This document shows, one piece after another, positions 1 to 45,928 of a DNA stretch of 45,928 nucleotides. How positions within the stretch are numbered: the first letter of the stretch is position 1; every line of letters starts with the position of its first letter. The notes beneath the pieces are model-generated. The model did not search any database and was not told where the DNA came from. It worked only from the letters and a program-made list of their open reading frames with translations. The stretch is from positions 1 through 45,928 of the forward strand of contig NZ_JALKFX010000075.1 in the NCBI RefSeq assembly GCF_023243045.1, written 5' to 3'. The position numbers were made by a program, and so were the translations under genes. The DNA is from Frankia sp. AgB32. Lineage in GTDB: Bacteria > Actinomycetota > Actinomycetes > Frankiales > Frankiaceae.

Positions 1-1031
1 ACCGCCTCGTCGCCGCCGCCCACGCAATCACCACCGACCCTGCCACCCAACGCGACACCCGCCGCCTCACCCTCCGCGCCGAACCCAACGGCATGGTCCG
101 CCTCACCGCCGTCCTACCCCCCGACGACGCCGGCCTCATCCTCACCGCCCTCGACGCCGCCGCCACCAGCCTCGACACCACCACCCCACCCACCAATCCC
201 CCCGACACCGACAACACCGACCCGAAACCCGCAGACCAACATCCCCTGGCCGACGGAACGCCTCTGCCAGGACCCCGCCACCGCACCCGCGACGCCGACG
301 CCCTCGTTGCCCTCGCCGACGCCTTCCTCCACCACGGCGCCCCCACCCTGACCGACCCCCACCACACCCTCAACATCCACATCACCGCTGATCCCGCACC
401 CCCCGCCGCACCCGGCTCACCCACCAGCGGCGATCATGGTGTTCCGCCGCGCACCGCCCCGACAGGCGGGCTACCCGCCGGGACCGGGACCATCGGCGGC
501 TGGACCCTCGGCCTACCCGCCGCCGTCATCCGCCGCCTCGGCTGCGACGGACACCTCCGCGCCCTGTTCACCGACCTCCATCACAACCCCCTGCGTCTCG
601 GCCGCCGACGACGACTCCCCAGCCGCAGCCTCCGCGACGCCATCTACACCCGCGACCACGGCCGCTGTCAGTACCCCACCTGCGACCACACCCGATGGCT
701 GCATATTCATCACCTGACCCCCTGGGAGCAGGGCGGCGCCACGGACATCGACAACCTGCTCCTCGTCTGCGGCACCCACCACCGCGCCCTCCACGACCAC
801 GACCTCACCCTCACCCGAACACCCGACGGCACCGTCACCGTCCACAATCGCCACGGCGACACCATCCTCACCAGCACCCCGCCACCGCCCGGTCCCAGCC
901 GCACGACCGCGGACCTCACCACCGCCACCGACCACATCACCCCCACCACCATCCACACCCGCGACGGCGGACCCTTCAGCCTCGACGAATCACTCTTCGT
1001 CCTCTTCCAACGGTGGTCGCCTGGGGGGTGA
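1..1031 (+). CDS. DUF222 / HNH endonuclease (13E12-like), 5' end missing
   Basis: This is the 3' portion of an HNH nuclease of the DUF222 family, which is abundant in actinobacteria and often present in many copies. The reading frame is open from base 3 at the window edge, so the true start lies upstream and the methionine codon at 93 is internal. The visible part has the end of the DUF222 region, a Pro/Thr/Asp-rich variable linker (about bases 170-480) and a C-terminal HNH domain. In that domain the Cys pair around CQYPTC, the H-I-H-H core and the later CGTHH form the zinc-bound beta-beta-alpha metal fold. Catalytic residues look intact. Cellular role is uncertain; these genes are linked to selfish or repeated elements. 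It is convergent with pyc. Confidence 0.85.
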   Translation, partial: RLVAAAHAITTDPATQRDTRRLTLRAEPNGMVRLTAVLPPDDAGLILTALDAAATSLDTTTPPTNPPDTDNTDPKPADQHPLADGTPLPGPRHRTRDADALVALADAFLHHGAPTLTDPHHTLNIHITADPAPPAAPGSPTSGDHGVPPRTAPTGGLPAGTGTIGGWTLGLPAAVIRRLGCDGHLRALFTDLHHNPLRLGRRRRLPSRSLRDAIYTRDHGRCQYPTCDHTRWLHIHHLTPWEQGGATDIDNLLLVCGTHHRALHDHDLTLTRTPDGTVTVHNRHGDTILTSTPPPPGPSRTTADLTTATDHITPTTIHTRDGGPFSLDESLFVLFQRWSPGG

Positions 1032-1060
1032 CGGGGACGGAGTGGCGCCACGCCTGGCGG

Positions 1061-1089
1061 GGCGGGCCCGGAAAGATCCCGGACCCGCC
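1061..1089. terminator. Candidate bidirectional terminator hairpin
   Basis: GGCGGGCCCGG (1061-1071) and CCGGACCCGCC (1079-1089) pair over 11 positions with one mismatch and a 7-nt loop. It lies between the convergent HNH gene and pyc, where a shared terminator is expected. There is no U-tract, as is common in high-GC actinobacteria. Confidence 0.5.
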
Positions 1090-1097
1090 TGCCGCGT

Positions 1098-4000
1098 CTA
1101 TGGCCGCAGGACGAGGAGCAGGTCGCCGACCTCGACGGAGTCGCCGCTGGTGCGGACGAGCTCCGCGACGGTGCCGGCAACCGGGCTGGTGACGGCGGCC
1201 TCCATCTTCATCGCCTCGACGACGGCGAGCTTCTGGCCGGCGGCGACGGTGTCACCGGGGGCGACGACGAAGGTGACGATGCCGGGCAGGCCGGCGCCGA
1301 TCTGGTTCGGGTCGCCCGCGTCGGCGCGCCGGGCCGCGGTGGTGGTCGCGGTGATCGACGCGTCGCGGACCCGCACCGGCCGGGGCTGGCCGTTGACTCG
1401 CAGGTAGAGGGTCCGCATGGCGGTGTCGTCCGGCTCGGACAGGGTCTCCAGCTCGACCATGATCTCGACGCCGGTTTCGAGGGTGACGCCGACGGGCTGC
1501 CCGGGGCGCAGGCCGTACAGGTAGCCCTCTGTCGGGATCACCGACGAGTCGCCGTAGCTGTCGACGGCGCCGAGGTAGTCCTTCCACGGGCCGGGGAACA
1601 GCAGCCGGGACAGCGCGGCGCGCCGGCGGGTGCCACCGGCGGCGAGCTCGTCGGCGTCGGCGGCGTCCAGCGCGGCGTTCGGTGGGGCCGGGTGGCGCCC
1701 GGCGAGCGCCCGCTCGCGGAACGGCTCGGCGAAGCCGGCGGGCGGGGTGCCGAGCTCCCCGGCGAGGTAGCCGAGCACGCTGGCGGGCAGGTCGTAGCGT
1801 TCGGGGAACTCGCGCAGCGTGTCGACGTCCACCGAGCCGCCGACCAGGAACAGCGCGAGGTCGCCGACGACCTTGCTGGTCGGCGTAACCTTGATCGGCT
1901 TGCCGAGCAGCTCGTTGGCGACCGCGTAGGCCTCCTGGACAGCCGGCCAGCGGTCGCCGAGGCCGAGGGCGATCGCCTGCTGGCGCAGGTTCGTGAGCTG
2001 CCCGCCGGGGATCTCGTGGCGGTAGACGGCGCCGGTGGGCGCCCGCAGCCCGGCCTCGAACGGCGCGTACAGGTCGCGGACGGCCTCCCAGTAGGCCTCC
2101 ATCGACGACAGCGCCGACAGGGCGATGCCCGTGGCCCGCGGGGTGTGGTCGGTCGCGGCGACCAAAGCCGACATGTTCACCTGGCTGGTGCCGCCGGACA
2201 TCGGAGCGGCGCAGGCGTCGACGGCGTCGACCCCGGCTGCCGAGGCCGCGAGCAGGGTGGCGAGCTGACCGCCGGCGGTGTCATGGGTGTGCAGGTGGAC
2301 GGGCAGGTCGAACCGCTCGCGCAGCGCCGTGACCAGCGTCGACGCGGCGGTGGGACGCAGCAGCCCGGCCATGTCCTTGATCGTGAACACGTGCACGCCG
2401 GCGGTGGCGAGCTGGTCGGCGAGGCGCAGGTAGTAGTCGAGGGTGTAGATCTGCTCGCCGGGGTCGGACAGGTCGCCGGTGTAGCAGAGGGTGCCCTCGG
2501 CGATCGCCGTGCCGGTCTCCAGAACGGCCTCGATCGCCGGGCGCATCTGCTCGAAATCGTTCAGCGCGTCGAAGATCCGGAAGATGTCGACGCCGGTGGC
2601 GGCGGCCTCGGCGACGAACGACCGCACCACGTCATCCGGGTACGGGGTGTAGCCGACGGCGTTGCGGCCGCGCAGCAGCATCTGCAGGCACATGTTCGGT
2701 GCGGCGGAGCGCAGCGCCGCCAACCGCTCCCACGGGTCCTCGGCGAGGAAGCGCAGCGCCACGTCGTACGTCGCCCCGCCCCACGCCTCCAGGCTGAGCA
2801 GGTTCGGGGTGAGCGCCGCGAACGTCGGCGCGGCCGCCAGAATGTCGAAGCTGCGCAGCCGGGTCGCGAGCAGCGACTGGTGGGCGTCACGCAGGGTGGT
2901 GTCGGTGACGGCCAACGTCTCCTGCGCACGCAGCCGGGCCGCCCAGCCGGCCGGCCCGAGCTCCGCGAGCAGCTGGCGCGAGCCGGCCGGCACGGCCAGT
3001 CCGGCGCCGACCGGCGCGCCCGATCCGACCTCCACGGTCGTGGCCACGCCAGCCGCCGGCGACGGCAGTTCGGGCAGGCGGATCCGCGGGTCGACCAGCG
3101 GCGTCGCCGGGCGGGCGAAGCCGTTGACGGTGCTCTGCGCGAGCCGGGCGAGCATGCGGCTGGTGCGGTCGGTGCCGCGGCCGGGCGCGAGCAGCTCAGG
3201 CCGCTCGTCGATGAACGACGTGGTCACCCCGCCGTCGAGGAAGTCGGGGTCGGCCAGCAGCATCGACAGGAAGTCGATGTTCGTCCGGACGCCGCGGATG
3301 CGGAACTCGCCCAGCGCCCGACGGGCACGGCGGGCGGCCTTCTCCAGGGTGCCGCCGCGGCAGGTCAGCTTCACCAGCAGCGAGTCGAAGTACGGGCTGA
3401 CCTCGGCGCCGGCATACGTCGCCCCGTCGAGGCGGACGCCGGGGCCGCCTGGCGACTGGTAGAAGCTGATCGTGCCGGTGTCGGGCCGGAAGCCGTCCGA
3501 GGGGTCCTCGGTGGTCACCCGGCACTGGATCGCGGTGCCACGCAGGGTGATCCGTTCCTGCGCCAGGTCGAGGTCGGCGAGGCTCTCCCCGTTGGCGACG
3601 CGCAGCTGCGCCGCGACGATGTCGACGCCGGTGACCTCCTCGGTCACCGTGTGCTCGACCTGGATGCGGGGGTTCATCTCCATGAAGGTGTAGCTGCCGT
3701 CGGCGCCGAGGAGGAACTCGACGGTGCCGGCGTTGACGTAGCCGACGTGCCGGGCGAAGCGGACCGCGTCGGCGCAGATGCTGGCGCGCAGGGCCTCGTC
3801 GAGGCGCGGCGCCGGGGCGATCTCGACGACCTTCTGGTGGCGGCGCTGCACCGAGCAGTCCCGCTCGTACAGATGGATGATGTTGCCGTAGCCGTCGGCG
3901 AACACCTGGACCTCGATGTGCCGGGGCCGGGTGACCGCCTGCTCCAGGAACACGGTGCCGTCGCCGAACGCCGCGGCGGCCTCCCGGGACGCGCTGCCCA

Positions 4001-4538
4001 CCGCGTCGGCGAGGTCCGCGGGCCGCTCGACCCGGCGCAGACCGCGCCCACCGCCGCCGGCGGACGCCTTCACGAACAGCGGGAATCCGACCTGCTCGGC
4101 CGCCTCGGCGGCGCCGGCTCCGTCGGGCAGCGGCGCGGACGCCCGCAGCACCGGCAGTCCGGCCGCCATCGCCGCGTCGCGGGCCGCCACCTTGTCCCCG
4201 GTCAGGCGCAGCACCGCCGGCGGCGGGCCGACGAAGGTGATGCCCGCCGCCGCGCACGCCTCGGCGAGCACCGCCGACTCGGAGAGGAACCCGTAGCCGG
4301 GGTGCAGCGCGTCCACCTCGGCCTGCTTGGCCACGGCGAGCAGGGCGTCGATGTCGAGGTAGCCCCGGACGGGATGCCCTGGACCGCCGATCTCATATGC
4401 TTCGGAGGCCTTCGTCCGGTGCAGGGCGGAGACGTCCTCCGGGGTGTAGACGGCGACCGTGCGCAGGCCCAGTTCGTGGGCTGCTCGGAAGACGCGGACG
4501 GCGATTTCGCTACGGTTGGCGACCAGAACCTTGTGCAC
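1098..4538 (-). CDS. pyc: Pyruvate carboxylase
   Basis: Biotin-dependent anaplerotic enzyme converting pyruvate, bicarbonate and ATP to oxaloacetate in the cytoplasm. The 1146-residue length matches single-chain pyruvate carboxylases. Domain order is complete: biotin carboxylase (about 1-450) with the glycine-rich ATP-grasp loop KASAGGGGRG near residue 157 and EMNPRIQVEH near 286; carboxyltransferase with TDTTLRDAHQS near 546 and the carboxylatable lysine of FTIKDMAGL at 721; and a C-terminal biotinyl domain with EAMKMEA, biotin lysine 1111. The GTG start at 4538 is chosen because it gives the canonical N-terminus HKVLVANRSEIAVRV and has GAGGAG about 6 nt upstream. The frame stays open well upstream by chance, which would give a false 1676-residue fusion. 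The glutamine synthetase-like gene upstream is co-directional, 155 bp away. Confidence 0.97.
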   Translation of the reverse strand: MHKVLVANRSEIAVRVFRAAHELGLRTVAVYTPEDVSALHRTKASEAYEIGGPGHPVRGYLDIDALLAVAKQAEVDALHPGYGFLSESAVLAEACAAAGITFVGPPPAVLRLTGDKVAARDAAMAAGLPVLRASAPLPDGAGAAEAAEQVGFPLFVKASAGGGGRGLRRVERPADLADAVGSASREAAAAFGDGTVFLEQAVTRPRHIEVQVFADGYGNIIHLYERDCSVQRRHQKVVEIAPAPRLDEALRASICADAVRFARHVGYVNAGTVEFLLGADGSYTFMEMNPRIQVEHTVTEEVTGVDIVAAQLRVANGESLADLDLAQERITLRGTAIQCRVTTEDPSDGFRPDTGTISFYQSPGGPGVRLDGATYAGAEVSPYFDSLLVKLTCRGGTLEKAARRARRALGEFRIRGVRTNIDFLSMLLADPDFLDGGVTTSFIDERPELLAPGRGTDRTSRMLARLAQSTVNGFARPATPLVDPRIRLPELPSPAAGVATTVEVGSGAPVGAGLAVPAGSRQLLAELGPAGWAARLRAQETLAVTDTTLRDAHQSLLATRLRSFDILAAAPTFAALTPNLLSLEAWGGATYDVALRFLAEDPWERLAALRSAAPNMCLQMLLRGRNAVGYTPYPDDVVRSFVAEAAATGVDIFRIFDALNDFEQMRPAIEAVLETGTAIAEGTLCYTGDLSDPGEQIYTLDYYLRLADQLATAGVHVFTIKDMAGLLRPTAASTLVTALRERFDLPVHLHTHDTAGGQLATLLAASAAGVDAVDACAAPMSGGTSQVNMSALVAATDHTPRATGIALSALSSMEAYWEAVRDLYAPFEAGLRAPTGAVYRHEIPGGQLTNLRQQAIALGLGDRWPAVQEAYAVANELLGKPIKVTPTSKVVGDLALFLVGGSVDVDTLREFPERYDLPASVLGYLAGELGTPPAGFAEPFRERALAGRHPAPPNAALDAADADELAAGGTRRRAALSRLLFPGPWKDYLGAVDSYGDSSVIPTEGYLYGLRPGQPVGVTLETGVEIMVELETLSEPDDTAMRTLYLRVNGQPRPVRVRDASITATTTAARRADAGDPNQIGAGLPGIVTFVVAPGDTVAAGQKLAVVEAMKMEAAVTSPVAGTVAELVRTSGDSVEVGDLLLVLRP

Positions 4539-4602
4539 ACGCGGCTCCTCGGACGGGTGCGCCTCATTGTGGGGTCGTGACGCGCACACGCGCCAAAGTA
4601 AC

Positions 4603-4616
4603 GTGACTGGGGTCAC
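4603..4616. promoter_or_regulatory. Inverted repeat upstream of pyc
   Basis: GTGAC and GTCAC arms separated by TGGG sit 65 bp before the pyc start, in the 155-bp gap after the glutamine synthetase-like gene. It could be an operator or a weak hairpin. There is no other support. Confidence 0.25.
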
Positions 4617-4693
4617 TCGTGCCGGCGTGGGACGAACATCTCCTGCTTCGACGCCCACCGGCGCACCTCGGCGGGCCCGGAACGCGGGCCCAC

Positions 4694-6094
4694 TCAGTAC
4701 CGCCAGCGGGTCGTGGCGACGAGGGCCTCGGCGTCGACGGCGGCGAACCGGTCGATCTCGGCCCGCCTGATGGTGGCGATCGTGTCGTGCAGCGCGGTGC
4801 CGCACGCCGCCCGCAGGACATCGTCGGCCTCGAACGCGCCGACGGCGGCGGCGAGACTCGTGGGGAGCCGTCGGACGCCGCGCCGGTCCAGCTCGGCCGG
4901 GTCCAGCGCGGCCGGGTCGACGTCGACGGGCGGCGGCAGCCGGGCGTCCGCGGCGAGTCCGGCCTGCCCGGCGGCGAGCAGGCCGGCCGTGACCAGGTAC
5001 GGGTTGGCCGCCAGGTCGAAACACCGCACCTCGACGTTCGCCGCGCGCCCCCCGGCCGCCGGCGGCCCGGGGATCATCCGCACCGCGGCCTCCCGGTTCT
5101 CCCGCCCCCAGCAGGCATACGGGCCGGCCCACCGGGACGGGGAAAGCCGCAGATAGGAGGCCACCGTCGGGGCACCCAGCGCCATCAGCGCGGGCAGCCG
5201 GGCGAGGATGCCCGCGGCGAACGCCTCGCCGACCGCCGTCAGCCCGACCGGGCCGCCGTCGCCGCCGCCCATCAGGTTCGCGTCGGAACGCTCGTCCCAG
5301 AGGCTCAGATGGACATGGCCGCCGTTGCCCACCTCGCCCGCGACGACCTGCGGCGCGAACGAGGCGCGCAGGCCGTGGCGCAGGCTGACGCCGCGCACGG
5401 TTTCCTTGACCAGCACACAGGTGTCCGCGGCTTCGAGCGGATCCTGGGCGGCGACCGAGACCTCGAACTGGCCGGCGGCGTACTCGGGGTGGATCTGCTC
5501 GACGGCCAGGCCCTCCTCGGTCAGCGCGGTGACCACGTCCCGCAGGTAGTCGCCGAGCTCGACGACCCGGGTCATCCCGTAGGCGGGACCCCGCGTGGCC
5601 GGGACGAACCCGGTTTCGGCCGCGGGGGCGACCACCCATTCGATCTCGAAGGCCATGACGACGCGCAGGCCGCGCGTGGCGAGGCGGTTCCGTTGGACCC
5701 GGACGAGCTCCCGACTGTCCTGGGGATGCGGCGCGCCGTCCTGGTCGCATCGGTCCGCCGGCGCCCAGGCCCAGCCAGGCTGGGCGGCGAGCACGACCAG
5801 CCGGCTCAGGTCCGGGTGCAGCCGCAGGTCGCCGACGGGGCCGCCGGCGAAGCGGCCGGCGGTGATCCAGTCGTCGGCGAGGAACGCGTCGAAGACCGGC
5901 GAGGCGCCGATCCCCCAGAGCACGGCCGCGTCCAGCCGGCCGACCGGGACCGCCTTGACCCGGCTGATCCCGCTGTTGTCGACGAAGGTGCAGGCCACGC
6001 AGACCACCCCACGGACCGCGAGGTCCGTCGCCGCGTTCTGGGCCGCCGCGGCGAGCCGCTCGCGCTCCCGCCCGCCGCCCGGGGTGCCGTTCAT
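4694..6094 (-). CDS. Glutamine synthetase-like protein (FluG C-terminal-type)
   Basis: A 466-residue ATP-grasp-like ligase of the glutamine synthetase superfamily. These proteins join ammonia or an amine to a glutamate-type carboxylate through a gamma-glutamyl phosphate. Visible hallmarks are a metal-binding glutamate in FEIEW, the GNGGHVHLSLW segment (metal and ammonium site), RENREAAVRM and NVEVRCFD near the C-terminal active site. It lacks the extended sequence of housekeeping GlnA, and its neighbour is a divergent amidohydrolase of the FluG N-terminal type. A gamma-glutamylpolyamine or similar ligase is therefore more likely than ammonia assimilation. ATG at 6094 is preceded by GGGAGG at 6-nt spacing. 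The true substrate cannot be told from sequence. Confidence 0.85.
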   Translation of the reverse strand: MNGTPGGGRERERLAAAAQNAATDLAVRGVVCVACTFVDNSGISRVKAVPVGRLDAAVLWGIGASPVFDAFLADDWITAGRFAGGPVGDLRLHPDLSRLVVLAAQPGWAWAPADRCDQDGAPHPQDSRELVRVQRNRLATRGLRVVMAFEIEWVVAPAAETGFVPATRGPAYGMTRVVELGDYLRDVVTALTEEGLAVEQIHPEYAAGQFEVSVAAQDPLEAADTCVLVKETVRGVSLRHGLRASFAPQVVAGEVGNGGHVHLSLWDERSDANLMGGGDGGPVGLTAVGEAFAAGILARLPALMALGAPTVASYLRLSPSRWAGPYACWGRENREAAVRMIPGPPAAGGRAANVEVRCFDLAANPYLVTAGLLAAGQAGLAADARLPPPVDVDPAALDPAELDRRGVRRLPTSLAAAVGAFEADDVLRAACGTALHDTIATIRRAEIDRFAAVDAEALVATTRWRY

Positions 6095-6456
6095 CCATCG
6101 CCTCCCGCGGATGCCGTCTGGCCGTCATGGTTGCGCGCCCGCGGGCAGTCCGCCGCGCGGGACGCGCGAGCAGACGCCAGCTCGACCCCGACGGCTGTCA
6201 CGGAATGTCGCGACAGAGGCGCATCACTCTGCCCGTAACCGTGCGTCACGCCCGTTGCGAAGCCGGGTTTTCCACAGTTGTCTTCCCAACAAGAAAGTAT
6301 GAGAACACGCCAACATCACGGGTTATCGTTCCGACTGTCCCCAGGGAGACCGTAGTCATCCACAGGTTATCCACAAGTCATGTGCACAAACATAGATGAC
6401 TCTCCGTTGCCAAGGCTGCGAGGCATGAGCGGCCCCTCCAGGGGGATCTCCCAAGG
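6095..6456. promoter_or_regulatory. Divergent intergenic region of the FluG-like gene pair
   Basis: This 362-bp gene-free stretch separates the glutamine synthetase-like gene (left) from the amidohydrolase (right) and must hold both promoters. It is less GC-rich than its surroundings between about 6265 and 6400. It contains a perfect 10-bp palindrome TGTCGCGACA at 6206-6215 and the DnaA-box-like cluster listed separately. No convincing -35/-10 pair was identified. Confidence 0.5.
6268..6389. other. Cluster of DnaA-box-like sequences
   Basis: TTATCCACA at 6367-6375 is a perfect consensus DnaA box. TTTTCCACA (6268-6276) and TCATCCACA (6356-6364) are one- or two-base variants, and TGTGCACAA (6381-6389) reads as the box variant TTGTGCACA on the other strand. 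Three lie within 34 bp. dnaA, dnaN and other origin genes are absent, so this is more likely a DnaA-regulated promoter or a titration site than oriC. Confidence 0.5.
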
Positions 6457-7626
6457 ATGGAGCGCCTCGGACTCGCCGATCATCCACTCGTCGGCCACCC
6501 GCTGGTCGATCATCCGCTGGTCGACCACCACTGTCATGGACTCGTCCAGCGCGACCTGACCCGCCCGGAGTTCGAGAGCATGCTCACCGAGGCCGACGCC
6601 CCCGGCCCGGCCGGGACGACCGTGTTCGACAGCCAGGTCGGGTTCGCCCTGCGCCGCTGGTGCGCGCCGGTCCTGGACCTCCCGCCGCACGCCGACCCGG
6701 AGACCTACCTGGAACGCCGGGCCGAACTCGGCTACGAGGAGGTCCACCGCCGGCTGCTCACCGCCGCGGGCATCGCCATCTTCTGCGTGGACACCGGCTT
6801 CCAACCCGAGCCGCTGACCAGCGCCACCGAGCTCGCCGCGTTCACCGGTGGCCGTGGGCGTGACGTCCTGCGACTCGAACGGGTCGCCGAGCTCGCCGCC
6901 GTCGACGTGCTCACCGGCCAGATCGGCCTCAGCCACCTCGCCGACACGGTACGCGACCGAATAGCCGCCCGTAGCCCGTCGACGGTCGCGGTGAAGTCCG
7001 TCGCCGCGTACCGCGCCGGGCTGGACCTGCCGGCGCGGCGGCCCAGCGAGCGAGCGGTCGCCGCCGCCACCCGCACCTGGATCAACGAGATCCGGGCCGG
7101 TGCGCCGATCCGCCTCCACGACCCGCTGCTGCACTCGTTCCTCATCTGGTGCGGTGTCGACGCCGGACTGCCGGTGCAGATCCACGCCGGCTACGGCGAC
7201 AGCGACCTCGACCTCGCCCGCGGCAACCCGCTGCTGCTCACCGGCCTGCTGCGGGCTATCGCCCCGACCGGCGTCGGCGTGCTGCTGCTGCACTGCTACC
7301 CGTACCACCGGGAGGCGGCATATCTCGCGCAGGTCTTCGGGAACGTGCACCTGGACCTCGGCCTCGCGGTACACAACACCGGCCGCGGTTCCGCCGCGCT
7401 CATCGCGCAGGCCCTCGAACTCGCCCCGTTCGCCAAGTTCCTGTTCTCCACCGACGCCTTCGCCCTCGCCGAACTGTTCCTCCTCGGTGCCGTCCTGTTC
7501 CGCCGCGGCCTGGGCACCTTCCTCAACGACGGCATCGACGACGACGCCTGGACCCCCGCCGACGCCACCCGCATCGCCAGAATGATCTGCACGGACAACG
7601 CCCACCGCGTCTACGGCCTGTCCTGA
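6457..7626 (+). CDS. Amidohydrolase, FluG N-terminal type
   Basis: A 389-residue TIM-barrel metal-dependent hydrolase (amidohydrolase_2). Visible metal-site elements are the N-terminal HHCHG, the strand ending VQIHAGYGD, LLHCYPYHRE and FSTDAFALAE near the C-terminus. In FluG of fungi and NodGS of plants this domain is fused to a glutamine synthetase-like domain. Here that domain is encoded by the divergent gene 362 bp away, so the two probably act in one pathway, for example releasing and re-ligating a gamma-glutamyl or amino group; this is inference. ATG 6457 has GGGGGA about 10 nt upstream. The N-terminus has three 5-residue repeats (D/G-H-P-L-V, bases 6478-6522) running into the metal motif, so a slightly later start cannot be excluded. 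Confidence 0.85.
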   Translation: MERLGLADHPLVGHPLVDHPLVDHHCHGLVQRDLTRPEFESMLTEADAPGPAGTTVFDSQVGFALRRWCAPVLDLPPHADPETYLERRAELGYEEVHRRLLTAAGIAIFCVDTGFQPEPLTSATELAAFTGGRGRDVLRLERVAELAAVDVLTGQIGLSHLADTVRDRIAARSPSTVAVKSVAAYRAGLDLPARRPSERAVAAATRTWINEIRAGAPIRLHDPLLHSFLIWCGVDAGLPVQIHAGYGDSDLDLARGNPLLLTGLLRAIAPTGVGVLLLHCYPYHREAAYLAQVFGNVHLDLGLAVHNTGRGSAALIAQALELAPFAKFLFSTDAFALAELFLLGAVLFRRGLGTFLNDGIDDDAWTPADATRIARMICTDNAHRVYGLS

Positions 7627-7694
7627 CCACCCGATACCGGCGAACCGGCAGCAGTGGGATCATCACTGGCAGTCTCAGTAACCGGAGGACCGCC

Positions 7695-8135
7695 ATGACC
7701 GACGCCCCTGCCGAGAGCCAGCCCGACCCCGACCCGTCCGCCGACGACTCCGCCGCGGACCAGTCCACACCGACCCCCAAGCCCGACCCCCCGCTGCGCC
7801 CGGTCGACTGGGACGGCTCGTTCAGCCACGCCTCGAACGCCCGGATGGACGAGGAATGGTCCCAACAACGCGCCGCCCGGCAGGAAGCGGAATGGGGTCA
7901 GCAGTTGCTCGACCGCATAAACCGGGAGTTGATCGACAAGCTGCTGGCAGAGCGGGAGGCAGCCGGACGGAGCAGCGAGACCGACTCGCGAGAGGATGCG
8001 GATCGCCAGACGGACGCGCGGCCGGCAGGAGACGGCGGCAGGCAGAGCCTCTTCGACCGGCTGGAGAACTTCGGTCGGCCTACCGAGGACGATGACACGC
8101 CTTCGCGGCCAGACGGTTCCGGCGACCCGCGCTGA
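7695..8135 (+). CDS. Small hydrophilic protein of unknown function
   Basis: A 146-residue soluble, highly charged protein that I do not recognise. The first 40 residues are rich in Pro, Asp and Ser and probably disordered. A central stretch (about 50-95) with WDGSF, EEWSQQRAARQEAEWGQQLL and many Glu/Arg/Gln residues should form an amphipathic helix or short coiled coil. The tail is again polar, with a short SLFDRLENFG segment. No signal peptide or membrane segment is seen. ATG 7695 is preceded by GGAGG at 6-nt spacing, which supports real translation. It follows the amidohydrolase by 68 bp and may be co-transcribed, and it is convergent with the STAND gene. Confidence 0.65.
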   Translation: MTDAPAESQPDPDPSADDSAADQSTPTPKPDPPLRPVDWDGSFSHASNARMDEEWSQQRAARQEAEWGQQLLDRINRELIDKLLAEREAAGRSSETDSREDADRQTDARPAGDGGRQSLFDRLENFGRPTEDDDTPSRPDGSGDPR

Positions 8136-8153
8136 CCCACGCGCGGCCGGCCG

Positions 8154-11087
8154 TCACGGGCCGGGGTGCAGACGACCGGGCTCTGCCGGCGGCGTGCGCT
8201 CGGGCAGGGCCGGCCGTTCGAGGCCCGCTGACCGCTCGCCCCGGGCCTGCTCCGCGCTGTCGGCAACGGTGCGGCGGGCCCCGATCGTGTCGGGATGCAT
8301 GGGTCCCTCCTCGCGCATCGCGTCGTTGAGGGCCTGCCGGTAGAGCGGGACGGCGTCCGCGGCCCGGCCGGCCTGCCGGTAGGTGCCGGCGAGGGCGTCG
8401 CGGCTGACGCGGGTGTCGGGGTGGCGGGGGCCGAGAGTCTGCTCGCGGATGGCGTGAGCGCGTTCCCGCAGGTCGACGGCCTGGGGCAGCCGGCCGGTCT
8501 GGCCGTGGACCTCGGCGAGCTGATCCACGGCGCGCAGGGTCCGGGCATCGGCCACCCCATGGGTTCGGGCGCGTTCACTCACTTGTCGTTCGAGATGGTG
8601 GCGGGCTGACTCGGGCCGCCCCGCGTTCCGGTAGATGTTCGCGATCTCGTCCCTGGCCGCCAGCGTCGACGGATGTGCCGCGCCGAGCACCCGCTCGTGG
8701 CGGTCGAGCACGCGCTCGTAGTGCGGCGTCGCGTCGTCCGGCCGGCCGCTCGCCAGGTAGGCGGTGCCGAGGCCACGTCGACTCTCGGTGGTCTCCGGGT
8801 GGTCGGGGCCAAGGTCGCGCTCGCGGCCGGCCAGGGCACGGTCGAACAGGGCAACGGCCGCCTCCGGCCGCCGGGCGTCGAGGTGGGCGCGGGCGAGGGC
8901 GTTTGCGGAGTCGAGCGTGCGGGGGTGGTCGGGCCCTAGGACATGCTCGCGGCCGGTGAGGGCTTCGTCGAGTTCCCGAGCCGCTTCGTCTGCGCGGTCG
9001 GCCTGGTGATACGTCATGCCGAGCTGGTGGCGGGTGTTCAGGGTGTCGGGATGGTTCGGGCCGAGGACGCGTTCGCGGGCGGCCAGGGTCTGGTCGAACA
9101 GGGGCGCGGCGTCGCCGGTCGCTCCGATCTTGCGGTAGGCGAGCGCGAGATCGTGACGTCCGCGGAGGGTGTCCGGGTGGTCGGCTCCGAGGATGCGATC
9201 ACGCGCGGTCATGGTCGAACGCAGGATCCGGGTGGCGTCGTCGCTGCGGCCGACGTCGTCGAGAACGGCCCCGAGTCGATGGCGACTCTCCAGCGTGGCG
9301 GGATGTTCGTTGCCGAGGACTCGTACCCGGTCGGCGAGGTTGGCCTGGAAGCGGGCGCCCGCGTGGTCGAGCCGGCCGGCCTGCTGGTAGGCCCTGGCCA
9401 GGGAATCGCGGCTGGTGAGGGTGTCCGGGTGGTCGGGGCCGAGGACGCGTTCGCGGTCGGTGGCGTTGCGGGCGGCCAGCGGGCCGGCTTCGTCGACGCG
9501 GCCGGCTTCGAGGGCGACGCGGATGTGGGTTTCGCGGGCGGTGAGGGTGTCCGGGTGGTCGGGGCCGTCGAGGCGCTCGTGGGCGGCGGCCGCCCGCGTG
9601 GCGAGGGGGACGGCCCGGTCGGGATGGCCCTGCTCCGCGAGGTAGGCGGCGGTGTGTTCGGCCAGCCAGGCGGTGCGCGGGGTGTCGGCGGACGGTTCGG
9701 TCGCCTCCAGGGTCGCGAGGGCGTGCGGGAGCAGTTCGCGCCAGGTCGGCCAGGCGGCCGGGTTGCCGGCGATGTTCTCCGGCAGGGCGGCGTGCAGCAG
9801 CCGGCCGAGCGTGTCGACGTACCGGTCGGCCTGGTCAGGGCCGGTGTCGGCGCGGACGGCGGTGCGGACCAGGGTGTGCAGGGCCAGGCTGGAGCCGTCG
9901 CGGTGGGCGAGGCCGGCGCGTTCCAGGGCGGCGACCGAACCGGCCAGCTCCAGCGGGTCGGAATCGATCACCGACAGTGGCAGGGGGGTGTCGTCGGCGT
10001 GTGCGGCGACGCGCAGCAGCTCGCTGGCCGCGGGATGTTCGGCGGCCACCTGACGGATCGGCTCGTCCCACAGGGTGGCGACGGTGACCCCGGGCCGTCC
10101 GGGTACGTCTCCCTCGCCGAGCACCCGCTCCGGGGTGTCGCGCAGGACCGCCAGGTAGAGGTCGGCCGGGAGGCGGTCCTGGCCCATCCGGCGGGCCGCC
10201 TGTTCCAGGGCCAGCGGATGATCCCCGAGGCGCTGCGCGATCAGGGCGGCCCCGGACCGGTCGACGGTGGGGACCCGATCGGCGAGCAGTGCCACCGATT
10301 CCGTCCGTTCCAACGGCTCGAGCGCGACGACCTCGCCGACCTGGTCCCAGTCGGGGTTGCGTGACGTCACGAGGATCCGGCCGGAGTCGGCCGGCCGCAG
10401 CCAGCCGGGCAGCTCGGCCGGGTCCGCCGCGTCCTCGAGGATGAGCAGCCATCGGCAGCCGGTCCGGTCGAGCTGGGCGAGCACGGCCGCGGGTTCGGCG
10501 CGGGACGGCAGGTCCAGCCGCGGGGCGAGTTCGCGGACCCGGTCCCCGATCAGCTCGCCGCGCCCCGCGTCAGCCCACCAGACCACGTCAAGGTCGGCGC
10601 GGTGCCGGTGCGCGTAGTCGGCGACCAGCCGGGTCTTCCCGATTCCCGCGATCCCGGTCACCGCGGTCATCGGCGCGGCGGCCACCGCCGCGTCGAGCCG
10701 AGCACTGGCCGCTTCCCGGCCGACGAGACGCCCGGCCGTCCGCGGTACCTCCCACGCGACCGGCCCCAGGGCGAGGCCCGCCGCCGGCCCGTCAAGCCCC
10801 TGGCCGCCCGCGCCCGACCCGTCGGCGGCGGCGGCCGCCGAGGTGGACCGCAGCTGGTCCGGGTTCAGTTGGCGCGCCGCTGCCAGCAGCCGCGCCCGGC
10901 CACCGGTCAGGATGCCGTTCGACAGCTCGGTCGATACCGTCGACCAGAACTCCATCGAGTTCGGCGACTCCCACGGGTGCCGCTCGACGGGGATACCGGC
11001 CGTGATCAGGACCAGCCGCGCCGACGCCTGCCGCGAGAACGCCGCAGCGAACGCATCGATCTCCGCGCGGGACAGACCGTCCGCCAC
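8154..11087 (-). CDS. STAND NTPase: EAD1 - NB-ARC - TPR repeats
   Basis: A 977-residue multidomain signalling ATPase. Residues 1-75 match the pattern of effector-associated domain 1 (AGIPVERHPW, then MEFWSTVSTEL, then GGRARLLAAA), a small adaptor domain that recruits effectors carrying a matching EAD. A low-complexity linker (80-112) leads to an NB-ARC ATPase with Walker A GIAGIGKT (145-152), Walker B LLILEDA (214-220) and GRILVTSR (236-243), then a winged-helix-like region. The C-terminal half has eleven 42-residue TPR units of kinesin-light-chain type, each with a form of VLGPDHPDTL. The architecture parallels plant and animal immune or apoptotic STAND proteins and the bacterial conflict systems described from comparative genomics. 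No effector protease or nuclease is adjacent. The GTG start has AGGGGGTGGG upstream. Confidence 0.85.
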   Translation of the reverse strand: MADGLSRAEIDAFAAAFSRQASARLVLITAGIPVERHPWESPNSMEFWSTVSTELSNGILTGGRARLLAAARQLNPDQLRSTSAAAAADGSGAGGQGLDGPAAGLALGPVAWEVPRTAGRLVGREAASARLDAAVAAAPMTAVTGIAGIGKTRLVADYAHRHRADLDVVWWADAGRGELIGDRVRELAPRLDLPSRAEPAAVLAQLDRTGCRWLLILEDAADPAELPGWLRPADSGRILVTSRNPDWDQVGEVVALEPLERTESVALLADRVPTVDRSGAALIAQRLGDHPLALEQAARRMGQDRLPADLYLAVLRDTPERVLGEGDVPGRPGVTVATLWDEPIRQVAAEHPAASELLRVAAHADDTPLPLSVIDSDPLELAGSVAALERAGLAHRDGSSLALHTLVRTAVRADTGPDQADRYVDTLGRLLHAALPENIAGNPAAWPTWRELLPHALATLEATEPSADTPRTAWLAEHTAAYLAEQGHPDRAVPLATRAAAAHERLDGPDHPDTLTARETHIRVALEAGRVDEAGPLAARNATDRERVLGPDHPDTLTSRDSLARAYQQAGRLDHAGARFQANLADRVRVLGNEHPATLESRHRLGAVLDDVGRSDDATRILRSTMTARDRILGADHPDTLRGRHDLALAYRKIGATGDAAPLFDQTLAARERVLGPNHPDTLNTRHQLGMTYHQADRADEAARELDEALTGREHVLGPDHPRTLDSANALARAHLDARRPEAAVALFDRALAGRERDLGPDHPETTESRRGLGTAYLASGRPDDATPHYERVLDRHERVLGAAHPSTLAARDEIANIYRNAGRPESARHHLERQVSERARTHGVADARTLRAVDQLAEVHGQTGRLPQAVDLRERAHAIREQTLGPRHPDTRVSRDALAGTYRQAGRAADAVPLYRQALNDAMREEGPMHPDTIGARRTVADSAEQARGERSAGLERPALPERTPPAEPGRLHPGP
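8277..9575 (-). repeat. 126-bp tandem coding repeats (TPR array)
   Basis: Eleven occurrences of the motif G-P-x-H-P-x-T, spaced exactly 42 codons apart from 9575 down to 8277, form a regular 126-bp repeat within the STAND gene. The middle units share long DNA stretches around the motif. The unit with GVADART is the most diverged. Such arrays expand and contract by recombination. Confidence 0.8.
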
Positions 11088-11245
11088 CGGCCCACCCCCT
11101 GGAAAAAGAGCCCGCTCGAGTCAGCGATACGCCGTAAACGGTCATATCCTCTCACCGCTCCGATCCGGAAGAGTGATGGGGCGGACACAAATCGGCACAC
11201 GGTCGGTCGCGACGTCACGCCGCGCTGTTGCCGCCCCAATTTCGG

Positions 11246-11275
11246 TTAGGTGCGGAACGCAATCCCTCCTAGGCT
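11246..11275 (+). promoter_or_regulatory. Candidate promoter of first DinB gene
   Basis: TTAGGT (11246-11251) and TAGGCT (11270-11275) are separated by 18 nt. The same element with identical spacing lies before the duplicated copy, which is the main reason for calling it. The match to a sigma-70 consensus is weak, so a different sigma factor is possible. Confidence 0.35.
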
Positions 11276-11316
11276 CGGTGATGCCGAGGACGCGACGACG
11301 ACCTGGAGGGCACCCG

Positions 11317-11853
11317 ATGACCACCGCGACGAGCACGACGAGCCAGCCGCACGCCCCGGCCAGCGACAGCGAGCGGACGGAGCTGCTGACCACCCTCGCC
11401 GGGCGCCGCGCGTTCCTCCGCCACACCGTGCGCGACCTGGACGACGAGCAGGCCACCCGGCGGCCGACCGTCAGCGCCCTGAACCTCGCCGGCCTCGTCA
11501 AGCACGTCACCTTCGTCGAGGAACTCTGGCTGGGCTTCGTGCTCGCCGGCCCGACCGCGTTCGCCGGCGCGAGCGACGACCGTGAGAAGCAGTTCGATCT
11601 GCAGCCGGGCGAGACGCTCGCCGGCGTGCTCGCGCGCTACGACGAGGTCGCCCGCCGCACCGAGCGGATCATCACCGAGCAGGTCGCGAGCCTCGACGAC
11701 GCGCATCCCCTGCCCCCGGCCCCCTGGTTCGAGCCGGGCGCGCGGTGGTCGGTCCGGCAGGTCCTGCTGCACCTCATCGGCGAGACCGCCCAGCACAGCG
11801 GCCACGCCGACATCCTGCGCGAGACGATCGACGGCAGCCGCACCATGGGCTGA
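11317..11853 (+). CDS. DinB-superfamily protein (DUF664-like), copy 1
   Basis: A 178-residue four-helix-bundle protein of the DinB/YfiT superfamily, whose members bind divalent metal and in actinobacteria often use mycothiol as thiol cofactor. Putative metal histidines are in LVKHVTFVEE (about residue 63) and in LLHLIGETAQHSGHADILRE near the C-terminus (H-x3-E-x3-H-x2-H), the usual three-histidine arrangement. The first 20 residues are Thr/Ser-rich and variable. ATG 11317 has GGAGGG at 6 nt. It is the first copy of a tandem pair; divergence is concentrated in residues 9-40 and 83-103. The substrate is unknown. Confidence 0.8.
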   Translation: MTTATSTTSQPHAPASDSERTELLTTLAGRRAFLRHTVRDLDDEQATRRPTVSALNLAGLVKHVTFVEELWLGFVLAGPTAFAGASDDREKQFDLQPGETLAGVLARYDEVARRTERIITEQVASLDDAHPLPPAPWFEPGARWSVRQVLLHLIGETAQHSGHADILRETIDGSRTMG

Positions 11854-11882
11854 CTGCCCCGAGATGACCGAGCTGATTGCGG

Positions 11883-11912
11883 TCAGGTTCTGACCTCAAT
11901 TACTCCTAGGGT
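11883..11912 (+). promoter_or_regulatory. Candidate promoter of second DinB gene
   Basis: TCAGGT (11883-11888) and TAGGGT (11907-11912) are again 18 nt apart, mirroring the element before copy 1. The AGGT arm also pairs with ACCT after TCTG, giving a small dyad over the -35 position that copy 1 lacks. This could be a copy-specific operator. Confidence 0.35.
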
Positions 11913-11951
11913 CGGTGACGACGAGGACGCGACAACCCTGGGAGGCACCCG

Positions 11952-12488
11952 ATGACCACCGCGACGAGCACGACGACCGAGACGCCCGCGCCGACCACCG
12001 ACCCGGAGCGGGCCGTACTTCTGGAGACCCTGGCCACCCGCCGCGCCTTCCTGCTCGAAACCGTGGAGGGCCTGGACGACGAGCAGGCCAGCCGGCGGCC
12101 GACGGTCAGCGCCCTGAACCTCGCCGGCATCGTCAAGCACGTCGCCCTCGTCGAGGAGCGCTGGCTGTCCTTCGTGCTCAGCGGCCCGGAGGCGTTCGAG
12201 GACGACCTGGCGACCCGCGCGGATGAGTTCGACCTGCTGCCGGGCGAGACGCTGGTCGGCGTGCTCGCGTACTACGAGGCGGTCGCCCGCCGTACCGAGC
12301 GGATCGTGACCGAGGAGGTCGCGAGCCTCGATGACACCCACCTGCTGCCCGCGCGCCCCTGGTTCCAGCCGGGAGCGTACCGGTCGGCCCGGGGCGTCCT
12401 GGTGCACCTGATCGGGGAGACCGCCCAGCACAGCGGCCACGCCGACATCCTGCGCGAGACGATCGACGGCCGCCGCACCATGGGCTGA
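11952..12488 (+). CDS. DinB-superfamily protein (DUF664-like), copy 2
   Basis: This is the second copy of the tandem pair, also 178 residues, starting at ATG 11952 with GGGAGG upstream. It keeps the histidine positions of copy 1 (IVKHVALVEE and HLIGETAQHSGHADILRE), so both copies look functional. The region around residues 83-92 differs almost completely from copy 1 and lies near the predicted substrate side of the bundle, so substrate divergence is plausible. The surrounding genes (VOC protein, WYL regulator, and a TIGR03085-type protein at 35.3-36.0 kb) suggest small-molecule or thiol-dependent detoxification, but this is inference. Confidence 0.8.
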   Translation: MTTATSTTTETPAPTTDPERAVLLETLATRRAFLLETVEGLDDEQASRRPTVSALNLAGIVKHVALVEERWLSFVLSGPEAFEDDLATRADEFDLLPGETLVGVLAYYEAVARRTERIVTEEVASLDDTHLLPARPWFQPGAYRSARGVLVHLIGETAQHSGHADILRETIDGRRTMG

Positions 12489-12520
12489 GGCCAACCGCCG
12501 ATCACGTCCCGCCCCGCTGG

Positions 12521-12940
12521 TCAGCCGGCCTGCGCCGGCTCGGCGGGGGCGGGCGGGCAGAGGCAGAACGGGTGGCCGGCCGGGTCCAGCATCACCCGCC
12601 ACCGCTCGCCGCCGGGCTGGTGGTCCGCCTGGGTGGCGCCGAGCCGCTCCGCCAGGCCGACCGCCGCCGCCAGGTCGGCGACCCGGAAGTCCAGGTGGAA
12701 CTGCTGCGGCGCGTCCGGGCTCGGCCAGCGCGGCGGCCGATAGTCCGCCACCTGCTGGAAGGCGATCATGATCTCCGTCCCGGGCGGCGTCAGGTAGGCC
12801 CAGGGGCCGTCGCCGTCGGCGGCGCCCGCGACGCCCCAGCCGGTGAGCTCGCCGTAGAAGGTGGCCAGCGCCCTGGCATCCGGACAGTCCAACATCAGGC
12901 CAGCCCAGGTAGCCGTCGCCACGGTCTCCGTCGCACCCAT
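12521..12940 (-). CDS. VOC family (glyoxalase / bleomycin-resistance-like) protein
   Basis: A 139-residue cytoplasmic protein with two beta-alpha-beta-beta-beta units of the vicinal oxygen chelate fold. Typical features are WAGLMLDCPDARALATFYGE at the N-terminus, FHLDFRVADLAAAV in the second unit (H and nearby acids as possible metal ligands) and VMLDPAGHPFCL at the C-terminus. Members include glyoxalases, dioxygenases and antibiotic-binding proteins; this actinobacterial subtype is usually annotated only to family level. ATG 12940 has GAGGATC upstream. It is divergent from the WYL regulator across 98 bp containing a palindrome, so the regulator may control it. This resembles other WYL/VOC pairs. 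Confidence 0.85.
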   Translation of the reverse strand: MGATETVATATWAGLMLDCPDARALATFYGELTGWGVAGAADGDGPWAYLTPPGTEIMIAFQQVADYRPPRWPSPDAPQQFHLDFRVADLAAAVGLAERLGATQADHQPGGERWRVMLDPAGHPFCLCPPAPAEPAQAG

Positions 12941-12996
12941 AGTGATCCTCTTTCCGGTCTGGCGAGTCGCTGACCTGACCCATCCTCGACCGGAAA

Positions 12997-13015
12997 CCTG
13001 ACTTCTCCTGTCAGG
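12997..13015. promoter_or_regulatory. Inverted repeat between VOC gene and WYL regulator
   Basis: CCTGAC (12997-13002) and GTCAGG (13010-13015) are perfect 6-bp arms with a 7-bp spacer, 24 bp before the WYL regulator start. Its position in a 98-bp divergent region makes it a good candidate operator for autoregulation and control of the VOC gene. Confidence 0.45.
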
Positions 13016-13038
13016 ATTGCTGCGCGAGAATCAGCCCC

Positions 13039-14142
13039 ATGCGCGCCAGCCGGCTGCTTTCCGTCCTGATGCTGCTGCAGACCCGCGGCAAGCTGACTGC
13101 GCGCCAGATCGCCGAGGAGCTGGCGGTCTCCGTCCGCACGGTCCACCGTGACCTGGAGTCCCTGGCCGAGGCCGGGGTTCCGGTCGTGGCCGACCGCGGC
13201 GCCGCCGGCGGCTACCGGCTGCTCGCCGGCTACCGCACCCGCCTCACCGGCCTGACCGCCGACGAGGCCGACTCGCTGTTCCTCGCCGGCCTGCCGACCG
13301 CCGCCGACGACCTCGGCCTCGGCGCGCTCGCCGCGACCGCCGAACTGAAGCTCCTGGCAGCGCTCCCGGAGCCGCTGCGCGAGCGGGCCGGCCGAGCCCG
13401 CGCACGCTTCCACCTCGACGCGCCCGGCTGGTTCCGCGGCACCGAGGACACCCCCGCACTCGCCGACGTGGCCGCCGCGGTGTGGTCGCAGCGTCGCGTC
13501 CGGGTCGTCTACCAGCGCTGGCGAACGCCGCGGGAGGTGGAACGGCTCCTCGAACCGCTCGGCGTGGTCCTCAAGAGCGGCACCTGGTACCTGGTGGCCG
13601 CCGCCAGCCCGGCCGCCCCGCCGGACGGGAGTTCCACGGAACCGCGGACGTACCGCGTCGGGAGGATCCTGTCGCTGACAATGACCGACGATCGGTTCGA
13701 CCGCCCCGCCGACTTCGACCTCGCCGCCTACTGGACCACCTGGACCGCGCGCTACGAGGCTGGCGTCTACCGAGCCCAGGCAACGATCCGACTGTCGCCG
13801 ACCGGCCTGGCAATGGCGCCGTACCGATTGCCCCCGGCGGTCAGCCGCGCCATTGCGGACACCGCGGGTAAACCCGAGCCGGACGGCTGGGTCCGCGCCC
13901 ACATCCCGATCGAATCAGTCCGCCACGCCACTGGCGAGCTGCTAACCCTGGGCCCCGATCTGGAAGTCCTCGACCCACCCGACCTGCGCGCCGCCCTCAT
14001 CCACGCCGCCAGGGCCCTCGCCACCCTTTATGGGGCGCCGGCTTCGAATCAGGAACCGCTGGCAGAAGCGGACGGCTGCGCCCGTGGGTGCGGCGATCCC
14101 GCGGTCGGTGTCGTGGCCAGATCGATCACAGTGGGGCCGTAG
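13039..14142 (+). CDS. WYL-domain transcriptional regulator (YafY/DeoR-like HTH)
   Basis: A 367-residue DNA-binding regulator. Residues 1-60 form an HTH_11 winged helix (LTARQIAEELAVSVRTVHRD). Residues about 150-230 form a WYL domain (VYQRWRTPREVERLLEPLGV, GTWYLVAA, YRVGRI), a ligand-binding fold found in many defence and stress regulators. A C-terminal WCX-like extension follows. The likely targets are itself and the divergent VOC gene. The conserved fold ends near ALATLYG (about 14035). The last 33 codons run 94 bp into the convergent GntR gene and look like an unconserved tail, probably from loss of an original stop codon. ATG 13039 gives the standard family N-terminus; no strong Shine-Dalgarno sequence is seen. 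Confidence 0.85.
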   Translation: MRASRLLSVLMLLQTRGKLTARQIAEELAVSVRTVHRDLESLAEAGVPVVADRGAAGGYRLLAGYRTRLTGLTADEADSLFLAGLPTAADDLGLGALAATAELKLLAALPEPLRERAGRARARFHLDAPGWFRGTEDTPALADVAAAVWSQRRVRVVYQRWRTPREVERLLEPLGVVLKSGTWYLVAAASPAAPPDGSSTEPRTYRVGRILSLTMTDDRFDRPADFDLAAYWTTWTARYEAGVYRAQATIRLSPTGLAMAPYRLPPAVSRAIADTAGKPEPDGWVRAHIPIESVRHATGELLTLGPDLEVLDPPDLRAALIHAARALATLYGAPASNQEPLAEADGCARGCGDPAVGVVARSITVGP

Positions 14143-14906
14143 GTCCCGATGACGCTCTGCTGCATGTCGGTGATGTGTCTGCGCATCTCGCGGCTGGCCC
14201 GATCGCCGTTGCCGGCGTCGATCGCGGCGATGAGGCGTCGGTGTGACGTGACGGCCCGTCTGCGCATCCTCAGCACGTCCGACTGGTCCGGCCGGTCCTC
14301 GGCGTCGAGGGTGACCCGGGCGACCCGGGACTCCTGGAAGCTCCAGACGGCTTCCAACGTGCCCGCGAGCAGCGTCATGGTCGTGTTTCCACACAGCTCG
14401 GTCAGCCGAAGGTGAAACGCCTGGGCTGCCGCGGTGAACGCCGAGATCGAGGGCAGGGTTTCGCTCTCGTCGACGAGGCGGGTGAGCTCATCGACGACGG
14501 TCCGTCGATCGGACAGCTCTGCCGCCAACGCGGCGCAGCTGGGCTCGATCGCCAGCCGGGCGGTGGCCAGGTCCTGATGCGTGACCGAGTTGGCCCTGAG
14601 GGTCAGGGCCAGGTGGTAGGCGGCGGTGGTGACGGTCGGGCGTCTGACCACGCCGCCACCGATCTTCCCGCGACGGATGCGGACAAGGCCCTCGGTCTCG
14701 AGGATTCGCAGTGCCTCGCGCAGACTCGGACGGCTGACGCCGAACTCCTCCTGCATGTCCGACTCTCGCGGAAGCTCGGCACCTTCGCGAAGCTCGCCGC
14801 CGACGATCCGGCGACGGAACTCGGCGGCGACGAGCTCCGCCACCTTCGGCACATGGACGTGCGGCGCACGCTGATCAACGATCAACTGCCGTTCCTCTCG
14901 CCCCAT
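14049..14906 (-). CDS. GntR/FadR-family transcriptional regulator (FCD domain)
   Basis: A 285-residue regulator with an N-terminal winged helix (about 20-95; ELPRESDMQEEFGVSRPSLR is the recognition region) and an all-helical FCD effector domain (about 110-245). The FCD domain keeps metal- and ligand-site residues in ARLAIEPSCAAL, FHLRLTELCGN and SHRRLIAAI. FadR-type proteins usually repress nearby catabolic genes until an organic acid binds. Divergence from the hydrolase-P450 cassette makes that its probable target. ATG 14906 lacks a clear RBS. A TTG at 14885, seven codons in, follows GAGAGG at good spacing and may be the real start. The C-terminal 30 codons overlap the convergent WYL gene. 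Confidence 0.85.
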   Translation of the reverse strand: MGREERQLIVDQRAPHVHVPKVAELVAAEFRRRIVGGELREGAELPRESDMQEEFGVSRPSLREALRILETEGLVRIRRGKIGGGVVRRPTVTTAAYHLALTLRANSVTHQDLATARLAIEPSCAALAAELSDRRTVVDELTRLVDESETLPSISAFTAAAQAFHLRLTELCGNTTMTLLAGTLEAVWSFQESRVARVTLDAEDRPDQSDVLRMRRRAVTSHRRLIAAIDAGNGDRASREMRRHITDMQQSVIGTYGPTVIDLATTPTAGSPHPRAQPSASASGS

Positions 14907-14960
14907 AGGACTGGAACCGTAGCAGCACGCGCCCCGCCATCCGAATGATTGAGATGTTCG

Positions 14961-14989
14961 TTGCGTCGCAAATGATCAATCTATATGAT
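14961..14989 (+). promoter_or_regulatory. Promoter with overlapping palindrome, catabolic cassette
   Basis: TTGCGT (14961-14966) and TATGAT (14984-14989) are 17 nt apart, a good sigma-70 match in an unusually AT-rich patch. The -35 hexamer is the left half of a perfect 11-bp palindrome, TTGCGTCGCAA (14961-14971), and TGATCA follows. A repressor bound there would block the promoter. The divergent GntR regulator is the obvious candidate. Confidence 0.6.
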
Positions 14990-15118
14990 TTAGCCTGTTG
15001 GGCGAGTCGACTAGGACGGACTCGCCGGGAGCCGGGCGTGTCGCGGTCCGGGGTCCGTGCGTCCCCAGTACGAGGACACCGGATGCGACGGATGCTCAGG
15101 AGATGCCGGAGGAGGGCC

Positions 15119-16000
15119 GTGGCTGATCGGGAGATCGAGATCAACGGCGGGGTCGTCGTGTACGAGTTCGTCGGCCCGAAGGAGGGCGAAATCGTTGTCC
15201 TCACCCCGGGAGGCCGCTTCGGCAAGGATGCCGGCGGCCTGCACGAACTCGCGTATGCGCTGGCCGAGGGCGGCAAGCGCGTCCTGCTGTGGGACCGGCC
15301 GAACTGCGGGAAGTCCGACGTCCAGCTGTACGGGCGTTCGGAGTCCCACATGCGGGCCGAGACCCTGGGCCTGATGCTGCGGGCGCTCGACCTGAAGCAG
15401 GTCCTGGTGGCCGGGGGCTCCGGGGGCGCGCGCGACTCGATCATCTTCGCCATGATGTGGCCTCAGCTGGTTCGCAGGCTCGCGGTGTGGTCGATCGTCG
15501 GGGGCACGTTCAGCACCATGTCGCTCGCGCAGGTGTACGTCCTCGACGAGCTGCGGACCGTCCGGGCCAAAGGGATCGAGGGCATCCTGAAGATGTCCGG
15601 TGCCGCGGGCGGGTGGGCCGACGCCATCGCCGTTAACCCGCGCAACACTGACCGGCTACTCGCGCTGGGCAGTGCGAGGTTCGAACGGGTGATGAACCGC
15701 TGGCTGGACGCCTTCGTTCCGAAACCCAACGAGCCCATCCCGGGAGTGAGTGACTGGGAGTTCGACCAGATCAAGGTCCCCGCTTTGATCATCCGTGGTG
15801 GTGAGAAGGACTACGATCATCCGAAGCGGACGTCTCTGGAGGTGCACTCCCTCATCGAGGGATCCCGCCTGGTCGAGCCGCCCTGGCCCGAGAATGCCTG
15901 GGAGCGCGCCCTCGTCGCCGCGAGCGAGGGCACTGGCGACCTGTTCGGTCCATGGGTGCTGGCAGCCCCCCTTCTCCTGGAGTTCTTCGACGAAGCCTGA
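15119..16000 (+). CDS. Alpha/beta-hydrolase fold protein
   Basis: A 293-residue hydrolase of the MhpC/epoxide-hydrolase-like superfamily, probably cytoplasmic. It has the oxyanion segment around LTPGGRFGKD, the strand LLWDRPNCGKSD, and the nucleophile elbow GGSGG with Ser101. A later strand carries a candidate acid in GGEKDYDHP. A histidine in the usual C-terminal position (after strand 8) is not evident: that region reads PPWPENAWERA. The catalytic triad may therefore be incomplete or rearranged. GTG 15119 is chosen for its GGAGGAGG at 6-nt spacing. The upstream ATG at 14945 would start inside the promoter and gives an Arg-rich non-conserved stretch. It is the first gene of the cassette. Confidence 0.75.
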   Translation: MADREIEINGGVVVYEFVGPKEGEIVVLTPGGRFGKDAGGLHELAYALAEGGKRVLLWDRPNCGKSDVQLYGRSESHMRAETLGLMLRALDLKQVLVAGGSGGARDSIIFAMMWPQLVRRLAVWSIVGGTFSTMSLAQVYVLDELRTVRAKGIEGILKMSGAAGGWADAIAVNPRNTDRLLALGSARFERVMNRWLDAFVPKPNEPIPGVSDWEFDQIKVPALIIRGGEKDYDHPKRTSLEVHSLIEGSRLVEPPWPENAWERALVAASEGTGDLFGPWVLAAPLLLEFFDEA

Positions 16001-16010
16001 CAGGCCGAGC

Positions 16011-16039
16011 GAAGGTCCGGTCTGGTCAAACCGACCTTC
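16011..16039. terminator. Hairpin after alpha/beta-hydrolase gene
   Basis: GAAGGTC (16011-16017) and GACCTTC (16033-16039) are perfect arms, with a further GGT/ACC pair inside. It starts 11 nt after the stop codon. It could attenuate read-through into the amidohydrolase gene or stabilise an mRNA end. Confidence 0.4.
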
Positions 16040-16198
16040 CAACGCGCCGCCCAGAGGGCGCTGCACGGTTTTGCCGCGCGTTCCGAATAACTTTTCGGCG
16101 CGCCATCAGCCATGATTTTCCAGGACCTGCGGAGCCGTTGTTCCATGTCAGTCAGAGACAATTGCGCGCCGCTCGGCGGGCAGTTAGCATCGGCACCC

Positions 16199-17362
16199 AT
16201 GACGAGTAACGGTCTCTTCGTGGTCGACTCGGACTCACACTGGTCCGAACCACCCGATCTTTTTACCAAGCGCGCACCGGCCCAGTTCCGCGACCGGGTT
16301 CCACGCGTGGAGAAAATCGACGGCCAGCAGATGTGGGTCTTCGACGGGAAGCCGGTCGGCATCTACAGCGCCGGTGGCGTGATCGGCCGCGACGGCAAGA
16401 AGGAGAGCGCCAACAAGGCGCTGTTCGAATGGACGATCGACGAGATACACGTCGGAGCCCACGACCCGAGCGTCCGGCTCCAGGTGCTGGACGAGTGCGG
16501 CATCGACGCCCAGATCATCTTCCCGAGCACCATCGGTCTCGGCGGCCAGGACCTCGGCCTGTCGGACGACCCCGCCCTCACCAGGCTCTCCATCGAGATC
16601 TACAACGACGCGATGGCGGAGATCCAGAGCGAGTCGAACAACCGGTTGCTGCCGCTGCCACTGATGCCCGCATGGGACGTCGACCTGTGCGTCAACGAGG
16701 CGAAGCGGGTCGCCGCGCTGGGGGCTCGCGGCGTCAACATGACCTCCGACCCGCAGGATCTGGGATCACCGGACCTGGCGAACCGGGCATGGGACCCGTT
16801 CTGGGAGGTCTGCGCCGAGCTGCGGCTTCCGGTGCACTTCCACATCGGCGCCAGCATCACCGGCATGACGTTCTACGGGAAGTACCCGTGGGAGTCCCAC
16901 GGGCCGAACACCAAGCTCGCGATCGGTGGCACGCTGCTCTTCATCGGTAACGCACGGGTAGTGACGAACCTGATCCTCGCGGGTATCTTCGACCGCCACC
17001 CAGACCTGCAGACCGTGTCGGTGGAAAGCGGCGTCGGCTGGATCCCGTTCATTCTTGAGGCGCTCGACTACGAGATGGCCGAAAACGCACCCGACGAGCT
17101 GGCCCAGCTGAAGAAGATGCCTTCGGACTACTTCCGCAGCAACATCTACGCCACCTTCTGGTTCGAGAACAACCGAAACAAGCTACCGGCCCTCATCGAG
17201 GCGGTCGGCGAGGACAGAATCCTGTTCGAGACCGACTTCCCGCACCCGACCTGCCTCTACCCGAACCCGCTGCAGAGCGTCGAGGCGAAGCTGGCGACGC
17301 TGTCTGGCGAGGCCCGCGCGAAGATCCTCGGCGAAAACGCGAGGAAGCTCTACCGGCTCTGA
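16199..17362 (+). CDS. ACMSD-like amidohydrolase (amidohydrolase_2)
   Basis: A 387-residue TIM-barrel metalloenzyme of the family that includes 2-amino-3-carboxymuconate-6-semialdehyde decarboxylase and related non-oxidative decarboxylases and hydrolases. The N-terminal metal motif is DSDSHWSEP (D-x-H instead of H-x-H). Further ligands appear in LPVHFHIGAS and in ETDFPHP near the C-terminus. ATG 16199 gives the usual family start, with the metal strand within 15 residues; an upstream in-frame ATG at 16145 has GGAG 10 nt before it and cannot be excluded. It lies between the hydrolase and the aldehyde dehydrogenase on the same strand. A decarboxylation or ring-fragment step in the same catabolic route is likely; the substrate is unknown. 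Confidence 0.8.
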   Translation: MTSNGLFVVDSDSHWSEPPDLFTKRAPAQFRDRVPRVEKIDGQQMWVFDGKPVGIYSAGGVIGRDGKKESANKALFEWTIDEIHVGAHDPSVRLQVLDECGIDAQIIFPSTIGLGGQDLGLSDDPALTRLSIEIYNDAMAEIQSESNNRLLPLPLMPAWDVDLCVNEAKRVAALGARGVNMTSDPQDLGSPDLANRAWDPFWEVCAELRLPVHFHIGASITGMTFYGKYPWESHGPNTKLAIGGTLLFIGNARVVTNLILAGIFDRHPDLQTVSVESGVGWIPFILEALDYEMAENAPDELAQLKKMPSDYFRSNIYATFWFENNRNKLPALIEAVGEDRILFETDFPHPTCLYPNPLQSVEAKLATLSGEARAKILGENARKLYRL

Positions 17363-17474
17363 GCGCCGGCGCCGAGTGCCGGCCAGCCGGTGACACATCT
17401 CCCCGTTGCCGCCCCGTCCCTGCCGGCAGCGGGCAGGCCGGTGCCCCGTTGAGCGCAGTCAGGAGCGACGAGTC

Positions 17475-18956
17475 ATGAAGACGTTGGGACACTGGATCGA
17501 TGGCCGGCCCGTGCTCTCGGTATCGGGTCACTTCGGGCCGGTGTACGACCCGGCCCGGGGCGTACAGATCGGCCAGGTCCACCTCGCCTCCCAGGCGGTG
17601 GTCGACGAGGCGGTGAAAGCCGCCGTGCACGCCGCGGTGGGCTGGGCGGACTCGTCGCTGAGCCGGCGTGCGGCCCTGCTGTTCCGGCTGCGCGAGCTAC
17701 TCGACGGCCACCGCGACGAGCTCGCCAGACTCGTCAGCGGCGAACACGGCAAGGTCCACACCGACGCGTTGGGCGAGGTCGCTCGCGGGCTGGAGTGCGT
17801 GGAGTTCGCCTGCGGCATCCCGCACCTGTTGAAGGGCTCGCACAGTACGGAGGCCTCCCGCGGGATCGACGTCCACACCGAGCTGCATCCCGTCGGCGTC
17901 GTCGCTGGCATCACACCGTTCAACTTCCCGGTCATGGTGCCGCTGTGGATGATGGCCAATGCCCTCGCCTGCGGTAACGCCTTCATCCTCAAGCCGTCGG
18001 AGAAGGATCCCTCGGCCTCGCTGCTGCTCGCCGAGCTCGTGCGGCGCGCCGGCTTCCCCGACGGCGTGTTCAACGTGCTGCAAGGCGGCGCTACCGCGGT
18101 CAACGCGCTCCTGGGCCACCCGGATGTCGACGCCGTGTCGTTCGTCGGCAGCACACCGGTAGCCCGCCACATCTACGAGACCGGGACCCGCGCGGGCAAG
18201 CGGGTCCAGGCCCTCGGCGGAGCCAAGAACCACCTGGTCGTGTTGCCCGACGCGGACATAGCGGCCGCCGCCGACGCGGCGGTCTCCGCCGGATACGGAT
18301 CAGCCGGCGAGCGGTGTATGGCAATTTCGGTCGTGGTCGCTGTCGGAGCTGTCGCCGATCCGCTCGTCGCGGCGATCGCCGCCCGGATCCCCGACGTCGT
18401 CGTCGGTCCCGCCGTTGACGACGCGTCCATGATGGGCCCCCTCATCACCCGCGAACATCGGGACCGCGTCCGTTCCTACATAGACGCGGCCGCGGACAAC
18501 GGGGCTCTGGTCGTCGTGGACGGCGCGACCGATCAGGGTGACGGATTCTTCGTAGGCTGCGCTCTGCTCGACCAGGTCCGGCCCGGCATGCCGGTCTACG
18601 ACGACGAGATCTTCGGCCCTGTGCTCAGCGTCGTCCGCGTCGACACGTACGAGGAGGCCGTGGCCCTGGTCAACGCCAACCCGTACGGCAACGGCGTTGC
18701 CGTGTTCACCCGCGACGGTGGCGCGGCACGGCGCTTCTCCCGCGATGTCGAGGTGGGGATGGTCGGCATCAACGTCCCCGTGCCCGTTCCGGTCGCCTGG
18801 CACTCCTTCGGCGGTTGGAAGGCCTCCCTGTTCGGGGACGCGCCCATCTACGGGCCGGAAGGAATCCGCTTCTACACCCGTCCCAAGGTCATCACCACGA
18901 GGTGGCCCGATGCCACCCCGAGCCTTGTCGACCTCGGCTTCCCCACGAACCGGTAA
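17475..18956 (+). CDS. mmsA: Methylmalonate-semialdehyde dehydrogenase-like (CoA-acylating) ALDH
   Basis: A 493-residue NAD-dependent aldehyde dehydrogenase. Classical elements are TPFNFP (oxyanion Asn), KPSEKDP (cofactor site), SFVGSTPVA (NAD-binding turn), the catalytic Cys281 in GSAGERCMA and EIFGPVL. The MMSDH subfamily is indicated by HWIDGRPV at the N-terminus, GERCMA, and VPVPVAWHSFGGWK-type text near the C-terminus. MmsA converts methylmalonate or malonate semialdehyde to propionyl- or acetyl-CoA, the last step of valine and some ring or side-chain degradation. ATG 17475 has AGGAG about 9 nt upstream. It fits as the enzyme funnelling cassette products into CoA thioesters. Confidence 0.85.
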   Translation: MKTLGHWIDGRPVLSVSGHFGPVYDPARGVQIGQVHLASQAVVDEAVKAAVHAAVGWADSSLSRRAALLFRLRELLDGHRDELARLVSGEHGKVHTDALGEVARGLECVEFACGIPHLLKGSHSTEASRGIDVHTELHPVGVVAGITPFNFPVMVPLWMMANALACGNAFILKPSEKDPSASLLLAELVRRAGFPDGVFNVLQGGATAVNALLGHPDVDAVSFVGSTPVARHIYETGTRAGKRVQALGGAKNHLVVLPDADIAAAADAAVSAGYGSAGERCMAISVVVAVGAVADPLVAAIAARIPDVVVGPAVDDASMMGPLITREHRDRVRSYIDAAADNGALVVVDGATDQGDGFFVGCALLDQVRPGMPVYDDEIFGPVLSVVRVDTYEEAVALVNANPYGNGVAVFTRDGGAARRFSRDVEVGMVGINVPVPVPVAWHSFGGWKASLFGDAPIYGPEGIRFYTRPKVITTRWPDATPSLVDLGFPTNR

Positions 18957-19030
18957 CTCGCGGCCCCGTAGGCGGGGCGCCCACGAACGCCGTCGGCACG
19001 CCCGCAACTGAAAGATCGAAGGAGAGCGCG

Positions 19031-20308
19031 ATGCCCGACTGGACTACGATCGACTTCTTCAACGACAAGTCCCTCGTCGAAGACCCCTATCCGTATTTCG
19101 AGTCGCTGCGGGCGCAGTGTCCGGTGCTGCCGCTGCCGCATCTCGGCGTCGTGGCGGTATCTGGATACGACGAGGCCAACGACGTGTACCGCAACGTCGA
19201 CACCTTCTCCTCGTGCAACTCGTTCGCGGGTCCCTACGCGACGTTCCCTGTCCCCCTCGAGGGTGACGACGTCAGTGACCTCGTCGATCGTTACCGAGAC
19301 CAGCTGCCGATGAGCGAGCACATGGTCACGATGGACCCGCCCGACCACACCCGCGAACGGGCTTTGCTGATGCGGCTGCTCACGCCGGCACGCCTCAAGG
19401 AGAACGAGTCGTTCATCCTGGCGCTGGCCGACCGGCAGCTCGACGAGTTCCTGGCCAGCGGGCGGTGTGAGTTCGTCCGGGAGTACTCGCAGCCGTTCGC
19501 GATGCTCACCGTCGCCGACGTGCTCGGCGTGCCGGCGGAGCATCACCAGCGGTTCCGCGACGGTTTCGGCCTCAGTCCCAAACCCGCCGAGATCGGCAAC
19601 GAGAACCACGGCGACAAAGACCGGGACGCATTGGGCTGGCTGGAGACGTGGTTCACCCAGTACATCGAGGACCGCCGGCGCGAGCCACGCGAGGACGTCC
19701 TGACCAAGATGGCGCTAGCGACCTACCCCGACGGTTCCACCCCGGAGGTCATCTCCGTCGTCCGTGCGGCGACGTTCCTGTTCGCCGCCGGCCAGGAGAC
19801 GACCGCCAGGCTGCTCGCGTCCGCGCTGAAGTACCTCGCCGAGCACCCGGAGGCGCAGGACGAACTGCGAGCGCGTCCCGACGGCATTCCGGAACTGATC
19901 GAGGAGACGCTTCGCCTCGAAAGCCCGGTCAAGGTCGACTTCCGCCTCGCCCGACGCAGCACCACCATCGGCGGCGTCGAAGTAGCGGCGGGCACCCCAG
20001 TCATGCTGCTCAACGGCGCGGCGAACCGCGATCCGCGCCGTTTCGAATGCCCCGCCGAGTTCCGCGTCGACCGGGACAACGTCCGCCAGCACCTCGCCTT
20101 CGGCCGGGGCGTCCACACCTGCCCCGGCGGCCCCCTGGCCCGCGTCGAAGGCCGCATCACTCTCGAGCGCATCCTCGACCGCACCCGCGATATCCGGCTC
20201 TCCGAACAACACCACGGGCCAGCAGGCAACCGGCAGTTCGCCTACGAACCGACCTGGCTACTACGGGGCCTGAGCGAACTGCACCTGGAATTCACACCGG
20301 TCGCCTAG
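19031..20308 (+). CDS. Cytochrome P450
   Basis: A 425-residue soluble bacterial P450 monooxygenase. It carries the I-helix oxygen-activation motif AAGQETT (about residues 252-258), the K-helix ExxR in ETLRLE, and the heme-binding loop FGRGVHTCPGG with thiolate ligand Cys364. The C-helix region HMVTMDPPDHTRER is typical of class I CYPs. Bacterial enzymes of this kind hydroxylate terpenoids, steroids, aromatics or fatty acids and need ferredoxin plus reductase. No ferredoxin gene lies next to it, so electrons must come from elsewhere. ATG 19031 follows GAAGGAGAGCG. It is the last gene of the GntR-linked cassette, 74 bp after the dehydrogenase. Confidence 0.95.
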   Translation: MPDWTTIDFFNDKSLVEDPYPYFESLRAQCPVLPLPHLGVVAVSGYDEANDVYRNVDTFSSCNSFAGPYATFPVPLEGDDVSDLVDRYRDQLPMSEHMVTMDPPDHTRERALLMRLLTPARLKENESFILALADRQLDEFLASGRCEFVREYSQPFAMLTVADVLGVPAEHHQRFRDGFGLSPKPAEIGNENHGDKDRDALGWLETWFTQYIEDRRREPREDVLTKMALATYPDGSTPEVISVVRAATFLFAAGQETTARLLASALKYLAEHPEAQDELRARPDGIPELIEETLRLESPVKVDFRLARRSTTIGGVEVAAGTPVMLLNGAANRDPRRFECPAEFRVDRDNVRQHLAFGRGVHTCPGGPLARVEGRITLERILDRTRDIRLSEQHHGPAGNRQFAYEPTWLLRGLSELHLEFTPVA

Positions 20309-20350
20309 GGTGTGTATCGCACTCGCGTCGGCGCCGGATGCGTCGTCGTT

Positions 20351-20387
20351 CTGTCCGTCCGGGATCGTCATCGACGATCTGTCCGTC
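20351..20387. terminator. Candidate terminator between P450 and kinase genes
   Basis: GATCGTC (20363-20369) and GACGATC (20373-20379) form a perfect 7-bp stem with loop ATC. It is flanked by direct repeats CTGTCCGTC at 20351-20359 and 20379-20387. It lies between convergent genes. Confidence 0.4.
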
Positions 20388-20413
20388 TCAGGTACTGGCA
20401 GGGCCGGTCCGCA

Positions 20414-22012
20414 TCAAGACGCGAAGGGTTCCATACCAGTGCCGGGCAGCAGGACGCGGAAGGCGGTTCCCGTGCCGACGATGCTGGTGACCTCGACGAG
20501 GCCGCCGTGGGCCCGCGCCGTCGCGTCGACGATCGACAGTCCGAGGCCGCTGCCGCCCCGGCCACTCGCCCGACTGTCCGGCGCGCGGTAGAAGCGGTCG
20601 AAAACGTGCTCGGCGACCTCGGGCGGCATGCCCGGGCCGCGGTCGATGACGTCGAGCACGGCCCCCAGAGCAGGCGGAACGGGCTGCGGCGACGGCGACG
20701 GCCCGGCGGCGACAGCCGGGTTCGTCGCCGCCGGTGGGATCGGGCGCAGGCGGATCTCGACCGAGGCGTCGGGTGGGGTGTGGACGCGGGCGTTGGTCAG
20801 CAGGTTGCCGACCAGCTGGCGCAGCGCGTCGGCGTCACCGAGGACGAGGCAGGTCGCGGGGAGGTCCGCGTGCACCGGGCGATCGGGGGCGGCGGCGCGC
20901 AGGTCGGCGACCGCGTCCCGGACGATGGCAGCGAGGTCGAGCTCGGTGCGCCGCGGCGGGTCCGCAGTGCGCCGCGGCGCACTGCGCCCCGACGGATCGG
21001 GCTCCGACGGGTGGGCCAGTTCGTCCAGGTGGGCCAGTTCGTCCAGGTGAGCCAGTTCGTCCAGGTGGGCCAGTTCGTCCAGGTGGGCAAGGTAGAGCAG
21101 GCCGTCTACCAGGGTGCCCATCCGGACCGCCTCCTCCTGGATGCGCCGCAGGGCGGTGTCGGCGTCGGCCGGTGGGGCCATGCCGGACCGCAGCAGGTCG
21201 GCGTAGCCGCGGATGGAGGTCAGCGGGGTGCGCAGTTCGTGGGCCGCGTCGGCGGCGAAGCGGCGTTCCTGTTCCTGGGAGGCGATCCGGTCGGCGAAGG
21301 CGGTCTGGATCTGGCCGAGCATCGCGTTGAGGGCGGCGGCGAGCTGGCCGGTCTCGGAGCGCGCCGGGCCCGGGGGGACCCGCAGGTCGAGGTCGCCGGC
21401 GGCGATCGCGGACGCGGTGCCGATCATCTGCCGCAACGGGCGCAGGCCGCGGCTGAGCCAGAACCAGGCCAGCACCGCCATGATCACCAGGACGGCGCCG
21501 CCGACCGCGGTCTCGACCCGCACCAGTCGGCGCACGGTCTCCGTGACCGGACGCAGCGGCAGCGCGACGAGCACCCGGGTGCTGTCCGGCAGTGTGCGCT
21601 GCACCGCCCGGTAGCGGTCGCCGCTGGCCACGACGGTGAAGGGCGCCGAGAGCCCGGACGCCCCGGGCCGGCTCTGGCCGGCGCTCGCCGCCGCGTCCAG
21701 CAGCCAGGTGCTCGGCGGCGGCGGACTGGCCGAACCGGTCACCCGCAGCATCCGGCCGTCCGCGCCGCGAACCTCCACGAGATAGTCGGTGGGGCCGGCG
21801 GCGCGTTCGAGCCGGGCCTGTTGCAGCGCCCCCGCCCGGGCGATCAGCGTCGCCAACGGCATACCGCCCACCAGTTCGCGGCGGGTGAGCTGCTGGTCGA
21901 CCCGGTCGTACAGGTAGGAGCGCAGCGCGAAGGCGCTGGCCGCGCTGGCGGCGGCGAGGCCCAGTGCGCACAGGGCCACCAGGCCCGCCATGAGCTTCAG
22001 CCGCAGCGTCAT
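20414..22012 (-). CDS. Sensor histidine kinase (HAMP-HisKA-HATPase)
   Basis: A 532-residue membrane kinase. TM1 is at residues 7-30, an extracytoplasmic sensor at about 35-160 and TM2 at about 165-190, followed by HAMP (about 190-245). The HisKA domain has the phospho-acceptor motif AHELRTPLTSIRG, and the ATPase domain has N (LVGNLLTNARVH), G1 (DRGPGMP) and G2 (GGSGLGLSI) boxes. A tandem HLDELA x4 insert at the end of the second dimerisation helix is unusual (separate entry). The TCAT overlap with the regulator stop (ATG at 22012, TGA at 22011-22009) indicates translational coupling. This is a regulator-kinase operon of the TrcRS/MprAB general type; the signal is unknown. Confidence 0.9.
   Translation of the reverse strand: MTLRLKLMAGLVALCALGLAAASAASAFALRSYLYDRVDQQLTRRELVGGMPLATLIARAGALQQARLERAAGPTDYLVEVRGADGRMLRVTGSASPPPPSTWLLDAAASAGQSRPGASGLSAPFTVVASGDRYRAVQRTLPDSTRVLVALPLRPVTETVRRLVRVETAVGGAVLVIMAVLAWFWLSRGLRPLRQMIGTASAIAAGDLDLRVPPGPARSETGQLAAALNAMLGQIQTAFADRIASQEQERRFAADAAHELRTPLTSIRGYADLLRSGMAPPADADTALRRIQEEAVRMGTLVDGLLYLAHLDELAHLDELAHLDELAHLDELAHPSEPDPSGRSAPRRTADPPRRTELDLAAIVRDAVADLRAAAPDRPVHADLPATCLVLGDADALRQLVGNLLTNARVHTPPDASVEIRLRPIPPAATNPAVAAGPSPSPQPVPPALGAVLDVIDRGPGMPPEVAEHVFDRFYRAPDSRASGRGGSGLGLSIVDATARAHGGLVEVTSIVGTGTAFRVLLPGTGMEPFAS
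21011..21082 (-). repeat. Four 18-bp in-frame tandem repeats (HLDELA)
   Basis: Four consecutive 18-bp units, identical except for one G-to-A change in the third (21047-21064), encode HLDELA four times on the minus strand. The array sits between LLYLA of the HisKA second helix and a Pro/Arg-rich linker. Six-residue units with two leucines would extend an amphipathic helix. Confidence 0.9.
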
Positions 22013-22773
22013 CGTCCCGCCCCGGCCGACCGCGGCGGCGACGCCGGCGGCGGCGGCGACGCCGGCGGCGGCGGCGGCAGGCGCAGGGCGTAGCCGAAGC
22101 CGCGCTGGGTGTGGATGAGGGCGGGGCCATGCCGGCCGAGCTTGCGGCGCAGATAGCTGACGTACTGGTCGACGACCGTCGGCTCACCCGCGAAGTCGGG
22201 GCTCCACACCGCGTCGAGGATCTGCAGGCGGGAGAGCACCCGGTTGGGATTGGTCAGGAAGTACCGCAGCAGCAAGAACTCCGTCGGCGACAGCTCGACC
22301 GCCTCGCCGGCGCGGGTGACGAGATGGGTGTCGGGGTCGAGCTCGACGTCGGCGAAACGCAGCGTCCCGGACTCGCCGGGGCCCTCGTCGGTGTCCGGCG
22401 GGCTGGTCCGGCGCAGCACCGCCCGCACCCGGGCGACCAGCTCGTCGATGGCGAACGGCTTGGTGACGTAGTCGTCGCCGCCGTAGGTCAGCCCGGCGAT
22501 CTTGTCCCGGTGGGCGTCCCGGGCGGTCAGGTAGACGACGGGCACCGCCTGGCCGCCGGCGCGCAGCAGGCGGCACACCTCGAAGCCGTCCACGTCTGGC
22601 AGCATCACGTCGAGGACGACGAGGTCCGGCGCCTCCTCGACGGCGAGGCGCAGCGCCGCCCGGCCGGTGCCGGCCGTCAGCACGTCGAAGCCGTGGAAGC
22701 GCAGCGCCATCCGGAGCAGGTCGACGATGTTCGGCTCGTCGTCGACGACGAGCACCCGCGGGGTTCGCGCCAT
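22009..22773 (-). CDS. OmpR/PhoB-family response regulator
   Basis: A 254-residue regulator. The receiver domain (1-120) has acidic pocket DDE, the phospho-acceptor Asp in VVLDVMLPDVDG, the Thr of VYLTARDA and Lys in VTKPF. A winged-helix DNA-binding domain (about 140-235) ends with the RGFGYAL strand. The C-terminal 20 residues are a Pro/Ala-rich tail coded by GGC/GCC repeats (22020-22080), likely variable. ATG 22773 is chosen because AGGAGG lies 8 nt upstream and the receiver starts at once; a longer open frame upstream is non-conserved. It is the first gene of the two-component operon with the downstream kinase and is divergent from the desaturase. Confidence 0.95.
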   Translation of the reverse strand: MARTPRVLVVDDEPNIVDLLRMALRFHGFDVLTAGTGRAALRLAVEEAPDLVVLDVMLPDVDGFEVCRLLRAGGQAVPVVYLTARDAHRDKIAGLTYGGDDYVTKPFAIDELVARVRAVLRRTSPPDTDEGPGESGTLRFADVELDPDTHLVTRAGEAVELSPTEFLLLRYFLTNPNRVLSRLQILDAVWSPDFAGEPTVVDQYVSYLRRKLGRHGPALIHTQRGFGYALRLPPPPPASPPPPASPPRSAGAGR

Positions 22774-22935
22774 GTCGGCCTCCTGTCGGGGTCGTCTCCC
22801 GCCGAGACGGTGCGGCGCCTGGCCCCGAAGTCCATCGGAGCAGCATGAGAGTTTCATGTGAGCGCCGGGGCGCAGTGCGCCGACTGATCCCGCGGAACAG
22901 TCCGGCGATCGGGAATCCACACCCGGTGGCCATGG

Positions 22936-22968
22936 TTGGGAGCCTGCTGTTCTGGAACTGTTTCCCAA
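22936..22968. promoter_or_regulatory. Inverted repeat ending at desaturase start codon
   Basis: TTGGGA (22936-22941) and TCCCAA (22963-22968) are perfect arms; the last A is the first base of the desaturase ATG. No Shine-Dalgarno sequence precedes this ATG. The repeat could be an operator or could occlude the start. Confidence 0.3.
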
Positions 22969-23906
22969 TGAGTTCCCCCACGGACCTGGATCTGCTCCGC
23001 GAGCTGGAGCCCGTCGCCGAGGCCAACGTCAACCGGCACCTCAGCGTGGCTCAGGAGTGGATGCCGCACGAGTACGTCCCCTGGAGCCTGGGCCGGGACT
23101 TCGACGTCCTGCCCTGGGAGCCCGGGCAGTCGGAGCTGCCGGCGGCCGCGCGGATCGCCTTCGAGCTCAACCTCCTCACCGAGGACAACCTCCCGAGCTA
23201 CCACCGGCTGATCGCGGAGGGCTTCGGCAAGGAGGGCGCCTGGGGAACCTGGGTGCACCGCTGGACGGCGGAGGAGGGTCGCCACGCGATCGCGATGCGC
23301 GACTACCTGATGGTCACCCGCGGCGCCGACCCGATCGGCCTCGAGCGGGACCGGATGTTCGCGATGAGCCAGGGCTTCGACCGGGAGGAGGCCTTCGCGC
23401 TGCGGGAGATGGCCTACGTGTCGTTCCAGGAGCTCGCGACCCGGGTGAGCCACCGCAACACCGGCCGGGCCTGCGCGGAGCCGTTCGCCGAGAAGCTGCT
23501 CACCCGCGTGGCCACCGACGAGAACCTGCACATGATCTTTTACCGGAACATGGTCGCGGCCGCGCTGGAGCTCGAACCGTCCCGGACGGTGCGGGCGATC
23601 CGCGACGAGATCCTCGACTTCCAGATGCCCGGGGTCGGGATCCGCGACTTCCGCCGCAAGGCCATCCAGATCGCCCGCGCCGGCATCTACAACCTGCGCA
23701 TCCACCATGACGACGTGGTCACGCCGATCCTGCGCCAGTGGCGGTTCTTCGAGCTCGACGGGCTGGACGCCGACGGCGAGCAGGCCCGTGACGACGTCGC
23801 GGCGTTCCTCGCCGGCCTGGACGCGGCGGCCACCCAGCAGCAGGAGAAGCTCGACCGGACCGTGGCGCGGGCCGAGCGGCGGTCCGAGGCGCTGGCCTCG
23901 GCCTGA
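22968..23906 (+). CDS. Acyl-[ACP] desaturase, diiron (DesA-type)
   Basis: A 312-residue soluble ferritin-like diiron enzyme that introduces a cis double bond into acyl-ACP, using oxygen and reduced ferredoxin. Ligand motifs are visible: Glu in LLTEDNLPSYH, the first E-x-x-H as EEGRHA, and the second E-x-x-H as DENLH, with a further Glu in FQELATRVSH. The start LLRELEPVAEANVNRHL is typical of mycobacterial DesA2-like proteins. ATG 22968 is chosen on family alignment; no RBS is seen, so a leaderless transcript is possible. An in-frame ATG at 22932 would add a hydrophobic 12-residue stretch. Acts in membrane lipid unsaturation. Confidence 0.9.
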   Translation: MSSPTDLDLLRELEPVAEANVNRHLSVAQEWMPHEYVPWSLGRDFDVLPWEPGQSELPAAARIAFELNLLTEDNLPSYHRLIAEGFGKEGAWGTWVHRWTAEEGRHAIAMRDYLMVTRGADPIGLERDRMFAMSQGFDREEAFALREMAYVSFQELATRVSHRNTGRACAEPFAEKLLTRVATDENLHMIFYRNMVAAALELEPSRTVRAIRDEILDFQMPGVGIRDFRRKAIQIARAGIYNLRIHHDDVVTPILRQWRFFELDGLDADGEQARDDVAAFLAGLDAAATQQQEKLDRTVARAERRSEALASA

Positions 23907-24062
23907 CCTGCGGGCCTGACCTGCGGTCGCGGTCAGGCGCACGCCGGGCCGGCCCGGATCGTTCCGGCGCCTGTCCGTAGTGTCCTGTTACTGCAGAGTG
24001 TCCTGGTGTAGCCCATGCGTGCTACGGTCCGGCCGTCGCGATCGTCGACGGATGGAGCCTCG

Positions 24063-24515
24063 GTGAGCCTGCATCGCCGCAACGGACAACCCGGACTCAG
24101 CTTCCCGCAACTCGGGTTGGGGATCGTCGCCATCGCCGCGGTCACGATCGCAGTGCTGATCAATCAGCCGAACGGGTCCCCGGCCGCCGACGACACCGGC
24201 GGGGCCGGTACCACGGCCACGGCCACCTCGGCCGGCACCGCCGGCAGCCGGACCGCCGGTGCGGCGTCGGGCTCGACCGCGAGCCCGGGCCGGGCGACGG
24301 CCGCCGCGACGCCCCCGAGCACCGGGCGCAAGGACTCCGCGTCGGGGGCCGGGCCCGTGCCGGCGGACACCGCCGTCCGGCCGACCCCGGCTCCCACCGT
24401 CGCCATGGTGGCGCCGCGACAGTTCTCCCTGCCGCGCCGCCACCCGTCGGCCTCCCCCAGCACCGGCCTGCGGCTGCCGCCGGTCACCCTGCCGACCTGC
24501 GTCCTCGACTGCTGA
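24063..24515 (+). CDS. Small single-pass membrane protein, unknown
   Basis: A 150-residue protein I do not recognise. An N-terminal basic segment (LHRRNGQ) precedes one transmembrane helix (about residues 15-34, LGLGIVAIAAVTIAVLI). A long extracytoplasmic region of Ala/Thr/Ser/Gly/Pro low complexity follows, and the tail ends PTCVLDC with two cysteines. The predicted topology is N-in with a disordered exterior. GTG 24063 has GGAG about 6 nt upstream; an ATG at 24015 in frame is possible but lacks an RBS. Low-complexity composition makes the frame less certain than neighbouring enzymes, although the membrane segment and RBS favour it. It is convergent with tmk. Confidence 0.5.
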   Translation: MSLHRRNGQPGLSFPQLGLGIVAIAAVTIAVLINQPNGSPAADDTGGAGTTATATSAGTAGSRTAGAASGSTASPGRATAAATPPSTGRKDSASGAGPVPADTAVRPTPAPTVAMVAPRQFSLPRRHPSASPSTGLRLPPVTLPTCVLDC

Positions 24516-24544
24516 GTGCGGACACTCCTGACGGCCGGACGCCG

Positions 24545-25201
24545 TCAGCGCCGGCGCGACGCAGCGCGCGCGGCCAGCCACTCCTCGATGGACGCCACGC
24601 CCGACTCCCGGTTGACGACCAGCCACGGGCAGACCCAGTTCCGCGCGGCAAGATCGGCGTACATCCGGGCGCACCGGGCCTGCAGGCCGTCGTCGACCTC
24701 GAACACGTCCCGCGCCCGCGCCGGGTCGCCGTCGGCCCGCGCGGCGGCGTCCGCCCGCGCCCGGGCAACCGGAACCTGCAGCAGGACCTGCAGGTCGGGC
24801 GCGGGAAGGGCCAGCGACCCGAGCTCCAGCTCGGCGACCCACGCCGGGAAGTCGGCGCGCTCGGCGAGCGGCAGCCGGGCCGCGCCGTAGGCGGCGTTCG
24901 ACGCGACATACCGGTCGAGCAGCACCACGTCGTTGGCCGCGGTCAGGGCGTCGAGCTCGGGTCGCGACGCCGCCCGGTCCAGGGCGAACATCATCGCCGT
25001 CGCCCGGGGCGCCGCGGCGAGGGCCGCGAGCCGCGCGTCGCCGGCCAGCAGATCGCGCAGGGCCGGGCCGAGCGGCGCCACCGTGTACCGCGGGTAGGCG
25101 AGGGTGGCGACCCGGTGGCCCGCGTCGGTGAGCCGCGCGACGAGCCGGCGGGTCAGCGTGTACTTCCCCGCTCCGTCGACCCCCTCGATCGCGATGATCA
25201 T
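24545..25201 (-). CDS. tmk: Thymidylate kinase
   Basis: A 218-residue P-loop kinase phosphorylating dTMP to dTDP, essential for DNA synthesis. The P-loop is EGVDGAGKYTLTRRL (residues 6-20). The Tyr-Thr-Leu after Lys resembles the mycobacterial type, where the usual Thr-Thr-Gln is replaced. DRYVASNAAYGAARL is the DRX motif with the dTMP-binding region, and the LID region is around RADAAARADGDPARARD. ATG 25201 opens directly on the P-loop; the longer open frame upstream is the coding region of the next gene in another frame. The start overlaps the stop of the upstream unknown gene by ATGA, so the two are translationally coupled. Confidence 0.93.
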   Translation of the reverse strand: MIIAIEGVDGAGKYTLTRRLVARLTDAGHRVATLAYPRYTVAPLGPALRDLLAGDARLAALAAAPRATAMMFALDRAASRPELDALTAANDVVLLDRYVASNAAYGAARLPLAERADFPAWVAELELGSLALPAPDLQVLLQVPVARARADAAARADGDPARARDVFEVDDGLQARCARMYADLAARNWVCPWLVVNRESGVASIEEWLAARAASRRR

Positions 25202-25641
25202 CCGACCACCGGCTGTCGCCGGAAGTGCTCGGCAACCGCGTCCGACCAGCTCAGCAGGCGACCGGCGAGCGTCGGCGACACCCCGGCCCAGGCGGCCGCG
25301 GCCTCGACGCGGGCGAAACGCAGGTCGGCCGGCAGCAGCGCCACCGCCGCCGCCTTGCCCTGGAAGCTCGCCCACAGGCCGGTCAGCACCCGGGCCTCGA
25401 CCGGCGGGATCCCGGCGGCGGCCGTCCCGAGCACGGGCCGCGACCACCAGCCGTCCCCGCGGATGACCGCCGACGCCGCCGGCTCGCCGCGCACCACGTC
25501 CAGACCCCCGACGACCACGTTGTTGACATTGCGGACCGCGACCAGGGGATGCCGGTACTCCAGCCGGTCACCCCGCTCGGCCAGGCAGGCGGCGAGGTAC
25601 CACAGGGACAGCATCGTCGGGGGCGTTCCCGACAGCAGCAT
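25198..25641 (-). CDS. Unknown protein coupled to tmk
   Basis: A 147-residue soluble protein not recognised. It begins with a helix (TMLSLWYLAACLAERGDRL), continues with a beta-rich centre (HPLVAVRNVNNVVVGGLDVV and a GDGWWSRPVLGTA segment) and ends in helices (AAAWAGVSPTLAGRLLSW). No catalytic motif, signal or membrane segment is clear. ATG 25641 has GAGGAGG at good spacing, and the ATGA overlap with tmk shows it is a genuine co-expressed gene. The association with nucleotide metabolism suggests a role in nucleotide handling or DNA replication, but this is inference only. It is divergent from a sensor kinase. Confidence 0.7.
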   Translation of the reverse strand: MLLSGTPPTMLSLWYLAACLAERGDRLEYRHPLVAVRNVNNVVVGGLDVVRGEPAASAVIRGDGWWSRPVLGTAAAGIPPVEARVLTGLWASFQGKAAAVALLPADLRFARVEAAAAWAGVSPTLAGRLLSWSDAVAEHFRRQPVVG

Positions 25642-25701
25642 GCGACCTCCTCGGCACCCGGCGCCCGCCCAGATCCGTCAGGAGACTAGCAAGACGGACG
25701 C

Positions 25702-25723
25702 GCCTACGCGGTCCGCCGTAGGC
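25702..25723. promoter_or_regulatory. Inverted repeat before NarL-type kinase gene
   Basis: GCCTACG (25702-25708) and CGTAGGC (25717-25723) are perfect 7-bp arms with an 8-bp spacer in the 136-bp divergent region. A related CTACGC/GCGTAG dyad precedes the ABC transporter gene at 27793-27836. Both may be sites of the encoded response regulator. Confidence 0.4.
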
Positions 25724-25777
25724 CGGGTACGTCCCGGGACGGATGCCGTCACCGCCCTCGCCCGCTACCGTCGCGAG

Positions 25778-27121
25778 ATGACCTGGTCCGGCTGCGGCGG
25801 GCGGCGCGCCGCCGCCCGGGACGCGGCAGTGCTGCTCGGCGCCGCCGCGGTGACCATCGGGGGCTCGCACGGCGCCGCGCACGAGCAGGTGCCGCCCGCG
25901 CACCCGCTGGACGCCCCGGCCTTCGTGCTGCTCGTGCTGCTCACCGCCACGGTGGCGCTGCGGCGGCGGTCCCCGCTGGGAGCGCTGGCGGCGGCCAGCC
26001 TGCTGCTCGCCGCGTTCACGGCCGCCGGCTACCCGCACGGGCCGTCGTTCGTGCCGCTGGTGATCGCCTCGATGGCCGTCGGGCTGCGGCACGGCCGGCG
26101 GACGGCCTGGCGGGCCGCGTCCGCCGCCGGGCTGGTCATCGCGGCCGGCTGGACGGTCGCCGCCGTCCGGGGCTACACGCCGACCGGCTGGGCGACGCCG
26201 TTCGAGGCCGCCGGGCTGATCCTGCTGTGCGGGGTGCCGGCCCTCGTCGGCACCCTCGTCCGCAGCAACCGCGTCACCGCCGCCCAGGCCGAGGAGGAGG
26301 CCACCCGGCGGCGGATCGAGCAGGAGCGACTGCGGCTGGCCCGCGAGGTGCACGACGTCGTCGGGCACAGCCTGTCCGTCATCTCGCTGCGGGCCGCCGT
26401 CGCCCTGCACGTCCTCGACCGCCGGCCCGAACAGGCCCAGCTCGCCCTGGAGGCGATCCGGCGGGCCAGCGTCGACGCCCTGGACGAGCTGCGTTCCACC
26501 CTGGCCCTCACCCGCACCGACCCGCCGGAACCAGCATCCACGACACCTCTCGGCGAACCGGCCGCTCCCCCACCGCCGGCACCGCCCGCGCCGCCGCTGA
26601 CCGGCCTGCGCCGCCTGCCGTCCCTCCTGCGTGAGGTACGGATGTGCGGCATCCCCATCGAGCTGATCATCGACGGCGACCAGGAGCGGCTCGCCGAACT
26701 GCCCGCGGACGTCGACCTCGCGGCGTTCCGGATCGTCCAGGAGTCCCTGACGAACGTGCTGCGCCACGCCCGGCGAGGCGACACCCGGGTCCGGGCCGAA
26801 CTGACGATCACGCCCGACCGGCTCACCGTCCGCATCGTCGACAGCCCCGACCCGATCGCCTCTCTCGCCCCGGTGCCAGAGCCGGTGACGCCCGAGCCAG
26901 CGACGCCGGACGGCCCGGTCACGGGCCGCGGTCTGGCCGGCCTGCGCGAACGCGCCACCGAGCTCGGCGGCACCCTGACCGCGGGCCCGGCCGGCGGCGG
27001 CTGGCAGGTCCGCGCCGACCTGCCCGTCCCGGCAGACGACCCGCGACAGTCCGAACGTCCACGGCAGTCCGACCGTCCCGCACCAGCCGACCCTTCCGGA
27101 CCCGCGGCGGCCCGCCGGTGA
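25778..27121 (+). CDS. Sensor histidine kinase (HisKA_3, DesK/LiaS-like)
   Basis: A 447-residue membrane kinase of the NarL-partner class. The N-terminal half (about 12-170) has four or five hydrophobic helices with short loops and little extracellular domain, as in intramembrane-sensing kinases. The HisKA_3 acceptor motif is [18 protein letters not shown] Pro/Ala-rich insert follows the dimerisation helices, and the HATPase domain has [15 protein letters not shown] (N box) and [11 protein letters not shown] (G box). ATG 25778 is the first methionine before the membrane region; its RBS is weak. The stop overlaps the regulator start (GTGA). The ABC exporter downstream suggests a drug- or envelope-stress module. 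Confidence 0.9.
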
Positions 27122-27759
27122 TCCGGGTGGTGATCGCCGACGACCAGCCGCTGGTGCGCCTGGGGCTGCGGGTGCTCATCGAGACCGAGGACGACCTGGA
27201 GCTCGTCGGCGAGGCCGAGGACGGCCGGGCCGCGGTCGACACCGTCCGGGCCACCCGCCCCGACGTCGCGCTCCTCGACATCCGGATGCCGGTGCTCGAC
27301 GGTCTGGCGGCGCTGCGGACGATCGCCGCCGATCCGGACCTCGCCGCGACCCGAGTCGTCATGGTCACCACCTTCGAGGTGGACGAGTACGTCTTCGCGG
27401 CGCTGCGCGGCGGCGCGTCCGGCTTCGTACTCAAGGACGCGGAGCCGGCGGACCTGCTGCGCGCGATCCGGGTGGTCGCCGCGGGCGAATCCCTGCTGTC
27501 CCCCACGGTGACCCGCCTGGTCATCGACACCTTCGCCCGCCGCCCGGCGCTCGACGCCCCCGACCTGGACGCCCTCACCGTCCGCGAACGGGAGGTGATG
27601 GGCCTCGTCGGCCGCGGCCTGTCCAACGACGAGATCGCCGCCCGGCTGGTCATCAGCCCGGCGACCGCCCGCACCCACGTCAGCCGGGTGATGGTGAAAC
27701 TCGCCGCCCGCGACCGCGCCCAGCTGGCCGTCCTCGCCCACCAGGCCGGCCTCGCCTAG
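27118..27759 (+). CDS. NarL/LuxR-family response regulator
   Basis: A 213-residue regulator. The receiver (1-120) has DDQ acidic pocket, phospho-acceptor Asp in [12 protein letters not shown], the Thr of VMVTTFE and the Lys of VLKDAE. The C-terminal LuxR helix-turn-helix (about 148-210) contains [22 protein letters not shown]-type sequence and [16 protein letters not shown] 27118 overlaps the kinase stop TGA, giving tight stoichiometric coupling. The natural targets are likely the following ABC transporter and its own operon, given related dyads upstream of both. Confidence 0.93.
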
Positions 27760-27792
27760 CACGCCACAGCCTGGCGTGAGAATGTGCGGCTT

Positions 27793-27836
27793 GCTACGCC
27801 TCGATGCGGCGGCCGGACTGCGTCCGGCTGCGTAGC
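27793..27836. promoter_or_regulatory. Nested inverted repeats before ABC transporter operon
   Basis: Outer arms GCTACGC (27793-27799) and GCGTAGC (27830-27836) enclose inner arms CCGGAC (27813-27818) and GTCCGG (27822-27827). The 133-bp gap between regulator and transporter genes would not need such structure for simple read-through. It could be a terminator/attenuator or an operator. Confidence 0.45.
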
Positions 27837-27892
27837 CGGATGCCGCCTGGGGACGGACGACGGGCGGTCCGCCGGCCGGGACGCTGATCGGC

Positions 27893-28978
27893 ATGACGAC
27901 AACGACCGGCCGCCGCCCCGCGGTGGCCGCCCATCCCATCCCGCCGCCCGAGCGCGTCGCCATCGACGTGCGCGGCCTGACGAAGCGGTACGGGCGGCGG
28001 ACCGTTGTCCGTGGCCTGGACATCACGATTCCCGAGGGGGCGGTCGCGGGCTTCGTCGGGCCCAACGGCGCAGGCAAGACGACGACGCTGCGGATGCTGC
28101 TCGGCCTGGTCCGGCCCAGCGGCGGGCAGGGCAGTGTCCTCGGCGAGCCGCTGCGGTCGCCGGTGGCCTACCTGCCGCGGGTCGGCGCGCTGATCGAGAG
28201 CCCGGCGCTCTACCCGGCGCTATCCGGCCGGCGTAACCTCGCCGCCCTCGCTGCCCTCGCCGGGCTGGACCGCGGCCAGGCGTCGGCGCGCGTCGAGGCG
28301 ATCCTGGACCAGGTCGGGCTCGCCGGTCGCGGCGACGACCGGGTGCGGTCCTACTCCCTGGGGATGAAGCAGCGCCTGGCCATCGGCGCGGCCCTGCTCA
28401 CCGACCCGGACCTGCTCATTCTCGACGAGCCGACGAACGGCCTGGACCCGATCGGGATCCGGCAGATGCGGGAACTGATCCGCTCGCTCGCGACCCGGCC
28501 CGGGCCTGACGCGGCCGAGCCGACCGCCGACGCGCGGGCGGACCGCGGCCGGACCGTGCTCGTCTCCTCCCACCTGCTCGCCGAGGTGGAGCAGATCTGC
28601 GACTGGCTGATCGTCGTCGAGGGCGGCCGGCTGGCCTACCAGGGGCCGACCGACCGGCTGATGGCGAGCCAGACCGTCGAGGTCGTCCTGCGCCCGGAGC
28701 ATGACGAGGACGTCGCCCCACTCGCCGATCTGCTCGCGGGCCTGGACCTGCCGGCGGTCCGCCGGGCGGACGCCGTGGTGGCCGGTCTCGCCACGGACCC
28801 GGACGACCCCCGGGCGTACACCCGGCTGCTCGCCGCCGTGAACCGGGCCGCAGCCTCCCGCGGGATCACCCTGATCGAGATGACGCCACACCGCCACAGC
28901 CTCGAGGACCGCTACGAGGGTCTGGTCGCCCAGGCCGCCGCCGAGCCCCGCGGCACCGATCAGGAGACCAGCCGATGA
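27893..28978 (+). CDS. ABC transporter ATP-binding protein (exporter type)
   Basis: A 361-residue cytoplasmic ATPase subunit of an ABC-2 exporter (drug or antimicrobial-peptide resistance group). It has Walker A GPNGAGKT (56-63), Q-loop region replaced by LPRVGALIES, signature YSLGMKQRL (about 155), Walker B LLILDEPTNGLD and the switch His in LVSSHLLAEVEQ. Between Walker B and the switch there is an extra low-complexity stretch (RPGPDAAEPTADARADRG), longer than usual. The C-terminal 100 residues form the accessory domain seen in BcrA-like proteins. ATG 27893 gives a short Thr/Pro leader. Its last codons overlap the permease start (ATGA). Confidence 0.93.
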   Translation: MTTTTGRRPAVAAHPIPPPERVAIDVRGLTKRYGRRTVVRGLDITIPEGAVAGFVGPNGAGKTTTLRMLLGLVRPSGGQGSVLGEPLRSPVAYLPRVGALIESPALYPALSGRRNLAALAALAGLDRGQASARVEAILDQVGLAGRGDDRVRSYSLGMKQRLAIGAALLTDPDLLILDEPTNGLDPIGIRQMRELIRSLATRPGPDAAEPTADARADRGRTVLVSSHLLAEVEQICDWLIVVEGGRLAYQGPTDRLMASQTVEVVLRPEHDEDVAPLADLLAGLDLPAVRRADAVVAGLATDPDDPRAYTRLLAAVNRAAASRGITLIEMTPHRHSLEDRYEGLVAQAAAEPRGTDQETSR

Positions 28979-29796
28979 ACCTCGTCCTGGCCGTGCGACG
29001 CTCGTTCCGGGCCGAACTGATCAAGCTGTGGCGCCCCAGCACGGTGGTGGGGATGGGTCTGCTGGGCGCGCTCACCGTGCTCTCGACGGTCCTGATCGTC
29101 AGCCTGGCCGATCCGGCCCGGCCCCGCACCCGGCCGGTCGAGGGTCCGGCCGGGTTCGCCGTCACGACCGACCAGCTCGCCACGGCAACCGGGATCGCCC
29201 GTGGCTTCACCGGCGGCAGCACCTTCACCGGACTACTGATCTTCCTGGTCTTCGCGATCACCATCACCCTCGAGTACAGCCAGGGGACGCTGCGGACGGT
29301 GTTCCTGCGCGAACCCCGCCGGCTCGGCTGGCTCGCCGGCCGGCTGGCGGTGATGTTGACGCTGGTCGCGGTCGCGCTGGCGGCGGCGCTCGCGCTCAGC
29401 GTCGGCGTGGCATACGCCGTCGCGCGGATCCGCGGCATCGACACGGGCGCCTGGTGGAGTGCCGACGGCGCCGCCGCGCTCGGGTCGGGGTACGGCAACG
29501 TCCTGCTGGCGTCGACGTTCTTCGGGGTGGCCGGCACCGTGCTCGGGCTCGTGCTGCGCTCCACCGCGCTCACGCTGGCGGTCGGCGTGGCCTGGCTGTT
29601 CCCGCTCGAACACATCGTTCAGGGCTCGTGGCGCGGCGCGACCCACGTGTTTCCGGGTCTCGTCTTCGACGCGGTGGGGCAGGGCGGCATCGCCGACGCG
29701 AGCTACGGGACGGCACTGACCGTCAGCCTGGCCTACGCGCTTGGAGCTGCGGCGTTGGGCGCGGTCACGCTGACACGCCGAGACGTCACCGCGTGA
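28975..29796 (+). CDS. ABC-2 type permease
   Basis: A 273-residue integral membrane protein with six predicted helices (about residues 22-45, 80-100, 125-150, 170-190, 195-215 and 245-265). The N-terminal RRSFRAELIKLWRPST and the segment ITLEYSQGTLRTVFLREPRR, which has the shape of a coupling helix, are typical of ABC-2/BcrB-like permeases. It pairs with the overlapping ATPase gene to make an exporter, presumably a homodimer of each subunit. The substrate is unknown; the two-component system immediately upstream suggests it responds to an envelope-active compound. Confidence 0.9.
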   Translation: MNLVLAVRRSFRAELIKLWRPSTVVGMGLLGALTVLSTVLIVSLADPARPRTRPVEGPAGFAVTTDQLATATGIARGFTGGSTFTGLLIFLVFAITITLEYSQGTLRTVFLREPRRLGWLAGRLAVMLTLVAVALAAALALSVGVAYAVARIRGIDTGAWWSADGAAALGSGYGNVLLASTFFGVAGTVLGLVLRSTALTLAVGVAWLFPLEHIVQGSWRGATHVFPGLVFDAVGQGGIADASYGTALTVSLAYALGAAALGAVTLTRRDVTA

Positions 29797-29836
29797 GATC
29801 AAGGCCACACGAAGCCGGGTAATCACACACGTTCCG

Positions 29837-29849
29837 GCTAGGATCTAGC
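29837..29849. promoter_or_regulatory. Small inverted repeat before J-domain gene
   Basis: GCTAG, GAT, CTAGC: perfect 5-bp arms about 40 bp before the leader ORF and 74 bp before the J-domain start. This is a candidate operator. Confidence 0.25.
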
Positions 29850-29887
29850 ACCCAGAGTATCCGTCTGGTGGCAAGGGAGATCCAACG

Positions 29888-29914
29888 ATGGCCGCTGGAC
29901 GTTCACCACGGTGA
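29888..29914 (+). CDS. Candidate 8-residue leader peptide (MAAGRSPR)
   Basis: ATG 29888 is preceded by AGGGAGA at 7-nt spacing, the best RBS in this gap, and the 8-codon frame ends at TGA 29912-29914. That stop overlaps the GTG start of the J-domain gene (29911). Ribosomes finishing the leader would therefore be placed at the downstream start. The frame could instead be a misread start region, but no in-frame upstream start exists for the J-domain protein. Confidence 0.45.
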   Translation: MAAGRSPR

Positions 29915-30585
29915 GCCCGTACGATCGGTTGCTTCGCGAGCTCGGCGACTCCGACGCGTACGACGTGCTCGGAGTGAGCCGCCGAGCGGACCGCGCCGAG
30001 ATCCGCCGGGCCTACCGGGCGAAGGTCCGCGCCCACCACCCGGACAGCCCCGTCAGCCGGGGCCCCGAGTCGGTCCGCACGATCCAGCTCGTCACCGCCA
30101 GCCGTGAACTGCTGGAGAAATGGCGGGACGACTACGACGCGCGCCCAGTCGTCCCGCCGCCAGCCGAGCCAGGCCAGACCCGACTCGGAGCGACCGCGCG
30201 CCACCACCCGGTCCCCCCTCCTCCCCGGACAACGGCCTGCCTCTGGACGGTGCCCACCCAGCACTTCCCGCAGGCCCAGCACTCCCCGCCAACCCGAAAC
30301 GCCGAGCCCGCCGCGGCGGATCCGTCACCCCGCCCGCACAGCCACCGGGCGCCGCGGGTGCACGACCACCTGGTGCTCTCGATCGTCGCCACGATCCTGT
30401 GCGCGCCGATCGGCGCGGTCGGCCTGGTGCACGCGATCCGGACGGCCGACCTGCTCACCCACGGCGATCTCGAGGCTGCCCGGCGGCGCTCGCGGCTCGG
30501 CCGGACCTGGTCGCTGACCGGCACCGTGGTCGGGGCGATCCTCGTCAGCGTGCTGAGCTACGCCGGCGGCCACGCCCCCGGCTGA
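29911..30585 (+). CDS. J-domain - CD225/dispanin-like membrane protein
   Basis: A 224-residue protein joining two domains not usually seen together. Residues 14-70 form a DnaJ J-domain: AYDVLGV, RRAYRAKVR and the HPD tripeptide (43-45) required to stimulate Hsp70 ATPase. Residues 75-143 are a Pro/Thr/His-rich linker. Residues 145-220 resemble CD225: a first membrane segment (HLVLSIVATILCAPIGAVGLVHA-type), a charged loop with G-D-L-E-A-A-R, and a second membrane helix. The same loop pattern (GD-x-x-x-A) occurs in the two CD225 proteins nearby. It could recruit Hsp70/DnaK to the membrane (inference). GTG 29911 is the only usable start and overlaps the leader stop. Confidence 0.75.
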   Translation: MSPYDRLLRELGDSDAYDVLGVSRRADRAEIRRAYRAKVRAHHPDSPVSRGPESVRTIQLVTASRELLEKWRDDYDARPVVPPPAEPGQTRLGATARHHPVPPPPRTTACLWTVPTQHFPQAQHSPPTRNAEPAAADPSPRPHSHRAPRVHDHLVLSIVATILCAPIGAVGLVHAIRTADLLTHGDLEAARRRSRLGRTWSLTGTVVGAILVSVLSYAGGHAPG

Positions 30586-30596
30586 CATCCGGGCCG

Positions 30597-30629
30597 CGGG
30601 CGCACGACCCCGGGACGACCCGGCGCCCG
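30597..30629. terminator. Candidate hairpin after J-domain gene
   Basis: CGGGCGC (30597-30603) and GCGCCCG (30623-30629) are perfect arms with a 19-nt loop that contains a CCCGGG palindrome. It lies 11 nt after the stop and before the oxidoreductase gene. Confidence 0.35.
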
Positions 30630-30662
30630 AGGCTTCACCGACCCGGATGATTCACTGACAAG

Positions 30663-31367
30663 GTGACATCAGAGGGCTCGCCGGTCGGACGTCGCGTCGT
30701 GCTCGGGATGCTCACCCTGGGCGCCGTCGGCGTCGCGTTCGGCGGGCGCGCCGAGCAGGCGGCCGAACGGGTCATCGCCCCGATCCGGCGCGGGGACCCG
30801 ACGGGGCTCACCGACCTCGTGCCGGTGGGCGGATTCCGGTATTACTCGGTGACCTCCAGTGTGCCGAAGCTTGGACCCGCCGACTACCGGCTGCGCGTCC
30901 ACGGCCTGGTCGACCAGGCCCGCACGCTGTCGCTGGCCGATCTCAGCGGGATGCGGCAGACCACCCTCGTCCGTGACTTCCAGTGCGTCACGGGCTGGCG
31001 GGTGGACCACGTGCGCTGGTCCGGGGTGCTGCTGAGCGACCTGCTCGCCGCGGTCGGCGTCCAGCCCTCGGCGCGGGCACTGACACTGCGCTCCTTCGAC
31101 GGCAGCTACACCGAGAGCCTCACCCTGCCCCAGGCCACCCGGCCGGACGTGCTGGTGGCGCTGCGGATGCTGGACGCGCCGGTGACCTATGACCACGGCG
31201 GGCCGGTCCGGCTGTACGTGGCACCGATGTACGGCTACAAGTCGATCAAATGGCTGGGCGAGATCGAAGCCGTGGGGGCGGTCGAGCCCGGTTACTGGGA
31301 ACGTCGCGGCTACGACGTCGACGGTTGGATCGGGCGCTCGAACGGCCGCGACGATGACCCGGCCTGA
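30663..31367 (+). CDS. Molybdopterin-dependent oxidoreductase (sulfite oxidase/MsrP-like)
   Basis: A 234-residue enzyme with the sulfite-oxidase molybdopterin fold. The molybdenum-ligating cysteine is Cys108 in DFQCVTGW. Conserved features are RLRVHGLV, the VRWSGVLLSDLL helix, YTESLTL and the C-terminal GYKSIKWLGEIE. The N-terminus has twin Arg before a hydrophobic stretch (RRVVLGMLTLGAVGVAF), consistent with Tat-type export or a membrane anchor. The size and partner resemble MsrP/YedY periplasmic reductases, which take electrons from a membrane heme protein. That partner is the next gene, overlapping by 14 bp. GTG 30663 has only a weak RBS. Physiological substrate not known. Confidence 0.87.
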   Translation: MTSEGSPVGRRVVLGMLTLGAVGVAFGGRAEQAAERVIAPIRRGDPTGLTDLVPVGGFRYYSVTSSVPKLGPADYRLRVHGLVDQARTLSLADLSGMRQTTLVRDFQCVTGWRVDHVRWSGVLLSDLLAAVGVQPSARALTLRSFDGSYTESLTLPQATRPDVLVALRMLDAPVTYDHGGPVRLYVAPMYGYKSIKWLGEIEAVGAVEPGYWERRGYDVDGWIGRSNGRDDDPA

Positions 31368-32079
31368 GCCGACCCGGCCTGACCCGCGCGCGTCCGGCCT
31401 GGTCCACCGGTTCGGCCGGGTGCCGCGCCTGGTGCACTGGTGCACGGCGGCGCTGCTCGGCTGCTGCCTGCTCACCGGCGCCGTGCTCTACCTTCCGGCG
31501 CTGTCCCAACTGGTGGGGCGCCGCCGGTTGGTCGAGACCGTGCACCTGTACGCGGGCCTCGCGTTGCCGGTGCCGATGCTGGCGGCCGTCGGCTCGGCCG
31601 CCTACCGCCGCGAGGCGCGCGCGCTCAACCGGTTCACCGCCGCGGACGGGGCGTGGCTGCGGGCCAACGTCCGGTTCGGCGCCTGGCGGCGGGCCCGGGA
31701 GCGGGCGCGGGTCGCCGGTGCGGTCGGGAAGTTCAACGCCGGGCAGAAGCTCTACGCCGCGTTCGTCGCCGGCGGCATCCTGGTCATGCTCGGCACCGGC
31801 GTGATCATGCAATGGGGTGCCGGCCCGCTGGGCGCGCTGCCGGTCGCCTACCGCACCGGGGCCACGTTCGTGCACGACCTGCTCGCGTACGGCCTGCTGT
31901 TCGGCGTGCTCGGCCATCTGTGGATGGCGGCGGCGGACCCGTCGGCCCGGCTCGGCATCCGCACCGGCCTGGTCCCCGCCTGGTGGGCCGCCCAGGAACA
32001 CCCTGCCTGGCTGGCCGCGCCGGCCGAGCAGCCGCCGGACCGACCGGTCAGCTCCGATGCTGCGCGACCGCCACGATGA
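31354..32079 (+). CDS. Cytochrome b561/FdnI-like membrane heme protein
   Basis: A 241-residue membrane protein with four predicted helices (about 28-50, 60-82, 128-150, 165-190). Histidines placed for heme b ligation occur in RLVHWCTAALLG, TVHLYAGLALP, FVHDLLAYG and VLGHLWMAA. It overlaps the oxidoreductase gene and probably passes electrons from quinol or another membrane donor to it, analogous to MsrQ, although the sequence looks closer to formate-dehydrogenase gamma/b561 proteins. ATG 31354 starts inside the previous gene. The 3' end overlaps the convergent CD225 gene by 32 bp. Confidence 0.82.
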   Translation: MTRPEPTRPDPRASGLVHRFGRVPRLVHWCTAALLGCCLLTGAVLYLPALSQLVGRRRLVETVHLYAGLALPVPMLAAVGSAAYRREARALNRFTAADGAWLRANVRFGAWRRARERARVAGAVGKFNAGQKLYAAFVAGGILVMLGTGVIMQWGAGPLGALPVAYRTGATFVHDLLAYGLLFGVLGHLWMAAADPSARLGIRTGLVPAWWAAQEHPAWLAAPAEQPPDRPVSSDAARPPR

Positions 32080-32443
32080 TCACAACGGCGACGAGGTAGA
32101 GCAGCAGCACCGCGACGAACGCGACGAGCGAGACGCCGCACCAGCGCCGGGCCCGCGCCGAGTACTGCCGGGCCCCCGCGAGATCGCCGGACTGCAACCG
32201 GTTCTGCGCGATCGACGCGTGGACGAGCGCGACGGCTCCGGTCGGCAGGCAGCACAACAGTGTCGCGACGAGGGACTGCCACAGGTAGGTCCGCACGGGC
32301 AGCTCCGCGTCGGCTGCGGCGTCGCGCGGGACCAGCTCCGCGGGTGGCGTTCCCTGGATCCAGGCCCGTCCCCGCTCCAGCCAGAGCGCCCCGCGGGAGC
32401 CCGGGGACAGCGGGCCCCGCGGCTCACCGGGCGGGCTCGACAC
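32048..32443 (-). CDS. CD225/dispanin-like membrane protein
   Basis: A 131-residue protein. Residues 1-50 are hydrophilic and Pro-rich. The CD225-like domain follows: TYLWQSLVATLLCCLPTGAV begins the first membrane helix, a loop has SGDLAGARQYSARARRW, and the second helix is strongly hydrophobic (LVAFVAVLLLYLVAVVIIV). Vertebrate CD225 proteins (IFITMs) and bacterial relatives sit in membranes with both ends usually cytoplasmic. Bacterial function is unknown. GTG 32443 is 6 nt after the stop of the other CD225 gene, so the two form an operon and may hetero-oligomerise. The CC pair in the first helix matches the palmitoylated cysteines of eukaryotic members only by position. Confidence 0.8.
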   Translation of the reverse strand: MSSPPGEPRGPLSPGSRGALWLERGRAWIQGTPPAELVPRDAAADAELPVRTYLWQSLVATLLCCLPTGAVALVHASIAQNRLQSGDLAGARQYSARARRWCGVSLVAFVAVLLLYLVAVVIIVAVAQHRS

Positions 32444-32449
32444 GGCGGC

Positions 32450-32938
32450 TCAGACGGAGACGGGTCCGAGCGTCGAGTACGACGAGCTCGAACTGCTGCT
32501 CGTGCTGAACCCGCCGGAAACGCCCACAACAATCAGAATGATCAGGGGCACGAGCGCGGCGACAGCCGAGATGATGCACCACAGGCGCGCCTTCCTGGAT
32601 GCGTCGAGGGCGCCGTCAACGTCGCCCACCGCCCGGCGGCCGTCGACCTTGGTGGCATAGATGATGGCGACGACACCGGCCGGCAGGCAGCACAGGACCG
32701 TCACCACGATCGACTGCCACAGGTAGTTCGGGACGGGCTGGCCGTACGGCGGCGGCGGGCCGAACCCGCCCGGGCCGCCGTAGTTCGGTGCCCCGTAGCT
32801 CTGCGGCGCACCGTAACCACCCGGGGGCGGGCCGTACCCCTGCGGAGCGCCGTACCCTCCCTGGCCATAACCGCCCTGGCCCTGGTCGTAACCACCCTGG
32901 GGATATCCGCCCGGCGGGTACTCGGGTGGCTGGGACAT
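32450..32938 (-). CDS. CD225/dispanin-like protein with Gly/Tyr-rich N-terminus
   Basis: A 162-residue protein. Residues 1-70 are a low-complexity Gly/Tyr/Pro/Gln domain with GGY and YGAP repeats, of the kind that phase-separates or sticks to itself. Residues 71-140 are a CD225-like domain with NYLWQSIVVTVLCCLPAGVV, the loop GDVDGALDASRKARLW and a second membrane helix. A Ser-rich tail ends the protein. It shares the LWQS..V..LCCLP core with the downstream gene, so one probably arose from the other by duplication. ATG 32938 has GGAG upstream. It is the first gene of this two-gene operon. Confidence 0.85.
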   Translation of the reverse strand: MSQPPEYPPGGYPQGGYDQGQGGYGQGGYGAPQGYGPPPGGYGAPQSYGAPNYGGPGGFGPPPPYGQPVPNYLWQSIVVTVLCCLPAGVVAIIYATKVDGRRAVGDVDGALDASRKARLWCIISAVAALVPLIILIVVGVSGGFSTSSSSSSSYSTLGPVSV

Positions 32939-33475
32939 ACGGCGGGCTCCTGGAGATGCGGCGGGGCGGGCGCGGGCCGGACGAGGCCCACGCGGTCACG
33001 GATGTGTACCTCGCGGCGGCGCCCGGACCGCGCACATTGTGGCACAACCAACGCTGTCCCACGCCGTCCGGCGGAAGCTCGGCGGCGCGGTCAGCTGCAC
33101 GCTCCCGGGGTCCGTGGCGGCCCGTGGCCGGTCGGCCCGGTCGGTTCGGCCGGGCCGGACGTGCACTCACGGGGAACCCCTCATGACCGTTGGACGGCGA
33201 AACCCACCAATAGAACAAGGACCACACATCGCTCACGGATCGATGACTAGGGCAAATCGTGCATAACTCTCATGCCAGGACGGCAGCATGAAAATCGTCC
33301 GTGTAATGTCTGGTCACATCTGACCAGGAAAACGGTCGGGAGACCGAGGGGGTATCCCGACCACACACCCACATCTCTGGCCGCTGCGCGACATGGAGGT
33401 CATGAGCTTCGATCTCGAAGCCCGGGACCCGGGGGGGTTCTGACGCCGACACGCCACGCACGGAGGGATACCGCG
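32939..33475. promoter_or_regulatory. Long divergent region between CD225 operon and GH26-like gene
   Basis: This 537-bp stretch has no gene I can support. It must carry the promoters of the leftward CD225 operon and the rightward glycosidase. From about 33180 to 33330 it is less GC-rich. It then contains two strong hairpins in what would be the glycosidase leader (separate entry). TGCC and GGCA, and CATGC and GCATG, form another small dyad near 33271-33291. No known riboswitch consensus was recognised. Confidence 0.45.
33310..33362 (+). promoter_or_regulatory. Two consecutive hairpins in GH26-like gene leader
   Basis: The first hairpin is CTGGTCA (33310-33316) with TGACCAG (33321-33327) and a 4-nt loop. 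The second is GGTCGGGA (33334-33341) with TCCCGACC (33355-33362) and a 13-nt loop. Both stems are perfect, and they lie 113-166 nt before the start codon. This could be an attenuator or an uncharacterised structured leader. Confidence 0.45.
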
Positions 33476-34792
33476 GTGAAACACCGAGTGGAGCGTCCGC
33501 CCAACTCGCCTACCGCCCGCGCCGGCTCCCGTCGCCGCCGCCGCCGCCCGCAACACCCTGCCTGGATCGCCTCGCTCGGCGTGCTCGCCCTGTTGGCCGC
33601 GGGACTGGGTTGGACCCTCGTCCCGACCGACGAGACCAGCGACGGCTCCGCCACCGTGGAGGCCGCCGCCGCCCGGATCCGGCCGCATCACAACACGCCC
33701 ACCCCGAAGCCCAGCACGACGGCACGGGCCGGCACCCCCACCACCATCCCCACCGCCAGCGCGACCCCGGGAGACCCACGGGCGACGGGCACTGGCAGCC
33801 AACCCGTCACGACCACGACCACGCGGCCGGCTACCTCGCCGGCCCCCACCACCCGGGCCGCGCAGGCCCCGACGGTGCCCGCGGCCCCCGCCGTGCCGGC
33901 CGGTGGTGGCGGCGGCTCGGTGCCCGGTGGCATGAGCGGCGTGGCCGCCGGTTCGCTGAAGCAGCTGCAGGCATGGGAGGCCTTCCGCGGTTCGCCGGCC
34001 TCCGTCGTGATGACCTTCGCCGACCGGAGCAGCTGGCAGACCATCACCAATCCGTGGGTCGGCAGCGGACCGGACAAGTTCTCCACGTTCAGCGGCACCT
34101 GGGTGATCTCGCAGCCGTTCTTCCCCACCGGCGGCGGCGACATGAACTCCTGCGCGAGCGGCGCCTACTCCAGCCACTGGGCCGACTACGGCCGCTGGCT
34201 GGTCAGCAAGGGCCGGCCAGCCACCATCACCCGGCTCGCCTGGGAGTTCAACGGCAACTGGTTCCCCTGGTCGGTGTCCAGGACCAACGCGACCACCTGG
34301 GTCAACTGCTTCCGGCAGGTCGTCAGCGCGATCCGCTCGACCGACCCGCAGGCCCGTATCGACTGGGCGCTCAACGCCCACAGCGGCGGCGCCTGGTCGG
34401 TCTACCCGGGTGACGCCTACGTCGACATCATCGGCATCGACAGCTACGACCAGTGGCCGGCGAGCACCACCGACGTCGCGTTCGCCTCGCAGTGCGCCCA
34501 GGACACCGGGCTGTGCTCGGTGATCGCGTTCGCGCGCGTGCACGGCAAGCAGTTCTCGGTGCCGGAATGGGGCCTGGTCGGGAAGTCCGACACCGGCGCG
34601 GGCAAGGCCGGGCAGGCCGGCGGCGACAACCCCGTCTACATCCGCGACATGTACAACACGTTCAAGGCGAACAAGGACGTGCTGGCCTACGAGTCGTACT
34701 TCAACGACTCCGCGGCGGGCAACGTGCACTCGTCGCTGATCAACCCGACCGAGAACCCGAGCGGCGCCGCCACCTACGCCTCGCTGTGGTGA
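33476..34792 (+). CDS. Membrane-anchored GH26-like glycoside hydrolase
   Basis: A 438-residue secreted or anchored protein. A basic N-terminus (RRRRRRP) precedes one hydrophobic helix (about 28-45, WIASLGVLALLAAGLGW). A Thr/Pro/Ala-rich wall-spanning linker runs to about residue 160. The catalytic TIM barrel follows, resembling family GH26 beta-mannanases and related enzymes: acid/base Glu257 in RLAWEFNGNW and nucleophile Glu364 in FSVPEWGL, with WALNAHSGG and IIGIDSYDQW on intervening strands. The substrate could be mannan or another beta-glycan, including the cell's own polysaccharide. GTG 33476 has CGGAGGGA at 8-nt spacing; a longer frame upstream lies in the structured leader. Confidence 0.82.
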   Translation: MKHRVERPPNSPTARAGSRRRRRRPQHPAWIASLGVLALLAAGLGWTLVPTDETSDGSATVEAAAARIRPHHNTPTPKPSTTARAGTPTTIPTASATPGDPRATGTGSQPVTTTTTRPATSPAPTTRAAQAPTVPAAPAVPAGGGGGSVPGGMSGVAAGSLKQLQAWEAFRGSPASVVMTFADRSSWQTITNPWVGSGPDKFSTFSGTWVISQPFFPTGGGDMNSCASGAYSSHWADYGRWLVSKGRPATITRLAWEFNGNWFPWSVSRTNATTWVNCFRQVVSAIRSTDPQARIDWALNAHSGGAWSVYPGDAYVDIIGIDSYDQWPASTTDVAFASQCAQDTGLCSVIAFARVHGKQFSVPEWGLVGKSDTGAGKAGQAGGDNPVYIRDMYNTFKANKDVLAYESYFNDSAAGNVHSSLINPTENPSGAATYASLW

Positions 34793-34796
34793 GCCC

Positions 34797-34848
34797 GGCC
34801 CGCCGGCGCGGCCCCGTCCTACAGACGGATCGGCCGCGCCGGCGGGCC
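34797..34848. terminator. Strong bidirectional terminator overlapping the Nudix gene end
   Basis: A perfect 17-bp stem joins 34797-34813 to 34832-34848; the loop holds a further CCGTC/GACGG stem (34814-34818 with 34824-34828). It lies between convergent genes. The right arm encodes the last residues of the Nudix protein, whose stop codon (34821-34819) falls in the loop. Confidence 0.75.
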
Positions 34849-35298
34849 GGACCGCAGCCACCCCTCGACCAGCCCGGCCAGGGCGGTCGGGTACACCGTC
34901 TCCGCCGTGGCCCGCAGCTCCGGCATGGTCCACCAGGCCCAGCGGAGCATCGATCGACGCTCGGTCTCCGTCCAGGACGAGGCGTCGAGCTCGATACGGT
35001 GCGGCACCCGGGCGACGAAGAACGTCTCCGCCTGCCGGTAGTCCCGGCCCAGGTAGGTGAAGGACGAGCGGCGGGTGGCGACCGCCGGGCCGGGCTCGGC
35101 GAGCCGGTAGCCGACCTCCTCGAACACCTCCCGGACCGCGGCCTGCTCGGCGGTCTCCCCCGGGTCGAGACCGCCCCCGGGCACGTGCCACCAGCGGGGC
35201 GCCGCGGCGAGGGTCGGATCGTGCGATTCGAGCAGCAGGATCGCGTCGGCGGGGTCGACCAGCACGACGCGCGCGGCCAACCGGGACTTCAGGGGCAT
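34819..35298 (-). CDS. Nudix hydrolase
   Basis: A 159-residue hydrolase of nucleoside-diphosphate-linked compounds. The complete Nudix box G-x5-E-x7-R-E-x-x-E-E-x-G is present: GLDPGETAEQAAVREVFEEV starting near residue 46, with the metal-binding glutamates intact. WWHVPGGG just before the box is typical of MutT/ADP-ribose pyrophosphatase-like proteins in actinobacteria. ATG 35298 has GAGG 9 nt upstream; a GTG six bases earlier would leave only 3 nt. The last codons form half of a terminator stem, which constrains the C-terminal sequence ARPIRL. Confidence 0.92.
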   Translation of the reverse strand: MPLKSRLAARVVLVDPADAILLLESHDPTLAAAPRWWHVPGGGLDPGETAEQAAVREVFEEVGYRLAEPGPAVATRRSSFTYLGRDYRQAETFFVARVPHRIELDASSWTETERRSMLRWAWWTMPELRATAETVYPTALAGLVEGWLRSGPPARPIRL

Positions 35299-35340
35299 AC
35301 CCACCAGCCTCGCAGCCGGCGGCCGTGGCCGTGGCCGTGG

Positions 35341-36000
35341 CTAAAGGCCGACCGGAGTGTCCCGCAGGCGCTCGACCTCGGTCTCGGCGCCGCGCAGCTC
35401 GACCTGGGCAACGGTCGTCCGACCGAACGCGTACAGCACCAGTTCCTCCGGCATGCCGACGATCTCCACACCGGGCTCACCGGAGCGCAGGACACGCCGA
35501 CCCGGCCGGTCGACGCGCTCGGCGACCACGCCGACACCCGCCCGGCGGAACCCGGCGAAACCGATCAGCCGCAGCGCCGCCCACATCGCGCCCCGGCCCG
35601 TCTCGTCGAGTTCCCGCGGCTTCCACCCCGGGACGGCGCGGCGGACGTCCTCGGTGTGGACGAAGTACTCCACGAAGTTCGTCGCGTCGTCGAACAGCCC
35701 GATACGGGTCGGCTGCCACCAGGGCGGCCCGGCGCGGAAGGTCTCGACCAGCTCGGGGTAGGTGTGCGAGCGCATGGTGGCCCGCTCGGCCCGCTCGGTG
35801 AGGCCGTGCAGGCCACCGATCACCAGGCCCGGGGCGGCCCAGGGCACATGTTCGCGGGTGACGAGGTGAGCGACCAGATCATGGTTGGTCCAGCCGGCGC
35901 ACAGGGTGGGATGCCCCGGGCCGAGCTCGGTGAGCAGCTCGGCCAGTGCCTGCCGCTGCACGCGCGCCCGCCGCGGAGCGGGTTGCGATCCGGTCGCCAT
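35341..36000 (-). CDS. TIGR03085-type protein (mycothiol-dependent isomerase fold)
   Basis: A 219-residue protein of the DinB/maleylpyruvate-isomerase N-terminal fold. Conserved text includes GPGHPTLCAGWTNHDLVAHL (putative metal His), REHVPWAAPG, and the second metal region FVEYFVHTEDVRRA with its paired His. The C-terminal part (ELDETGRGAMWAAL onward) is the TIGR03085 extension. Actinobacterial members are thought to bind metal and possibly mycothiol. Their function is not established. It is preceded on the same strand by the signalling operon (46-bp gap) and followed by the Nudix gene (42-bp gap), so read-through is possible. ATG 36000 is the family start. Confidence 0.85.
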   Translation of the reverse strand: MATGSQPAPRRARVQRQALAELLTELGPGHPTLCAGWTNHDLVAHLVTREHVPWAAPGLVIGGLHGLTERAERATMRSHTYPELVETFRAGPPWWQPTRIGLFDDATNFVEYFVHTEDVRRAVPGWKPRELDETGRGAMWAALRLIGFAGFRRAGVGVVAERVDRPGRRVLRSGEPGVEIVGMPEELVLYAFGRTTVAQVELRGAETEVERLRDTPVGL

Positions 36001-36046
36001 GTCCGCACTCTAGGCGATGGATCGGCCGCCGCCGCGGCAGGTGGCA

Positions 36047-36483
36047 CTACTGACCGGGGAGCCGGGCGACAGTCACGAAGAACTCGTCGATGTGGCGGAC
36101 CACGGCCACGAACCGCTCGAAGTCCACCGGCTTCGTGATGTACGCGTTGGCGTGCAGGTCATAGCTGCGCAGCACGTCCTCCTCCGCCTCGGAGGTGGTG
36201 AGCACCACGATGGGGATCCGCCGCAGCCGCTCGTCCCCCTTGACCTCGCGCAGGACCTCCCGGCCGTCGCGCCGCGGCAGGTTGAGGTCGAGCAGGATCA
36301 GGTCGGGGCGGGTGGCCCCGGCGTACTGCCCCTCGCCGCGCAGGTAGGCGAGCGCTTCCACCCCGTCGCTGACCACGTTCAGGTGGTTGCGCAGCTTGTG
36401 GTCCTCGAAGGCCTCCCGGGTCATCAGGACGTCGCCAGGGTCATCCTCGACGAGCAGCACCTCGACAGGGACGATCGGTTCGG

Positions 36484-36487
<4 letters not shown>
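36047..36487 (-). CDS. Stand-alone receiver (Rcp1/CheY-like)
   Basis: A 146-residue single-domain response regulator without output domain. Acidic residues are in [10 protein letters not shown], the phospho-acceptor Asp is in [13 protein letters not shown], the Thr is in VVLTTSEA and the Lys is in ITKPVDFE. The [13 protein letters not shown] sequence is typical of Rcp1-type receivers, which pair with phytochrome-like kinases. GTG 36487 overlaps the kinase stop (GTGA), making kinase and receiver a coupled pair. Its likely role is phosphotransfer, possibly to the receiver-PP2C protein encoded at the head of the operon. Confidence 0.93.
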
Positions 36488-38156
<1,669 letters not shown>

Positions 38157-38157
<1 letters not shown>

Positions 38158-39353
38158 CAGTCGTCCCCCCACAGCAGAAGAAGGAGAGCGACGTCGTCGG
38201 TGAGCGGACCGCCGTTGCGGGCCTCGACCCGGTCGATGAGGCTGTCGAGCAGGTGGTCCGGGCCGCCGTCCGGCCACAGGCGGGAGATCTCGGGCAGCAC
38301 GCCCTCCCAGCCGAGGGGTTCCCCGCCCGGGCCGTCGCGCCCCTCCAGCAGACCGTCGGTGGCGAGCAGCACCGCCCAGCGGGAGCCGAGCTCGACGTGG
38401 ACCTCCTCGGTCAGGTCCTCGTCGAGGATGCCGAGGGCGGGGCCGACAACGGCGCCCGGCAGGGCGGCGAGCCGCGGGTGCAGCAGGGCCGGCGGCGGGT
38501 GGCCGGCGAGGCGCATCCGCGCGCTCTCCCGGTCGGGCGCGACCGACAGCGCGCAGACCGTCGCGAAGATCTCGTCGTGGAGACGCTCGCTGACCAGCAC
38601 GCGTTGCAGGTAGCCGAGCCGGTCGGCCTCGGGGACCCCCGCGAGCACGAGGGTGCGCCAGGCGATGCGCAGGCTCACCCCGAGGGCGGCCTCGTCCGGC
38701 CCGTGCCCGCACACGTCGCCGAGCAGGACGTGCACCGTGCCGTCCGGAGTCGACACCATGTCGTAGAAGTCGCCGCCGAGCAGCGACTGGCGCCGGCCCG
38801 GGCGGTAGCGGGCGGTGTGCCGAAGCCGGCGGTCGTCGTAGAGGGGGCGCGGAAGCAGGCCGCGTTCGAGGCGGGCCCGCTCGTTGGCGCGCAGCTCCGA
38901 CTCGCGCAGCGCCCGGGCGGCGGTGTCGGCCCGCTTGCGCTCGATGGCGTAGCGCACGGCGCGCACCAGGTCACGACCATTCACCTGGCCCTTGACCAGG
39001 TAGTCCTGGGCGCCGCCGGCCACCGCCTCGGCGCCTCGGTACTCGTCGACGAGACCGGTGAGCACCACCACCGGCGCGCCGGACTCGACCGCCAGCAGCC
39101 GGCGCAGCGCCGACAGGCCCTCGCTGTCCGGCAGGCCCAGGTCCAGCAGGACGCAGGCGCTGCCCGCACTGCCGCGTACCGCTTCGGCCACGGTACGTAC
39201 CCGGGTTACCTCGACCGGCGCCGCGGCCTCGTCGAGCAGTTCTGACACCAGATAGGCATCAGCGTCGTCATCCTCGACGAGAAGGATCGGCCAGATCACG
39301 TTCGCCGGATCGGACTCCGACGCGCGGACCGCGGCGCTCTCGGTTGCTGACAC
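38157..39353 (-). CDS. Receiver-PP2C (SpoIIE/RsbU-type) phosphatase
   Basis: A 398-residue two-domain protein. The receiver (about 18-140) has LLVEDDDAD, phospho-acceptor Asp in VLLDLGLPDSEG, VVLTG and YLVKG. A helical linker leads to a PP2C-like phosphatase domain (about 185-395) with GGDFYDM, LLGDVCGHG and TDDVALLLL, which hold the metal-binding Asp residues. RsbU/RssB-like proteins of this type dephosphorylate anti-anti-sigma factors or set general stress sigma activity. GTG 39353 has GAGGAGA very close upstream; ATG 39410 is an alternative. It is the first of three overlapping signalling genes. No anti-sigma gene lies nearby. Confidence 0.92.
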
Positions 39354-39377
39354 TCTCTCCTCGGCAGTGCGATGCGC

Positions 39378-39392
39378 GGGCCATTTTGGCCC
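39378..39392. promoter_or_regulatory. Inverted repeat before receiver-phosphatase gene
   Basis: GGGCCA, TTT, TGGCCC: perfect 6-bp arms, 25 bp before the GTG start of the signalling operon. Candidate operator or leader hairpin. The longer ATG start at 39410 would place it inside the coding region. Confidence 0.3.
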
Positions 39393-39493
39393 ATCATGGA
39401 CCCGAAGCATGGCATGTCGAAGGGCGATCGCGCGGACGGGAGCACCGAACGGGCAGCCCGGCGGACCGCGGTCAGCAATCTTTCACCATCAGG

Positions 39494-40273
39494 TCAGGGC
39501 ATATCGGCCTTGGTCCGTCGGGGATCTGTGCCTTGTCCGGCCGGCTCCGCGCTGGTCCCGGGCATCTCCGACGCCGACGACTCCGACGCCGGCCACTCCG
39601 GGGCCACGGACGTCGGGCGGCCCAGCAGGTACCAGCCCCACAGCCCGGCGGGCGCGGGCTCCCGGACGGGCGCGCCGGCCACCTCGCGGGCGTCCATCAC
39701 GTCCAGCAGGTGATCGACGGTGCCCAGCAGGCGAAGAGCCAGGCTGCCGCGCCCGGCGCCGCCGTGGCCGAGGTGCGGGTGGGGGCGGGTCGGGGCGTGG
39801 CGCATGGCGGCGGCGAAGCGTCCGAGCAGGCGGTCCCGCTCCGGGTCGGTCAGGCGTGCATCGAACTCCCGGAGCAGGTCGTCCTCGGCCCGGGTGTGCG
39901 CTTCGAGCAGCCCGGCGAGGTCGTGGCGAAGGCTCGCGACGCTGTCCGCCGGGTGTTTCAGATCACCCTGCACGTACTGCTCGATCCCCCGCATCACCGA
40001 CGAGCAGCGCCGCGCCAGCCGGCCGAGCTCGGCGACCCGCGCCCGGCTGCCCGGCACCCGGTGGGCCAGCTCCGGGTAGACCACCGCCTCCATCACACCG
40101 AGGTGGGCGGAGATCGCCGCGACGGCGGCGTCACTGGCGTGCAGGGCCTGCCGCGGGTCGGACGCGGGTCCCTCCGACGGACCGGCCGCGGCACCGAGGC
40201 CGTCGGCCATCCCGACGAGGCGGGCGGCATCGGAGTGCGCCGCGTCCACCAGGGTCATCAACGCCTCAGCCAT
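39494..40273 (-). CDS. Hemerythrin/HHE-like domain protein
   Basis: A 259-residue protein with a four-helix HHE-type bundle in residues about 1-170. Likely metal histidines and acids are in HSDAARLV, AISAHLGVMEAVVYPEL and LLEAHTRAEDDLLREF, the regular H..H-x3-E pattern of hemerythrin-like proteins. These bind di-iron and sense or store oxygen, NO or redox state. The C-terminal 90 residues are Pro/Ser-rich with a helical patch, WGWYLLGRP, and are unlike the core. ATG 40273 has GAGGT at 5-nt spacing; a GTG six bases earlier is too close to it. Divergent from the DUF2314-like gene. Confidence 0.8.
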   Translation of the reverse strand: MAEALMTLVDAAHSDAARLVGMADGLGAAAGPSEGPASDPRQALHASDAAVAAISAHLGVMEAVVYPELAHRVPGSRARVAELGRLARRCSSVMRGIEQYVQGDLKHPADSVASLRHDLAGLLEAHTRAEDDLLREFDARLTDPERDRLLGRFAAAMRHAPTRPHPHLGHGGAGRGSLALRLLGTVDHLLDVMDAREVAGAPVREPAPAGLWGWYLLGRPTSVAPEWPASESSASEMPGTSAEPAGQGTDPRRTKADMP

Positions 40274-40455
40274 GGTCACCTCGCCGGTAAGAGACAGATT
40301 CCTTACGGAAAGTCGCCGATACCTCGAAGTTACGCCCCACCGACCAGGAGCGCATCCCGACCAGCCTCACGTATTGCAATCCCCTCGTCAACGAACCGTG
40401 CCAGACTCCCGCCGGGATGCCTACCCTGCGACAGCTTTCGACTACTATCGCACCC

Positions 40456-40839
40456 ATGGCTGCCAGCAATGTCCCCCTAGCCCGGGACCAGGCGATATTC
40501 GCCGCTCGCTCGCGTCTTGCCGACATTCGCCGCCGGTTCCTCGGCCATGACCTTCCGCCGCTGGGCAGCCTGATCGTCCGACATCAGGTGGCGATCCCGG
40601 ACGGGGCCGAAGCCGAATGGCCCTGGGCGCGGGTGTCCAGCTGGCCGAGTCCGGCCCTGCTGCGCGGGCGCAGCCTGAACGACGGCGCCCACCCGTCGCT
40701 GGCCCACATCCGGATGGGCGCGCTACTGCGGATCCCCAGCGCCGACATCATCGACTGGGCGATCATCGACGCCCGCGGGGAGATCGCCGAGGGCGCCTGG
40801 ACCCGCGGGCTGCGCTGCCCCGCGGACGCGGCCGGCTGA
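40456..40839 (+). CDS. DUF2314-like protein
   Basis: A 127-residue cytoplasmic protein. The segment WPWARVSSWPSPALLRGRSL, then HPSLAHIRMGALLRIPSADIIDWAII, follows the DUF2314 (YegJ-like) layout: a small beta-barrel with W-x-x-V near the start and a closing I-x-D-W. DUF2314 has no known function. The N-terminal 45 residues form a helical charged stretch (RDQAIFAARSRLADIRRRF). ATG 40456 is chosen although its RBS is weak; an ATG 39 bases upstream is possible. Convergent with the PhzF-like gene. Confidence 0.65.
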   Translation: MAASNVPLARDQAIFAARSRLADIRRRFLGHDLPPLGSLIVRHQVAIPDGAEAEWPWARVSSWPSPALLRGRSLNDGAHPSLAHIRMGALLRIPSADIIDWAIIDARGEIAEGAWTRGLRCPADAAG

Positions 40840-40858
40840 GTCCGGAACCGACCTCGGC

Positions 40859-40880
40859 CCGCGGCCGGCCCAGGCCGCGG
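40859..40880. terminator. Terminator hairpin between convergent genes
   Basis: CCGCGGCC (40859-40866) and GGCCGCGG (40873-40880) are perfect 8-bp arms with a 6-nt loop, between the DUF2314-like stop (40839) and the PhzF-like stop (40903). It could serve both. Confidence 0.55.
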
Positions 40881-40902
40881 CGCCGCCGCCGCCGGCGCGG
40901 GC

Positions 40903-41616
40903 TCAGCCGGCGAGGAGCTCGTCCAGATCGTCGATGAGCCGCGTCTCGTCCTCGACGACGAGGCCGCCGACGTCCACGAAGCCGGCCGGCCCGGGCGCGG
41001 CCAGCACGACCGACCCGACCCCGTGACGGATCTCCAACCGCCGGTCCAGCGCGGCGGCCAGCAGCATCGACGCCGACCCGCAGGCCTCGTCCTCGGCGAC
41101 CCCGTGCCGCTCGCCGAACGCCCGGGCCCGCACACGCCCGGCCGGCTCGGCCAGCCAGGCCCAGACCTGGCGCAGGTCCTCCCCGGCCGGGCGCGGCAGC
41201 GTGAGCGCGTCGACCTCGGCCGGGGAGGCCACCTGGTGATGCGTCCAGCCGGGCAGTCCGGCCAGCGCCGCACGCACCCACACCCGACCGTTCTCCTGCC
41301 AGCTCACCGCGTCACCGCCGGCCGGCCGCAGGACCGCCGGATGCCCGCCAAGCAGCCGGCCCAGCAACCAGGCCGCGCCGACGAGGGCGTCACCCGCCGT
41401 CGGCAGTTGCCGTCCGGGGGTGTAGACCTCCAGCTCGGCGAGCTCCACGTCGTCGACGAAGACCGTGGCGACGGCACCGAGGCGCCGCGCGACCACCGCC
41501 CGCTCCCGGGCATCGGGAAGCAGCTTCACGGCATCGAGCACGACGTCGAGCAGACTGCCCGCGGCACCGGTCTCGTCGGTGAAAACCCGAAGTCTGCGTA
41601 CCTCGATCTCCGTCAC
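40903..41616 (-). CDS. PhzF-family isomerase-like protein
   Basis: A 237-residue protein of the PhzF/diaminopimelate-epimerase fold. The first half starts VRRLRVFTDETGAAGSLLDVV and the second carries DEACGSASMLLAAAL, the usual C/D-x-x-x-GS-A region, with TPGRQLPTAGDALVGAAWLL as the active-site helix region. It is shorter than the 270-290 residues typical of PhzF, with compressed loops. PhzF catalyses an isomerisation in phenazine synthesis, but most homologues have other, unknown substrates and no phenazine genes are nearby. GTG 41616 has GGGAGG at 5-nt spacing. It is divergent from the CorA-like gene. Confidence 0.82.
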   Translation of the reverse strand: MTEIEVRRLRVFTDETGAAGSLLDVVLDAVKLLPDARERAVVARRLGAVATVFVDDVELAELEVYTPGRQLPTAGDALVGAAWLLGRLLGGHPAVLRPAGGDAVSWQENGRVWVRAALAGLPGWTHHQVASPAEVDALTLPRPAGEDLRQVWAWLAEPAGRVRARAFGERHGVAEDEACGSASMLLAAALDRRLEIRHGVGSVVLAAPGPAGFVDVGGLVVEDETRLIDDLDELLAG

Positions 41617-41952
41617 CTTCGCCTCCCATCAGCCCGTCAGCACGCTGACCCGGGTGATTCCGGCAGCCCGGGCCAGTCCGTCAGCTCTGCCTGTACGCGA
41701 GTTCTGCCAGTACGCACCAGACGGACCACCGCCACCGGTTTCCGTCCACGCTGACACAGTCAACCTGACCATGTGGTCAGGGTGCGGGGATCGCCCTCTG
41801 ACCACGGTCGCCGCGTTGCCACCATGGGACGTCACCATGGGACGGGCCCGACATGGGCGGCCGCCGCCGCCCGGAACCGGACCGGCCGGACCCGGCATTC
41901 CGAATCTCAGGCTTGCCGAATCTCAGGCTTGCCGAATCTCAGGGAGGACGCG
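41617..41952. promoter_or_regulatory. Divergent region before CorA-like gene
   Basis: This 336-bp gap between the PhzF-like and CorA-like genes holds a perfect hairpin CTGACCA, TG, TGGTCAG (41765-41780), a further CTGACCA downstream (about 41800-41810) and two copies of CACCATGGGACG about 15 bp apart (41819-41842). The 16-bp tandem repeats listed separately end it. No M-box or known magnesium riboswitch was recognised. Promoter hexamers are not clear. Confidence 0.4.
41900..41943 (+). repeat. 16-bp tandem repeats just before CorA-like RBS
   Basis: CCGAATCTCAGGCTTG occurs at 41900-41915 and 41916-41931, and its first 12 bases recur at 41932-41943, ending in the RBS GGAGG (41943-41947). Such leader repeats could bind a regulator in tandem, or slip to vary RBS spacing. 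Confidence 0.85.
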
Positions 41953-43161
41953 ATGACGCGAGACGACGCGGCGGTACCGCGGGCAGCGGAACCGGGCGGC
42001 CCCAGGCGCCACGAGGCGGAGCATCCCGTGCTGGACGCCCTGGAGCATGCCTCGGTGAACGCGCACCGGCTCGCCGGCGCGCTGAGCCGTCCGGCGGTGT
42101 CGCTGGTCCGGGTCGGGCGCAAGCGCCGCCGGCCCCGGTCGGCGCCTATCCCGACCGCGCCCGACGGCAGGGTGATGGCCTGCGGCGTGTACAGCCACGG
42201 GCGGCGCGTGACGATGGACGTCGACCACTGCGACGCGCTGCGGCTGGCCCGGTCCGAGCGGGCCGGTTTCGCCTGGCTCGGCCTGTTCGAGCCGACCTAC
42301 GAGCAGCTCGCCACGATCGCCGAGGAGTACGGCCTGGACAAGCTCGCCGTGGAGGACGCCGTGACCGGCGGCCAGCGGCCCAAGCTGGAGCAGTACGAGA
42401 ACCACTTGTTCATGGTGTTGAAGACCGCCACCTACGTGGCGCACCAGGAGCTCACGGGCACGTCGGAGGTGGTCACCACCGGCGAGATCATGATCTTCCT
42501 GGGCGAGGACTTCGTCGTCACCGTGCGGCACGGCAGCCACGGCGAGATGACGAGGCTGCGCGGCGAGCTGGAGGCAGCGCCCGAGATGCTGCGGCACGGT
42601 CCGACCGCCGTGCTGTACGCGATCTGCGACCGCATCGTCGACGACTACGTGGACACCGTCGAGAGAATCCAGGCGGACGTCGACCAGATCGAGGCCGGCG
42701 TGTTCCGGCGCGAGCGGAACCCGGCCACCGAGAGCGCCTACCAGATGAAGCGGGAGCTGCTCGAGCTCAAGCACGCCGTCCAGCCGCTCGCCGGTCCGCT
42801 GCGCACGCTCCTCTCGGACAGCCCACGGCTGGTCGAGCCGGCGATGCGGCGCTACTTCCGCGACGTCGCCGACCACCTGGAACAGGTCAGCGAGCGGATC
42901 GGGCACTTCGACGAGCTGCTGTCCTCGGTGCTGCAGGCCACGCTCACCCAGCTCGCCATCGAGCAGAACGAGGACATGCGCCGGATCAGCGCCTGGGTGG
43001 CGATAGCGGCCGTGCCGACCGCGCTCGCCGGAATCTACGGAATGAACTTCGACCACATGCCCGAGCTGCATCAGGTATGGGGATATCCCGCGGTTCTCAC
43101 AGTGATGGCCACCGCCTGCGTTTGCCTGTATCGGGCCTTCAAACGCAACGGCTGGTTGTAA
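41953..43161 (+). CDS. corA: CorA-family Mg2+/Co2+ transporter
   Basis: A 402-residue homopentameric divalent-cation channel subunit. Residues 1-75 are a hydrophilic extension before the alpha/beta cytoplasmic domain (about 80-260). A long stalk helix follows, and two C-terminal membrane helices (about 340-362 and 378-396). The signature GMN of CorA channels is present in IYGMNFDHMPEL. The N-terminal extension, rich in Arg and Pro, is longer than in Thermotoga CorA. ATG 41953 has GGAGG at 5-nt spacing. The leader's tandem repeats suggest unusual expression control. It could carry Mg2+, Co2+ or Zn2+. Confidence 0.93.
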   Translation: MTRDDAAVPRAAEPGGPRRHEAEHPVLDALEHASVNAHRLAGALSRPAVSLVRVGRKRRRPRSAPIPTAPDGRVMACGVYSHGRRVTMDVDHCDALRLARSERAGFAWLGLFEPTYEQLATIAEEYGLDKLAVEDAVTGGQRPKLEQYENHLFMVLKTATYVAHQELTGTSEVVTTGEIMIFLGEDFVVTVRHGSHGEMTRLRGELEAAPEMLRHGPTAVLYAICDRIVDDYVDTVERIQADVDQIEAGVFRRERNPATESAYQMKRELLELKHAVQPLAGPLRTLLSDSPRLVEPAMRRYFRDVADHLEQVSERIGHFDELLSSVLQATLTQLAIEQNEDMRRISAWVAIAAVPTALAGIYGMNFDHMPELHQVWGYPAVLTVMATACVCLYRAFKRNGWL

Positions 43162-43447
43162 GCCGGACCCGGGAGGCATCGAGACCGGCCGGGTGTGACG
43201 GAAGGTGACGGCCGACGGGGGGCGAACGTCCGGACAGCCGCCCCCGACCGGGTATCGCGGCCAACATCCTGGTGCGCCCGACCGGTGGGAGCCGAGGCCG
43301 ACGACCCCGTTTGCCGTACCGGAGCCGGCACGGTGGGTACCGCGGCAGCCCGCGTCCCGCAGCCTGATCACGCAAACGAACCGGACGGACGATGAACTCG
43401 GAGCATGCGCCACCGACAGAGGGTCCATAGCTCTTTATTGCTATTAC

Positions 43448-43511
43448 TTGACAGTCCCGACGAATCCGTACGATGGGTTACACCCGGGCGCCCCTGTCGG
43501 TTACCGTAACC
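43448..43511 (+). promoter_or_regulatory. Promoter and palindrome in 430-bp gap before coiled-coil gene
   Basis: TTGACA (43448-43453), a consensus -35, is followed after 15 nt by TACGAT (43469-43474). It lies downstream of an AT-rich patch (43429-43447), an oddity in this GC-rich DNA that resembles an UP element. GGTTAC, C, GTAACC (43499-43511) is a 13-bp palindrome just downstream and could be an operator. The rest of the 43162-43591 gap shows no gene. Confidence 0.55.
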
Positions 43512-43591
43512 AACCGTGTCGGAGCAGCCGGGTCGCGTACCCGTCGCTCGGTGCGGTCACCCCCCGATCCCGCCACCCGCCAGGGGAGTAC

Positions 43592-43975
43592 ATGCCCTCG
43601 TCTGACCCCAAGCGGCGCGAGACCGCCACGCTGCCCGACCGGGACGACCTGATGGTCGAACTGGCCGGCCGGCTCGAGGTCCTCGACGGGCTGCTCAACC
43701 GACTGGAGGACGCCGAACGCCAGGCCGCCGACGCCAGCGAGCACATCCTGCGAACCCGTCGCTGGCAGGAGGACACCGTGCGCACCATCCAGGAGGAGCG
43801 GGCCCGGATGCGCCAGCGGCAGCGTGCCCTCGACGAACTGGCCGACCACGCGCGCGCCGCCCTGACCGCGCTGGCCCACCAGCGCTCACTGCCGCCGGAG
43901 GTTCACGAGCTCGCCGTCGAACTCCAGGTGCTCGACGCCGCGGGCTTCCTGACCCGCCGCGGTCGGGGTCGCTGA
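43592..43975 (+). CDS. Small coiled-coil protein, unknown
   Basis: A 127-residue cytoplasmic protein, mostly helical. Residues 20-105 (LMVELAGRLEVLDGLLNRLE onward) show heptad-like Leu spacing with alternating Glu, Arg and Gln, as in a long coiled coil. The C-terminus has a short VHELAVELQVLDAAGF motif and a basic tail. No family recognised. ATG 43592 has GGGGAG at 6-nt spacing and a promoter about 120 bp upstream, so it is probably real. Such proteins often act as scaffolds or DNA-bound factors, but nothing specific can be said. Confidence 0.65.
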   Translation: MPSSDPKRRETATLPDRDDLMVELAGRLEVLDGLLNRLEDAERQAADASEHILRTRRWQEDTVRTIQEERARMRQRQRALDELADHARAALTALAHQRSLPPEVHELAVELQVLDAAGFLTRRGRGR

Positions 43976-44297
43976 GCAGCCGGTACCACCGCCGTTCACG
44001 CGGGCACCTTCCGCAACCGGCTGCGCCGGGACCCCCGCGGGACACCGGGGGACCACCTCCGTCCTAATCGGCGACGGGCTCCCCGCCGCTCACCCTTCGT
44101 TCGCCGGAAATCGCAGCACAGGAGGGGTTTTTCGGAACGGAGCGGCGGCCACGGTGGCCGCGCCACCCCCGGGGGACAGCCCCGGGGCGGGTGGCACTTC
44201 GGTGCACACTGCCTGTAGTTGGGAAGGACTAGTGTTTACCCGCCCCATCCGAGTGGACTAGTCTCACTGCCGACGTCACGAAACAACACCGGGCCGA
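43976..44297. promoter_or_regulatory. Gap upstream of riboswitch: probable promoter region
   Basis: This gene-free stretch lies before the c-di-AMP riboswitch and should contain its promoter. GGACTAGT occurs twice (about 44226-44233 and 44255-44262) in a locally AT-richer patch that also holds GTGTTTACC; one copy may form the -10 element. GC-rich dyads lie at about 44160-44200. No gene is seen. Confidence 0.35.
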
Positions 44298-44483
44298 ACG
44301 CCGAATCCTGCCCCCGGCCCAGGTGTCCCCTCCGAGTCGTCACTTGGGGCAGGAGCGGGGGACCCACCTCCACCGGCCGGCACCGATCCGCGGTGCTGGT
44401 CTCGGGGTGAAGTCCGAGTGCGTGAAGGCCACGCCTCGGACCGGGCAGCCCAGCCCGAACCCGACAGCTCACTTCGCAGGCGT
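44298..44483 (+). ncRNA. c-di-AMP riboswitch (ydaO-yuaA class)
   Basis: The leader of the NlpC/P60 gene matches the ydaO consensus. P1 is ACGCC (44298-44302) with GGCGT (44479-44483). CCTGCCCC pairs with GGGGCAGG (44346-44353). The conserved blocks GCGGGGGACCCAC, CGGGGTGAAGTCC and CCCGAACCCGACAGCTCAC occur in order. This class binds cyclic di-AMP and in actinobacteria precedes cell-wall remodelling genes. The RBS GGGAAGGA begins 3 nt after P1, so control may work by RBS accessibility as well as on transcription. I see no classical terminator between aptamer and start codon. Confidence 0.92.
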
Positions 44484-44497
44484 ACGGGAAGGAATAC

Positions 44498-45604
44498 TTG
44501 TTGTCCGCGCAAAGCCTGGAGCTCGACGAAGATTCGCGAGTTGCCGGTCGCGGCCGTCACCGCGCCCCGTCACCTCAGCCGGCCGCCCGTAGTCGGGCCC
44601 GTGCACGCGCCTTCGCCGCGATGACCACCGGGACCGTCGCCGTCGCCGGTGTTGGCCTCGCCGGTTGCGCCACCGACACCCACGCCGACACGGTGCGGGA
44701 CGAGTCGTCGAACACGGCCCCGGTCGCTCTCGCCACCCAGATCGGTTCCCGCGCCGCCCTCGGCGGCAGCATCGCCGCAGCCGCCGTCAGCTCGCACGGC
44801 ACCGGCGCCGCTCTCGGGACGTCCATCGGGCTCGAGGCCCCGCCGCTGGCCGGCAAGGCCCAGGTCGGCCTGCGGGTCACCAACCCGGACCTCCACGTCG
44901 CCGCGAACCAGCCGGTCGAAGTCGGCTTCTCGCTGTTCAACGAGGCCACCCACGAGCCGCTGGCGGACCAGCTCGTCAAGGTGCAGGTGAAGCTCCCCAC
45001 CGGGTGGGCCACCTTCAAGCACCTCCAGACGAACGCCCAGGGCTACGCCTCCTACACGGCGCGGGTACTCACCACCACGAACGTCACCGCGATCTTCGAC
45101 GGTACGGACGCCCTGCAGTCGGCCCACTCGGCCAACGACGCCACCCTCACCGTGCAGACCCCGAGCGCCGCTCAGGTCGCCGGAGCGGCGGCCGCGGGAA
45201 TCGGCGCGATCGCCGCCATCCCGTCGGTGAACGTCAACGTGCCCCTGCCCGCCAGCGGCCTCGGTGCCAAGGCGGTCTACCTGGCCTCCCTACAGGCCGG
45301 CAAGCCGTACGTCTACGGCGCCGATGGCCCGAGCTCGTTCGACTGCTCCGGGCTCGTCCAGTACGTCTACAAGCAGCTCGGCAAGACGCTGCCGCGGACG
45401 ACGGACGCCCAGTTCGCCGCGACCACCCGGGTCTCGATGTACAACAAGCAGCCCGGTGACCTGATCTTCCTCGGCACGCCCGGCAACATCTACCACGTCG
45501 GCATCTACGCCGGCGACGGCATGATGTGGGTCGCGCCGCACACCGGCAGCGTCGTCAAGCTGCAGGCCATCTACACGACCTCGTACTACGTCGGGCGAGT
45601 CTAG
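44498..45604 (+). CDS. Secreted NlpC/P60 peptidoglycan endopeptidase
   Basis: A 368-residue cell-wall hydrolase cleaving peptide stems of peptidoglycan. The N-terminus is basic (RSRARARAF), then a hydrophobic signal segment with the lipobox-like LAGC at 54-57, suggesting lipoprotein anchoring. Residues about 120-225 form an Ig-like beta domain (VGLRVTNPDLHVAANQPVEV onward). The NlpC/P60 catalytic domain (about 255-368) has Cys283 in DCSGLVQYVYKQLG, His333 in YHVGIYAGDGMM and a third polar residue near APHTGSVV. TTG 44498 or the TTG at 44501 is the start, following GGGAAGGA. It is controlled by a c-di-AMP riboswitch and ends at a strong terminator. Confidence 0.92.
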   Translation: MLSAQSLELDEDSRVAGRGRHRAPSPQPAARSRARARAFAAMTTGTVAVAGVGLAGCATDTHADTVRDESSNTAPVALATQIGSRAALGGSIAAAAVSSHGTGAALGTSIGLEAPPLAGKAQVGLRVTNPDLHVAANQPVEVGFSLFNEATHEPLADQLVKVQVKLPTGWATFKHLQTNAQGYASYTARVLTTTNVTAIFDGTDALQSAHSANDATLTVQTPSAAQVAGAAAAGIGAIAAIPSVNVNVPLPASGLGAKAVYLASLQAGKPYVYGADGPSSFDCSGLVQYVYKQLGKTLPRTTDAQFAATTRVSMYNKQPGDLIFLGTPGNIYHVGIYAGDGMMWVAPHTGSVVKLQAIYTTSYYVGRV

Positions 45605-45732
45605 AACCTTCCCGCGCGCCACCCGAGCGTGCCAGGGCGCCCACGATGCCGCCTCGGGCTTCGGTTTGCTGAGCACTGTCGTCTGCTGACGACTGTGTCG
45701 GTTGACCGTCCACGTCCAGCAGGCCCTGGGTA

Positions 45733-45772
45733 GCTCCGTTCGCGACCTCCCCCCTTCGGTCGCGAACGGAGC
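45733..45772 (+). terminator. Strong terminator hairpin after NlpC/P60 gene
   Basis: GCTCCGTTCGCGACC (45733-45747) and GGTCGCGAACGGAGC (45758-45772) are a perfect 15-bp stem with a 10-nt loop, followed by a C-run rather than a U-run. It is 128 bp after the stop. The remainder of the window, 45605-45732 and 45773-45928, holds no recognisable gene. Confidence 0.8.
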
Positions 45773-45928
45773 CCCCCCACCCCGCCTTGTTTCGCGGCGA
45801 ACCGACTGACCCTCGGTCGCGCGCTCCCGCCTTCGTCGGCTGCTGTCCTTCCGACCGGACGGACGTCAGCTGGGCCCCCCATCTGCCGTCCCTCCGGCCG
45901 GCAGGCCCCCGCCCGCCCCCCCGCCCTC

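Follow-up and report, generated by a model that had tools for sequence, protein, structure and literature searches.

A conserved gene in Frankia fuses a J-domain to a CD225 membrane domain and may encode a membrane-tethered Hsp70 co-chaperone

Frankia sp. AgB32 carries a gene that joins an N-terminal J-domain to a C-terminal CD225 membrane domain, a relative of the IFITM proteins that act against viruses in humans, and this fusion is real and conserved. The likeliest reading of the fusion is that the protein would recruit Hsp70 to the membrane. We propose, with a confidence that is about even, that it may be a class C J-protein, membrane-tethered, that recruits DnaK to CD225-containing membrane sites. 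The window, that is, the whole stretch of DNA analyzed, comprises the 45,928 nucleotides of contig NZ_JALKFX010000075.1, and its fusion was compared in an alignment (A1) of 12 fusion proteins, nine of the main form and three divergent (L043, L047, and L048). The gene and the parts of its product are as follows.

29911-30585, forward strand: J-CD225 fusion gene, an open reading frame spanning exactly these positions, 224 aa, GTG start
29917-29943, forward strand: N-terminal helix predicted ahead of J helix I (residues 3-11), helical in the AlphaFold2 model; R6, R9, and L11 invariant in 12/12 fusions
29953-30129, forward strand: J-domain (residues 15-73), PF00226 at 39.9 bits, pLDDT blocks 82-96
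30037-30045, forward strand: HPD tripeptide (residues 43-45), the same in 12/12 fusions
30142-30354, forward strand: proline-rich linker, 70 aa, low model confidence
30361-30549, forward strand: CD225 domain (residues 151-213), PF04505 at 55.3 bits
30373-30429, forward strand: first hydrophobic helix (residues 155-173), Kyte-Doolittle 2.41
30430-30513, forward strand: arginine-rich loop with G-D motif (residues 174-201), 6 R/K and 3 D/E
30514-30570, forward strand: second hydrophobic helix (residues 202-220), borderline, Kyte-Doolittle 1.60

The initial annotation had proposed a J-domain with an HPD tripeptide followed by a CD225-like C-terminus, and Pfam bears out both: the DnaJ match has an E value of 4.5e-10 and clears its cut-off of 27.8 bits, while the CD225 match has an E value of 7e-15 against a cut-off of 27.1 bits. 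No zinc finger or DnaJ C-terminal domain was found in the window protein by Pfam at E up to 1. Taken with the J score and the HPD tripeptide, the absence of these extra DnaJ domains points to the class C J-domain type. Sequence searches of the PDB with the window protein likewise returned J-domains (best E 1.1e-6). The start codon sits at a common position, at or within one codon, in the 12 fusions and is GTG in nine of them. Just upstream, at 29888-29914 on the forward strand, an eight-codon ATG frame follows AGGGAG, and its TGA stop and the GTG with which the fusion begins overlap as GTGA; the sister protein L037 has the same eight-codon upstream frame, but with a GTG start. Translational coupling of this frame with the fusion is possible. 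Promoters and terminators were neither found nor expected.

How widespread is this architecture? The fusion is intact in nine of 13 Frankia genomes (G000, G002, G003, G005, G007, G009, G010, G011, and G012), while in G008 only the linker end and CD225 part are visible, cut by the contig end. It is absent from three of the 13 (G001, G004, and G006), in which stand-alone CD225 genes remain. A second, divergent J-CD225 gene lies elsewhere in G011 and G012, and a third divergent relative was found in G022, from another genus of the same family. All 12 proteins match both DnaJ and CD225 at E up to 0.01, and HPD, Y35, and R36 are identical throughout. Among the six fusions with Pfam scores, all exceed the DnaJ cut-off and five exceed that of CD225; the sixth, L048, reaches 24.6 bits against 27.1, and 27.6 in another search of the same locus. 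A J profile (A2) built from 10 fusion J-domains and L062, whose own rows score high by construction, gave at least 110 bits at 12 places in 10 of the 35 family genomes, the next best score being 55; across the class (296 genomes) the gap runs from 110 to 66 bits. This gap below the rows of the profile is real.

CD225 itself was detected in 78 of 246 genomes surveyed in the class and in 23 of 296 in the phylum, and in neither survey did J and CD225 share one frame outside Frankia and G022. In the class survey, custom J and CD225 profiles were used to read those CD225 matches that exceeded the cut-off and lay in open frames of 150 aa or more; four below-cut-off matches with such frames (G138, G193, G201, and G248) were left out, and frames shorter than 150 aa were read at part of the loci only. 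The phylum survey read 24 loci (L165-L188), and six further rows were loci already read in the class. Other phyla were covered by a pattern scan only, tuned to the J-domain of the window, which independent fusions would escape. The survey of proteins sharing both domains, which the initial annotation had suggested, thus yields 12 fusion proteins restricted to Frankia and G022 in the surveyed genomes. By tblastn at E up to 0.001, no phage or plasmid record held the whole fusion: two of 50,697 phage records and two of 72,556 plasmid records match, with one domain each. A phage or plasmid origin was rejected, since no such record covers 80% of the window protein. The single locus from the scan of viral contigs encodes a DnaJ that also has the DnaJ C-terminal domain. 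MT839860.1, a record filed as phage and derived from a human faecal sample, contains a CD225-like segment at 3514-3729 on the reverse strand, with 31.5% identity to fusion residues 153-224 (E 4e-6).

Estimates of dN/dS range from 0.12 to 0.52 for the J-domain, from 0.05 to 0.52 for CD225, and from 0.49 to 1.07 for the linker, and both domains lie below the linker in 11/11 pairs. These values derive from synonymous and non-synonymous counts in 11 of 66 possible pairs, with branches shared among pairs and no significance test. Purifying selection is stronger on the J-domain and CD225 than on the linker, and by these sequence comparisons the CD225 part is constrained as a functional domain would be. 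Could the gene be a chance open frame or the product of a mis-joined contig? High G+C DNA yields many long spurious frames. However, eight further genomes share the architecture, including three that are single contigs (G003, G005, and G010), and both domains are under purifying selection. Recurrence in eight further Frankia genomes, together with domain dN/dS below that of the linker, means that the fusion is not chance; an artefact is refuted on these grounds, and we attach next to no probability to it.

The genes around the fusion are arranged as follows.

28975-29796, forward strand: upstream gene without a Pfam match, presumed to encode an ABC permease because an ABC ATPase gene adjoins it
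30663-31367, forward strand: downstream Oxidored_molyb enzyme, PF00174 at 132 bits
32051-32443, reverse strand: stand-alone CD225 gene, 131 aa, PF04505 at 76.9 bits, a convergent neighbor
32453-32938, reverse strand: stand-alone CD225 gene, 162 aa, with a Gly/Tyr/Pro-rich N-terminus, PF04505 at 88.7 bits

Two CD225 proteins had been noted about 2 kb from the fusion, and the Pfam scores agree; both genes are convergent with it and lie 1.5-1.9 kb downstream. In eight Frankia genomes the fusion stands between the presumed ABC permease and molybdopterin oxidoreductase genes on one strand, and in the same eight, two stand-alone CD225 genes converge from downstream. This constancy resembles an operon partnership and favors a helper dedicated to the directon that the fusion shares with its neighbors: the protein would assist in assembling either the presumed permease or the flanking molybdopterin oxidoreductase and cytochrome b561. 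A DjlA-type co-chaperone does affect an efflux pump in Caulobacter (PMC10754441). The exceptions speak against it. In G010, a single contig, the permease is reduced to a 31-residue relic (G010:C1:343220-343312) and no ortholog of the oxidoreductase was found (31% identity and E 8e-7 at best), whereas the fusion remains intact; it adjoins a stand-alone CD225 gene, with transposase genes close by. What is left of the oxidoreductase in G008 is a 41-residue relic (G008:C298:514-636) beside the CD225 end of the fusion. Conversely, the fusion is missing from G001, G004, and G006, where the oxidoreductase persists at 81-83% identity, preceded by the permease. Because G010 has lost both flanking genes with the fusion intact, they are unlikely to be obligatory partners. 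The helper role was therefore dropped on the evidence of G010 and G008, and we regard it as very improbable.

No stand-alone CD225 gene was found beside the three divergent forms within the 15-19.5 kb examined. Directly upstream of each, abutting or overlapping its start, lies a gene for a conserved protein (L048 8505-9215, forward; L047 7794-8543, reverse; L043 9054-9308, forward) with no Pfam match in the three cases and none in PADLOC or PHROGs for that of L048. No PADLOC family matched the window protein, either of its CD225 neighbors, or three other fusions at E up to 0.01, and membership of a known anti-phage defence system was rejected for want of a match. Elsewhere in the window, an 18-base tandem repeat of 4.4 copies (21010-21088) lies within a presumed histidine kinase gene on the reverse strand and encodes a repeated AHLDEL.

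The history of the fusion was examined with trees. In that of neighboring genes, the three Frankia genomes without the fusion cluster together (99.3/99), with the fusion-bearing genomes on the opposite side. Given the weak support for the root of this tree (70.3/58), one gain and one loss of the fusion are both compatible with it. A single origin of all fusion forms is one possibility; the J tree needs two changes, with the long-branched L158 intruding, and the CD225 tree needs three, although there the truncated fusion of G008 entered as a stand-alone row (L013). That the CD225 part is a recent duplicate of the convergent CD225 genes was rejected, as the two fall in separate groups of a weakly resolved CD225 tree.

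An AlphaFold2 model of the window protein (nine alignment rows, mean pLDDT 66.3, pTM 0.38) shows a confident J fold, with ten-residue blocks over residues 1-80 at pLDDT 82-96. The structure prediction proposed with the initial annotation is thus clear for the J-domain; the CD225 part is modeled as two long helices (residues 149-183 and 187-220), with blocks 151-220 at only pLDDT 55-74. Confidence in this part is low to moderate, and the model is silent on topology. The top Foldseek matches are J-domains, such as 5nro_B, a J-domain bound to DnaK (TMt 0.81, rmsd 2.2, E 0.042), and no match of the window model fell below E 0.001. Linker blocks 81-150 have pLDDT 36-53, and on this model the linker is probably disordered. 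It measures 70 aa in the window and 75 in L037; in seven other main-form relatives it spans 187-239 aa. A linker motif, SSGHHYSTGY, is present in seven of the 12 fusions; the five that lack it are the window protein, the sister protein L037, and all three divergent forms.

Does the J-domain still act on DnaK? It might be no more than a binding module. In general DnaJ proteins, R-N frequently follows HPD; the window protein reads S-P there, and its J score is modest. Against a loss of activity, HPD, Y35, and R36 do not vary among the 12 fusions, and the J-domain evolves under the constraint given above (dN/dS 0.12-0.52). We consider a binding-only module distinctly unlikely. A DnaK gene is present in the genome (818 bits, contig C262) with a J gene about 1 kb away, and there are further Hsp70-like matches besides this one.

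The fusion resembles the CD225/dispanin family (PF04505; IFITM3, PRRT2, and bacterial stand-alone proteins) in its two hydrophobic helices and basic G-D loop, and differs from it in carrying a J-domain and in the absence of the double cysteine and of A-x6-A. Both motifs are described for dispanins in PMC3282796, and A-x6-A is there among the most conserved patterns. In the family, the double cysteine is frequent but not universal. In the window protein, helix 1 reads LCAP instead of CC, which both CD225 neighbors possess. The A-x6-A motif occurs in none of the 12 fusions: the residue seven positions after A190 is G in the window protein and L037, and C or S in the others. We therefore file the fusion, by profile score, as a divergent CD225-domain protein rather than a canonical dispanin. 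In the window loop, the G-D motif reads THGDLEAA. D186, A190, R191, and W200 are kept in 12/12 fusions; the G preceding the invariant D186 is replaced in L039, L047, and L048. We take the GxxxG oligomerisation motif to lie at this G-D motif. GxxxG is intact at that position in seven of 12 fusions and in the translations of both CD225 neighbors, while the window protein has GxxxA (GDLEA).

The loop between the helices is net positive in all 12 fusions and in 95 of 100 distinct stand-alone CD225s. In the fusions, mean net charge is +2.7 before helix 1 and about 0 in the tail; the stretch before helix 1 is positive in nine, neutral in L043, and negative in L047 and L048. A J-domain meets DnaK only in the cytosol. 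If the J-domain is cytosolic and the positive loop is too, as the positive-inside rule predicts, then helix 1 would not cross the membrane; the sequence favors this topology, provided that the J-domain is cytosolic. The two-helix, G-D loop layout of the initial annotation is present, but the charge pattern indicates that helix 1 need not span the membrane. The same is held for the first helix of IFITM3. In the text of PMC4488726, the first hydrophobic domain of IFITM3 is termed 'intramembrane'.

Membrane J-proteins as such are already known. DjlA of E. coli and Legionella has an N-terminal transmembrane domain (PMC10754441) and interacts functionally with DnaK, and class C J-proteins place Hsp70 at clients (PMC8215388). 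The fusion shares with DjlA an HPD J-domain on a membrane protein; unlike DjlA, it has the J-domain at its N-terminus and a CD225 membrane module at its C-terminus. Against the DjlA equivalog NF006948 (NCBIfam), the window protein scores 33.3 bits, with a cut-off of 162, and only the J part is matched. In eukaryotes, DNAJC22 is a J-protein with a TM2 domain, and DNAJC5/CSP-alpha is a lipid-anchored J-protein that acts on SNAREs. These combine a J-domain with a short hydrophobic module and offer at most an analogy of working principle; their membrane modules are different, and so is the kingdom. Structures of DNAJC5 match the window protein weakly, in the J-domain (E 0.075 and 0.094).

The description of bacterial dispanins dates from 2012; of the 65 identified by then, 43 came from Actinobacteria (PMC3282796). 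Mycobacterial dispanins, once expressed in human cells, act against influenza virus (PMC4488726), and animal CD225 carries a SNARE-like motif (PMC11730294). The portions of these three papers on which we draw describe bacterial dispanins and give no function for them in bacteria, and the term DnaJ is absent from the main text of PMC3282796 and PMC4488726. The initial annotation knew of no description of Hsp70 recruitment to the membrane for bacterial CD225 proteins. Among the matches listed in the open-licence PMC literature, there was no paper on a bacterial J-CD225 protein, and papers sharing CD225 and DnaJ mention CD225 once each under titles on other subjects. The fusion appears to be a variety of membrane J-protein undescribed in the literature searched, with a function that we infer.

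Why should the membrane module be CD225? One explanation is that CD225 is an exchangeable anchor and the fusion a generic membrane-tethered co-chaperone, engaged in general membrane-protein quality control with no CD225 partners. J-domains do precede other hydrophobic segments in relatives, namely L157 of the same genome, L160, L158, and L062, and CD225 in turn occurs behind TIR (L141) and zinc-ribbon (L166) domains. Two points weigh against an anchor only: the constraint on CD225 about equals that on the J-domain (dN/dS 0.05-0.52), and the four invariant residues D186, A190, R191, and W200 go beyond the needs of a bare anchor. We judge a generic co-chaperone somewhat unlikely.

Several of these relatives are of note in themselves. 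L157 (G000:C206) and L062 share with the fusion an N-terminal J-domain followed by two hydrophobic helices; unlike the fusion they have no CD225 match, and a poorly resolved tree places their J-domains apart from the fusion group. L062 (8010-9185, forward), from Catenuloplanes japonicus, has a DUF4190-like part at 30.3 bits, below the cut-off of 35, and the C-terminal hydrophobic helices of L157 (1509-2066, reverse) are DUF3099-like at 22.7 bits against 23.2. L158 (718-1944, reverse) is another J-protein with C-terminal hydrophobic helices, which are unassigned. In L141 (1032-2159, reverse, genome G122), a TIR_2 domain (61.5 bits) is joined to CD225 (32.4 bits, cut-off 27.1), so that a membrane-anchored TIR protein is possible; its PADLOC matches are weak (22.5 bits at best) and are to models named Aga_TIR-PNTD1-PNTD2. 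CD225 stands behind the zinc ribbon in L166 (1441-2163, reverse), and in L177 and L180 it follows a GWYPDP-W-DG-W-T-like segment that presumably resembles DUF2510.

Returning to a co-chaperone at CD225-containing sites, J-CD225 would be tethered at the inner face of the cytoplasmic membrane. Its CD225 part would insert as in IFITM3, with helix 1 lying in the membrane or re-entering from the cytosolic side, the arginine-rich loop in the cytosol, and helix 2 spanning the membrane. The disordered linker would give the N-terminal J-domain the reach to stimulate ATP hydrolysis by DnaK near the membrane, while the CD225 part would pick the site and the clients. Most plausibly, these clients would be the CD225 proteins encoded next door. 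DnaK contact, topology, pairing of CD225 with CD225, and clients are all inferred from the arguments above.

IFITM3 and PRRT2 oligomerise via a GxxxG motif (PMC7665892). Since dispanins can oligomerise in this way, pairing with the neighboring CD225 proteins is the most attractive hypothesis for the client or partner. On the other side, the GDLEA of the window protein and the absence of A-x6-A from 12/12 fusions suggest that pairing with stand-alone CD225s may not be conserved; the location of the divergent forms away from stand-alone CD225 genes also appears to count against it. The more specific proposal, in which CD225 is no passive anchor but J-CD225 joins stand-alone dispanin assemblies and DnaK loads on, remodels, or dismantles them, is one that we hold as doubtful.

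What would the fusion mean for this family? CD225 emerges as a swappable module behind varied N-terminal domains (J, TIR, and zinc ribbon). The J-domain links a bacterial dispanin to a probable cytosolic partner, DnaK, and suggests the side of the membrane on which its N-terminus lies, which makes topology, partner, and client testable. If remodeling of dispanin assemblies by DnaK were true, it would be a bacterial counterpart of the control of SNARE assemblies by J-protein and Hsc70 in animal cells, and bacterial dispanin assemblies would be dynamic, Hsp70-regulated membrane-ordering machines with the topology of IFITM3. The fusion thereby offers a handle on what the bacterial relatives of IFITM do.
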